Assembly: GCA_945889645.1 (NCBI GenBank)
Contig: CAMDCA010000009.1
Location: 1 to 48,264, forward strand
DNA: 48,264 nucleotides
Reading direction: 5' to 3'
Source of the DNA: Rhizobium sp. Q54
GTDB lineage: Bacteria > Pseudomonadota > Alphaproteobacteria > UBA2966 > CAIVPW01
Part shown: positions 1 through 48,264 of the stretch, piece after piece
How the letters are laid out: every line of letters starts with the position of its first letter
How positions within the stretch are numbered: the first letter of the stretch is position 1
Translations under genes and position numbers: made by a program
The notes under the pieces: model-generated
The model's input: the letters and a program-made list of their open reading frames with translations, nothing else
Database searches by the model: none
Told to the model about the DNA's origin: nothing

Positions 1-50
1 GCCACGACCGAAGCCGTGGCGGCGCCGTTGTTGGCGAATTGCAAAAGCGG

Positions 51-1250
51 CTAGCGGCCGAGACCCGGGATCGGGGCGCCGAGGCCCGGAATAGTCGCAC
101 CCGGCGGCGTGAGGCGGCCCGGCAGGCCAGGCACACCCGGAAAACCGCCGGCGCCCGCGCCGGGGCCGGTGGTGGGCGCTGCCTTGGTTTCGGTCAGTTC
201 GGCAAGCAAGCGGTTGAACGCCGGCGCCTTGAACGTCGGCATCTGGAACACCCAGCCGGTCGTCGCGTCGGCGATCTGCTTGACGCGGGCCATGCCGGTG
301 GCGCCGGGAGCGGCGCTGGCCTTGAAGCGGGCCCAGGTGCGGCCATCGATCTCGGCGACTTCGGCGCTGAGGATCAGACCATCGAAGGTCGTGAAGATCA
401 GTTCACGGCTGCCTTCGGGCCACTGCACCATCGAAGCCGGACGCACGTCGTCGAACTGCAGCGAGACGATCGCGGTGGCGACCTGCTTCACGGCGCTGTC
501 GGCGGCCTGAATCTTTTCGTCGCGCGGCACGAGCTGGTAGCGCGACACACCGTTCGGGTCCACTTCCTTCTCGGTGTTGAGAACGAGCTGGCCCTCTTCC
601 TTGACCTGGATGGCCTTGATGTCAGGGCCCGGCACATGGACGATCTGCCGTTCCATCCAGTCGGTGGCGGACGGCGGCAGCACCACAGTGCCACGCACCA
701 GCCACGAGCGGGCCTCGCCCGCAACGCGGAGGTACATGCCGCCGAGCGGATCGAACTGCATGGTGCCGCTGGCACGACCAAGAATGACAGCGGCGAGCCG
801 CTCTCCATTGGCGCCTTCGACTATCACCTCGCGCGAACGCGCAGAGGGCCCCACGTCCTCGACCGCAAGGCTCGGATAGCGCGCCGCATCGCTCGTCTTG
901 GGCTCCAACTTGCGCAAGCTGGCGATGCTACCGATCACGCTACGCACATTGCCGGTGGAAACGGGATAGCCGTATTTGTCGACGTAGCGCCAGACGCCAT
1001 CCTTCTGCTCGATCACCGCAGTCTCAGTTGCGGTGCGATAGGTGATTCTGGTGGCATCGTTGGCGCGGGGCTTTGCGCAGTTTCCATCGGGCGTCACCGG
1101 CACCGCGCAATCGGCGAGCTTCGGGAACATGGGCTCGTCGTAGAGCTGAATGTCGGAGCCAACACGGCTCTCGATGATGGTTGCGACAATGGCGCCGACC
1201 ACCGCAACCGCGGTGATGCCGGCCAGGACGATGAAATTCTTCGGGGTCAT
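51..1250 (-). CDS. DUF4340 domain-containing protein of a Gld-type ABC exporter
   Basis: A 399-residue protein with one N-terminal membrane segment (about residues 7-28) and a long extracytoplasmic region, which fits the DUF4340 family. These proteins are encoded at the end of operons with GldA-, GldF- and GldG-like ABC transporter parts, and their exact role is not known. The start codon overlaps the stop of the GldG-like gene upstream (ATGA), so the two are translationally coupled. The last 45 or so residues are low-complexity Pro/Gly-rich sequence with PGxPG and IPGLG units, unlike the rest of the protein. The start is supported by the overlap and by the membrane anchor beginning a few residues later. 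Confidence 0.88.
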   Translation of the reverse strand: MTPKNFIVLAGITAVAVVGAIVATIIESRVGSDIQLYDEPMFPKLADCAVPVTPDGNCAKPRANDATRITYRTATETAVIEQKDGVWRYVDKYGYPVSTGNVRSVIGSIASLRKLEPKTSDAARYPSLAVEDVGPSARSREVIVEGANGERLAAVILGRASGTMQFDPLGGMYLRVAGEARSWLVRGTVVLPPSATDWMERQIVHVPGPDIKAIQVKEEGQLVLNTEKEVDPNGVSRYQLVPRDEKIQAADSAVKQVATAIVSLQFDDVRPASMVQWPEGSRELIFTTFDGLILSAEVAEIDGRTWARFKASAAPGATGMARVKQIADATTGWVFQMPTFKAPAFNRLLAELTETKAAPTTGPGAGAGGFPGVPGLPGRLTPPGATIPGLGAPIPGLGR

Positions 1251-3172
1251 GCCGTGCGGCCTCCGGCCCGAGCACGGGCGCTGCGCAGGCGCGCGCGCCG
1301 CCAGCTGGCAGCGACCATGCCGAAGGCGACGACCAAGATCGGCACCAGGGCGATGTTGGCAAACTGCAGCTGGGTCTCGAGCGTGTCGATGTCGGCATTC
1401 AATGCGGCGCGAACGTCGCGCAGTTGCTGACGCAGGGTCAGCATCTTGCGATTGAACTCGATGATGCGGCGCTGCTCGTCCGTGCTGAGGAGCTGGAAGG
1501 CAACGTCTTCGCGGTTGAGGGCCTGCAACTGAGCAAGCTGGTTCTGCGTCTCGGCAAGCTCGGCCTCAAGGCGCTGCTCGGTGGCAAAGTACTTGGTGCG
1601 CGCCGCATCCTCGATGCGCTCGACCGTGGTGAACGGACGATGCGACAGGCCGCGGCCGCGCAGGCCGATCAGCGCGCCGCCGCCGGCCAAATTCTCGATC
1701 GCGTTGACGACAAAGTCGCCGTTGTTCGAAACCGGCTGGCCCGTCTGGCCGTTGACAACATGGGAGTCGCCGAGCATGTCGACGTCCGCAACGACGATGA
1801 TATTGACGTTGCCTTCAGCGATCTGCGGCGGCTCCGGCGGCTTGGGGGCGTTCGGATCGGCGTTGGGATCGGTGTTGGCGTTCTGCGCCGGGGCGCCGCT
1901 CGGCCACGCCGTGCGGGCCTTGCCAGTGATACGGACCGCGAGGTTTTGGCGCACGCCGGACGGATCGAACACTTCAAGCAGGCGGCTCGGATCATCGCGG
2001 CGGCGAACGGCCAACGTATCGATCAGCATCGAGTCGCGCGTGCTCTGGATCAGCGGCGTGACGGTCAGGCCGTCGATGCCGGTCTCCTGGATAGCGCCGC
2101 CAGACGAAATGCGCATGAGTCGCAGCTGCGCAGTGATTGCCTCTTCCTGGTTCAGGTTCTCCGGGCGCACCTGCAGCCACGGCACGTACTCGACCACGAC
2201 GCGGGTCGGGCCGCCGAAGCCGGAGACGCGGATCGCCATCGTGCGGTCACCGACGACGCGGTTGGTGGCCATCTGGATGCCCCACCGCTCGAACAGCTCG
2301 GAAATCTCCGAGGTCGGGAACAGGTAGTTCATCCGATTCTGCGGATCGGTCGGCGAATTCTCCGCCAGCGGATCGACGAACACGATCACCGGGCCACCCG
2401 CCAGGGCGTACTGGTCGATGGCATAGCGGGTGCGCTCGCTCAGGCCGGCCGGGTGCACCACCATCAAGACGTCGGCGGTCGGCGGGATGACGTTGGCATC
2501 GTACTTCAGCACGCGCACGTCGTACGACGACTGCAGCTGGCGAATGACCGCGAACGGCGGAACGTTGTTGCCTTCCTGGCCCATGACGCCGACGCCATCG
2601 AGGATGCCGATGATCGGCTTGGCCGGGCGCGCCAGGTTGGCGACCATGCGGGTCAGGTCGTACTCGAGGAACGCCTCGCGCGACGGGTCCATGAACGAGA
2701 TGACCTGGACGTCATCGACCGAGTTGGTCCCGACGAGGCCAAAATAGCCCTGCTCGCCTGCCTTGGTCAGGTTGAACGAGCGCATCTGGAACTGAATGGC
2801 GCGGTCTTCTTCGATCGAGAACGGGATCGGGTCGATGATCTCGATGCGCAGGACGCCGTTGGACAGTTCCTGGTAGGTGCGCAGGAGCTCGGTGACGCGA
2901 TCCGAGTAGACATTCAGGCCCGGCGCCGACTCGAGCAGCGCGGTCGATTGGAACAGGCGCAGCGTGACCGGCTCCGTCAGGCTGCGCAGCACGTTGTTGG
3001 TCGACTGGGTCAGCGTGAAGAGCTTGCCCTGGGTCAGGTCCGAGCGCGCCGAGCCGAATGTCAGGGCGGCGAAGACGTTCACCGACAGGAACAACACAAC
3101 CGCGATCGCGATGGCGATTGCTGAGAGGACCGAGCGATCGGCCTTGTTGATGCGTTGCAGAAGAGCGTCCAT
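1247..3172 (-). CDS. GldG-like ABC transporter auxiliary subunit
   Basis: A 641-residue protein with a membrane segment near the N-terminus (about residues 17-38), a large periplasmic region and a second membrane segment near the C-terminus (about 600-625). The DLTQGKLFTLTQST stretch after the first segment is typical of the GldG family (ABC-type uncharacterised transport system, PF09822), which works with a GldA-type ATPase and a GldF-type permease. In Bacteroidetes these proteins act in gliding. In Proteobacteria the substrate is unknown, so an envelope export or assembly role is inference. It follows the permease gene by 2 bases and overlaps the DUF4340 gene by 4. Confidence 0.88.
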   Translation of the reverse strand: MDALLQRINKADRSVLSAIAIAIAVVLFLSVNVFAALTFGSARSDLTQGKLFTLTQSTNNVLRSLTEPVTLRLFQSTALLESAPGLNVYSDRVTELLRTYQELSNGVLRIEIIDPIPFSIEEDRAIQFQMRSFNLTKAGEQGYFGLVGTNSVDDVQVISFMDPSREAFLEYDLTRMVANLARPAKPIIGILDGVGVMGQEGNNVPPFAVIRQLQSSYDVRVLKYDANVIPPTADVLMVVHPAGLSERTRYAIDQYALAGGPVIVFVDPLAENSPTDPQNRMNYLFPTSEISELFERWGIQMATNRVVGDRTMAIRVSGFGGPTRVVVEYVPWLQVRPENLNQEEAITAQLRLMRISSGGAIQETGIDGLTVTPLIQSTRDSMLIDTLAVRRRDDPSRLLEVFDPSGVRQNLAVRITGKARTAWPSGAPAQNANTDPNADPNAPKPPEPPQIAEGNVNIIVVADVDMLGDSHVVNGQTGQPVSNNGDFVVNAIENLAGGGALIGLRGRGLSHRPFTTVERIEDAARTKYFATEQRLEAELAETQNQLAQLQALNREDVAFQLLSTDEQRRIIEFNRKMLTLRQQLRDVRAALNADIDTLETQLQFANIALVPILVVAFGMVAASWRRARLRSARARAGGRTA

Positions 3173-3174
3173 CG

Positions 3175-3909
3175 CTAGCTAGCCTTCTTGAGCTCGACGA
3201 TCTGCGCGTTGATGAACAGGCAGACCGTGATCATGGACAGGAAGAAGATGATGGCCGGGATCGGCAGCACGCCCTCGGAGATGGTCTGGAAATGGACCAG
3301 GAACGACATCGAGGCGACCATTTCGAGAACGTAGGCCGGCGCCCAGCCGCGGAACAGGCCGAGGACGAGATCGAGGCCGCTCATCAGGAACAGGAAGCTG
3401 GCGGCGGCGCCGATGACGAAGGCGATGACTTGGTTGCGGGTCAGCGCCGAGATGCACGACGCGAGCGCCAGAAGCGCTCCGGCCATCAGCATGCTGCCGA
3501 CGTAGCTGGCGAAGATCACGCCGTTGTCCGGGTCGCCGAGGTAGTTGACCGAAATCCAGATCGGGAACGTCAATCCGAGCGCGATGCCCGTGAACAACCA
3601 CGCGGCGACGAACTTGCCGACCACTGCCTCGCCGGTGGTGACCGGGAGAGTCATGAGCAGTTCGATGGTGCCGGTCTTGCGCTCCTCGGCCCACAACCGC
3701 ATGCCGATCGCCGGGATCAGTACCAGGAACAGCCACGGGTGGAAGCTGAAGAACGACTGCAGATCGGCCTGACCGCGGCCAAAGAAGTCGCCGATGAAGA
3801 ACGTCACCGCGCCGGTGCCGGCGAGGAAGATGACGATGAAGACGTAAGCAAGCGGCGTCGAGAAGTAGGCCGACAGTTCGCGCTTGGCGATGATCCAGAC
3901 GTTTCTCAT
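3175..3909 (-). CDS. ABC-2 type transporter permease (GldF-like)
   Basis: A 244-residue polytopic membrane protein with about six hydrophobic segments, typical of an ABC-2 family permease. The N-terminus (VWIIAKRELSAYFSTPLAYV) matches the cytosolic start and first membrane segment of the family. EERKTGTIELLMTLPVT, after the second segment, is the conserved ABC-2 loop that contacts the ATPase. It would form the inner-membrane channel for the ATPase encoded just upstream, whose last codons overlap this start by 4 bases. The substrate cannot be told from sequence. Confidence 0.93.
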   Translation of the reverse strand: MRNVWIIAKRELSAYFSTPLAYVFIVIFLAGTGAVTFFIGDFFGRGQADLQSFFSFHPWLFLVLIPAIGMRLWAEERKTGTIELLMTLPVTTGEAVVGKFVAAWLFTGIALGLTFPIWISVNYLGDPDNGVIFASYVGSMLMAGALLALASCISALTRNQVIAFVIGAAASFLFLMSGLDLVLGLFRGWAPAYVLEMVASMSFLVHFQTISEGVLPIPAIIFFLSMITVCLFINAQIVELKKAS

Positions 3910-4874
3910 CGACGGGCCACCAGGATCTGCTCGCGATCGACCGTCATTTGGCGGAAGACCTCATCGAGCTTGCCGCTTTCGGTATGCATCTCGTCGACTT
4001 CGATGCCGTTCTGGCGAACGGCAATGCCGACCTCGTCGGCGATGAAGCGGCCGTCGCGCGGCACCACGGAGAGCGAAACGTGCCCGCCCTGGGGCGCGCC
4101 GGTATCGACGCTGGCAACATGGGTGATGGCGCGGAGAATCTTGGCCGCCTTCGGCGCCGCGTCGGTGCGCACGCGCAGGACTACGCTGTTGTGGAACTTG
4201 GAGCGCGCATGCAACTCGGCGGGCGTGCCGTTCGAGACGACGCGGCCGCGGTCGATGATGACAGCCCGGTCGCACACTGCATCGACCTCTTCGAGGATGT
4301 GCGTCGAAATGATGATGGCCTTGTCCTTGCCGAGCTCGCGGATGAGCTCACGGACGTGGTGCTTCTGGTTCGGATCGAGACCGTCGGTCGGCTCGTCGAG
4401 GATCAGCACGTCCGGGTCGTGCAGAATCGCCTGGGCGAAACCGACGCGGCGCTTGAAGCCCTTCGAGAGCGTTTCGACGCGCTGGTACAGCACCTGCTCC
4501 AGACCCATGCGCTCGATCGAATACAGGATGCGCTGTCGGCGCTTGGGGCCGTGCAACTGCCGGATGGCGGCGATGAACTCGAGGAACGAGTAAACCGTCA
4601 TGTCGCCGTAGAGCGGCGCGCCTTCGGGCAGGAAGCCGATGCGGCGCTTGACCTCGACCGGCTCTTTTTGGATGTCGTGGCCGAGCACGCGCGCGGTGCC
4701 GGAGGTCGGAGGCAGGTAGCCGGTGATGACGCGCATCGTCGTCGACTTGCCAGCACCGTTGGGGCCAAGGAAGCCCATGACGACGCCACGCGCGACGGAG
4801 AAGCTGACATCGTCCACAGCGACGATCGCCCCGAATCGCTTGCTCAAGGATTCGACTTCGATGAGATCCGACAT
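3906..4874 (-). CDS. ABC transporter ATP-binding protein (GldA-like)
   Basis: A 322-residue ATPase and the first gene of the four-gene operon. Walker A is GPNGAGKST (about residues 38-46), the signature region is LSKGFKRRVGFAQAI, and Walker B with the catalytic Glu is VLILDEPTDGLDP. The switch His lies in IISTHILEEV. The C-terminal third is the extra domain found in GldA/NatA-type ATPases. It supplies energy to the permease encoded directly downstream. No other operon gene lies upstream, so the promoter should be in the gap before 4874, although I could not pick a convincing one. Confidence 0.94.
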   Translation of the reverse strand: MSDLIEVESLSKRFGAIVAVDDVSFSVARGVVMGFLGPNGAGKSTTMRVITGYLPPTSGTARVLGHDIQKEPVEVKRRIGFLPEGAPLYGDMTVYSFLEFIAAIRQLHGPKRRQRILYSIERMGLEQVLYQRVETLSKGFKRRVGFAQAILHDPDVLILDEPTDGLDPNQKHHVRELIRELGKDKAIIISTHILEEVDAVCDRAVIIDRGRVVSNGTPAELHARSKFHNSVVLRVRTDAAPKAAKILRAITHVASVDTGAPQGGHVSLSVVPRDGRFIADEVGIAVRQNGIEVDEMHTESGKLDEVFRQMTVDREQILVARR

Positions 4875-5063
4875 GAGAACTGTTGTAGCGCCCGAAAGCG
4901 GCTCGCAGCCGCCAAGGCCGGTTTCTTAGTCGGATTAGGGGCGGCGATCAAGGTTCTCGGGCAACCGGCCGTTGCGCGGAAACAATCTCGGCAGTGCCAA
5001 ACGCGTGAACGAACCCCTGCTCGCACGGCACAAACCGATGCGCTCTGCGGGGATTCATAAGGA

Positions 5064-5092
5064 ATGGGGCCGCCGTTGAACGGCGGCCCCAT
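5064..5092. other. Strong hairpin in the 4875-5250 gap; no confident gene there
   Basis: ATGGGGCCGCCG (5064-5075) and its exact complement (5081-5092) form a 12-bp stem around a TTGAA loop. There is no T-run on either side, so it is not a classical intrinsic terminator. It lies between the tRNA-Met terminator and the GldA-like gene, both read leftwards, so it may insulate the two units. The rest of 4875-5250 holds no gene I can support. A 22-codon GTG-started frame at 5113-5181 (minus) reads like a protein tail but is too short to call. Confidence 0.6.
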
Positions 5093-5250
5093 GCCTAGGC
5101 CCGTACCCGAATTTAGGTTGTGACGGCTAGGCTCTCGGCTGAGGCGCGGCCGTCGCTACCGGACTTGACTTCGAGGTTCACGAATTGACCGCTCGCTGAA
5201 GCGGCGCGAGAGCCGCGGCGGAATCACCCGAGGATGCGCTAACCGGGGCG

Positions 5251-5290
5251 AGGAAAAAGAAACGCTGCCCTCGTTGCCGAGGACAGCGTT
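5251..5290 (-). terminator. Intrinsic terminator after tRNA-Met
   Basis: Read on the minus strand, AACGCTG and CAGCGTT plus the inner CCTCG/CGAGG pairing form a 12-bp stem with one mismatch and a four-base loop, followed by TCTTTTTCC. It starts 20 bases after the 3' end of the tRNA gene, which fits the end of a tRNA transcript. Confidence 0.85.
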
Positions 5291-5310
5291 CAAGACCGGC
5301 GTCACACCCG

Positions 5311-5387
5311 TGGTAGCGGGGGAGGGATTTGAACCCCCGACCTAAGGATTATGATTCCTCCGCTCTAACCAACTGAGCTACCCCGCC
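5311..5387 (-). tRNA. tRNA-Met (anticodon CAT, elongator type)
   Basis: A 77-base gene with encoded CCA. The acceptor stem is GGCGGGG/CCCCGCT with G-U at the first pair, the D-arm is GCTCAGTTGGTTAGAGC, the anticodon loop is ATCATAA and the T-arm is GGGGGTTCAAATCCCTC. The overall sequence resembles alphaproteobacterial elongator tRNA-Met. The acceptor stem starts with a G-U pair rather than the unpaired first base of the initiator. A CAT anticodon could also be tRNA-Ile2 after lysidine modification, which I consider less likely from the stem sequences. Confidence 0.95.
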
Positions 5388-5421
5388 ACCAGGGGTGAGA
5401 CGCCGGGTGCAAGCGCGCGGG

Positions 5422-5450
5422 ATATAAAGACGCGCGCCCTGACCCGTCAA
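5422..5450 (-). promoter_or_regulatory. Sigma-70-type promoter for tRNA-Met overlapping the mnmA stop
   Basis: On the minus strand TTGACG (5445-5450) is followed after 17 bases by TTATAT (5422-5427), a good -35/-10 pair. The expected start of transcription, near 5413-5415, is about 25 bases upstream of the mature tRNA 5' end. The -35 box contains the TGA stop codon of mnmA. This is the best sigma-70-like match I noticed in the window. Confidence 0.65.
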
Positions 5451-6610
5451 GCCGAGATGGCTGCAACTGGCTGATTTCCTGCCTGATTTTCCTGCCAGGT
5501 GGAAACGCCGGGAGCCGCCGGGCGGCGCTCAATCCATCCGCCGCCCAGCACGCGGGTGCCATCGAAGGCGACGCAGGCTTGGCCCGGCGCCACGCCAAAT
5601 TCGGGGGTGTCCAGCACCACCTCGGCGCGACCATCGGCGAGCATCGTGAGGCTCGAAGGCATTGCCGGACGCGACGAACGCACTTTGGCGGTCACACGCA
5701 CCGCGCCTGCGCCCGGGTCGGGCCCCAGCCAATTGAGCTCGCGGATTCCGAAGCGGGTCACGGCAAGCGCGTCGCGCGGTCCGACGATGACGCGCCCACC
5801 AGCGGCATCCAGCCCGACAACGTGCAGCGGCGCGCCGCCGCCGATGCCGAGGCCATGGCGCTGACCGACGGTGAAGTGGGTGATGCCCTTGTGGCGCCCG
5901 AGCACCCGGCCATCGACGTGGACGATGTCACCCGGCGCGATGAGTCCCGGCCGCAGCTTGCCGATGGTGGCGGCGTAGTCCCCGGACGGGACAAAACAGA
6001 TGTCCTGGCTGTCCGGCTTGCCGGCGACGGCGAGGCCGAAGCGAGCCGCCAGCGCGCGCGTCTCGCTCTTCGGCAGGCCACCGATCGGAAAGCGCAGGAA
6101 CTCGAGTTGCGTTCGCGTCGTGGCGAACAGGAAGTAGCTCTGATCGCGCGCGGTGTCGGCGGCCTGGTGTAGCTCGGCTCCAGCGGGACCCTCGTGGCGC
6201 TGCACGTAGTGGCCCGTGGCGAGCAACGCGCCGCCGAGGTCACGCGCAACGTCCATCAGGTCGCGGAACTTGACGCGCTGATTGCACCGCACGCACGGCA
6301 CCGGCGTCTCGCCTGCGACATAGCTGTCGGCGAAGTCGTCGATGACGGCAGCGCGAAACCGCTGCTCGTAGTCGAGCACGTAGTGAGCGATGCCGAGATG
6401 AGCGGCGGCGCGGCGCGCGTCGGCGATGTCACGCCCAGCACAGCAGGTTCCCGGGCGACCGGTAGCGACGCCATGGTCGTAGAGTTGCAAGGTGACGCCG
6501 ACGACGTCCCACCCCTGCTCCACCATCAGCGCCGCAGCGACCGAGGAATCGACCCCGCCCGACATCGCCACTACGGCCCGCCGTCCGTTTCCGCGTTCAA
6601 CAAGCGACAT
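5447..6610 (-). CDS. mnmA: tRNA-specific 2-thiouridylase MnmA
   Basis: 387 residues. The enzyme puts sulfur on U34 of tRNA-Lys, -Glu and -Gln, using ATP and a relayed persulfide. The PP-loop is SGGVDSS at residues 17-23. The catalytic cysteines are Cys109 (in [11 protein letters not shown]) and Cys205 (in DSQDICFV), equivalent to the E. coli 102/199 pair. I chose the ATG at 6610 ([11 protein letters not shown]) over an upstream in-frame start because family homology begins just after it. The gene is followed directly by tRNA-Met. A 33-codon gene with a strong ribosome-binding site lies 72 bases upstream on the same strand. Confidence 0.96.
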
Positions 6611-6682
6611 GGCGGCGAATATAGGCGGACCCAGGCGCGACGCAACGGCGCGCACGGGAGCTGGCCGCCTAGCGGCAGAAAC

Positions 6683-6784
6683 TCAGGCCTTGCCGAGGTA
6701 CTTGAACCAGTCGGCGGTGGCGCCAGCGATCTTTTCCGGCGTCCATACGGGTGCGTCGCGCCAGTATTCGATGTGGTCGAGCAT
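6683..6784 (-). CDS. Small 33-residue protein, unknown function
   Basis: A 33-codon reading frame starting MLDHIEYWRDAPVW and ending WFKYLGKA, rich in aromatic residues and not low complexity. A near-ideal Shine-Dalgarno sequence (GAGGAGGGGG) stands 8 bases before the ATG, much better than for most genes here. It lies 72 bases upstream of mnmA on the same strand, so cotranscription is likely. Its 5' part is antisense to the first codons of the truncated flhF frame. I do not recognise the family. It could be a genuine small protein or the preserved tail of a longer gene, but the ribosome-binding site favours a real start. Confidence 0.55.
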   Translation of the reverse strand: MLDHIEYWRDAPVWTPEKIAGATADWFKYLGKA

Positions 6785-7227
6785 GGTGCGTACCCCCTCC
6801 TCGATCCGCACCGACGGAAGCGGCGCTGCTGGACCTTGGGCCCGATGTAGTTGGCGTCGTCGACACGCCTGGCACCGGAGCATTCCAAATCCACGAACTG
6901 ACCGACCTCAAGGCATTCATCGACGCCGTCGATGTGGAGGCAGTGTTGGTGCAGCCGGCCGGCCTCGATCCAATCGAGTGCGGCGAGTCGGCCGCGGCAT
7001 TCGCCGCCATCGGCGTCAAGCGCATGATCGTCACCAGACTCGACATCTCGCGCCGCTTGGGCGGCATCCTCGCGGCCGCGGAGCAGGGAATGTCGTTCGC
7101 CGGTGTATCCGTCAGTCCCTTCGTCGCCCAAGGCGTCGGTACGCTCAACCCGGTATCGCTCGCGCGCCTCGTGCTGCGCGACCCTGTCGGGGCCGCGAAT
7201 CTCACTCAGGACAGTGCCGCCGAATGA
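6751..7227 (+). pseudogene. flhF: Truncated flhF (C-terminal part of the SRP-type GTPase only)
   Basis: From about 6817 the frame reads like the C-terminal part of FlhF, the SRP-family GTPase that places flagella. VVDTPGTG is the G3 region, VTRLDISRRLGG is the G4 region, and VSPFVAQGVGTLNPVSLARL is the typical end. About 137 residues remain of a protein usually over 300 long. The B-domain, N-domain, P-loop and G2 are absent, and no other frame upstream carries them. The first in-frame start is a GTG at 6751, giving a 158-residue product whose first 22 residues have no FlhF character. The stop overlaps the flhG start (ATGA), as in an intact flhF-flhG operon, so the 5' end was lost by deletion or rearrangement, or the assembly is wrong here. 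Confidence 0.75.
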
Positions 7228-8003
7228 ACAAGCCTGCCGTTGCACTGCACCCCACCGTGCGCGCCCCCAACATTTGGACCGTCGCGTCGGGCAAAGGCGG
7301 CGTCGGTAAAACCTGGGTGGCGGTGACCGTGGTACACGCCCTGTCGCGCGCCGGACGCAAGGCGTTGCTGTTCGACGGCGACCTTGGCTTGGCCAACGTC
7401 GACATTCAGCTCGGGCTGTTGCCCAAGCATGACCTCGGCTCGGTGCTGTCTGGCACCGTCAGCATGCCCGAGGCGGTCGCGCGCTATGCCGAAGGCGGTT
7501 TCGACATCCTGGCCGGCAAGTCCGGCTCCGGCGCCCTGGCGCTAATGTCCGGCGACCGCCTGACGCAGGTGCGCGACGGACTGGTGGCCTTGGCCGCACG
7601 CTACGACTGCGTTGTTGTGGACCTTGGCGCCGGCATCGAGACCAACGTGCGCGTTCTGGCCGGCGCCTCCGGCACCGTTCTGGTGGTCGCCACCGACGAG
7701 CCGACGTCGCTCACCGACGCCTACGCGTTTATCAAGGTGACGACGATGCAGTTCCCGGGCACCGACGTCCGCATTGTCATCAACCAGGCCGCGAGCGCCC
7801 GCGAAGGGCGCCGCACCTACGACACCCTGCGCAAGGCGTGCGAGACGTTCCTCAACCTGTCGCCGCCGCTGGCCGGAATCGTCCGCTCCGATCCCAAGGT
7901 AAAGGATTCGATCCGCGCGCAGACTCCGACCCTGACCCGGCACCCGACCAGCGCCGCCGCCTCGGACATTGAGGCGTTGGTCAAGGGCCTGTTGGCCGGC
8001 TAG
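7224..8003 (+). CDS. flhG: FlhG, MinD/ParA-like ATPase for flagellar number control
   Basis: 259 residues. The deviant Walker A is KGGVGKT (residues 24-30) and the second family motif is FDGDLGLANVDIQLGLLP, which is diagnostic for FlhG/YlxH rather than MinD. FlhG limits flagellar number, in other species by stimulating the FlhF GTPase through an N-terminal DQAxxLR helix. That motif is missing here: the protein starts MNKPAVALHP and reaches the P-loop within 23 residues. The start overlaps the stop of the flhF remnant. With FlhF broken and the activation motif absent, it may work in another way or be on the way to loss. Confidence 0.9.
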   Translation: MNKPAVALHPTVRAPNIWTVASGKGGVGKTWVAVTVVHALSRAGRKALLFDGDLGLANVDIQLGLLPKHDLGSVLSGTVSMPEAVARYAEGGFDILAGKSGSGALALMSGDRLTQVRDGLVALAARYDCVVVDLGAGIETNVRVLAGASGTVLVVATDEPTSLTDAYAFIKVTTMQFPGTDVRIVINQAASAREGRRTYDTLRKACETFLNLSPPLAGIVRSDPKVKDSIRAQTPTLTRHPTSAAASDIEALVKGLLAG

Positions 8004-8005
8004 CG

Positions 8006-9013
8006 CTACCTCACCTCGACCTGACGGTTGACGGTGAACACGGGCGTCCACGCGCCCCCGACCATCCGTTCGAGCACATAGACACCGCGATAGACGCCGG
8101 CCATCCACTGCGGATCGGTGCGGCGCAGGCCGGCGTAGACCATGCGGCTGGCCCAATGCTGGGTGCTGGGCTCGGTGGTCGAGTCGGCGATGACGCGGCC
8201 GTTGGGCGCCGTCACGGTGAGCCGCGAGCGGTCGCCGGTGCCGACGCCGAATGCCTCGACCCAGAACACCAGGTTCGCGGCGTCGCGGGCCAGCGTCGGC
8301 TCTTGATGCTGCCCAGCGAGAATCTCGGTCGTCAGCGGCTGCGCCGCTGCGAACCCTGCGTTGAGCAAACCGGCGCGCGTGTAGGCGAGCTTGGCTTGCG
8401 CCGTCACGCTCCACAGCGGGGCGCGCGGCGCACCGCATGCGGCTGCCGGCAGCGGGCCGACGAACGGATCGACGGCCACGTTGTTGAACCGCACCGTCAG
8501 ATGCACGTGCGGAAATTCTGCATTGCCGGACATGCCGACCAGACCGAGGACTTCGCCCGCGGCAACGTTCTGTCCGGTCCGCACCTGCACGCTGCCCATC
8601 CGCATGTGGCAGTACTGGGTGGTCCACCCGCCGTCGTGGTCAATCAGCACTCCGTTGCCGCACTCGATGCCCTGGACGGCCGCTTTGCCGGTCTCGCGCA
8701 CACTGACGTCGCGAACGCCATCGCGCGTGCCGGCGATCCGCCCCGCCGCCGCGGCCAGCACGGGAACGCCGCGCGCGACATACGTCATGTTGGGGACGCG
8801 GATGTCAGTGCCGTCATGGCCGTTGTAGGCGAGCAAGCCGCACGTGTAGTCGGCGGCGCCGGGGCCTGGGTCGTAATCGACGTAGTTCTGCACCACGCAA
8901 ACGATCCCCATCTCGCAGGAGATCGGCAGATCGAAGGCCGGCTGTGTCTGTGCCTCCGCCGTGCGCAGCGGCAAAAGCAGAACGGCAAGGAGGAGTAGGA
9001 ACCACGCGGGCAT
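8006..9013 (-). CDS. Secreted M23-family metallopeptidase
   Basis: 335 residues beginning with a clear signal peptide (MPAWFLLLLAVLLLPLRTAEA, cleavage after about residue 21). An M23 peptidase domain follows, with the zinc-binding HDGTD motif and a later HVHLTV motif (HxH). Such enzymes cut peptidoglycan cross-links or, in some homologues, bind without cutting. The residues needed for zinc are present, so activity is likely. The C-terminal third (about residues 210-335) is a separate beta-rich region I do not recognise. The start at 9013 was chosen because it opens the signal peptide; an upstream start at 9061 would overlap the divergent cupin gene. It converges with flhG, with 2 bases between them. 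Confidence 0.88.
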   Translation of the reverse strand: MPAWFLLLLAVLLLPLRTAEAQTQPAFDLPISCEMGIVCVVQNYVDYDPGPGAADYTCGLLAYNGHDGTDIRVPNMTYVARGVPVLAAAAGRIAGTRDGVRDVSVRETGKAAVQGIECGNGVLIDHDGGWTTQYCHMRMGSVQVRTGQNVAAGEVLGLVGMSGNAEFPHVHLTVRFNNVAVDPFVGPLPAAACGAPRAPLWSVTAQAKLAYTRAGLLNAGFAAAQPLTTEILAGQHQEPTLARDAANLVFWVEAFGVGTGDRSRLTVTAPNGRVIADSTTEPSTQHWASRMVYAGLRRTDPQWMAGVYRGVYVLERMVGGAWTPVFTVNRQVEVR

Positions 9014-9059
9014 CGCGGATCGAAGTTTAGTGGCTAAACTCGGGTGCGAAAGGTGATCC

Positions 9060-9563
9060 ATGCATCCGATCCTCAACATCGACGCCATCGAGTACCGTCC
9101 ATCCAACTCGCCGCCCGGCACCCGGCGGACATTCGACGCCAAGGTCGGCCTCATCGGGCCACACATCGGAGCACAGAAACTTGGCTACAACGTGACGGTG
9201 GTGCCGCCCGGGGCGCAAGCGTTCCCGTTTCGCGCCCATCGCGTCAACGAGGAGATGCTCTTCATCCTGGAAGGCTCCGGCGAGGTGCGGATCGGCAACG
9301 CGACCCATCCCATCCGCCAAAGCGACGTCATCGCCTGTCCGCCGGGCGGTTTCGAGGCGGCGCACCAGATCGTCAACACGTCCAACGCCGATCGGCGCTA
9401 CCTGGCCGTGTCGACCAAGATGTCGCCGGAAGTCGTGGAGTATCCGGACAGCGGCAAGTTCGGCGTCCTGGCCGAGTTTCCGGCCGGCGCTGACGGCAAG
9501 CCGCAGGGCCTGCGATTCATTTCCAAGCGCGATCTGGGCCTCGGCTACGTCGAAGGCGAGTGA
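9060..9563 (+). CDS. Cupin-domain protein
   Basis: 167 residues with one cupin barrel. Motif 1 is within FPFRAHRVNEEMLFILEGSGEVRIG (His, Glu, Glu as likely metal ligands) and motif 2 within DVIACPPGGFEAAHQIVNTS. Small cupins of this type bind a metal and may be sugar isomerases, dioxygenases or sensors, so no reaction can be assigned. It is read away from the M23 peptidase gene, with the promoter in the short space between them. Its stop shares a base with the start of the next gene (TGATG), so the two are probably translated together. Confidence 0.9.
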   Translation: MHPILNIDAIEYRPSNSPPGTRRTFDAKVGLIGPHIGAQKLGYNVTVVPPGAQAFPFRAHRVNEEMLFILEGSGEVRIGNATHPIRQSDVIACPPGGFEAAHQIVNTSNADRRYLAVSTKMSPEVVEYPDSGKFGVLAEFPAGADGKPQGLRFISKRDLGLGYVEGE

Positions 9564-10036
9564 TGCTGCGGAGCATCGCGATCACGCTGTGCCTGACGGC
9601 GGGAGCCGCACAGGGGCAGACTCTCGACGTGCTGCAGGAGGTCGGCAACCTGCTGTTCTCGGGCAAGCCGAACCTGGCCGATGTCCTGCCGATCGGCCGC
9701 GTCTCGATTTCCGACTCGGCCCAGTGTGTGGTGGCGCTGGTAGAGATCGACGGCGGCGCCGTGTGGTTCTTTCTCAACAACGTCACTGTCGCCGCGATCG
9801 AATACAAGGCCGCGACCTTCGGCCTGGAACGCGGCACGCTGCTCACGCTGCAAGGTGCCCCCTATGTTCTGGAGAACCGGCTCGGAGGGCCGTTCGCCCA
9901 CCAGTTCGGCTACTACACGGGCCTCAACGAAGGCCTGTACGACAAGGTCGTGTTCCCGGTGCTGTTGGTGACGCCGGAGCGCATGAAAGACGCGATGGAC
10001 CGTCTCTACGCCGGGCGTTGCGCCGGCAAGAAGTAG
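9563..10036 (+). CDS. Secreted protein of unknown function
   Basis: 157 residues with a short N-terminal signal peptide (MLRSIAITLCLTAGAAQG, cleavage after about residue 18). The mature part is about 140 residues with two cysteines (in SAQCVVALVE and AGRCAGKK), which could form a disulfide in the periplasm. I do not recognise the family. It starts within the stop codon of the cupin gene, so it is almost certainly coexpressed with it, and it converges with the VOC gene. The ATG at 9563 was preferred to a GTG just before it. Confidence 0.8.
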   Translation: MLRSIAITLCLTAGAAQGQTLDVLQEVGNLLFSGKPNLADVLPIGRVSISDSAQCVVALVEIDGGAVWFFLNNVTVAAIEYKAATFGLERGTLLTLQGAPYVLENRLGGPFAHQFGYYTGLNEGLYDKVVFPVLLVTPERMKDAMDRLYAGRCAGKK

Positions 10037-10037
10037 C

Positions 10038-10427
10038 TTAGGCCGGCAGTGCGTAGCCCTTGGGCGCCTCGTGCATGAGCGCCAGGGGATGGCCGTCCGG
10101 ATCCTGGAAGAACGCCATCCACAGGTCGTGGTCTTCCATCGGCGCGATGCGGTGCGGCGGATGCGTGAACGTGACGCCGCGTGCGGTGAGCTCCTTCACC
10201 GCCAGTGCAATGTCGGTGCAGCGAAAATAGAGAACGGACGCCTTGGCGACGTCTTCCGGCTTCGCCTTCTCGACCAGCAGGCGCACGCCGGCGCAGTCGA
10301 AGAAGCACAGGTCGCCGAAGCGGAACAGCTTGCGGAAACCAAGCGTGGTGGCGAAGAACGCCTCGGCACGATCGATGTCGGCGACCGGCAGCGCGATCTG
10401 GCCGATGTGGTTGAGGTTCAGGTTCAC
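10038..10427 (-). CDS. VOC-family (glyoxalase/bleomycin-resistance fold) protein
   Basis: 129 residues forming a single VOC module of paired beta-alpha-beta-beta-beta units. HIGQIALPVADIDRAEAFFATTLGF is the typical opening with the first metal-ligand His, and MAFFQDPDGHPLALMHE is the typical close with a second ligand region. The family includes glyoxalase I, dioxygenases and drug-binding proteins. The substrate cannot be assigned. The gene stands alone, converging with the secreted-protein gene and lying 31 bases downstream of fliJ. Confidence 0.9.
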   Translation of the reverse strand: MNLNLNHIGQIALPVADIDRAEAFFATTLGFRKLFRFGDLCFFDCAGVRLLVEKAKPEDVAKASVLYFRCTDIALAVKELTARGVTFTHPPHRIAPMEDHDLWMAFFQDPDGHPLALMHEAPKGYALPA

Positions 10428-10458
10428 CGCGGTAGTGTAGCCGCGCTCGCGGCCGCGG

Positions 10459-10878
10459 TCAGCCCTGGCTGCGCTTCAGCCGGTTCTGGGTGAGGGCGAT
10501 CTCATCCATTTCCAGGGTCTCGACGCGGGCCGCCTCGGCGTTCCTGCGCACCTGGTTGCGCTCCTCGGCGATCTCGTACTTGCGCATCTCACGCCACGCG
10601 GCGTTGACCTCGTCGCGCGCCAACTCCATGCGCCTCTCGACCTCCGCCATCGAACGCCTGAGGTTCTCCCGGCGTTGGATGACTGCCTTGGCGTAGCCGG
10701 AATAGGTCCAGCCGGTCTCCATTGTCTTGGCAGTCTGCTGCTCACGGCCGAGTTCGGCCTCGAGTTCCGTCGCCTGGCGGGCGAGGTCCGCGCGCAGGCC
10801 CTGCAAGGCGGCCAACGCGCGGCGTTTCTCCTCGAGTCGCCACTTGTAGAGACGGATCAGGGACTCAAGAGTCTTCAT
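10459..10878 (-). CDS. fliJ: Flagellar export protein FliJ
   Basis: A 139-residue, almost wholly helical and highly charged protein with heptad-like spacing throughout, as in the antiparallel coiled coil of FliJ. In the flagellar export machine FliJ sits in the centre of the FliI hexamer and helps transfer chaperones and couple the proton motive force through FlhA. Sequence identity is low across the family, so the call leans on its position directly after fliI, with a 4-base ATGA overlap, and on its length. Confidence 0.85.
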   Translation of the reverse strand: MKTLESLIRLYKWRLEEKRRALAALQGLRADLARQATELEAELGREQQTAKTMETGWTYSGYAKAVIQRRENLRRSMAEVERRMELARDEVNAAWREMRKYEIAEERNQVRRNAEAARVETLEMDEIALTQNRLKRSQG

Positions 10879-12215
10879 TTCTTAGCCGGTGCCGCCGGTG
10901 CCTTGACCGGGCCGAGTAGCTTGGCGAGCGCGGCATAGCCGGCCGCCAACTCGGCACGCTCGGCCTTCCCTTGGCCAAGGAACTTCTCGAGTCCGTCGCG
11001 GTGCTTGATCGCTTCGTCGATGGCGGGATCCGAGCCGGCGCGATAGGCGCCGAGGCGAATCATGTCGGCCATTTCCTCATAGGTCGCGACGAGGCCACGC
11101 GCGCGCGCCACCACGTCGTTCTCTTCCTTGGTGTTGCAATCGGGCATCGAGCGCGAGATAGAGCGAAGAATGTTGATCGGCGGATAGCGGCCGCGCTCGG
11201 CGATCGAACGATCAAGCACGATGTGCCCGTCGAGAATACCGCGCACTGCGTCGGCGACCGGTTCGTTGTGGTCATCGCCTTCGACCAGCACGGTGAACAA
11301 CCCGGTGATGGTGCCTTCGTTGGTCCCGGTGCCGGCGCGCTCCAGCAGGCGCGGCAACTCGTAGAACACCGTCGGCGTGTAGCCTTTGCTGGCCGGCGGC
11401 TCGCCGCCCGACAATCCGATCTCACGCTGGGCCATAGCGAAGCGCGTGATCGAATCGATCATGCACAGCACGTTCTTGCCCTGGTCGCGGAAGTATTCGG
11501 CGATGGCGAGGGTCATGTACGCCGCCTGGCGCCGCATCAGGGCCGACTCGTCCCCGGTGGCGACGACGATGACGCTGCGCTTCAGGCCTTCGGGCCCAAG
11601 GTAGTCCTCGATGAATTCCTTCACCTCGCGGCCGCGCTCACCCACCAGACCAATCACCGAGACGTCGCACGCGGCGTACTTGGCCATCATCGACAGCAGC
11701 ACCGACTTGCCGATGCCGGAGCCGGCGAAGATGCCCATGCGCTGGCCGAGGCACACCGTGGTGAACGTATTGATGGAGCGCACGCCAAGATCGATCTTGG
11801 CGCCAAGGCGGCGGCGCTTGGCCGCTACCGGCGCCGAGGCGCGCAGCGCGAATCCTTTGGGGCCTTGCGGCAACGGCGCGCCGCCATCGATCGGCTGGCC
11901 GAGCGCATCGACGATGCGGCCGAGCCACGTGCCGTGCGGATAGACCGCAGCGTCCTGATCCGCGACCACCGTCTTGGCGCCGAGGCCAATACCGTCGAGC
12001 GAGCTGAACGGCATCACGAGTGCGTGGCCGTCGCGGAAACCGACGACTTCGCCTGCCACGACACGATTGTGACGAGCTGACACGCCGACGCGCGTTCCAA
12101 TGCTGACGGAGCCGAACAAGCCGCCGACCTGAACGAGGAGGCCTTGGATGCCCGCAACCCGGCCGAACGTGCGGTGTTCGGGCAGGCGATCGAGCTCGGA
12201 GATGAGGCTTTCCAT
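10875..12215 (-). CDS. fliI: Flagellum-specific ATP synthase FliI
   Basis: 446 residues. Walker A is AGSGIGKS (residues 164-171), and the Walker B strand is VLCMIDSITRFAMAQREI, typical of FliI and type III secretion ATPases. GEPPASKGYTPTVF and the LVEGDDHNEPVADAVRGILDGH loop separate it from F1 beta subunits. It powers chaperone-substrate release at the flagellar export gate. It is read away from ctrA, and the intergenic region contains a perfect CtrA box, which fits CtrA control of early flagellar genes in other Alphaproteobacteria. No other flagellar structural genes are in the window. Confidence 0.96.
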   Translation of the reverse strand: MESLISELDRLPEHRTFGRVAGIQGLLVQVGGLFGSVSIGTRVGVSARHNRVVAGEVVGFRDGHALVMPFSSLDGIGLGAKTVVADQDAAVYPHGTWLGRIVDALGQPIDGGAPLPQGPKGFALRASAPVAAKRRRLGAKIDLGVRSINTFTTVCLGQRMGIFAGSGIGKSVLLSMMAKYAACDVSVIGLVGERGREVKEFIEDYLGPEGLKRSVIVVATGDESALMRRQAAYMTLAIAEYFRDQGKNVLCMIDSITRFAMAQREIGLSGGEPPASKGYTPTVFYELPRLLERAGTGTNEGTITGLFTVLVEGDDHNEPVADAVRGILDGHIVLDRSIAERGRYPPINILRSISRSMPDCNTKEENDVVARARGLVATYEEMADMIRLGAYRAGSDPAIDEAIKHRDGLEKFLGQGKAERAELAAGYAALAKLLGPVKAPAAPAKK

Positions 12216-12262
12216 TGCCTGGCGACCCTTTGCGAGTTGTTCTCCAACCTCGCGCGTCAGCC

Positions 12263-12283
12263 TTAACGGGCAGTTAAAGACTC
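12263..12283. promoter_or_regulatory. CtrA box (TTAA-N7-TTAA) next to a GANTC site
   Basis: TTAA at 12263-12266 and TTAA at 12274-12277 are separated by exactly seven bases, matching the CtrA consensus first defined in Caulobacter. GACTC at 12279-12283, two bases on, is a CcrM-type GANTC site. TTAA is rare in DNA of this composition. The site is 48 bases upstream of fliI and 170 bases upstream of ctrA, so it could serve either or both. CtrA autoregulation with GANTC methylation is known for Caulobacter ctrA; applying it here is inference. Confidence 0.75.
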
Positions 12284-12299
12284 TGCCTCTAACCTTAGT

Positions 12300-12393
12300 G
12301 GTACTTCAGAGAGTACCTCTTTGGAGGAAATGGCCTACCCCATGGTGCAAGGGGAAATCCCTATGGTATGGTGCCATTAACGATGATTAATGG
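12300..12393 (+). promoter_or_regulatory. ctrA upstream region with two exact inverted repeats
   Basis: GGTACT (12300-12305) and AGTACC (12312-12317) flank six bases. CCATTAA (12374-12380) and TTAATGG (12387-12393) flank six bases, ending 53 bases before the ctrA ATG. The region is richer in A+T than its surroundings. The second repeat carries two inverted TTAA cores spaced like half-sites but at six bases, so it is not a standard CtrA box. These may be operator sites or RNA hairpins in the ctrA leader; I cannot tell which. Confidence 0.45.
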
Positions 12394-12446
12394 CCCGCCC
12401 CCGGGGGAACCAAGCGGTGGGGGCGGTCGCAACGGAGGGGATGCCG

Positions 12447-13148
12447 ATGCGCGTGCTGCTCGTTGAAGATGATCCGGTTACCGCCCGCAGCGTCGAGAAG
12501 ATGCTGACCGGCGAAGGATTCAACGTCTACACGACGGACCTTGACGAAGAAGGTCTCGATCTCGGCAAGCTCTACGACTACGACATCATCGTGCTCGACC
12601 TGAACCTCCCCGACATGCATGGGTACGAGGTTCTCAAGCGCTTGCGGAACTCCAAGGTCCGCACACCGATCCTGATTCTCTCTGGCGACTCCGAGCCCGA
12701 CGACAAGGTTAAGGGCCTGGTCTTTGGCGCCGACGACTACCTGACGAAGCCGTTCAACAAGGCCGAACTGGTTGCGCGCCTGCACGCCATCGTGCGCCGC
12801 TCCAAGGGTCACGCCGAGTCGGTGATCAGTATCGGCAAGCTGCAGGTCAATCTCGACGCGCACACGGTCGAAGCCGCCGGCATCCCGGTGCACTTGACCG
12901 GCAAGGAATACAGCGTGCTCGAACTGCTCGCGCTGCGCAAAGGCACGACGCTGACCAAGGAGATGTTCCTCAATCATCTCTACGGCGGCATGGACGAGCC
13001 AGAGCTCAAGATCATCGACGTGTTCGTGTGCAAGCTGCGCAAGAAGCTCGCCTCGGCGACCGGCGGCGACCACTACATCGAGACGGTGTGGGGCCGCGGC
13101 TACGTACTGCGCGATCCCGCCGGCCAAGCCGCAATCCACGCCGCCTGA
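12447..13148 (+). CDS. ctrA: Cell-cycle master response regulator CtrA
   Basis: 233 residues: receiver domain (about 1-118) with the acidic pair at the N-terminus, phospho-acceptor Asp51 ([11 protein letters not shown]) and Lys101 (DDYLTKPF), then an OmpR-type winged-helix domain (about 125-220). [18 protein letters not shown] and [20 protein letters not shown] are characteristic of CtrA. The C-terminus ends in Ala-Ala, the residues recognised for ClpXP proteolysis of CtrA in Caulobacter. The ATG at 12447 lies 6 bases after GGAGGGG; the ATG at 12441 touches that sequence and is less likely. It is transcribed away from fliI and lies 215 bases from convergent chpT, its probable phosphodonor. 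Confidence 0.97.
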
Positions 13149-13150
13149 AC

Positions 13151-13363
13151 ATGAGTCCTAGACGCCACCGACCGCATGCACACCATGCGGCCGCACGCAC
13201 GCGCTTAGGCGAACGCGCTCGTACCCGCCGTGGTCCGCGCGTCGTGCGCCCGACCTATGCCGGCATCCAGCGCCACGGCGGTGTCGGCGAACGCGGCTTG
13301 CTGCACTTCGGCGAAGGACGCAACGCCGGCGACTTCACGTCGCCGGAGTTCCCGCGCCACTAG
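13151..13363 (+). CDS. Possible small basic protein downstream of ctrA
   Basis: A 70-codon frame starting MSPRRHRPHAHHAAA, two bases after the ctrA stop, and ending just before the chpT stop on the other strand. The first half is very rich in Arg and His; the second half (RGLLHFGEGRNAGDFTSPE) looks more like a folded protein. There is no Shine-Dalgarno sequence, and the last codons contain a strong hairpin. I do not recognise it. It may be a real cotranscribed small protein or only an open frame in G+C-rich spacer DNA. Confidence 0.3.
   Translation: MSPRRHRPHAHHAAARTRLGERARTRRGPRVVRPTYAGIQRHGGVGERGLLHFGEGRNAGDFTSPEFPRH
13326..13346. terminator. Hairpin between convergent ctrA and chpT
   Basis: CCGGCGAC (13326-13333) and GTCGCCGG (13339-13346) make a perfect 8-bp stem with a five-base TTCAC loop, placed between the 3' ends of two convergent genes. 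There is no T-run, so it may act as a transcript-end stabiliser or a weak two-way terminator. Confidence 0.45.
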
Positions 13364-13984
13364 TCAGTTCGGCGCGACGACCACCGACAGCGTAAGCGTG
13401 TCCGGCGCCGTCTCAACCGACACCACCGACCCCACCGACCGCGCCAGCGCCCCGGCGTAATACGGCTGCACCAAGCGCGCATTGAGGGCCGCATCGGCCC
13501 CCGCGATGGCGGCCTTGCGTTCGTCCGCCATGGTCGCGCCGGTCCCGGTCGCCGTGATCTTGAGCGTCAATTCGTCGAGCCCGACCAAGACCGTGCCGCC
13601 GCGCGGCAACGCCTCGGAGGCGACGAGCACCAGGTTGAGCGCCAGCTTAACGACCGGTTGGGGCGCGTCGCGCGCCGCGGTCACCGGCCAGTCGATCCTC
13701 ACCTTGCGGCCGTCAAAGTAGGCGAGCGTCTTGTCCCGCGCTTCACCCAGCGGCTGGCGCACGCCGAGACCCCCGGCGGCGCCGAAGGCAAGGCGGAAGA
13801 ACTCCAGCCGCCGCACGGTTTCGCGGGCCGAGAACTCCAAGAGTTCGAGAGCGCCGGAATCGACTCTCTTGGACTCCTCGCGCAGCATTTCGATGCCGTT
13901 GCCGACCGCTCCGGCCGAGGCGGCAAGGTCGTGCATCAACCGCGACACAAGCAGGGATGCGAGCGAGAGCTCGTCGTGAGACAT
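13364..13984 (-). CDS. chpT: ChpT-type histidine phosphotransferase
   Basis: 206 residues. The N-terminal helical part resembles a histidine-kinase dimerisation domain with the phospho-acceptor His18 in SRLMHDLAASAGAVGNGIEML. The C-terminal part is a degenerate ATPase-like fold without the nucleotide-binding motifs, as in Caulobacter ChpT (HPTransfase family). ChpT carries phosphate from the hybrid kinase CckA to CtrA and CpdR. Here it converges with ctrA, so the phosphotransferase and its target regulator are neighbours. It is followed upstream by the ModE-like regulator, 12 bases away on the same strand. Confidence 0.93.
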   Translation of the reverse strand: MSHDELSLASLLVSRLMHDLAASAGAVGNGIEMLREESKRVDSGALELLEFSARETVRRLEFFRLAFGAAGGLGVRQPLGEARDKTLAYFDGRKVRIDWPVTAARDAPQPVVKLALNLVLVASEALPRGGTVLVGLDELTLKITATGTGATMADERKAAIAGADAALNARLVQPYYAGALARSVGSVVSVETAPDTLTLSVVVAPN

Positions 13985-13996
13985 ATGCGCGGGTTT

Positions 13997-14416
13997 CTAG
14001 CGCGACTTGCGCGGCGCGAGTAGCTCGCCGAGAGCGGCCAGCTCGCTATCGACCACCGCGCGGACCTTCTCCTCGATCGAGCGGTAGCGCTGCAACGCGA
14101 TCTCGCCCAGACCGGTGAGGTGTGCTCCTCCGCCGCCCTTGCCGCCCGTGCTGGTTTCGACCAGCGGGCTGCGGAACAGGTGGTTGACCTCATCGATCAG
14201 CACCCAAGCGCGGCGATAAGACATGCCGGCGTCGCGCGCCGCGGCCGAGATCGACCCGGTGCGGCCGATCGCCTCCAAAAGCTTCACTTTTCCGGGACCC
14301 AGGGGGTACGACCCGCCGTAGAGGACGCGCACCTGCGGGGCCTCCACGACCTTGGGCCGCGGCGGCCGGTTTGCCTTGGTGGCTGACTTAGCGGCACTGG
14401 GATTGGCGGCAGCCAT
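13997..14416 (-). CDS. ModE-type winged-helix regulator without molybdate-binding domain
   Basis: 139 residues. After a basic, Ala/Lys-rich lead of about 40 residues comes a LysR/ModE-type winged helix: [40 protein letters not shown], then a wing with [14 protein letters not shown]. This matches the DNA-binding domain of ModE, the molybdate-responsive repressor. The C-terminal tandem Mop/TOBE molybdate-binding domains are absent, as in many short ModE-like proteins, so direct molybdate sensing is doubtful. It is transcribed away from moaA, a molybdopterin gene, so control of moaA is plausible but inferred. Confidence 0.9.
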
Positions 14417-14526
14417 GGCTGGACGAACGGATTGGTGGGTGGAGGCCGGATAGCCTATATTCTTGCAACTATAGCGGCGTGGGGCCTCGGGCGCGAGGCG
14501 GCCCCCGACCGCATGCCGGAGGAAGC

Positions 14527-15570
14527 ATGGACGGCTGCGAGACGATTGGCAAAGACCGGGGCGCTGAGGGCACCAAGCTGGTTGATCCCTTTGGCCGCAC
14601 GGTCAAGTACCTGCGCGTGTCGGTGACCGACCGGTGCGACTTCCGTTGCCAATACTGCATGTCGGAGGAAATGACCTTCCTGCCGAAGTCGGAGGTCCTC
14701 TCGCTCGAGGAACTTGACCGCGTGTGCGCGGCGTTCGTCCGTAAAGGCGTCGAGAAAATCCGCCTCACCGGCGGCGAGCCGCTGGTGCGCAAAGACATCA
14801 TGGTCCTGGTTAATCGCCTGGGCCGGCACCTCAAGACGGGCGCGCTCAAGGAACTCACCGTCACCACCAACGGCAGCCAGTTGACCAAGCTGGCGCCCGG
14901 ACTTGCTGCCGCCGGTATCCGCCGCATCAACGTGTCGGTCGACTCGCTGAAAGAAGATCGCTTCCGCGAGATCACGCGGCGCGGCGACCTCAACCAGGTG
15001 CTCGCCGGCATCAAGGCCGCGCGCGACGCCGGCATGCAGGTGAAGATCAACGCCGTGGCGCTCAAGGGCGTCAACGACGACGAATACGACGACATGATCC
15101 GCTGGTGCGCCGAGACGCAGACGGACATGACGCTGATCGAGACCATGCCGATGGGCGAGGTCGATCACGACCGCACCGACCACTACCTGCCGCTTAGCCT
15201 GGTGCGCGCGCGCCTGTCCGAGAAGTGGACGCTGGAGGACCTCGACTACAACTCCGGCGGCCCGGCGCGCTACGTGCGGGTCAAGGAGACCGGTCGCAAG
15301 ATCGGCTTCATCACGCCGCTCAGCCATAACTTCTGCGAGTCGTGCAACCGCGTGCGCCTGACCTGCACCGGCACCCTCTACATGTGCCTGGGCCAGAACG
15401 ACGCCGCCGACCTGCGCTTCCCGATGCGGGTGGAAAAGGACTCGGACGAGCTCCTGGAAGCCGCCATCGACGAAGCCATCGGCCGCAAGCCCAAGGGCCA
15501 CGACTTCATCATCGACCGCCGCCACAAGGGCCCCGCCGTCTCCCGCCACATGAGCGTTACCGGCGGCTGA
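14527..15570 (+). CDS. moaA: GTP 3',8-cyclase MoaA (molybdenum cofactor synthesis)
   Basis: 347 residues. A radical-SAM enzyme that starts molybdenum cofactor synthesis from GTP, together with MoaC. The N-terminal cluster motif is CDFRCQYC (CxxxCxxC), and the second cluster is held by CESCNRVRL plus a later Cys in LYMCLG. LTGGEPL is the SAM-binding GGE motif. The protein ends in Gly-Gly, which MoaA proteins need. The ATG at 14527 follows GGAGGA by three bases; an earlier in-frame start at 14479 has no such site and lies before homology begins. It is divergent from the ModE-like gene. No other moa or mob gene is in the window. Confidence 0.96.
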
Positions 15571-15581
15571 GTGGGTGCGCC

Positions 15582-16400
15582 TCACCGTTTGTCGTCGAAC
15601 GGGTTGTGGTGCTTGCGATTGGGGTCGAGGTCGAACACGCTGCGGCGCGGGCGACGCGGATTGTCGCCACGGCCGTCGTCCCATTTGGAGTCCTCGAACC
15701 CGGGCGGCACGGACAGGTGCGGACCGCCGAAGTTCCATAGCCGCACTCCGCGCTTCTTGAACGCTACGACGAGCACCATGCCGGCGGCGAAGCCGCCGAT
15801 GTGGGCCCAGTAAGCAACGCCGCCGCCTTCGTCCGACGGTATTCCGCCGGCAATAAGCTGGAAGACGAACCAGATCCCTAGCACGATCCAGGCCGGAATG
15901 CGCATCGGGTGCAGGTAGAATCCGAGCGGGATGACCACGAGCACGCGGGCGCTCGGGTGCAGCAGGAAATACGCGCCGAGCACGCCGCCGATGGCGCCGG
16001 ATGCGCCGATCATCGGCGCCTCGGACATCGGCGCCGTGTATGCCTGGGCCAACGCGGCGGCGACGCCGCACAACAGGTAGAAGCCGACGAAGCGCCTGTG
16101 GCCCATTGCGTCTTCGACGTTGTTCCCGAAGATCCACAGGTACAGCATGTTGCCGGCGAGGTGCATGAACCCGCCGTGCATGAACATGGACGTGAAGATC
16201 GTCATCCAGGGCGCGATGACCGCGAGGTCGGGCGGCAGGTCGGCCTCGCCGAACAGCACCGCCGGGATCAGGCCGTAGGAGTAGAAAATCTCCTCTCCAC
16301 CGGACAGCTGCCAGAGGTAGACGACGACGCACGCGACAATGATGCCCACCGTGACGCGCGGCCGCGTGGCGGAGGGCTGGTCGTCGTGAATGGGGATCAT
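15582..16400 (-). CDS. Rhomboid-family intramembrane serine protease
   Basis: 272 residues with about six membrane segments between residues 14 and 215. The catalytic pair is Ser134 in GASGAIGG and His200 in [27 protein letters not shown] carries the conserved His and Asn of the second segment. It cuts substrates within the membrane; the substrates are unknown. The C-terminal 55 residues are polar, rich in Arg, Asp and Pro, and cytosolic. The ATG at 16400 ([16 protein letters not shown]) is preferred to much longer upstream frames, which read as Arg-rich antisense sequence. It converges with moaA and is divergent from nadK. Confidence 0.92.
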
Positions 16401-16543
16401 TGGCGGGCCTTGCGGGTGCGACACCTCTAGCGCGGGGGACGCCGCCCACACCAGGTCCCGAATGCCGCGACCCCGCGCGCAAATGCGCCGGGATCGCGCC
16501 GGGCGGGCTATACTATGCGCCCGGGCGCATCCCACGGCCACCC

Positions 16544-17353
16544 TTGGCAACCAAGAAACCTTCCAGACCGGCCACCGGCCGCAAATCGAAACGCGCGCTG
16601 CGCGTTGCCTTCGTCGCCGACGAAAGCATCGCCGCACGCGCCGCCCTGCGCGCCTGCACCAAGCGCTATGGCGGCGTCGCTCCCGCGGATGCGGACATCG
16701 TGGTCGCACTCGGCGGCGACGGCTTCATGCTGCGCACGCTGCACACCGCCATCGACGGCACGCCGATCTTCGGCATGAACATGGGAACCGTCGGGTTCCT
16801 GATGAACAAGTATTCACTCGCGGGCCTGCCCGAACGCCTGGCGCGCGGCGAGCAGGTACGTCTGCATCCGCTGCGCATGACGGCCACCGACCGCGACGGC
16901 AAGCATGTCACCGCGCTGGCGATCAACGAGGTATCGCTCCTGCGCGCCTCGAGTCAGATGGCCAAGCTGCGCATCTCCGTAGACGGCATCGAGCGCATGA
17001 AGCATCTCGCCTGCGATGGTGCCATTGCCGCGACCGCGGCTGGGTCCACCGCCTACAACCTGTCGGCGCACGGACCCATCCTGCCGCTCGGTTCGCGGCT
17101 CCTGGCGCTGACGCCGATTTCGGCCCACCGCCCGCGGCATTGGCGCGGTGCGATTCTGCCGGCCTCCGCGCGCTTGCGGTTCGACACGCTAGAGCCGGTC
17201 AAACGGCCGGTGAACGCCACGGCCGACCATTTCGAGGTCGCCAACGTGGCTACCGTCGAGGTCGCCGAGGCAAAAGACCGCTCGGTGACCCTGCTCTTCG
17301 ATCCCGAGCACAACCTCGAAGAGCGCATCCTCAACGAGCAGTTCGCGACGTAG
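16544..17353 (+). CDS. nadK: NAD kinase
   Basis: 269 residues if translation starts at TTG 16544. It phosphorylates NAD to NADP in the cytosol. GGDG (residues 57-60) is the catalytic and ATP-binding motif, and AINEVSLLR and [16 protein letters not shown] are the NAD-binding NE/D and GSTAY motifs. No ATG is available before the core domain. TTG 16544 leaves a basic lead of about 18 residues before the first strand (RVAFVADES). There is no clear Shine-Dalgarno, so the start is uncertain and a GTG or other start nearby is possible. It is divergent from the rhomboid gene. Confidence 0.93.
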
Positions 17354-17411
17354 CCGCCAAGACTCCTGCGATAAGCGAGCGGCCTAAACAATCGGGGATT
17401 GCCCGCATTGC

Positions 17412-17430
17412 GGGAGCCGGTGGGGCTCCC
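17412..17430 (+). terminator. Hairpin after nadK
   Basis: GGGAGCC (17412-17418) and GGCTCCC (17424-17430) form a 7-bp stem with a GGTGG loop, followed by TACGTTTCT, which is a weak T-rich tail. It is 59 bases after the nadK stop and 39 bases before the next gene, so it could be an intrinsic terminator or the leader hairpin of the HPF gene. Confidence 0.45.
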
Positions 17431-17468
17431 TACGTTTCTAGAGACCTCATCAGATGGGAACGAGAACC

Positions 17469-18029
17469 ATGAAGGTGCCCCTTAAGATCACGTTCCGTGA
17501 TTTCGATTCTTCGCCGGCCGTCGAGGCGCGCGTGCGCGAGGAGGCCGACAAGCTGGAACGCTTTCACCCCAGCATCATTTCGTGCCGCGTGACACTCGAG
17601 CGGCCGCACCGCCATCATCACAAGGGCAACCTGTTCCATACATCGATCTTCCTGACCGTCCCCGGCGGCGACGTCGAGGTCAATCGTGATCCCGGCAAGG
17701 CGCATGAGCACGAAGACATCTACGTCGCGATCCGCGATTCTTTTGACGAGGCGCGGCGCCAGTTGGACGGCAAGACCGACAAGCGCCGCCACGACGTCAA
17801 ACACAAAGAAGCGCCGCCACACGGAGCCGTGGACAAACTGTTTCCGGATCATGGCTTCATCCGCAGCGCGGATGGCCGCGACATCTATTTCCACCGCAAC
17901 TCGGTGCTGAACGACGAGTTCGAGCGGCTGGAAGTCGGCAGCGAGGTGCGCTTCGCCGAAGAAATGGGTGACAAGGGACCGCAGGCGTCGACGGTCGCCA
18001 CCATCGGCAAGCACCACATCGTCGAATAG
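17469..18029 (+). CDS. Ribosome hibernation factor fused to a cold-shock domain
   Basis: 186 residues from the ATG at 17469. Residues 1-105 form an HPF/RaiA (sigma-54 modulation) domain that binds the decoding region of the 30S subunit in stationary phase. Residues 115-180 form a cold-shock domain: DKLFPDHGFIRSADGRDIYFHRNSV holds the RNP1 (HGFIR) and RNP2 (DIYFH) equivalents. Standard long HPF proteins instead carry a dimerisation domain, so this one may tether RNA rather than make 100S dimers; that is inference. Such fusions are known in Alphaproteobacteria. An ATG at 17454 would add five residues but has no ribosome-binding site. Confidence 0.88.
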   Translation: MKVPLKITFRDFDSSPAVEARVREEADKLERFHPSIISCRVTLERPHRHHHKGNLFHTSIFLTVPGGDVEVNRDPGKAHEHEDIYVAIRDSFDEARRQLDGKTDKRRHDVKHKEAPPHGAVDKLFPDHGFIRSADGRDIYFHRNSVLNDEFERLEVGSEVRFAEEMGDKGPQASTVATIGKHHIVE

Positions 18030-18055
18030 ACCGCGCCGCGCCGGCGCGGCCGAGT

Positions 18056-18742
18056 CTACGGGTGATAGCCGGGAACGACGAAGCCGGACAGCATGCGCTC
18101 GAGGGCGATGCGGTCTTCCATGCCGCGCAGCAAGACCAGACGCACCGCGCGGTCGAGCTGGATTGGGTCGACAGAATTGCCCATGCGCCGCGCCTCGAGA
18201 ACCGTGCCGGTCAATGAGCCTACGAACGCCGCCGTCAGTTCCTTGACCGGTAGATCGGTGCGAAAGGTGCCCCGCAGCCAGCCAAACTGAACGATGCCTT
18301 CGATCGTGCGATAGAGGTGGGTGTAGAGGCGGTTGACCCGGGCGGCGACGCGGCCTTCGCTGCCGGTGTACTCGATGCCCGCCATCACCAGCAGCACCAA
18401 GCGGTTCATGCGTCCGTGCTGGGCGCGCGTCAGAGTCTCGATGAACGCGCCGAGCTTGAGTTCCGCCGTCGGCGGCGCCTTCGAGATCTCGGCGATCATG
18501 ACCTCGATGACATCCTGCTCGATGTCCTCGAGCACCTTGAGCTGAATACCCTCGGCGTCCTCGGCATACCTACGGACGGTCTCCTCGTGCAGGCCGGAGG
18601 CGCGGACGACGTCGGCAAACGAGGTTGCCTTGATGCCATTGCGCAGCATGAGGGTGAGCGCGGCGCTCAACATGCGGTCTAGTTCAGGCGGATTCCCGGT
18701 TCGTTGGGCCGCGCGCTGAACGCTGGAGGCAGACGAGGACAC
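18056..18742 (-). CDS. TetR-family transcriptional regulator
   Basis: 228 residues from a GTG at 18742. The N-terminal helix-turn-helix lies around ALTLMLRNGIKATSFADVVRASGLHEETVRRY, the standard TetR arrangement, and the rest is a helical ligand-binding domain. The GTG start (VSSSASSVQRAAQRTG) gives the usual short lead; an ATG at 18817 would add an odd Cys/His-rich stretch. The ligand and targets are unknown. It converges with the HPF-CSD gene, and the membrane-protein gene lies 106 bases upstream on the same strand. Confidence 0.88.
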   Translation of the reverse strand: MSSSASSVQRAAQRTGNPPELDRMLSAALTLMLRNGIKATSFADVVRASGLHEETVRRYAEDAEGIQLKVLEDIEQDVIEVMIAEISKAPPTAELKLGAFIETLTRAQHGRMNRLVLLVMAGIEYTGSEGRVAARVNRLYTHLYRTIEGIVQFGWLRGTFRTDLPVKELTAAFVGSLTGTVLEARRMGNSVDPIQLDRAVRLVLLRGMEDRIALERMLSGFVVPGYHP

Positions 18743-18848
18743 GTTGCGGCCAACTGTACGAACGCACCCGTAGCAAGTCAAAGGAACGTGCGTGACTGCG
18801 TGCAGCACAACTTGCAACCGGGGGCTGCAAGTTTGTCAGTCACACTCG

Positions 18849-19679
18849 CTATGCAATGGCGAGTGCGGTCCGCCTGAACCACACCGCCGTGGCGAACCCG
18901 GCCAGAAGTGCGACCGGAACCGTGCCTTCAATGGCTCCGCGCAGTCCGCCCGCCAGGCCCATGTCAATCACAGCAAGATGTGCCACCGGCAGGATGGCCA
19001 GCGTGAGCGCTGCCGCTACTGCGGCCACCGGCCGCGGTGGCAGGATCTGGAGCAACGGAATCAGAGCAACAACCCAAACAGCGCCGCGCAGCGCCAAGAC
19101 GGGAATGACCTCGGCAGACCACGCCGAGTCTCCCAGGCCGATCGGTGTGAGCACGGCCGCCAGCAGCAGGCCCAAGCCCGGAACGACCACCGCCGCCAGG
19201 ACGGCGAAGCGGAACATCAGGTCGCGGCGACCAAGGCGCGGCAGCAGGCGGCGCACATCCAGCACGCTGGGCGCGCGGCCGCCCGCCCCCATGAACCACA
19301 CTACAAGCGGAACAAAGAACACGGCGGCTATCACCGACCCGATCGCGAAGGCGACGGGAATCGACCAGTCGGCCGGCGGCGATATGAGCGACCGCACCAG
19401 TGCGTCCACCGCCGTCAGCAGCGCGTAAACCCACACAAGAACCTGCACCAGCGGCCAACCGCGCAGGTTTGCAGTACGCACCACCCAGCAGAGCAGCGTG
19501 ACGTGGAGCGCGCTGACCGTGAGCGCGGTCACAACCGGGCCTATCAGCGAACCCGGCGACGGAACCACAACGCCGCCGATCGCGGCGGCGATGGCAATGG
19601 TGCCCCACCACGTGAATGCGTGAATGCCGATCAGCGCCGCGACGCGCGCAATCAGTCCCAGCGTCGCGCTAGGTTCCAC
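18849..19679 (-). CDS. Polytopic membrane protein, unknown
   Basis: 276 residues with about eight hydrophobic segments and short loops. The longest polar loop is around APSVLDVRRLLPRLGRRDLM (about residues 135-155). The overall layout recalls YIP1-like or DUF-type integral membrane proteins, but I do not recognise a family. Its start overlaps the end of the YdeI-like gene by 11 bases, so the pair is probably cotranscribed. The frame keeps a clean hydrophobic pattern throughout, which supports a real gene. Confidence 0.75.
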   Translation of the reverse strand: MEPSATLGLIARVAALIGIHAFTWWGTIAIAAAIGGVVVPSPGSLIGPVVTALTVSALHVTLLCWVVRTANLRGWPLVQVLVWVYALLTAVDALVRSLISPPADWSIPVAFAIGSVIAAVFFVPLVVWFMGAGGRAPSVLDVRRLLPRLGRRDLMFRFAVLAAVVVPGLGLLLAAVLTPIGLGDSAWSAEVIPVLALRGAVWVVALIPLLQILPPRPVAAVAAALTLAILPVAHLAVIDMGLAGGLRGAIEGTVPVALLAGFATAVWFRRTALAIA

Positions 19680-19917
19680 GCGGCCGCCACTTCATTTTCA
19701 TGTATCCCTCGCAGGCCGCTAGCTCGTCCAGCATCTGATCGATGCGCTTTCGGCGAGTCGCCAGCCGCACCGCGCGACGGATCCAGCCGACGTAATCGTT
19801 CTGCTGATACGCCGGACGGGCGCGATACGCCGCCGTGAGCTTGTGCTTGGCAAGAACGCGCGTGATGTCGGCCGGCATTGGGTGCCGCGGGCGGCGGGCA
19901 ACAACCTTGGTCGGCAT
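19669..19917 (-). CDS. YdeI/OmpD-associated (OmdA) domain protein
   Basis: 82 residues. AYRARPAYQQNDYVGWIRRA and RKRIDQMLDELAACEGYMKM are the signature stretches of the OmdA (bacteriocin-protection, PF13376) family. The full-length relatives have an extra N-terminal domain; this is the short C-terminal type. The cellular role is unclear: YdeI was linked to envelope peptide resistance in Salmonella. Two ATGs are possible. At 19917 AGGGG stands 9 bases before the start; at 19926 it touches the ATG, so I chose 19917. It is the first gene of a pair with the membrane protein. Confidence 0.85.
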   Translation of the reverse strand: MPTKVVARRPRHPMPADITRVLAKHKLTAAYRARPAYQQNDYVGWIRRAVRLATRRKRIDQMLDELAACEGYMKMKWRPRGT

Positions 19918-20541
19918 CGGATCCATCCCCTGCGCGGTTCAGCCCAAGCAGTGTGCAGTCGTTAACTTGTGCGCGCCAAATGAGCAATTCCCCATCCGGC
20001 TGACGAGCGCAGTACAGCGAATCTCCCTGCCATTGCAATCGGATAGGCGGACCGGTCGGTCCGGCACGGTCCTTGCAACGGGAGCGGCGGTTGCCGTCGC
20101 GGCGGTGGCGAAGCGCGCGCCCCGTCCCGTCTGCCACGGCGCAAAGGAGAGGGAGTTCCCCAAATGGAGCGTAGTGACGTGAACCAACCCCGCCATGACG
20201 ACGGCGCCGGCGCCGCATGGCCGAGCGCGCTGAGGCCTCGTTGCTGGTCGCAGTAAGGTCGCCTACGCGTTCTGACCTGAGAGCCGTTGGCAGCTGGCTG
20301 GCTGGTCTTTGCCGCCGCCCGGCTCGCGGTGTATTCCGCGAGCTAAGCGGCCCTACCGACAGCCGGGCGGGCTCCCAGGAGGCCTCATTCAACTTCCGAT
20401 AGCATTTGCCAGTTGGCAGTGAATTCGTCACACTGTTGCCCCAGGGCGACTACGCTATGGCTTCGGCTGCGCTGTCCGCTTGAATACTGAGATCCACGCG
20501 ATCGGGTGAAACCGATTGCCATTGGGGAAAGGCAACCGAAG
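19918..20541. other. Gene-free stretch upstream of the porin
   Basis: I can support no gene in these roughly 620 bases. Open frames on both strands are Arg- or Ser-rich and lack ribosome-binding sites. One minus-strand frame reads plausibly between about 19935 and 20045 (LQWQGDSLYCARQPDGELL), but it has no credible start and could be a remnant. CGGACCG-GT-CGGTCCG at 20048-20063 is a perfect short palindrome that might be an operator. The last 100 bases should contain the porin promoter, which I could not place. Confidence 0.5.
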
Positions 20542-21228
20542 ATGAAATTGCGTGCGTTGCTCGTTGCAGCTGCCATGGGCCTATCGGCATACGCCGGCCC
20601 GGCCGTCGCGCAAATCGTAGCCAACGTCGGTGCAGTCACCGACTATGTGTTCCGTGGCGTGAGCCAGACCAATGAAGGTGGTGGCGTCCAGGGCGGCATC
20701 GACATGGCCTTCGGCAAGGCCTACTTCGGCCTGTGGCTGTCCACCGTCGACTTCAACAACGGCACCGACGCCGAGATGGACATGTACGTCGGCTACAAGC
20801 CGACCTGGATGGGCCTGTCGCTCGACATCGGCTTGGTCAACTACGGCTATATGGGCGGCGGCGGCGGCGGCGACCCGACGTTCTACGAGGTCAAGCTGAC
20901 GGCCACCAAGCCAGTCGGTGCTGCAACCATAGGCGCCGGCATCTACTACACGACGGACTACGCTGGCACGGGCCCGCATGACGCGTACTACTACGAGATC
21001 AACGCGGCGATGCCGGTGTACCGCGACATCGCGTTGAGCGGCGCCATCGGCAAGCAGGAGATTCAGGGTGGCGTCGGCGCGTACGGCACCTGGAACGCTG
21101 GCGTCGTGTGGACGCCGACCCCGTGGATGACCGTTGACCTGCGCTATCACGACACCGACGAGCACACCCTCGGCGCGACCTACGAGGCGCGCTACGTCGC
21201 CGGCGTGAAGTTCACGCACAACTTCTAA
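20542..21228 (+). CDS. TorF-family putative outer-membrane porin
   Basis: 228 residues. The signal peptide covers about residues 1-24 (MKLRALLVAAAMGLSAYAGP, cleavage near AVAQ). The mature part begins VANVGAVTDYVFRGVSQTN, the hallmark of the TorF/gcw_chp family, and runs as alternating amphipathic strands rich in Tyr, Gly and Trp. It ends in Phe (KFTHNF), as outer-membrane beta-barrels do for BAM recognition. A Gly run (residues 111-117) lies in a predicted loop. The ATG at 20542 begins the signal peptide; the earlier ATG at 20506 would add 12 residues. A strong terminator follows. Confidence 0.92.
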   Translation: MKLRALLVAAAMGLSAYAGPAVAQIVANVGAVTDYVFRGVSQTNEGGGVQGGIDMAFGKAYFGLWLSTVDFNNGTDAEMDMYVGYKPTWMGLSLDIGLVNYGYMGGGGGGDPTFYEVKLTATKPVGAATIGAGIYYTTDYAGTGPHDAYYYEINAAMPVYRDIALSGAIGKQEIQGGVGAYGTWNAGVVWTPTPWMTVDLRYHDTDEHTLGATYEARYVAGVKFTHNF

Positions 21229-21250
21229 GAAACAGCCCGTTCGCGGCTTG

Positions 21251-21284
21251 GTGGGGCGCCCGATGAGGGCGCCCCACTGCGTTT
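21251..21284 (+). terminator. Intrinsic terminator after the porin gene
   Basis: GTGGGGCGCCC (21251-21261) and GGGCGCCCCAC (21267-21277) form a perfect 11-bp stem with a GATGA loop, followed by TGCGTTT. It lies 22 bases after the porin stop and just before the 3' end of the opposing tRNA-Leu gene, so it may stop transcripts from both sides. Confidence 0.8.
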
Positions 21285-21295
21285 CAGGGGATCGT

Positions 21296-21381
21296 TGGTG
21301 CCCGCTGCTGGACTTGAACCAGCACGGCCCGAAGGCCGAGGGATTTTAAGTCCCTTGCGTCTACCATTCCGCCAAGCGGGC
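21296..21381 (-). tRNA. tRNA-Leu (anticodon TAA)
   Basis: An 86-base class II tRNA with encoded CCA. The acceptor stem is GCCCGCT/AGCGGGC, the anticodon loop is CTTAAAA within the AGGGA/TCCCT stem, the long variable arm is CGGCCTTCGGGCCG and the T-arm is GCTGGTTCAAGTCCAGC. A TATGAT box 15-20 bases upstream on the minus strand could be its -10 element, but no -35 is at the right distance. Confidence 0.96.
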
Positions 21382-21423
21382 ACGCGGGCGGATCATACAG
21401 GAGCGCCAACCGCTCAGCCGCGC

Positions 21424-21990
21424 TCAACCGCGCTTGGCGGGCGCGGTGGCGAAGGCGAGGTCGGGCCAGGCGAAGGCCACTTCGTGCACCGGCTGTCCGG
21501 CCATGCGGATGGTGCGCGCCGCGACGCGCTCGGCGCCCAAGCGTTCGTAGAACGCACGCGCGGGATTGCCGGCCAGCACCCACACCACCAGCGAAGTGAA
21601 GCCGGCGCCGCGCAGTGCGCCGGCGACGCCCGACAACAAGCGCGTGCCGAAGCCGCGGCGCTGGAAGTCTTCCATCAGGTACAGGGTGTAGATCTCAGCG
21701 CGGCCCGGTGTACCGGCGGCGCGCTCAAGCCCGGCAGAGACGAACCCGACGACGCTGCCGTCGGGCGCATGGATGACCATCGTCACGGTCCGCGTGCGGG
21801 TGGCGCACAATGCCGTCCACCAGAACAGTGTCTCGCGCACCTCACTCATACCGCGCAAGACGAGCGCCGGCAGCAGTCCGCCGTACGTCGAGCGCCAACT
21901 GGCGACGTAGACGTGCGCGATCGCGCTGGCGTCGATTGGCGTGGCGCGCCGCACCTGGAATTCGCCGCTGCTGTTGAGTGGAGCTGCCAT
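21424..21990 (-). CDS. GNAT-family N-acetyltransferase
   Basis: 188 residues with the GNAT fold. YTLYLMEDFQRRGFGTRLL is motif A with the acetyl-CoA pyrophosphate loop (QRRGFG), and LVVWVLAGNPARAFYERLGAE is motif B with the conserved Asn and Tyr. The N-terminal VRRATPIDASAIAHVYVASWRSTY is typical of the RimI-like/YjgM branch. The acceptor substrate cannot be predicted. It follows tRNA-Leu on the same strand's upstream side and is divergent from sfsA. Confidence 0.92.
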   Translation of the reverse strand: MAAPLNSSGEFQVRRATPIDASAIAHVYVASWRSTYGGLLPALVLRGMSEVRETLFWWTALCATRTRTVTMVIHAPDGSVVGFVSAGLERAAGTPGRAEIYTLYLMEDFQRRGFGTRLLSGVAGALRGAGFTSLVVWVLAGNPARAFYERLGAERVAARTIRMAGQPVHEVAFAWPDLAFATAPAKRG

Positions 21991-22095
21991 GGGTGCAGTC
22001 TAGCTGCCGTCCGAACCGCGTTCTATCGGTCCCGCACCCGGTAGCGCGCCGGAATCGCTTGAAAGGTGGCGCGTTGGGGCTACCTTTTGTGCGGC

Positions 22096-22824
22096 ATGCA
22101 TTTCGGCGCCCCCCTGGCTCGCGGACGTCTGTTGCGCCGCTACAAACGCTTCCTGGCCGACGTCCGATTCGAGACCGGCGCGGCAGCGGGATCGATCGCC
22201 ACGGCACACTGCCCCAACCCCGGCGCCATGCTGGGCCTCACCGACTCCGAGTCGGAGGTCTGGCTGTCGCACTCGGACGATCCGAAGCGCGCGCTGCCGT
22301 GGACCTGGGAGCTGGTCCACGCACGCGATGCTGACCCCGCCGGTGCGTTGGTCGGCATCCATACCGGACGGCCCAATCGCATCGCCGAGGAAGCGATCGC
22401 CGCCAACAGGGTGCCGGAACTCGCCGGCTACGAGCGCATCCGCCGCGAGGTGCGCTATGGCGAGAACAGCCGGGTGGACTTGGTGCTGGACGGCGCCGGC
22501 CGGCCCGACTGCTACGTCGAGATCAAGAACGTCCACCTGATGCGCCAACGCGGTTTGGCCGAGTTTCCCGACTCGGTGACGGCGCGCGGCGCCCGCCACC
22601 TGCATGAGCTTGCCAAGGTTGCGGCGGCCGGGGCCCGCGCTGTCGTCCTGTTCGTCGCCCAGCGCGCCGATGCCGAGCGGTTCGCCGTGGCAGGCGACAT
22701 CGATCCCGCGTTCCAGGCCGCCATGAACGCGGCGCGCGCGGCCGGAGTAGAGGTCCTCTGCTACCGTTGCGCTCTCTCGCCAGAGCAAATTGTGCTAGAT
22801 AAAGCCTTGCCCGTGGCGGTCTAG
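22096..22824 (+). CDS. sfsA: SfsA, DNA/RNA nuclease-like protein
   Basis: 242 residues from the ATG at 22096 (MHFGAPLARGRLLRRYKRFL). ATAHCPNPGAMLGL and SRVDLVLDGAGRPDCYVEIKNVHL are SfsA signatures; the latter holds the D-ExK metal-binding core of a PD-(D/E)XK-like nuclease fold. SfsA was first named for sugar-fermentation stimulation in E. coli, and its cellular role is still unclear. It opens a plus-strand run with map, a second map, radC and rpiA. An in-frame ATG 30 bases upstream is less likely on alignment. Confidence 0.94.
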   Translation: MHFGAPLARGRLLRRYKRFLADVRFETGAAAGSIATAHCPNPGAMLGLTDSESEVWLSHSDDPKRALPWTWELVHARDADPAGALVGIHTGRPNRIAEEAIAANRVPELAGYERIRREVRYGENSRVDLVLDGAGRPDCYVEIKNVHLMRQRGLAEFPDSVTARGARHLHELAKVAAAGARAVVLFVAQRADAERFAVAGDIDPAFQAAMNAARAAGVEVLCYRCALSPEQIVLDKALPVAV

Positions 22825-22842
22825 ACCGCCCTGGAGAGTCCC

Positions 22843-23691
22843 ATGAATCGAGCAGCCACCGCCCCCCGTACCGAGGCGCCGACCTTCCAGACGCCGCGCT
22901 ATCCGTCGCCGATCAAGGTGCACGGACCCGAGGCCTTCGCCGGCATGCGCCGCGCCGGCCGCCTGGTCGCCGAGACCCTCGACTACATCGCGCCGTTCGT
23001 GAAGCCGGGCGTGACCACCGACGCGCTCGACGCCCTGTGCCACGACTTCATCCGTGACCACGGCGCGCTGCCGGCGCCGCTCTACTACCGCGGCTTCCCC
23101 AAAGCGATCTGCACGTCGGTGAACCACGTCGTGTGCCACGGCATTCCGAGCGACAAGCTGCTCAAGGATGGCGACATCCTGAACATCGACGTGACGGTGA
23201 TCGTTGACGGCGGCTGGCACGGCGACTCGAGCCGCATGTACTTCGTCGGCGATGTCGGCCGCAAAGCGGCTCGCCTGAGCGAGGTCACCTACGAAGCCAT
23301 GATGCTGGGCATCGCGGTCGTGAAGCCGGGCGCCACCACCGGCGACATTGGCCACGCCATCCAGCACTTCGCCGAGGGCCAGCGCTATTCGGTCGTGCGC
23401 GACTTCTGCGGCCACGGCATCGGCCAGATCTTCCACGAGCCGCCCAACATCGTGCACTACGGCGAGCCGGGCACCGGTGTGCGGCTAGTCGAAGGCATGA
23501 TGTTTACGGTCGAGCCGATGATCAACTTGGGCAAGTGGGAAGTGCGCATGCAGCCGGACGGCTGGACCGCCGTGACCCGCGACCGCTCGCTGTCGGCCCA
23601 GTTCGAACACTGCATCGGCGTGACGGCGACCGGCTACGAGATATTCACGACGTCGCCGACGGGACTCCACTGCCCACCCTACCCGGCCTAG
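22843..23691 (+). CDS. map: Type I methionine aminopeptidase, canonical copy
   Basis: 282 residues. It removes the N-terminal Met from new proteins, using two metal ions. All expected residues are present: His99 (VVCHGIP), Asp116 (NIDVTV), Asp128 (HGDSSRM), His191 (CGHGIG), His198 (IFHEPP), Glu224 (TVEPMIN) and Glu255 (SAQFEH). It has a 20-residue N-terminal extension before the fold, rich in Pro and Thr. GGAGAG precedes the ATG. It lies 18 bases after sfsA and 19 before a diverged paralogue, so the two arose by tandem duplication. Confidence 0.96.
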   Translation: MNRAATAPRTEAPTFQTPRYPSPIKVHGPEAFAGMRRAGRLVAETLDYIAPFVKPGVTTDALDALCHDFIRDHGALPAPLYYRGFPKAICTSVNHVVCHGIPSDKLLKDGDILNIDVTVIVDGGWHGDSSRMYFVGDVGRKAARLSEVTYEAMMLGIAVVKPGATTGDIGHAIQHFAEGQRYSVVRDFCGHGIGQIFHEPPNIVHYGEPGTGVRLVEGMMFTVEPMINLGKWEVRMQPDGWTAVTRDRSLSAQFEHCIGVTATGYEIFTTSPTGLHCPPYPA

Positions 23692-23710
23692 CCGCGCACT
23701 CTCGCCTGCC

Positions 23711-24535
23711 GTGACCAGCGCCGAGCCGCTCGCCAGCGTCGCCCCGGACGAGGAACCGATCGTCCTGCTGGGCGCCGACGGATTCGCCGGCATGCGGGTC
23801 GCCGGGCGCCTTGCTGCGGACACCCTCGACTACGTCATCGATCTGGTCGCCCCGGGCGTCAGCACCGACGCGCTCGACCGCGCCTGCCACGACTTCATCC
23901 TGGGCCGCGGCGGCGTTCCGGCGCCACTGCACTACCTCGGCTTCCCAAGGTCGGTGTGCACGTCGGTCAACCACGTCATCTGCCACGGCATCCCGAGCGA
24001 TAAGGTGCTGTACGACGGCGACATCCTGAACATCGACGTCACCGTGGTGGTGGACGGCTGGCACGGCGACGCGAGCCGCATGTATTTCGTCGGCAACGTC
24101 GGCCGCAAGGCGGTGCGCTTGTGCGAGGTCACCTATGAGTCAATGATGCGCGGCATCGCCGCAGTGAAGCCGGGCGCTACGCTCGGCGACATCGGTCACG
24201 CCATCCAGTCGTTCGCCGAGTCGCAGCGCACGTCGATCGTGCAGGAATTCTGCGGCCACGGCATCGGCCGCATTTTCCAGAGCGCACCGGAGGTCGTGCA
24301 CTATGGCGAGCCAGGCAGCGGTGCGGTGCTGCGCGCCGGCATGTGCTTTACCATCGAGCCGATGATCAACGCCGGGCGTCCGGAGATTCGCATGTTGTCC
24401 GACGGCTGGACCGCGGTGAGCCGCGACCGCTCGCTGTCGGCACAGTTCGAGCACTCGGTCGGCGTCACCGCCGACGGCGTCGAAATCTTCACACAGTCCG
24501 CCACCGGGCGGCATCACCCGCCGTATGGCGGCTAA
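23711..24535 (+). CDS. Type I methionine aminopeptidase paralogue, one active-site His replaced
   Basis: 274 residues from GTG 23711. It is closely similar to the preceding map product along its whole length. The five metal ligands are kept: Asp109, Asp120, His183, Glu216 and Glu247. So is His92, equivalent to E. coli His79. The residue equivalent to E. coli His178, which binds substrate near the metals, is Gln190 here (codon CAG at 24278-24280, GRIFQSAP in place of IFHEPP). Metal binding should survive, but catalysis or specificity may be changed. The next gene, radC, overlaps its end by 11 bases. Confidence 0.93.
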   Translation: MTSAEPLASVAPDEEPIVLLGADGFAGMRVAGRLAADTLDYVIDLVAPGVSTDALDRACHDFILGRGGVPAPLHYLGFPRSVCTSVNHVICHGIPSDKVLYDGDILNIDVTVVVDGWHGDASRMYFVGNVGRKAVRLCEVTYESMMRGIAAVKPGATLGDIGHAIQSFAESQRTSIVQEFCGHGIGRIFQSAPEVVHYGEPGSGAVLRAGMCFTIEPMINAGRPEIRMLSDGWTAVSRDRSLSAQFEHSVGVTADGVEIFTQSATGRHHPPYGG

Positions 24536-25226
24536 GAAGGCCGCAGGCGCGGCGGCCAGCGCCCCGGACTACCTCGGCCATCGCCAGCGCCTGCGCGAGC
24601 GGTTCCATGCCGCGCCCGACGCGCTCGCCGACTATGAACTGTTGGAGATGCTGCTGGGATTCGCCATCCCGCGCCAGGACACCAAGAAGAAAGCCAAGGA
24701 ATTGATCGCCGCGTTCGGCGCCCTGGGCGATGTTCTTGCCGCCACACCCGAACAACTCGGCGACGCCGAACTGACCGACAACACCGTCGCCATGTTGAAG
24801 GTGGTGCAACAGGCCACCCAGCGGCTGGCGCGCGCTGACGTGCGCAAGCGTGGGGCGCTGAGTTCGCTGGATGCCCTGGTCGACTACTGCACCGTGGCGA
24901 TGGCCTACGAGCCGGTGGAACAGTTCCGCGTCCTGTACCTCGATCGCAAGAACGGCCTCATCAAGGACGAGGCGCAGCAGCGCGGCACGATCGACCACAC
25001 GCCGGTCTATCCGCGCGAGGTGGTGAAGCGCGCGCTGGAGCTATCGGCCTCGGCTCTGATCATCGTGCACAACCACCCGAGCGGCGACCCCGAGCCGTCG
25101 GCCACCGACATCGAGATGACGCGCCAGGTGCAGGACGCCTGCCAGAAGCTCGGCCTGGTGCTGCACGACCACTTGGTGATCGGCCGCGGCCGCCATACAA
25201 GTTTCCGGGCAAGAGGATTGGTGTAG
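24525..25226 (+). CDS. radC: RadC-family JAB-domain protein
   Basis: 233 residues. An N-terminal helix-hairpin-helix-like region (about residues 15-95, [21 protein letters not shown]) precedes a JAB/MPN domain with the JAMM zinc motif [14 protein letters not shown] (about residues 181-194). The link to DNA repair is historical and uncertain; the family is conserved and may be a peptidase. Its start lies inside the end of the second map gene, which implies coupled translation. It is followed after two bases by rpiA. Confidence 0.95.
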
Positions 25227-25228
25227 CC

Positions 25229-25894
25229 ATGGCGATGTCGCAGGACGAGTTGAAGGCGCTGGTGGCCAAGGCCGCCCTGGAGCACGTGCCGGAGGGGGCC
25301 GTGGTAGGGGTCGGCACCGGCTCGACCGTGAACATGTTCATCGACGCGCTGGCGACCATCCGCAGCAAGGTCGCGGGCGCCGTGTCCAGCTCGGTGAAGA
25401 GCACCGAACGCCTGTTGGGACATGGCATCGCCGTGCTGGAAGCCAACGCGGTCGCGCGCATCCCGGTCTACATCGACGGCGCCGATGAGATCGACCACGG
25501 CGGCAACATGATCAAGGGCGGCGGCGGCGCGCTGACGCGCGAGAAGATCGTCGCCGACCTCGCCGACCGCTTCGTCTGCATCGCCGACGCATCCAAGCTG
25601 GTGAAGACGCTCGGCAAGTTCCCGCTGCCGGTCGAGGTAATCCCGATGGCGCGGGCGCAGATCATGCGCCGCCTCAAGGACCTGGGCGGCGACCCGCAGC
25701 CGCGCCACAACTACGTAACGGACAACGGCAACCAGATCCTCGACGTGCGCGGTCTGTCCATCACCGACCCCCTCGCCATGGAGACCGCGATCAACCAGTG
25801 GCCCGGCGTGGTCGAGGTCGGCATCTTCGCCGTCAACAGGGCCAGCGTCTGTCTGCTCGGCACCCCCGACGGCGTGCGGCGGCTGGATTTCTAG
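25229..25894 (+). CDS. rpiA: Ribose-5-phosphate isomerase A
   Basis: 221 residues. It interconverts ribose 5-phosphate and ribulose 5-phosphate in the pentose phosphate pathway. [13 protein letters not shown] is the phosphate-binding loop, SSVKST follows, and DGADEID with [11 protein letters not shown] holds the catalytic Asp, Glu and Lys. The product also supplies PRPP for the purine genes downstream. It is the last gene of the sfsA-map-map-radC-rpiA run and converges with a secreted-protein gene 2 bases away. Confidence 0.97.
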
Positions 25895-25896
25895 GG

Positions 25897-26316
25897 CTAC
25901 TTCTCGCAGACGCCCCAACTGACCGTCAGCGGCTCGCGGGTAAGGCCGGGACCGGGTGGCTCGACGAACCACAGGCCGCCGGCGCGGGCCAGGCTGAATT
26001 GCCCAGATGATGTGTCGAGCATGAACAGCCGCGTTCCGTCGGAACAGGTCACCAGGGTCTTGTTGTCGGGGTACGGCGCCTGACACAGCAGGCGGACCGC
26101 TTTACCGCCGTCCACCGTCAGGGCCATGGTCGGCATCTCGACATAAAGGGTGAAGCGCGCTGCGACGAAGCGGACGCGCTCGGGTGTCGGCCCTTCGAGC
26201 TGGAAGCCGACGTTATCGCGCTCCTCGCAAAAGTAGAGGTCGGCGGCACTTGCGAGCCCAGGCTCGACCATGAGAAACACTGCGAGGGCCCACCGCCCCA
26301 GACTGCCCGCGCGCAT
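25897..26316 (-). CDS. Secreted protein of unknown function
   Basis: 139 residues with a signal peptide (about residues 1-24, ending GLASA) and a mature domain of about 115 residues. Four cysteines (in YFCEERD, RLLCQAP, VTCSDG and WGVCEK) could form two disulfides in the periplasm. I do not recognise the family. It is divergent from purB and converges with rpiA, so it is probably a single-gene unit. Confidence 0.8.
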   Translation of the reverse strand: MRAGSLGRWALAVFLMVEPGLASAADLYFCEERDNVGFQLEGPTPERVRFVAARFTLYVEMPTMALTVDGGKAVRLLCQAPYPDNKTLVTCSDGTRLFMLDTSSGQFSLARAGGLWFVEPPGPGLTREPLTVSWGVCEK

Positions 26317-26387
26317 GCCGTGTCCTCCCCCTTCAGCCCACTCCTGGGGCCGAGGATAGCACTGCCCGCCAGAGCGAGGACGAACCG

Positions 26388-27683
26388 ATGATCCCGCGCT
26401 ACAGCCGCCCCGCGATGTCCGCGATCTGGGAGCCCGAGACGCGCTTCCGCATCTGGCTGGAGATCGAAACCCTGGCGGCCGAGGCGATGGCCGAGTTGGG
26501 CCAGATCCCGAAGTCGGTTCCCAAGGCGATGCGCAGACGCGGCAACTTCGACATCGCCCGTATCGACGAGATCGAGCGCGAGGTGAAGCACGACGTCATC
26601 GCCTTCCTCACCAGCCTGGCCGAGTTCGTTGGGCCCGAGGCGCGCTTCGTGCACCAGGGCATGACGTCGTCCGACGTGTTGGACACTTGCCTTGCCGTGC
26701 AGCTGACCCGCGCCTCCGACATCCTGCTCGCCGACCTTGACGCACTGCTCAAGGTGCTGAAGCGCCGCGCCATCGAGCACAAAGACTCGGTCACCATCGG
26801 CCGCAGCCATGGCATTCACGCCGAGCCGACCACCTTTGGCCTCAAGCTCGCCTTCGCCTATGCAGAATTCGCGCGCGCCAAGCAGCGCCTGCAGGCCGCC
26901 CGCGCCGATGTCGCGACGTGCGCAATCTCGGGCGCCGTCGGCACGTTCGCCAACGTCGATCCGCGCGTCGAGGCCTACGTCGCCAAGAAGATGGGCCTCG
27001 CCGTCGAGCCGATCTCTACCCAAATCATCCCGCGCGACCGCCACGCCATGTTCTTCGCCACGCTGGGCGTGATCGCCAGTTCCGTGGAACGCATCTCGCT
27101 CGAAGTCCGGCACCTGCAGCGCAGCGAAGTGCGCGAGGCCGAGGAGTTCTTCTCCAAGGGCCAGAAGGGCTCGTCGGCCATGCCGCACAAGCGCAATCCG
27201 ATCCTGTCGGAGAACCTGACCGGCCTTGCCCGTCTGGTACGCGGCACCGTGGTCCCGGCGCTGGAGAACGTCGCGCTGTGGCACGAGCGCGACATCTCGC
27301 ACTCGGCCGTCGAGCGCGTCATCGGACCGGACGCAACCATCGCGCTCGACTTCGCGCTGTCGCGCTTGACCGGAATGATGGATCAGCTGGTTGTGTACCC
27401 GGACCGCATGCGCGCCAACCTGGAGAGCAACGGCGGCATCGTGTTCTCCGGCACCGTGCTGCTGGCACTGACCGAAGCCGGCATGTCGCGCGAGGACGCC
27501 TACCGCATCGTGCAGGGCAATGCGCTCAAGGTGTGGGACGAAGGCGGCAGCTTCCGCACCCGGATCGAAGCCGACCCGCAGGTGAAGAAGCTGCTATCGA
27601 AAAAGACACTCGACGCCGCGTTCGACCCCGCCCGTCACACCCGCCACGTCAACACGATCTTCAAGCGGGTGTTCGCGAAGTAA
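26388..27683 (+). CDS. purB: Adenylosuccinate lyase
   Basis: 431 residues. It splits SAICAR to AICAR and adenylosuccinate to AMP, each with release of fumarate. The fumarase/aspartase signature is SSAMPHKRNP, with the catalytic Ser in the same loop, and TSSDVLDT and SHGIHAEPT are further active-site segments. The length and the MIPRYSRPAMSAIW start are standard for the family. It stands close to purC-S-Q-L but is separated from them by the zeta-subunit gene on the other strand. Confidence 0.97.
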   Translation: MIPRYSRPAMSAIWEPETRFRIWLEIETLAAEAMAELGQIPKSVPKAMRRRGNFDIARIDEIEREVKHDVIAFLTSLAEFVGPEARFVHQGMTSSDVLDTCLAVQLTRASDILLADLDALLKVLKRRAIEHKDSVTIGRSHGIHAEPTTFGLKLAFAYAEFARAKQRLQAARADVATCAISGAVGTFANVDPRVEAYVAKKMGLAVEPISTQIIPRDRHAMFFATLGVIASSVERISLEVRHLQRSEVREAEEFFSKGQKGSSAMPHKRNPILSENLTGLARLVRGTVVPALENVALWHERDISHSAVERVIGPDATIALDFALSRLTGMMDQLVVYPDRMRANLESNGGIVFSGTVLLALTEAGMSREDAYRIVQGNALKVWDEGGSFRTRIEADPQVKKLLSKKTLDAAFDPARHTRHVNTIFKRVFAK

Positions 27684-27695
27684 GGAGCCGCTCCC

Positions 27696-28016
27696 CTACT
27701 CCTTCATGAGCTGCTCGCGCGCTTCCGCCAGCAACTCGTCCATGCGCTTGCGCAGGCGGTGGTCGGAGATATCGACCTTCTTGGCCTTGAGGTCGGCCAT
27801 GACCTTCTTGAACACGTCCTCGTCGCCCGCTTCCTCGAAGTCGGACTCGATGACGCTGGTGGCGTAGCTCTTCGCCGCGTCGCCGGTCAGGCCCATCTGC
27901 TCGGCTGCCCACAGGCCCAGGAGCTTGTTGCGCCGGGCGCCGGCCTTGAACTGAAGCTCCTTGTCGTGGGCGAACTTGTCTTCAAAGGCCTTCTTGCGGT
28001 CGTCGAACTGGGCCAT
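27696..28016 (-). CDS. ATP synthase zeta subunit (DUF1476), F1 inhibitor
   Basis: 106 residues, mostly helical and strongly charged. MAQFDDRKKAFEDKFAHDKE is the conserved N-terminus that in Paracoccus blocks reverse rotation of the F1F0 ATP synthase. The ATG at 28016 opens this segment; a longer frame from 28052 only adds a poorly conserved lead. The family is essentially confined to Alphaproteobacteria, so it supports the lineage call. It converges with purB and is divergent from purC. Confidence 0.92.
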   Translation of the reverse strand: MAQFDDRKKAFEDKFAHDKELQFKAGARRNKLLGLWAAEQMGLTGDAAKSYATSVIESDFEEAGDEDVFKKVMADLKAKKVDISDHRLRKRMDELLAEAREQLMKE

Positions 28017-28152
28017 GGAACGAGGCTCCCTCAGGGGCGCGAGGCGGGCCACTGGGATAGCCCGCGAGTGCGCCCTAAATCAACTGCCATGCGGCTGCGG
28101 CGGCCGGTCGCAACCTGGCCGGAATACCAGGAATTCCGCCGTTTTCGGCGCG

Positions 28153-28181
28153 TTGTGGGGGCCCGGCCTTTGGGCTAAGGT
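28153..28181 (+). promoter_or_regulatory. Candidate promoter for the purC-S-Q-L run
   Basis: TTGTGG (28153-28158) and TAAGGT (28176-28181) are 17 bases apart, about 75 bases before purC. Each box differs from consensus at two positions. A G+C-rich inverted repeat lies between it and the gene. The match is moderate and could be chance. Confidence 0.35.
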
Positions 28182-28258
28182 CGCCCCTTCCAGCCGCCGA
28201 GCCGACCCCATGGCCCCGCCGCCCCGCGGCGGGACAAACGTCTTTACCCAAGGGCCCC

Positions 28259-29026
28259 ATGTCTCGACGCAAGCAGATCTACGAGGGCAAGGCCAAGGTG
28301 CTGTTCGAAGGCCCCGAGCCCGGAACGCTCGTCCAGTACTTCAAGGACGACGCCACGGCCTTCAACAACCAGAAGAAGGGCACCATCACGGGCAAGGGGG
28401 TGCTGAACAACCGCATCTCCGAGTACCTGATGACCAAGCTCGGCGAGATCGGCGTGCCGACGCACTTCGTGCGCCGCCTGAACATGCGCGAGCAGCTCAT
28501 CCGCGAAGTGGAGATCATTCCGCTCGAGGTGATCGTGCGCAACGTCGCCGCCGGTTCGATCTCCAAGCGCCTGGGGATCCCGGAAGGCACTGCCCTGCCG
28601 CGCTCGATCGTCGAGTTCTGCTACAAGGCCGACGAGCTGGCCGACCCGTTCGTGTCGGAGGAGCACATCACGGCGTTCGGCTGGGCGACGCCGCAAGAGC
28701 TGGACGAGATCATGTCGCTCAGCCTGCGCATCAACGATTTCCTGTGCGGGCTGTTCCTCGGCGTCGGCATTCGCTTGATCGACTTCAAGCTGGAGTTCGG
28801 GCGCTACTACAACCAGAACGACGAGATGAGCATCATTCTCGCCGACGAGATCAGCCCGGACTCATGCCGGCTGTGGGACGTGCGCACCAACGACAAGATG
28901 GACAAGGACCGCTTCCGCAAGGACATGGGCGGTGTCGCCGAGGCCTACCAAGAAGTAGCGCAGCGGCTCGGCATCCTGCCCGAGAGCGGCCCGCGCGACA
29001 TGCCCGGCCCCAAGGTGATGCAGTAG
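28259..29026 (+). CDS. purC: SAICAR synthase
   Basis: 255 residues. It joins CAIR and aspartate with ATP to make SAICAR, the substrate of PurB. The N-terminus ([16 protein letters not shown]) is the family start, and [17 protein letters not shown] is the ATP/substrate loop. [29 protein letters not shown] is the conserved metal-binding segment. It opens the run purC-purS-purQ-purL, with purS 19 bases downstream. Confidence 0.97.
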
Positions 29027-29045
29027 CCGCTTCGGAGAGACGTTA

Positions 29046-29288
29046 TTGAAGGCACGTGTTCACATCACGCTCAAGCAGGGCGTGCTCGACCCGCAGGGCA
29101 AGGCCATCGCCAACGCCCTGCATGCTCTCGGGTTCCCGGCCGTGGCCGGCGTGCGCCAGGGCAAGTACCTCGAACTCGATCTCGGCAACGCCGACAAAGC
29201 GACCGCGGAGAAGGACGTGCGCACCATGTGCGAGCGCCTGCTCGCCAACACGGTCATCGAGGACTACGCGGTCGAAGTCCTGACGTGA
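29046..29288 (+). CDS. purS: FGAM synthase subunit PurS
   Basis: 80 residues from a TTG start at 29046. PurS bridges PurQ and PurL in the three-part FGAM synthase. [29 protein letters not shown] is the family N-terminus, and [10 protein letters not shown] follows. The TTG has GGAGAG 9 bases upstream and there is no other start. The stop overlaps the GTG of purQ (GTGA), as is usual. Confidence 0.95.
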
Positions 29289-29973
29289 AGTCCGCTGTCA
29301 TCGTCTTTCCGGGATCGAACTGCGATCGGGACGTCGCGGTGGCGTTGGCACGCATCAGCGGCTCCAAGCCGGCGATGGTGTGGCACGGCGATAAGACCAT
29401 CCCCAAAGTCGATCTGATCGTCCTGCCGGGCGGATTCTCCTACGGAGACTATCTGCGCTCCGGCGCCATGGCGGCCCACTCGCCCGTGATGACCGAGGTC
29501 GCGGCGCGCGCCAAGAGGGGCGTGCCGGTACTGGGCATCTGCAACGGCTTCCAGATCCTGACTGAGGCGGGCCTGTTGCCCGGCGCCCTGATGCGCAACG
29601 CCGGACTGCACTTCGTCTGCCGTGACGTCGCGCTCAAGGTCGAGAGCACCGAGTCGATGTTCACGCGCCGCTACAGCCAAGGCCAGATCGTCCGCATTCC
29701 GGTCGCGCACGCCGACGGCAACTATCGCGCGGATGCCAAGACCCTCGACCGCCTCGAAGGCAAAGGCCTGGTCGCGTTGCGCTACTGCGGATCGGATGGC
29801 ACCGTGTCCGAGAAGGACTCGCCCAACGGCTCGGCGCGCAACATCGCCGGCATCTTCAACGACAAGCGCACGGTGATGGGCCTGATGCCGCATCCCGAGC
29901 GCGTCATCGAACCCTTGCTCGGCGGCTCCGACGGACGGCCGTTCTTCGAGGGCATCGCGGAGGCGCTGGCAGC

Positions 29974-29977
<4 letters not shown>
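29285..29977 (+). CDS. purQ: FGAM synthase subunit PurQ (glutaminase)
   Basis: 230 residues from GTG 29285. A class I glutamine amidotransferase that supplies ammonia to PurL. The nucleophile is the Cys of GICNGFQIL, and the His-Glu pair lies in [26 protein letters not shown] is the family start, which fixes the GTG. It overlaps purS and purL by 4 bases each. Confidence 0.97.
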
Positions 29978-32190
<2,213 letters not shown>

Positions 32191-32201
32191 GGGACCCGCC
32201 A

Positions 32202-32438
32202 ATGGCGATGAAAGCCGAAGAAATCGAACGGCTGATCAAGGAAGCCTTCCCTGACGCCGTCGTGAAGATCGACGACCTGCGCGGCGACGGCGACCACTAC
32301 GCCGCCAAGGTGGTGTCGAAGGCCTTCGCGGGCGTGCCGAGGGTGCGGCAGCACCAGATGGTATACTCGGCCCTGAAGGGCCGCATGGGCGGCGAGCTGC
32401 ACGCGCTGGCGCTGCAGACCGAAGCGCCCTCTCGTTAG
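32202..32438 (+). CDS. BolA-family protein
   Basis: 78 residues from the ATG at 32202 (AGGGGA 7 bases upstream). IERLIKEAFPDAVVKIDDLRGDGDHYAAKVVSKAFAG is the BolA fold with the helix-turn-helix-like class II signature, and the invariant His of the C-terminal helix lies in RVRQHQMVY. BolA proteins bind a shared [2Fe-2S] cluster with CGFS glutaredoxins. The next gene encodes such a glutaredoxin, so a functional complex is likely. Confidence 0.93.
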   Translation: MAMKAEEIERLIKEAFPDAVVKIDDLRGDGDHYAAKVVSKAFAGVPRVRQHQMVYSALKGRMGGELHALALQTEAPSR

Positions 32439-32450
32439 AAGGAGCATGCG

Positions 32451-32801
32451 ATGAACGAGGCGACGACGGGCAATCCGGTCCACGACCGCATCCGCCAGGA
32501 AATCAAAGACAACTCGGTTGTGCTGTTCATGAAGGGCACGCCGGCGTTCCCGATGTGCGGCTTCTCGGCCGCCGTGGTGCAGGCGCTGAACGGCATGGGC
32601 GTGCAGTACAAGGGCATCGACGTGCTCACCGACCCCGGCCTGCGCCAGGGCATCAAGGAATTCGCCGACTGGCCGACCATCCCGCAGCTCTACGTGAAGG
32701 GTGAGTTCATCGGCGGTTGCGACATCGTGCGCGAGATGCAGGCGAGCGGCGAGCTCAAGACGCTGTTCACCGACAAGGGCGTGGCGGTCAAAGCCGCTTA
32801 G
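32451..32801 (+). CDS. grxD: Monothiol CGFS glutaredoxin (Grx4 family)
   Basis: 116 residues. The active site is CGFS with Cys36 in [29 protein letters not shown] carries the TIP and GG glutathione-binding elements. It carries or traffics [2Fe-2S] clusters with BolA, not thiol reduction. AAGGAG precedes the ATG. It ends the purine/bolA run and is followed by a strong terminator. Confidence 0.95.
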
Positions 32802-32822
32802 TCGATCCGCAAGCGACGTTTC

Positions 32823-32853
32823 AAAGGGCGCGGCCGCAAGCCGCGCCCTTTTC
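32823..32853 (+). terminator. Intrinsic terminator after grxD
   Basis: AAAGGGCGCGGC (32823-32834) and GCCGCGCCCTTT (32840-32851) form a perfect 12-bp stem with a CGCAA loop, followed by TCGTTTG. It closes the purC-to-grxD transcript about 20 bases after the stop codon. Confidence 0.85.
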
Positions 32854-32861
32854 GTTTGCGC

Positions 32862-33301
32862 TCAATCGCCTGGAACATCGGCCCAGTAAAGGTCGAACGC
32901 GCGGCGAATGGCCTCGGGGGCCGTCACCCGGCTGCAGGTGCCGGTAGAGAAACCGGATCGCCTCGCGGTCGAGCGGGCCGAAGGTCGCCGGATCACCTGC
33001 TGCCCTTGCCATCGCATCACGGTCACCGCGCCGCCTCTCCTCCTCGTGCTTGCGGTCGAGCAGATTCTTGCGTCGCAATCGATCGATGGCGCGGCGCTTG
33101 GCGGTGGCCATGAGCCAAGCGCCGGGGCGATCGGGGTGCCTTCGGACGGCCAACGTTCCAGGGCGGCGACGAGGGCGTCCTGGAAAGCTCCTCGGCCAGC
33201 CCGACGTCGCGCACCATGCGCGCCAGGTCGCCGATCAGGCGCGGCGCCTCGATGCGCCAGACGGCGTCGATGGCGCGATGAGTTTCGGCCGCCGTCGTCA
33301 C
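32862..33301 (-). pseudogene. Decayed ECF-type sigma factor
   Basis: Three reading frames together give an ECF sigma remnant. From 33301 the first reads AIDAVWRIEAPRLIGDLARMVRDVGLAEEL. Near 33184 it passes to FQDALVAALERWPSEGTP in a second frame. Near 33133 it passes to PDRPGAWLMATAKRRAIDRLRR in a third. Each change fits loss of one base, at TTT and CCCC runs. A further switch near 32918, at a CCCCC run, leads to EAIRRAFDLYWADVPGD. The hallmarks are those of the ECF41/42-like family with long C-terminal extensions; region 4 and the C-terminal part are missing. No product is expected. Sequencing error is possible, but every neighbouring gene is intact. Confidence 0.75.
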
Positions 33302-33321
33302 GCCACCGGACCAACCCAGGG

Positions 33322-33364
33322 GATCGGAAACGCAAAGGGCCGCGGGTTGTGCCCCGCGGCCCTT
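33322..33364 (-). terminator. Intrinsic terminator after rpsD
   Basis: On the minus strand AAGGGCCGCGGG (33353-33364) and its exact complement (33335-33346) form a 12-bp stem with a six-base loop, followed by TGCGTTTCC. It starts 23 bases after the rpsD stop codon. Confidence 0.8.
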
Positions 33365-33387
33365 GAACTCGTGCGCTGGCGAGGCGC

Positions 33388-34005
33388 CTAGCGCGAGTAA
33401 AACTCGACGACCAGATGCGGCTGCATCTGCACCGGGTACGGCACATCGGAGAACGACGGGATACGCAGGAACGTACCCTTCATCACCTTGTGGTCAACCT
33501 GCATGTAGTCGGGAACCTCGCGCTCGGACGACTGGGAGGCTTCCACCACCTGGCCGTTCTCGCGCATCTTGGCCACGACCTCGACGACGTCGCCGACCTT
33601 GAGCATGTAGCCGCCGACGTTCACGCGCTTGCCGTTGACGCGGACGTGGCCGTGATTGATCAACTGACGCGTGGCGAACACGGTCGGCGCGAACTTCATG
33701 CGGTAGACCACCGTCGACAGGCGGCGCTCCAGGAGTCCGATGAGGAACTCGGAGGTGTCGCCCGGTAGGCGGATGGCTTCTCGGTACAGGTTGCGGAACT
33801 GCCGCTCGCTGATCTCGCCGTAATAGCCCTTCAGCCGCTGCTTGGCAGCGAGCTGGTTGCCGTAGTCCGACAAGCGGCGGCGACGGGCCTGGCCATGTTG
33901 GCCGGGGCGATAGTCGCGGCGGTTGATCGCGCTCTTCGGGCGACCCCAGAGGTTGACGCCCAACGACCGGTTGATCTTGTACTTCGAAGTCGCGCGCTTG
34001 GTCAT
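33388..34005 (-). CDS. rpsD: 30S ribosomal protein S4
   Basis: 205 residues, the standard length. S4 binds 16S rRNA early in assembly of the small subunit. [20 protein letters not shown] and [19 protein letters not shown] are the N-terminal domain, and [37 protein letters not shown] is the S4 RNA-binding domain. The ATG at 34005 ([13 protein letters not shown]) is the family start; the frame continues upstream without homology. It stands alone, as is common in Alphaproteobacteria. Confidence 0.97.
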
Positions 34006-34213
34006 GTCTGCGGCTGGTTCCTGGCGGCCCAAAGCTGCTGCTCCGCTGAGGAGCCGCGGCCCGGGCCAAAAAAGGTACGGACAGCCCCGCGAGCGAGCCC
34101 GCAGGACGGGGGTACTTAGCCCAGAGGGCCGCGGGTTGTCAAACCTTCCGCCCTCCCCCAAGGGCTGAGACGTAGCCACACCACGAGGGTCCGGGGCATG
34201 GTTTTATGCCCCC

Positions 34214-34585
34214 ATGGTCGGCTCCACCGCCGCCCTTTCCTTGTTCCGTGACGCCATCCGGGGCCGCCGGGAGGTGGCCTTTGCCGCCAATGGCCATGAG
34301 CGGACCTTTTCGCCCCATGTTTTGGGCACTAAGGACGGGGCCTGGCGGATCTTCAGCTGGCAGTCGGGCGGCGGGTCGGGCAGTGCGCTGCGGGCCGACG
34401 GCGACTGGCGCTGCTTCACCATCGCCAACGTCACCAACCTGCGGCGGACCGAAGGGGTCTGGTCCCTGGGTGACGCGACCGAGGGGTACGGCCTCAACTG
34501 CATCGAGTTGATCGATACCGCCGCCGACCTGGAATACGCAGCTAAGTCCCTGCAGCGAACCAAGCGTCGGCCGCACCAGCGCTAG
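34214..34585 (+). CDS. Small protein with WYL-like features, unknown
   Basis: 123 residues. REVAFAANGHERTFSPHVLGTKDGAWRIFSWQSGG resembles the core of WYL-domain or related small proteins, with strands interrupted by a PH-GxxxG turn. No DNA-binding domain precedes it. I do not recognise it with certainty. Its stop overlaps that of trmJ on the other strand (shared CTAG), and it is divergent from rpsD by 208 bases. Ribosome-binding evidence is weak, but the frame has no low-complexity sequence. Confidence 0.65.
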   Translation: MVGSTAALSLFRDAIRGRREVAFAANGHERTFSPHVLGTKDGAWRIFSWQSGGGSGSALRADGDWRCFTIANVTNLRRTEGVWSLGDATEGYGLNCIELIDTAADLEYAAKSLQRTKRRPHQR

Positions 34586-35382
34586 CCGGGGTCGGGCTTC
34601 TTCTTGCGATAGCGTCCGGGGCCACCCTCGACGAGGGCTTTGACGACGCCGCGCATGGTGCGGACGTCCTGCTCGGTGAGGCCCGAGCGCTGGAACAAGT
34701 TGCGGATGTTGCGGACCATTCGCGGCGCTTTCTCGGGCGGGTGCCAGAAGCCGGCGGCATCCAGTTCGCGCTCAAGGTGGGCGAAGAAATCCAGTGTCTC
34801 CTGGCTGGTGGCCTTGCCCGAGCGCTTGCCGCGCCGGCGCAGCGGGCCGCGGCTCGACGGCTGCTCGGCGCCCAAGAACCACTCGTAGCCGATCAACAGC
34901 ACCGCGTGTGCGAGGTTGAGGGACGAGAAGCCTGGGTTGGCGGGAATGACGATCACAGCATCGGCCATGGCGATCTCGTCGTTGTGCAGACCGGTGCGCT
35001 CCGGCCCGAACACGACGCCGGTCGGCTCGCCGGCGGCGAGGTGCGCGTGCAGGCGCTTGGCCCCCTCCTCCGGCGACAGCACGAGCTTCGCCATGTCGCG
35101 CGGACGCGCACTCGCGGCATAGACGAACTTCAGGTCGGCGATGGCCTCGGCGGTCGATCCGAACACCCGGGCGCGTTCCGTCACTGCCTCGGCGCCGGAA
35201 CTCGACGCGATGGCGCGTTCGTTGGGCCAGCCCTGGCGCGGCTCGACCAGGCGCAGGTCGGAAAGGCCGAAGTTCAGCATGGCGCGCGCGGCGCTGCCGA
35301 TGTTCTCGCCGAGCTGCGGCCGGATGAGCACCACGGCCGGGCCGCCCAAGGTCAGGGACTGGGAGCGATCGGTGCCCGCCAT
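34582..35382 (-). CDS. trmJ: tRNA 2'-O-methyltransferase TrmJ (SPOUT family)
   Basis: 266 residues from the ATG at 35382. It methylates the ribose of C32/U32 in tRNA. VVLIRPQLGENIGSAARAMLNFG is the conserved SPOUT N-terminus. GVVFGPERTGLHNDEIAMAD and IPANPGFSSLNLAHAVLLIGYEW are motifs 2 and 3 of the knotted SAM-binding domain. A C-terminal helical extension rich in basic residues follows. The gene is 2 bases from rarD upstream. Confidence 0.94.
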   Translation of the reverse strand: MAGTDRSQSLTLGGPAVVLIRPQLGENIGSAARAMLNFGLSDLRLVEPRQGWPNERAIASSSGAEAVTERARVFGSTAEAIADLKFVYAASARPRDMAKLVLSPEEGAKRLHAHLAAGEPTGVVFGPERTGLHNDEIAMADAVIVIPANPGFSSLNLAHAVLLIGYEWFLGAEQPSSRGPLRRRGKRSGKATSQETLDFFAHLERELDAAGFWHPPEKAPRMVRNIRNLFQRSGLTEQDVRTMRGVVKALVEGGPGRYRKKKPDPG

Positions 35383-35384
35383 GG

Positions 35385-36326
35385 CTAGGCCGCCCTTGAG
35401 GCGTGGACGCGCGGCCAGGCGTACAGCGCGACGGCGGCCCAGATGCAGCCAAAGGTCATCAGATCGGCGATAGCGAATGCTTCGCGGAAATACGTCACGG
35501 CCAGGAGGAACTGAATGGAGGGTGACACGAACTGCAGAATGCCGATGGTGGCCAAGCGCATGCGCCGCGCTCCGGCGGTGAACCATACCAGCGGCAGCGC
35601 CGTGGTCACGCCCGCAAGAAACAACGCCAGGCTGAGACCGGGCGTGGCGATGCCGAACGAGAATTCCTCAGCCCACACCAGGTAGGCGATGGCGAACGGC
35701 GCCAACCAGCCGACCTCGATGGCCAGGCCTTCCAGTGCGGCCGGGTGGGCAATCTTGCGCAGGTAGGAGTAGAGCGCGAACGTGACGGCCAGCCACAGCG
35801 CGATCCACGGCAAGGTGCCGAACGCGATCGTATGGTTGACGACGCCGACGATGGCCAACCCTACGGCGGCCTTCTGCGCCCACGACAGACGTTCACGCAG
35901 CAGCACGATGCCGAGCAGCACGCTGAACAGTGGACTGATGAAGTAGCCGAGGCTGGCTTGCAGCACCTGCTCGCGGTTCACGGCAAAGATGAACCCGAGC
36001 CAGTTGGACGCGATCAAAATCGCCGTTGCGGCGAGCAGCACCAGCGCTCGGCGGTCACGTAAATGACTGCGCAGCAGGCGGCCACGATCCTGAATGGCGC
36101 ACAGAACCGCTGCGATCAGCAGCGACCACAGCACGCGATGGGCCAGGACCTCGCCGGCCGGAATCACGCGCAGCTCCTTGTAGAGCAGCGGAATGAAGCC
36201 CCACACCGCGATGGCGCCTAGGGCATAAGCGACACCGGTTCTGCCGCTGCGGCGCGTTGCGGCGTGCGAGACGGCGTCCCATCCCCCGCCGGTGGTGGGC
36301 GAGGGAGGCGTCTGTTCCACCGACAT
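35385..36326 (-). CDS. rarD: RarD-type EamA transporter
   Basis: 313 residues with about ten membrane segments, matching RarD (an EamA/DMT superfamily transporter). GVAYALGAIAVWGFIPLLYK is the first segment with the conserved WGF-P motif. EVLAHRVLWSLLIAAVL and NREQVLQASLGYFISPLF are further RarD hallmarks. The substrate is not established; a link to chloramphenicol sensitivity is reported for some relatives. The ATG at 36326 begins a 20-residue polar lead. It lies 2 bases before trmJ and 2 after the next gene, so the three are probably an operon. Confidence 0.92.
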   Translation of the reverse strand: MSVEQTPPSPTTGGGWDAVSHAATRRSGRTGVAYALGAIAVWGFIPLLYKELRVIPAGEVLAHRVLWSLLIAAVLCAIQDRGRLLRSHLRDRRALVLLAATAILIASNWLGFIFAVNREQVLQASLGYFISPLFSVLLGIVLLRERLSWAQKAAVGLAIVGVVNHTIAFGTLPWIALWLAVTFALYSYLRKIAHPAALEGLAIEVGWLAPFAIAYLVWAEEFSFGIATPGLSLALFLAGVTTALPLVWFTAGARRMRLATIGILQFVSPSIQFLLAVTYFREAFAIADLMTFGCIWAAVALYAWPRVHASRAA

Positions 36327-36328
36327 CG

Positions 36329-36931
36329 CTAGCGCCGGTATTGCTGGTCTAGCATATCGACGACGTTGATGGCGTCGCCGAGATCGCAAGCGGGGGCGCG
36401 TTCGGCCCCCACGTCCAACTCCATGCGGCGCAGCATGGGCTCGCTTTCCTGCACCGCCATGACGGCCGGGCTGAGGAACGACGCCGCCGAATACGACAGG
36501 CCGTTGTGCGGCGCCAACAAGCGCAGGCCACCGCGCGCCTCTTCGTATGAGGCGTAGAAGCTGATGATGCGCAGCACGTACGACGACGGCAGCACGCCGA
36601 TCTTGTCCACCAGGCGCTCGAACAGCAGCGGCGTCGGCGGCATGTTCTCGGCGATGAACTGCTCGGCGAGATCGGAATGGCGCAGAGTCTTCTCGGCCAC
36701 CAGACGCGACACGACGGCCAGCTTGTCGCGCAGCACCACGATCTCGCCATAGAGCGCGGCCAGGATGGCGCGCGTCTCGTTGCGGCGGCGATCCTGCTCG
36801 CGGCGCCGGCCGATGCTGCCGTTCATCAGCATGCCGGCGACGATCAACAGCGCGCCGAGCAGGATGGCGATGCCTTCCTGCCAGTCCCGCAGGGTGTCGA
36901 ACAATGGCGCCAAATATTCGGTCGCGGTCAT
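36329..36931 (-). CDS. Membrane-anchored protein of unknown function
   Basis: 200 residues with one N-terminal membrane segment (about residues 19-36, AILLGALLIVAGMLMNGS), an Arg-rich stretch (GRRREQDRRRNE) and a mostly helical cytosolic part. The positively charged side after the segment implies an N-out orientation. I do not recognise the family. It starts the apparent operon with rarD and trmJ, 2 bases away. The upstream 69 bases to cimA hold no gene. Confidence 0.8.
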   Translation of the reverse strand: MTATEYLAPLFDTLRDWQEGIAILLGALLIVAGMLMNGSIGRRREQDRRRNETRAILAALYGEIVVLRDKLAVVSRLVAEKTLRHSDLAEQFIAENMPPTPLLFERLVDKIGVLPSSYVLRIISFYASYEEARGGLRLLAPHNGLSYSAASFLSPAVMAVQESEPMLRRMELDVGAERAPACDLGDAINVVDMLDQQYRR

Positions 36932-37000
36932 GGTCTAGTCGGGCCTCACGGGCCCATGCTAGCGCGTGGCGAGGGATCGCACGAGGCGGTCCGTGGGCCG

Positions 37001-38620
37001 CTACTCCGCCGCCTTCACCACCCCGGCCGGGGCGCCTTCGCGGAACAGCTTGTAGACGATCGCGTCAAACAGGGCCTGGAACGACGCGTCGATGATGTTG
37101 GGCGAAACGCCGACCGTGCTCCAGCGGTGGCCGCGGCCGTCGCGGCTCTCGATCATCACGCGAGTCACGGCGCCGGTGCCTTGGGTCAAGATGCGCACCT
37201 TATAGTCGACCAGTTCAAGGTCGGAGAGGTACGCCGAGTACTTGCCGAGTTCCTTGCGCAGCGCCTGATCGAGGGCGTTGACCGGGCCGTTGCCCTCGCC
37301 GACCGAGACCAGGGTCTCGCCGTCCACCACGCTCTTCACCATCGCGTCCGAGGTGGTGACGACTTCGCCGCGCACGGTGTAGCGGCGCTCGACGATGACG
37401 CGGAAGGTGGCGACGCGGAAGTACTCCGGGAGGCGGTCCAACGCGCGCAGGGCCATGAGTTCGAAGCTCGCCTCCGCATCGTCGAACGCATAGCCGAGGT
37501 GCTCGCGCTCCTTCATGTCGGCGATGAGCTTGGTGAGGCGCGGATCGTCGCCGCTGACCTCGATGCCGGCTTCCTTCAGGCGCATCACCACGTTGGCCCG
37601 GCCGGCCTGATCCGACACCAGCACGTGGCGGCGGTTGCCGACCGTTTCCGGCGCGACGTGCTCGTAGGTGCGCGGGTCCTTGGCGACCGCCGAGCCGTGC
37701 AGGCCGCCCTTGTGGGCGAACGCGGCATCGCCGACGTAGGGCGCGTGGATGTTGGGCGCGCGGTTGAGGCGCTCGTCCAGCAGGCGCGAGACGTGGGTCA
37801 GGTGGCGCAACCCATCGGGGCTGACGCCCGTCTCGAAGCGATCGCAGAACTCCGGCTTCAGCAGCAGGGTCGGGATGATCGACACCAGGTTGGCATTGCC
37901 GCAGCGCTCGCCGATGCCGTTCAGCGTGCCCTGGACGTGGCGCACGCCGGCGTGCACGGCCGCCAGGCTGTTGGCGACGGCGTTATCCGTGTCGTTCTGC
38001 GCGTGGATACCGAGGTGATCGCCCGGGATGTGCTTGGCTACTTCGCGCACGATGCGCTCGACCTCGTGGGGCAGCGTGCCGCCGTTAGTGTCGCACAGCA
38101 CGACCCAGCGTGCGCCAGCCGCCAGCGCAGCGTGCGCGCATTCCAGCGTGAAGGCCGGGTTGGCCTTGTAGCCGTCGAAGAAGTGCTCGCAATCGAGTAG
38201 CGCCTCGCGGCCGCGCGCCACCGTGGCGGCGACGCTTTCGGCGATGAGCTTGACCGCTTCCGTGGTCGTCGTGCCCAAGGCGATGTCGACGTGCCAGTCC
38301 CAGGTCTTGCCGACCAGACAAGTTGCGGGAACCTCGGCATCGAGCACCGTCTTAAGACCCGGATCGTTCGATACGCTGCGGCCGGGCCGGCGCGTCATGC
38401 CGAACGCCGTCAGCTTGGCGTGGCGCAGCTTGGGTGGATCGGCGAAGAACGCGGTGTCGGTCGGGTTGGCGCCGGGCCAGCCGCCCTCGACATAATCGAG
38501 GCCGATGCCGTCGAGCGCCTCGGCGATGGCGCGCTTGTCCTCGACACTGAAATCGACGCCCTGGCTTTGATTGCCATCGCGCAGGGTCGTGTCGAACAGG
38601 TAGAGGCGTTCGCGCTTCAT
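37001..38620 (-). CDS. cimA: Citramalate synthase
   Basis: 539 residues. The N-terminal TIM barrel starts LYLFDTTLRDGNQSQGVDF, the DxxLRDG signature of the isopropylmalate/citramalate/homocitrate synthase family, and LCDTNGGTLPHEV and GIHAQNDTDNAVAN are metal- and substrate-binding. The C-terminal regulatory LeuA dimer domain is present (about residues 395-530). The family form is CimA, condensing pyruvate and acetyl-CoA to citramalate for isoleucine synthesis. The ATG at 38620 overlaps the cysS stop (ATGA). Confidence 0.93.
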   Translation of the reverse strand: MKRERLYLFDTTLRDGNQSQGVDFSVEDKRAIAEALDGIGLDYVEGGWPGANPTDTAFFADPPKLRHAKLTAFGMTRRPGRSVSNDPGLKTVLDAEVPATCLVGKTWDWHVDIALGTTTTEAVKLIAESVAATVARGREALLDCEHFFDGYKANPAFTLECAHAALAAGARWVVLCDTNGGTLPHEVERIVREVAKHIPGDHLGIHAQNDTDNAVANSLAAVHAGVRHVQGTLNGIGERCGNANLVSIIPTLLLKPEFCDRFETGVSPDGLRHLTHVSRLLDERLNRAPNIHAPYVGDAAFAHKGGLHGSAVAKDPRTYEHVAPETVGNRRHVLVSDQAGRANVVMRLKEAGIEVSGDDPRLTKLIADMKEREHLGYAFDDAEASFELMALRALDRLPEYFRVATFRVIVERRYTVRGEVVTTSDAMVKSVVDGETLVSVGEGNGPVNALDQALRKELGKYSAYLSDLELVDYKVRILTQGTGAVTRVMIESRDGRGHRWSTVGVSPNIIDASFQALFDAIVYKLFREGAPAGVVKAAE

Positions 38621-39954
38621 GCGCGCCTCCATGTGGTTCCGTTGGCCGAGTCTTCGAGCACTATCTTCCTGGTGTCCAGCACCGCACGGATACGATCCGC
38701 CTCGGCGAAATTCTTGGCCTTCTTGGCCGCAGCACGCTGGGCGATGAGCGCCTCGATCTCGGCGCCCTCGCCGCCCGCATCGCCACGGAACCACGCTTCG
38801 CCGCCCTTGGCGAGGACTCCCATCACCTCGGCGGAGGCCTTGAGAGCCGCCTTGGCACCCGCATCGCCGGCCAAGGCCGCATCCGCCAACCCATGCAGCC
38901 GGGCAATGGCCTGCGGAGTATTGAGGTCGTCGTCGAGGGCGGCAAGGAACTGCGCGTCCGGCGCACCGGCGTGAGCATCGCCGGCCGCGCGGTACCAGCG
39001 GTCGAGCGCCTTTTTGGACTGCTCGATGACCTCGTCGGTCCAGTCGAGGCCCTGGCGATAGTGGGCCGACAGCAGCGTCAGGCGGATGGTCTCGCCATCA
39101 TGCTTGGCCAGCAGGTCGCTGACCGAAACCACGTTGCCGACCGACTTGGCCATCTTCTCGCCGCGTACCGTGATGAAGCCGTTGTGGACCCAGGTGCGCG
39201 CCAACGGCGCGCCGTCGTGGGCGCAGGTGCTTTGGGCGATCTCGTTCTCGTGGTGCGGAAAGATCAGATCCTGGCCGCCGCCGTGAATGTCAAAGGTGAC
39301 GCCGAGATACTTCTCTGCCATCGCCGAGCACTCGATGTGCCAGCCGGGGCGGCCGCGGCCCCAGGGAGAATCCCAGCCGGGTTGCTCCGGAGTGGACGGC
39401 TTCCACAGCACGAAGTCGGTGGGGTCGCGCTTGTAAGCGGCAACGTCAACGCGCGCGCCAGCGACGATGCCGTCGCGATCCTGGCGCGACAACTGGCCGT
39501 AGTGCGGATCAAACGGCACGTCGAACAGCACGGTGTTCTGCGTGACGTAAGCATGGCCCTTGGCGATGAGCGCCTGGATCATGGCGATCATCTCTGGGAT
39601 GTGCTCGGTAGCGCGCGGCTGCACGTCGGGAGCCTGCGCACCAAGAGCCGCCATGTGCTGTTGGAAGGCGGCGGAGGTACGGGCGGTGAGCGCGGCGATC
39701 CCCTCGCCGTTGCGCTTGGCGGCGTCCATGATCTTGTCGTCGACGTCGGTGATGTTACGGACGTAGGTGACTTGCTTGTAGGCGCGCCGCAGCACGCGCA
39801 CCAAGAGGTCAAACACCACGACCATGCGCGCGTTGCCGATGTGGGCGAAGTCGTGCACCGTCGGCCCGCACGCGTAGATGCCGACTGCGTCCGGCCGCAT
39901 CGGGCGGAACGGTTCCTTCTGGTGCGTCAGGCTGTTGTAGAGCGCGAGCGCCAT
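38617..39954 (-). CDS. cysS: Cysteinyl-tRNA synthetase
   Basis: 445 residues. A class I synthetase. The HIGH motif is HIGN in [15 protein letters not shown], and the KMSKS-type motif is [10 protein letters not shown]. The zinc site opens with Cys in [10 protein letters not shown] and continues around WHIECSAM and [10 protein letters not shown]. Its stop overlaps the start of cimA, and the start lies one base after the gltX stop, so the three are translated in series. Confidence 0.97.
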
Positions 39955-39955
39955 C

Positions 39956-41296
39956 TCAGGCCGCCTCGCCGCGCAGCCGGGCCAGGGCGCGATCGCGTCC
40001 GATCAGTGGCAGCATCGCCTTCATCTCCGGCCCCGTTTCGCGCCCCGTGAGCGCCAGCCGCAGCGGATGGAACAGCGCGCGGCCCTTGGTTCCGGTAGCA
40101 CCCGCCACAGCAGCCGTCCAGCCGCCCCAGGTCTGGTCGTTCCACGGTTCGGCGGGCAACAGGTCGGCAGCGCGGGCGGCGAACGCGGCATCTTCCATGC
40201 GGCCGCGCAGCGAACCACGCACCACCGCGACCCAATCCTCGATGTCGCGGAGGGTGGCGAGGTTGCCGCGCACGGCCTGCCAGAAGGCCACCGGATGGGC
40301 GAGTTGGAAGCGTACCAGCCGGTCGCTGACCGCCGCATACGGCAGGTGGTGCAACACCTTGGCGTTGTGGGCGCGCAACTCATTCGCATCGAAGTGCGCC
40401 GGCGCCCGGCCAAAGCGGGTTAGGTCGAACCCCTCCACCAGTTCCGCCAAGTCGCCGCGCGGCTCGATCGGATCGGAAGTGCCGAGGCGCGCCAGGAACG
40501 ATGCGATCGCCATCGGCTCGATGCCGTCGGCGCGCATCTCGTCCAAACTGAGTGCGCCGAGACGCTTGGAGAGCTTCTCGCCCTCCTTGCCGACCAGCAA
40601 CGCGAAGTGTGCGAACACCGGGGCGGCCGCGCCGAGTGCGGCGAAGAGCTGCAACTGCGGCACGGTATTCATCAGGTGCTCGTCGCCACGGATGACATGC
40701 GTGATACGCAGGTCGGCGTCGTCCACCACCGAGGTGAACACGTACAGCGGCGTGCCGTCCTCGCGCACCAGCACCGGGTCGCTGAGCGATTCGGCCGGCA
40801 CCTGCATGTCGCCGTGAATGACGTCGGCCCAGCGCGTCACGCCGGGCGTCAGCTTGAAGCGCCAGTGCGGCTTGCGCCCCTCGGCTTCGAGCGTGGCGCG
40901 CTCGGCGCCGGACAGACGCAGCGCGGCGCGGTCATAGACCGGCGGGCGGCCGGCGTTGAGCTGGGACTTGCGCTTGAGCGATAGTTCCTCGGCGCTCTCA
41001 TAGGCCGGGTACACGTGTCCCGAGGCCTTGAGCTGCTCCAGCGCCTCGCGGTAGCGCGCGAGACGGTCCGACTGGCGCACGCGCGCGTCCCAATCCAGCC
41101 CGAGCCACGTCAGGTCGGCTTCGATCACGGTGACGAATTCCTCCCGAGAACGCTCGGCATCCGTATCGTCGTGGCGCAGCAGGAAGGTGCCACCGTGCTT
41201 GCGCGCGAACAGCCAGTTCAACACGGCCGGCCGCGCGTTGCCCATGTGCAGGCGGCCGGTAGGCGACGGGGCAAAGCGGACGGCGACGGGTGCCAT
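39956..41296 (-). CDS. gltX: Glutamyl-tRNA synthetase
   Basis: 446 residues from the ATG at 41296. The HIGH motif is HMGN in [21 protein letters not shown], and the KMSKS-type motif is KLSKR in [16 protein letters not shown]. Alphaproteobacteria often have two GltX proteins, one being a GluQ/Glu-mischarging form; I cannot tell which this is from sequence alone. The start overlaps the nadE stop by one base (ATGA) and the stop is one base from cysS. Confidence 0.95.
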
Positions 41297-42978
41297 CACT
41301 TGCGGCCGGGTGTCGGCCCCTCGCGGAAACGGTTGGTGATCGGATAGCGGCGGTCGCGGCCAAAGGCGCGGCGCGTCACGCGCACGCCGGGCGCCGCCTG
41401 GCGGCGCTTGTATTCGGCGCCGTACAGCAATGCCTCGACCTTGATGACCGTCGGCAACTTGTGGCCTGCCTTGACGATGTCAGCGACCGGCAACTCTTCC
41501 TCGACCAGGCCGCGCAGGATATCGTCGAGCACGTCGTACGGCGGCAGCGTGTCGCTGTCCTTCTGGTGCGCCTTGAGTTCGGCGGTCGGTTCCTTGCTCA
41601 GCATGCGCTCCGGAATCACCGCGCCGGCCGGGCCCTGGCCGCTTTCGGGGACCCGCGTGTTGCGCCAGCGCGCCAGCTTGTAGACGTTGGTCTTATAGAC
41701 GTCCTTGAGCACCGAGTAGCCGCCGGCCATGTCGCCGTACAGCGTGGCGTAGCCGACCGCGAGTTCCGACTTGTTGCCGGTGGTGAGCAGCAGGTAGCCG
41801 AACTTGTTCGACAAGGCCATCAAGCTGACCGCGCGGGCACGGGCCTGCAGGTTCTCTTCGGTGATGTCGGCGGAACGGCCGGCGAACACGCCCTTCAACA
41901 TCGCGTTGAAGGCGTTGACCGCCGGCGCGATGGGAATCGCCGCGTAGCGCACACCCAAGGCCGACGCGCAGGCGGCCGCGTCATCAAGGCTTTCGCGCGA
42001 GGTGTAGTCGAACGGCAGCATGACGCAGTGGACGTTGTCCGCACCGAGCGCGTCCGCCGCAATCGCCGCTGTCAATCCGGAGTCGATGCCGCCGGAGAAC
42101 CCGAGCAGCACGCCCTCGAAGCCATTCTTGGCAGTGTAGTCGCGCAGGCCGAGCATGAGCGCCTGATAAGTCGCTTCCTCGGTCCCGGCATGCGGGGCCA
42201 CCGTAGCGGGCGTGCACTGCCACTTGGCGCCCGTCTTGCGCCAGCCGGTCACCATCTTGTCGGCGCGGAACGACTTGGTGCGCGCAATCACCTTGCCGTC
42301 CGCGTTCATGGCGAACGAGTCGCCGTCAAAGACCAATTCATCCTGGGCGCCGACCTGATTCACGTACAGCAGCGGCAACGCCGCTTCTTTCACGCGCAGC
42401 GCCGCAGCGGCAGCGCGGTCGGCCTGCTGGTTGATGTCGAACGGCGAGGCGTTGATGACGACGAGAATCTCCGCGCCGCCCTTTTTGAGCGCGGCGGCAA
42501 CCGGCGGCGACCACATGTCCTCGCACACCATCACGCCGAGCTTGGTGCCCTTGAACAGCACCGGAGCCGGCAACGGACCGGCGGCGAACACGCGCTTTTC
42601 GTCGAACACCGTGTAGTTGGGCAGGTCGTGCTTGTACTGGCGCACGACAATGGCACCCTCGTGGACCAGCACGGCGGCGTTGTAGAGGCGGCCGTCCTTT
42701 TCGTCACGCCACGGGCAGCCGACCAGCAGGCCCGGCCCACCCGCGCTGGTGGCACGGACGATGCGGTCCAAGCGTTCGCGCACCGCAGCGTCGAACGCCG
42801 GGCGCATGACCAGGTCCTCGGGCGGATAGCCGGTGATGCACAGCTCCGGCGCCACGACCAGATCGGCGCGGATGCCGGCAGCTTCGCGCCAAACAGCCAG
42901 CACCGCATCGACGTTGCGATCGAGATCGCCAACGGTCGGGTTGATCTGGGCGATGACGATGGAAAGGGCGTCGGCCAT
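41296..42978 (-). CDS. nadE: Glutamine-dependent NAD+ synthetase
   Basis: 560 residues. The N-terminal nitrilase-type glutaminase domain (about 1-260) has the catalytic Cys in [10 protein letters not shown], Glu in [13 protein letters not shown] and Lys in QYKHDLPNY. The C-terminal synthetase domain (about 280-560) has the PP-loop GFSGGIDSG. It makes NAD from nicotinic acid adenine dinucleotide with glutamine as nitrogen source. Its end overlaps gltX by one base. NadK, which uses its product, is also in the window but far away. Confidence 0.96.
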
Positions 42979-43015
42979 CGACAGAAAGGCTCAGGTCCGG
43001 AACAAGCGGCCCGCT

Positions 43016-43034
43016 CCCGCCCGGTGTGGGCGGG
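43016..43034 (-). terminator. Hairpin between aroG and nadE
   Basis: CCCGCCC (43016-43022) and GGGCGGG (43028-43034) form a 7-bp stem with a five-base loop in the 77-base gap after aroG. There is no T-run, so it may be a weak terminator or an RNA-stabilising end. Confidence 0.4.
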
Positions 43035-43055
43035 GCGACGCGGGTGCGAGGCGGA

Positions 43056-44438
43056 TCAGGATGCCTCGGCGACCTTGGGCATGGAAGCGCCACGCTGCGC
43101 CTTCAGAGTCTCGGCGACCATGAAGGCGAGCTCCAGGCTCTGCGAGGCGTTGAGGCGTGGGTCGCAATGGGTGTGATAGCGGTCCGACAGCGAGCTTTCG
43201 GTGATCGCCTGGGCGCCACCGAGGCATTCGGTGACGTCCTGGCCGGTGAGCTCGAAGTGCACGCCACCCGGATACGTGCCCTCGGCGCGGTGCACCGCGA
43301 AGACGTCGCGTACCTCGCCCAGGATGCGGTCGAAGGAGCGGGTCTTGTAGCCGGTCTCGGACGTCTGCGTGTTGCCGTGCATGGGATCGCATACCCAGGC
43401 AACCTTGTGCCCGGCGCGCTGCACGGCGCGGATCATCTGCGGCAGATACTCCTGCACCTTGCCGGTGCCGAAGCGCGTGATCAGCGTCAGGCGGCCCGCT
43501 TCGTTGCGCGGATTCAGGATGTCGATCAGCTTCAGCAGGTTCTCGGGCCTGGTGCTCGGCCCCACCTTGACGCCGACCGGGTTGCAGATGCCGCGCAGGA
43601 ATTCGATGTGCGCGCTGTCGAGGTCGCGCGTGCGATCACCGACCCACAGCATGTGCGCCGAGGTGTCGTACCAATCGCCGGAGGTCGAATCGACGCGCGT
43701 CAGCGCCTCCTCGTAGCCGAGCAGCAGCGCCTCATGCGAGGTGTAGAACTCGGTCTCGCGCAGGCCGGGCGACGTGTTCGAATCGATGCCGCACGCTTCC
43801 ATGAACGCGAGCGCCTCGGTGGTGCGGTTGGCGAGGTCGCGGAACTTCTCGCCCACCGGGCTCGACGAAACGAAGCCCAGCGTCCAGCGATGTACGCGAT
43901 GCAGGTCGGCGTAGCCGCCGGTAGCGAACGCGCGCAGGAGGTTCAGCGTCGCCGCCGACTGGCTGTAGGCGCGGATCTGACGTTGCGGATCGGGGATGCG
44001 CGCCTCGGGCGTGAACTCGATGCCGTTGACGATGTCGCCGCGGTAGGCCGGCAACTCAACGCCGTTGCGGCGCTCGGTCGGCTGGGTGCGTGGCTTGGCG
44101 AACTGGCCGGCCAGGCGGCCGACCTTCACCACCGGCACCGACGCGGCGAACGTCAGCACGACGGCCATCTGCAGGATGACGCGGAAGGTGTCGCGGATAT
44201 TGTCGGCGGTGAACTCGGCGAAGCTCTCGGCGCAGTCGCCGCCCTGAAGCAGGAACGACTTGCCGTCGGCGACCTTGGCCAGATGCGCCTTGAGCTTGCG
44301 CGCCTCGCCGGCGAACACCAGAGGCGGATAGCGGCGCAGCTCGGCCTCGACGCGCGTCAGCGCCGCCGCGTCCGGATACGCCGGAGCCTGCAAGAGCGGC
44401 TTGGCTCGCCAGCTGTCAGGGGTCCAGGTGCGCTTCAT
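43056..44438 (-). CDS. aroG: Class II (plant-type) DAHP synthase
   Basis: 460 residues. It condenses phosphoenolpyruvate and erythrose 4-phosphate to start aromatic synthesis. Metal ligands are Cys in [14 protein letters not shown], His in DPMHGNTQT, Glu in [13 protein letters not shown] and Asp in [14 protein letters not shown]. The [21 protein letters not shown] start is standard for type II enzymes. It is regulated in other bacteria by aromatic amino acids or chorismate mutase partners. It lies 77 bases upstream of nadE. Confidence 0.96.
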
Positions 44439-44555
44439 CGTTCCGTGTCCGTACCCGCCGGAATCCGCCGTCTATACGCCGGAAGGCGGCGGATTGCCAG
44501 CCATCGGGCGCGCGTTCGGCCTTGGCCGGTTAGCTGGGGCGACCGGACCCCAAGG

Positions 44556-45911
44556 TCAAGCTGGTGCGGCAGCCTTGCTCCGCAACAGGACGAACTCCTC
44601 GGCCGCGGTGGGGTGCAGCGCCAGGGTCGCATCGAAGTGGGCCTTGGTCGCCCCGGCCGTCAGCGCCACGGCGAGGGACTGAATCACTTCGGCCGCATCC
44701 GCCCCGACCATGTGGGCGCCGAGGACGCGGTCGGTCACCGCATCGACCACCAGCTTCACCAGAGCGCGCTCGTCGCTGCCCGACAAGGTGTGCCGCAGCG
44801 GCCGGAACGACGACGTATAGATATCGACCGCGCCGCCGCGCGCCCGCGCCTCGGCCTCGGTCAACCCGATGGTGCCGACGGCCGGCAGGCTGAACACGGC
44901 GGTGGGAACCATGGCGTAGTCGAGATGGCGGGTGGTGCCGCCGAACACGAAGTCCGCCACCGCGCGCCCCTCGGCGATCGCGACAGGCGTCAGGTTGCGC
45001 CGGTGGGTCAGGTCGCCGATGGCAAAGATGTTGGCAACCGACGTGCGCGAGTCGGCGTCAACGACGACGGCGCCGCGTTCGTTCAGCGCAACGCCGGCCT
45101 CCTCCAGGCCTAGGTTGTGCGCGCTCGGCGTGCGGCCGGTGGCGAACATCACGCCGTCGGCGGAAAGGTTCTCGTTGTCGTCGAGCGTAGCGATCACCGC
45201 GGTGCCCTTGCGCGACAGGCGGCGCACGCTACGACCGGCCCGGAACGCGACGTCCTTCTTGCGCAGCTCGTCCGTCAGGGTGGACCGCACCTCGGCGTCG
45301 AAGCCGCGCAGGATGCCGGTGTCGCGATGCACCACCGTCACGGCGGCGCCCAGGCCGCGGAAGATGCTGGCGAACTCGATGGCGATGTAACCGCCGCCGA
45401 CAATCACCACCCGCTTCGGCATCTCGCGCAAGTGGAACGCCTCGTCGGAGTTGAAGCCGTGCTCGTTGCCCGGGATCTCCGGCACGAACGGACGGCCGCC
45501 GGTGGCCAGCAGGATGTGCTTCGCGCGCACCGCATCACCGTCGACCTCGGCCGTGTTGCCATCGACCAGACGGGCCCGGCCGCGCAACAGGGTGACATCG
45601 CCCGACGACAGCAGGCCTTCGTAGACCTGATTGAGGCGCGCGATCTCGCGGTCCTTGGCGGCGATCAGGTCGGGCCAGCGGAACGACGGCTTGGCCTCTT
45701 CCCAGCCGAACCCGGCCGCTTCGTGGAAGTCCTCGCTGTAGTGCGCCGCGTAGGTGAAGAGCTTCTTGGGCACGCAGCCGCGGTTGATGCAGGTGCCGCC
45801 GACCGCCCCTGATTCGGCGATGGCGACGCGCGCGCCGTGCAGCGAGGCGCGGCGGCTGGCGGCAACGCCACCCGAGCCCGCGCCGATAACCAACAAGTCG
45901 AATTCTTCCAC
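44556..45911 (-). CDS. gor: Glutathione reductase
   Basis: 451 residues from GTG 45911. An FAD and NADPH enzyme of the pyridine nucleotide-disulfide reductase family. The redox cysteines are in GGTCINRGCVPKKLF. The FAD-binding GAGSGG motif is near the N-terminus, the NADPH Rossmann motif is VIVGGGYIAIEFA, and the catalytic His/Glu lie in LHPTAAEEFV. No ATG is close to the FDLLVIGAG start, which makes the GTG likely. A rather polar upstream frame is not conserved. It lies 117 bases upstream of aroG. Confidence 0.93.
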   Translation of the reverse strand: MEEFDLLVIGAGSGGVAASRRASLHGARVAIAESGAVGGTCINRGCVPKKLFTYAAHYSEDFHEAAGFGWEEAKPSFRWPDLIAAKDREIARLNQVYEGLLSSGDVTLLRGRARLVDGNTAEVDGDAVRAKHILLATGGRPFVPEIPGNEHGFNSDEAFHLREMPKRVVIVGGGYIAIEFASIFRGLGAAVTVVHRDTGILRGFDAEVRSTLTDELRKKDVAFRAGRSVRRLSRKGTAVIATLDDNENLSADGVMFATGRTPSAHNLGLEEAGVALNERGAVVVDADSRTSVANIFAIGDLTHRRNLTPVAIAEGRAVADFVFGGTTRHLDYAMVPTAVFSLPAVGTIGLTEAEARARGGAVDIYTSSFRPLRHTLSGSDERALVKLVVDAVTDRVLGAHMVGADAAEVIQSLAVALTAGATKAHFDATLALHPTAAEEFVLLRSKAAAPA

Positions 45912-46029
45912 CCAGCACCGCCTTTGACGGCGGAACCCTACCACCTGAACCGGGCAAAGTAGGCTTTTCGCCCGATGCCGCCCGGCCGAGGGCCACCTAT
46001 ATGGTGGTGTGTGACCAACGGAGGACCAG

Positions 46030-46260
46030 ATGCGTGTGTTTGTGACTGCGCTGTGCACCGGTTCGGCACTGCTAGGACTGGCGGCCTGCACCTCGGTGGA
46101 CGATCAGATCGCGGCCGACAGTGCCGCCTGCGCGCGCTACGGCTTCCAGCGCGGAACCGACGCGTTCGCGACCTGCCTCATGACTCTGGACCAGCAGCGC
46201 AAGAGCGCACCGCCGCGCGTCGGCGTAGGCCTCGGAATTGGGATCGGCGGCCACTTCTAG
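46030..46260 (+). CDS. Small lipoprotein
   Basis: 76 residues. The signal peptide has a lipobox LAAC with Cys20 (GLAACTSV), so it is likely lipidated. The mature peptide is about 57 residues with two further cysteines (SAACARYG, ATCLMT) and a C-terminal Gly/Val/Ile-rich tail (VGVGLGIGIGGHF). GGAGGA stands 6 bases before the ATG. The family is short and unassigned, resembling small alphaproteobacterial lipoproteins of unknown role. It is divergent from gor and converges with glmS. Confidence 0.8.
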   Translation: MRVFVTALCTGSALLGLAACTSVDDQIAADSAACARYGFQRGTDAFATCLMTLDQQRKSAPPRVGVGLGIGIGGHF

Positions 46261-46274
46261 CGAGAGGGCGCCGC

Positions 46275-48098
46275 CTACTCGACGGTAACCGACTTGGCGA
46301 GGTTACGCGGTTGGTCTACGTCGGTGCCCTTGAGCACGGCGACGTGGTAGGCGACCAGCTGCACCGGGATCGCGTACAGGATCGGCGTCACGAACGGATC
46401 GACGGTCGGCAGCTCCAGGTTTCGCCACGCCAGTCCGGTCGTGGCGGCGAGGCCCTTCTTGTCCGACAGCAGCACGACCTTGCCGCCGCGGGCGATGACT
46501 TCCTGCATGTTGGACACCGTCTTGGTGAACACGCCGTCGCTCGGTGCCAGCACGATGACCGGCACCGTCTCGTCGATCAGCGCGATCGGACCGTGCTTGA
46601 GCTCACCGGCGGGAAAACCTTCCGCGTGGATGTAGGAAATCTCCTTCAGCTTGAGCGCGCCCTCGTAGGCGACGGCGGCTGACGTGCCGCGGCCGATGTA
46701 GAGCACGTCGGTCGCCTCGGCGATTTCGGCCGCCAGTTCGCGCAGCCTGTCGTCGTGATTGAGCACCTGGGCGCAGAGGGCGGGAACCTCGGCGATCGCT
46801 TGGCATAAGCGCTGCTCGGTCTCGTGCGACAGGGTGCCGCGCGCGACGCCGGCGGCAATCGCCAGGCAGGCCAAGACGACCAGTTGGCAGGTAAACGCCT
46901 TGGTCGAGCACACGCCGATCTCCGGCCCAGCCTGGGTGCGCAGGACCACGTCTGCCTCGCGCGCCATGGTGCTCTCGGCGACGTTGACGACGGCGACGAC
47001 GTGCTGGCCTTGGGCGCGCGCGTAGCGCAGCGCAGCCAGGGTGTCGGCGGTCTCGCCCGATTGCGACACGACGATGGTCAGGCCGCCCTTGGGCAGCGGT
47101 GCGTTGCGGTAGCGGAACTCGGACGCGACGTCGATTTCGACCGGAACCTTGGCGACGGTCTCGAACCAATACTTGGCGACCATGCCGGCGAAGAACGCCG
47201 TGCCGCAGGCGACGATGGTGATCTTCGGCACAACGGCGAGGTCGAAGGGGAGCTTCGGCAGCAGCACCGTGCGCGTCATCGGGTTAAAGTAGGTGTTCAA
47301 CGTCTCGCCGATGACGCTCGGCTGCTCGTAGATCTCCTTCTGCATGAAGTGGCGGAAGTTGCCCTTCCCCACTTGCGCGCCGGACACGGCCGTCAGCTTG
47401 ATGTCGGCCTTCACCGCAGCGCCATCGGCATCGCGCACTTCGGCGCCGTCGTGGTGCAACACCGCCCAGTCGCCGTCGCGCAGGTAGGTGACGCGGTCGG
47501 TGAACGGCGCCAGCGCCATGGCATCGGAGCCGAGGTACATGGCGTCGTCACCCCAACCGATGACCAGCGGGCTGCCGCGCCGGGCCGCAATCAGCAGGTC
47601 TTCGTGGCCGGCGAAGACGATGCCGAGGGCGAAGGCACCTTCGAGCCGCGCCAGCGCGGCCTGGGTCGCGTCCTGGGGCGACATGCCTTGGTCGAGATAG
47701 AAGGTGATGAGCTGCACCGCGGCCTCGGTGTCCGTCTCGCTCTCGAACGGATAGCCGGCGGCGGTCAGCTCCTCGCGCAGCTCGCGGTAGTTCTCGAAGA
47801 TGCCGTTGTGCACCAGCGCCACCGCCTTGGTGGCGTGCGGGTGGGCGTTGGTCTCGTTGGCGATGCCGTGGGTCGCCCAGCGCGTGTGGCCGATGCCGGT
47901 CGTGCCGTCGAGCGGCTTGGCGCGCAGCAACTGCTCCAGGTTGGACAGCTTGCCCTTGGCGCGGCGGCGATCGATCCGGCCGTCCACGAGGGTGGCGATG
48001 CCGGCGGAGTCATAGCCGCGGTACTCGAGCCGCTTCAGTCCTTCGGAGAGGACAAAGGCAGCTTCCGCCCGGCCGACTACACCGACAATTCCACACAT
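46275..48098 (-). CDS. glmS: Glucosamine-6-phosphate synthase (isomerizing)
   Basis: 607 residues. It makes glucosamine 6-phosphate from fructose 6-phosphate and glutamine for peptidoglycan and lipopolysaccharide. The N-terminal glutaminase starts MCGIVGVVG with Cys2 as nucleophile, and GHTRWATHG is the glutamine loop. Two SIS domains follow (CGTAFFAGMVA; SQSGETADTL; YIGRGTSAAVAYEGALKLKEI). It ends SVTVE, as the family does. The ribosome-binding site is AGAGGG, 10 bases before the ATG. An inverted-repeat element begins about 24 bases upstream. Confidence 0.97.
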   Translation of the reverse strand: MCGIVGVVGRAEAAFVLSEGLKRLEYRGYDSAGIATLVDGRIDRRRAKGKLSNLEQLLRAKPLDGTTGIGHTRWATHGIANETNAHPHATKAVALVHNGIFENYRELREELTAAGYPFESETDTEAAVQLITFYLDQGMSPQDATQAALARLEGAFALGIVFAGHEDLLIAARRGSPLVIGWGDDAMYLGSDAMALAPFTDRVTYLRDGDWAVLHHDGAEVRDADGAAVKADIKLTAVSGAQVGKGNFRHFMQKEIYEQPSVIGETLNTYFNPMTRTVLLPKLPFDLAVVPKITIVACGTAFFAGMVAKYWFETVAKVPVEIDVASEFRYRNAPLPKGGLTIVVSQSGETADTLAALRYARAQGQHVVAVVNVAESTMAREADVVLRTQAGPEIGVCSTKAFTCQLVVLACLAIAAGVARGTLSHETEQRLCQAIAEVPALCAQVLNHDDRLRELAAEIAEATDVLYIGRGTSAAVAYEGALKLKEISYIHAEGFPAGELKHGPIALIDETVPVIVLAPSDGVFTKTVSNMQEVIARGGKVVLLSDKKGLAATTGLAWRNLELPTVDPFVTPILYAIPVQLVAYHVAVLKGTDVDQPRNLAKSVTVE

Positions 48099-48121
48099 CG
48101 CGCTCGAATCCCTCTCTAGCA

Positions 48122-48264
48122 GGCTGTTGAAAAAGTCAGCGGCGGAATGTTTGCGCGCAACAATAGAATCAGGACGGCCCCAGTCTTGAATCGATCTTGC
48201 GTGAATGGTGCATCTCGCGAATCAAAGTTGCGCACGACCATGGTCCAAAAACCTATTTCAACAG
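48122..48264. mobile_element. Small inverted-repeat-bounded element (MITE-like), possibly incomplete
   Basis: CTGTTGAAAAAG (48124-48135, preceded by GG) and CTATTTCAACAG (48253-48264, at the window end) are inverted repeats matching at 11 of 12 positions. CTGTTGAAA-type ends are common in insertion sequences, for example of the IS1182/IS5 groups. The 117 bases inside hold no transposase. A 41-codon minus-strand frame (48116-48241) crosses the whole element and is probably not a gene. Its G+C content is clearly lower than in neighbouring genes. The window stops at the right repeat, so a larger element outside cannot be excluded. Confidence 0.65.

Follow-up and report, generated by a model that had tools for sequence, protein, structure and literature searches.

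A conserved candidate CtrA box in the ctrA-fliI spacer appears to serve fliI, with a second putative site accompanying ctrA

Results

Layout of the fliI/ctrA spacer

In the window, by which we mean the whole stretch of 48,264 nucleotides analysed, fliI and ctrA diverge from a 231-bp spacer. Both gene assignments lie above the curated cut-offs, which confirms an earlier placement of the site between ctrA and a flagellar export operon. The features of the locus are the following.

10459..10878, minus strand: fliJ-like gene after fliI (TIGR02473, 37.1 bits, under the cut-off of 50.45)
10875..12215, minus strand: fliI, flagellar export ATPase (NCBIfam TIGR03498, 638 bits, cut-off 587)
near 12239, minus strand: predicted fliI transcript start, from the phasing rule described below
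12246..12251, minus strand: GAGGTT, predicted fliI -10-like element (A and T at offsets 27 and 31, counted from the box start)
12263..12277, minus strand: putative CtrA box, TTAAC-TGCCCG-TTAA on the fliI strand, orthologous to TTTAC-N6-TTAA of relatives
12279..12283, no strand assigned: GACTC (GANTC), possible CcrM site, not conserved in relatives
12290..12295, plus strand: TAACCT, -10-like on the ctrA strand (A at offset 28 from the box)
12362..12372, plus strand: TATGGTATGGT, -10-like element of the predicted ctrA promoter, kept in L001-L003 and partly in L004 and L005
12377..12390, plus strand: TTAA-N6-TTAA, second putative CtrA site, within the palindrome 12373-12394 and 70 bp upstream of ctrA
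12447..13148 (alternative start 12441), plus strand: ctrA (NF045991, 402 bits, cut-off 350)
13364..13984, minus strand: chpT-like histidine phosphotransferase gene, convergent with ctrA (NF046018, 139.6 bits, under the cut-off of 240)

The TTAA-N7-TTAA box at 12263-12277 (TTAACGGGCAGTTAA) has GACTC one base off on its ctrA side. A preliminary description had reported both motifs at these positions; the observation is correct, and the box is non-random. It is the only TTAA-N7-TTAA of the window, and 100 dinucleotide shuffles gave none; the 2.33-Mb draft genome has four such sites and a single match to the reversed control pattern. Just 12 TTAA occur in the whole 48-kb window (67% GC), and four of these fall within the spacer, where they form two pairs: the N7 box and an N6 pair at 12377-12390 that had been missed before. 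Judging by its sequence and by the presence of a ctrA orthologue, the box does look like an activating-type CtrA box, as had been proposed, and it is a sound candidate regulatory element.

A consensus scan for sigma-70 promoters and terminators over 12100-12560 gave no match, and an Rfam search of 12000-12700 (E up to 1) was likewise empty. A small ORF at 12330-12380 (16 codons, behind GGAGG) was rejected, its ATG being missing in aligned relatives. The ctrA leader contains an inverted repeat, CCGCCCCC/GGGGGCGG (12395-12426), partly kept in congeners. Elsewhere in the window (1247-4874), three genes resemble a GldA/GldF/GldG ABC transporter, with matches under the curated cut-offs.

Loci compared

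The comparison set consisted of 30 ctrA loci found by searching 61 genomes, 80 named loci and two further stretches. Among the 112 ctrA loci retained, fliI is divergent in 38, or in 37 once the duplicate L035 is removed; CtrA of L035 is 96% identical to that of the window, and records titled as rhizobia reach at most 80%. A further test set comprised 62 fliI loci among 153 genomes with a match, namely 22 taken from the best matches and 40 plus-strand loci picked for a safe distance from the contig start. Divergent ctrA was present within 700 bp in 54 of the 62, and some of these genomes belong to the same genera as the first 37-spacer set.

Orthologues of ctrA and fliI are both missing from five of the 15 order genomes (G005, G010, G012, G013 and G014), which hold weak paralogues only; this suggests a joint loss of CtrA and flagella. 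In the congener G002, ctrA is cut down to residues 140-233 (L120, G002:C78, 2891-3253) and stands in a different context, with mnmA and an epimerase-like stretch upstream, as a result of deletion, rearrangement or an assembly fault. No fliI orthologue was found in the G002 genome.

The box is phased towards fliI

When the window is aligned with four family members, the box matches TTTAC-N6-TTAA on the fliI strand. This pattern is found on the fliI strand in 22 of the 37 divergent spacers and on the ctrA strand in two; 500 dinucleotide-shuffle sets of the same spacers averaged 0.058 and never exceeded 2. Any other TTTAC-TTAA spacing from N0 to N15 occurs on the fliI strand in at most one spacer each. 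Together with the TTAAC version of the window, these 22 sites give 23 anchored boxes. Counting from the box start, all 23 are accompanied on the fliI strand by a -10-like A-N3-T, at offset 27 in 15 cases and at offset 28 in eight, and the background at other offsets is about one per offset. The window's own -10-like GAGGTT does not have the CA start seen in most relatives. If the A is taken as -11, the box would span about -38 to -24 of the fliI start; its 5' end, as deduced from the A-N3-T offset relative to a predicted start, would fall near the -39 to -35 expected of an activating full site.

Since this rule was both found and counted in the same 23 sequences, we used further sets as independent tests: the boxes of the genus, fliI of the family member G007, and the 54 further spacers. 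In the latter, TTTAC-N6-TTAA is present in 17 and correctly phased in 16 of them; for the wider TTWAC-N6-TTAA, 22 of 25 spacers are in phase and three break the rule. A fliI-strand TTWAC-N6-TTAA (in the first set, that or the TTTAC form) is absent from 14 of the 37 first and 29 of the 54 further spacers, and no such box was found within 300 bp of five other fliI genes (L146-L150), of which L147 adjoins ctrA and L146 a gene 47% CtrA-like.

Neither is the pattern exclusive to fliI. A rule by which TTTAC-N6-TTAA always goes with fliI had to be rejected, because it also stands upstream of ctrA genes without a divergent fliI: of 72 such loci, 17 have it directed away from the gene and 15 directed towards it, and its use in both orientations marks it as a general CtrA-type variant. 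The loci with the outward orientation are mostly records titled as rhizobia and those with the inward one mostly records titled as sphingomonads.

The preliminary description had also proposed that one site could set both directions at once. In full, this explanation has one CtrA dimer at 12263-12277 driving or repressing both fliI and a distal ctrA promoter, with GACTC sensing replication via CcrM. It could draw on the box being an inverted repeat in the window species, on TAACCT at offset 28, which is the sole hint in the window of box use towards ctrA, and on TAAGGT or TAGGGT at offset 27 on the ctrA strand of two congeners. A shared site also has a precedent in R. sphaeroides fliL2p-fliF2p (PMC6180460). 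However, only four of the 23 boxes (L001, L002, L003 and L050) have a ctrA-strand A-N3-T at offset 27 or 28, as opposed to all 23 on the fliI strand, so that the comparison lends no support to a two-way switch as a conserved design. The arrangement in G007 argues against a shared site as well. There fliI lies 9.4 kb from ctrA, and the box TTTACCCGCCCTTAA, in phase and starting 54 bp upstream, has stayed with fliI, whereas ctrA retains TTAA-N6-TTAA only.

A second site accompanies ctrA

Each gene has, in fact, its own CtrA-like site, and in G007 each element stays with its own gene. All six family loci carry the proximal TTAA-N6-TTAA, 56-73 bp ahead of ctrA, and 12377-12390 is the better conserved of the spacer's two pairs. 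It lies in a block (12336-12402) where 60 of 67 positions are identical to each of two congeners, themselves matching each other fully there; over the entire spacer, identity to these two is 157/231 and 155/231. TATGGT or TATGAT directly precedes the proximal pair in five of the six family loci, and TATGGTATGGT may accordingly be read as part of a ctrA promoter. With the -10 placed at TATGGT/TATGAT, the proximal pair would overlie the ctrA transcript start.

TTAA-N6-TTAA is reported as a CtrA site at podJ P1, and in Caulobacter CtrA sites over the -10 region repress (PMC4287350). In R. sphaeroides, half-sites 6 bp apart are reported to be functional (PMC6180460). From its position, we infer that the proximal site may be a CtrA repressor site for ctrA.

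In the window genome and the four family members, the two sites are 114, 115, 115, 138 and 75 bp apart from start to start, or 10.9, 11.0, 11.0, 13.1 and 7.1 turns of 10.5 bp, each near a whole number. A bolder and, in our view, unlikely reading is that both sites cooperate on one helix face, where such spacing could allow a CtrA-CtrA contact or a loop linking fliI to the autoregulation of ctrA; in this genus, the distal box might also drive ctrA without GcrA.

GANTC, CcrM and GcrA

The genome does encode the CcrM homologue that the preliminary description had advised looking for. It is 375 aa long, with PF01555 and PF18755 both above cut-off, and scores 591 bits against NF050803, a Caulobacter-based model with a higher cut-off of 830. 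A RAMA (CcrM-type) match is present in 13 of the 15 order genomes. At Caulobacter ctrA P1, GANTC at about -28/-29 is read through GcrA (PMC4287350, PMC8116508). A search at E up to 0.001 detected GcrA in none of the 15 order genomes, drafts included, and recovered the Caulobacter control. In a loose search (E up to 10), nothing in eight order genomes reaches 15 bits, compared with 171.7 bits for a class member. The order drafts are incomplete, yet an assembly gap is unlikely to account for the absence of GcrA from all 15.

The preliminary description had suggested looking for the same pair of motifs in sister genomes. The box is kept there, as TTTAC-N6-TTAA at fliI, but none of the five other family loci has GACTC at the box position; the spacers of congeners L002 and L003 contain no GANTC, and L004 has it in other places. 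Within 20 bp of the box, GANTC occurs in just seven of the 23 spacers, at scattered positions. Since 24 of the 37 fliI/ctrA spacers hold at least one GANTC somewhere and the window has 121 against 201 expected, a GANTC beside the box is weak evidence. The literature bears on the same point: GANTC within 300 bp upstream of ctrA is reported for 65% of the promoters in Rhodospirillales and 50% of those in Rhizobiales (PMC8116508), a study of order representatives found ctrA under GcrA control in Caulobacterales and Sphingomonadales alone (PMC7987155), and another concluded that conservation of the DnaA-GcrA-CtrA circuit is not class-wide (PMC2877005).

With GACTC not conserved and GcrA undetected in the order, the idea that GANTC methylation times ctrA as in Caulobacter finds no support here. 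The two-way switch set out above gains from the CcrM homologue but is at odds with the GANTC-free spacers of L002 and L003, the displaced GANTC of L004 and the lack of GcrA, and on the whole it seems quite unlikely. Within the genus a shared, methylation-timed switch, though unlikely, keeps a small probability, because three of its four loci show a ctrA-strand -10-like element as well; a two-way use of the box special to the window species is likewise conceivable. Another way to give GACTC a role would be a GcrA-independent, methylation-sensitive and species-specific site with an effect on CtrA or on RNA polymerase at the distal box. That a single base separates it from the ctrA-side end of the box and that a CcrM homologue is present would be in line with this, but the missing GACTC in the other family loci and the scatter of GANTC around the 23 boxes make it very improbable. 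Most likely, GACTC is a chance neighbour of the box.

Other box sites in the genome and the genus

Besides the box, TTAA-N7-TTAA occurs at three places in the genome: close to kdsD, to a gene for a PIG3-type quinone oxidoreductase and to one for a type I secretion ABC transporter. As these neighbours are not a flagellar set, a regulon based on perfect boxes alone was rejected. It is the TTWAC form alone that adds flgB and fliX in the window's genus, where TTWAC-N6-TTAA occurs at only three to six sites per genome (each place counted once). The proximal boxes of flgB in the genus are in phase in three of three cases and those of fliX in three of four. At the kdsD, quinone oxidoreductase, type I secretion and lytic-transglycosylase-like sites there is no fit at 27 or 28; the kdsD boxes retain the phased A, not the T.

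In four congeners (L123, L131, L132 and L143), TTTAC-N6-TTAA stands between divergent flgI and fliX-dksA, with fliX-ward phase in three; the domains of these neighbours were named in L131 only. Upstream of kdsD (SIS and CBS domains), in the rnd-kdsD spacer, a TTAAC-N5-GTTAA inverted repeat is found in all five genus genomes (L126-L129 and L135), and a CtrA link to Kdo/LPS synthesis is possible. In two congeners (L139 1501-1515, L144 1501-1515), TTAACCACCCATTAA precedes a type I secretion ABC transporter gene, and a similar pair stands before a PIG3 quinone oxidoreductase gene in L133 and L142.

CtrA might not be the protein that binds these TTAA pairs. A regulator with a similar motif, such as another member of the OmpR family, or MucR/SciP together with CtrA, could do so: the CtrA query has 24 matches in G000 (E up to 0.001), which means many related regulators, and MucR is reported to occupy CtrA target promoters and SciP to repress them (PMC4287350). 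Yet the CtrA consensus is a TTAA pair with a spacing of 7 (PMC4287350), the site adjoins a flagellar gene next to ctrA, ctrA and fliI are both absent from five of the 15 order genomes, and SciP was not found in G000. Taken together, this alternative is improbable. SciP (PF06627) is present in the family relatives G003, G004 and G007, and its absence from G000 refers to a draft that is 95% complete.

Discussion

Our comparison of sequences indicates that the box at 12263-12277 would be a conserved on-switch of fliI and not a methylation-timed switch for both genes. The spacer contains two elements; both are conserved, the distal one is phased towards fliI, and the two part company where the genes lie apart. 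The arrangement that in our opinion quite probably underlies this is two CtrA sites, one per gene, with the distal box activating fliI and the proximal pair adjusting ctrA. Phosphorylated CtrA, bound at about -38 to -24 relative to the start of the fliI transcript, would activate fliI(-fliJ) via the -10-like element at 12246-12251. The proximal TTAA-N6-TTAA, just downstream of TATGGT, would let CtrA adjust its own transcription, repression being the more likely direction. CtrA binding, fliI activation and ctrA autorepression are what we infer from these sequence patterns.

If this is the case, several consequences follow. The lineage of the window, represented by drafts only, would join a group in which CtrA looks mainly like a flagellar regulator, because ctrA is divergent to fliI and five of 15 order genomes lack the two genes jointly. 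The phasing also amounts to a simple rule that can be tested on CtrA-activated fliI promoters throughout the class. Finally, the Caulobacter GcrA/CcrM timing model should not be extended to all genomes with GANTC sites, given that 13 of the 15 order genomes have a CcrM-type gene and GcrA was detected in none.

Comparison with known systems

No published account of this conserved ctrA-fliI control region was found in the literature searched, which was partial in coverage. A close likeness is R. sphaeroides flgB2p-fliI2p (PMC6180460), also a divergent pair that includes fliI and has two independent CtrA sites. The deduced element positions are alike too: in CtrA promoters of that organism the left element lies near -35, the right one at -27/-28, and the A at -11 is invariant (PMC6180460). 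The partner of fliI, however, is ctrA here and flgB there, and the spacer is 231 bp here and short there; for the window locus, the likeness is one of sequence. R. sphaeroides fliL2p-fliF2p (PMC6180460) similarly consists of divergent flagellar promoters with CtrA, but one site serves both genes there, whereas across the window locus and its relatives the phasing to a -10 is regular on one strand only. Caulobacter ctrA, with its promoters P1, P2 and P3 (PMC4287350, PMC8116508), likewise has CtrA sites in the ctrA control region. The deduced position of our box, about -38 to -24, would match the full activating CtrA site at -39 of Caulobacter ctrA P2 (PMC4287350). In contrast to ctrA P1, GcrA is not detected here, GANTC is not conserved, and the distal box would serve fliI.
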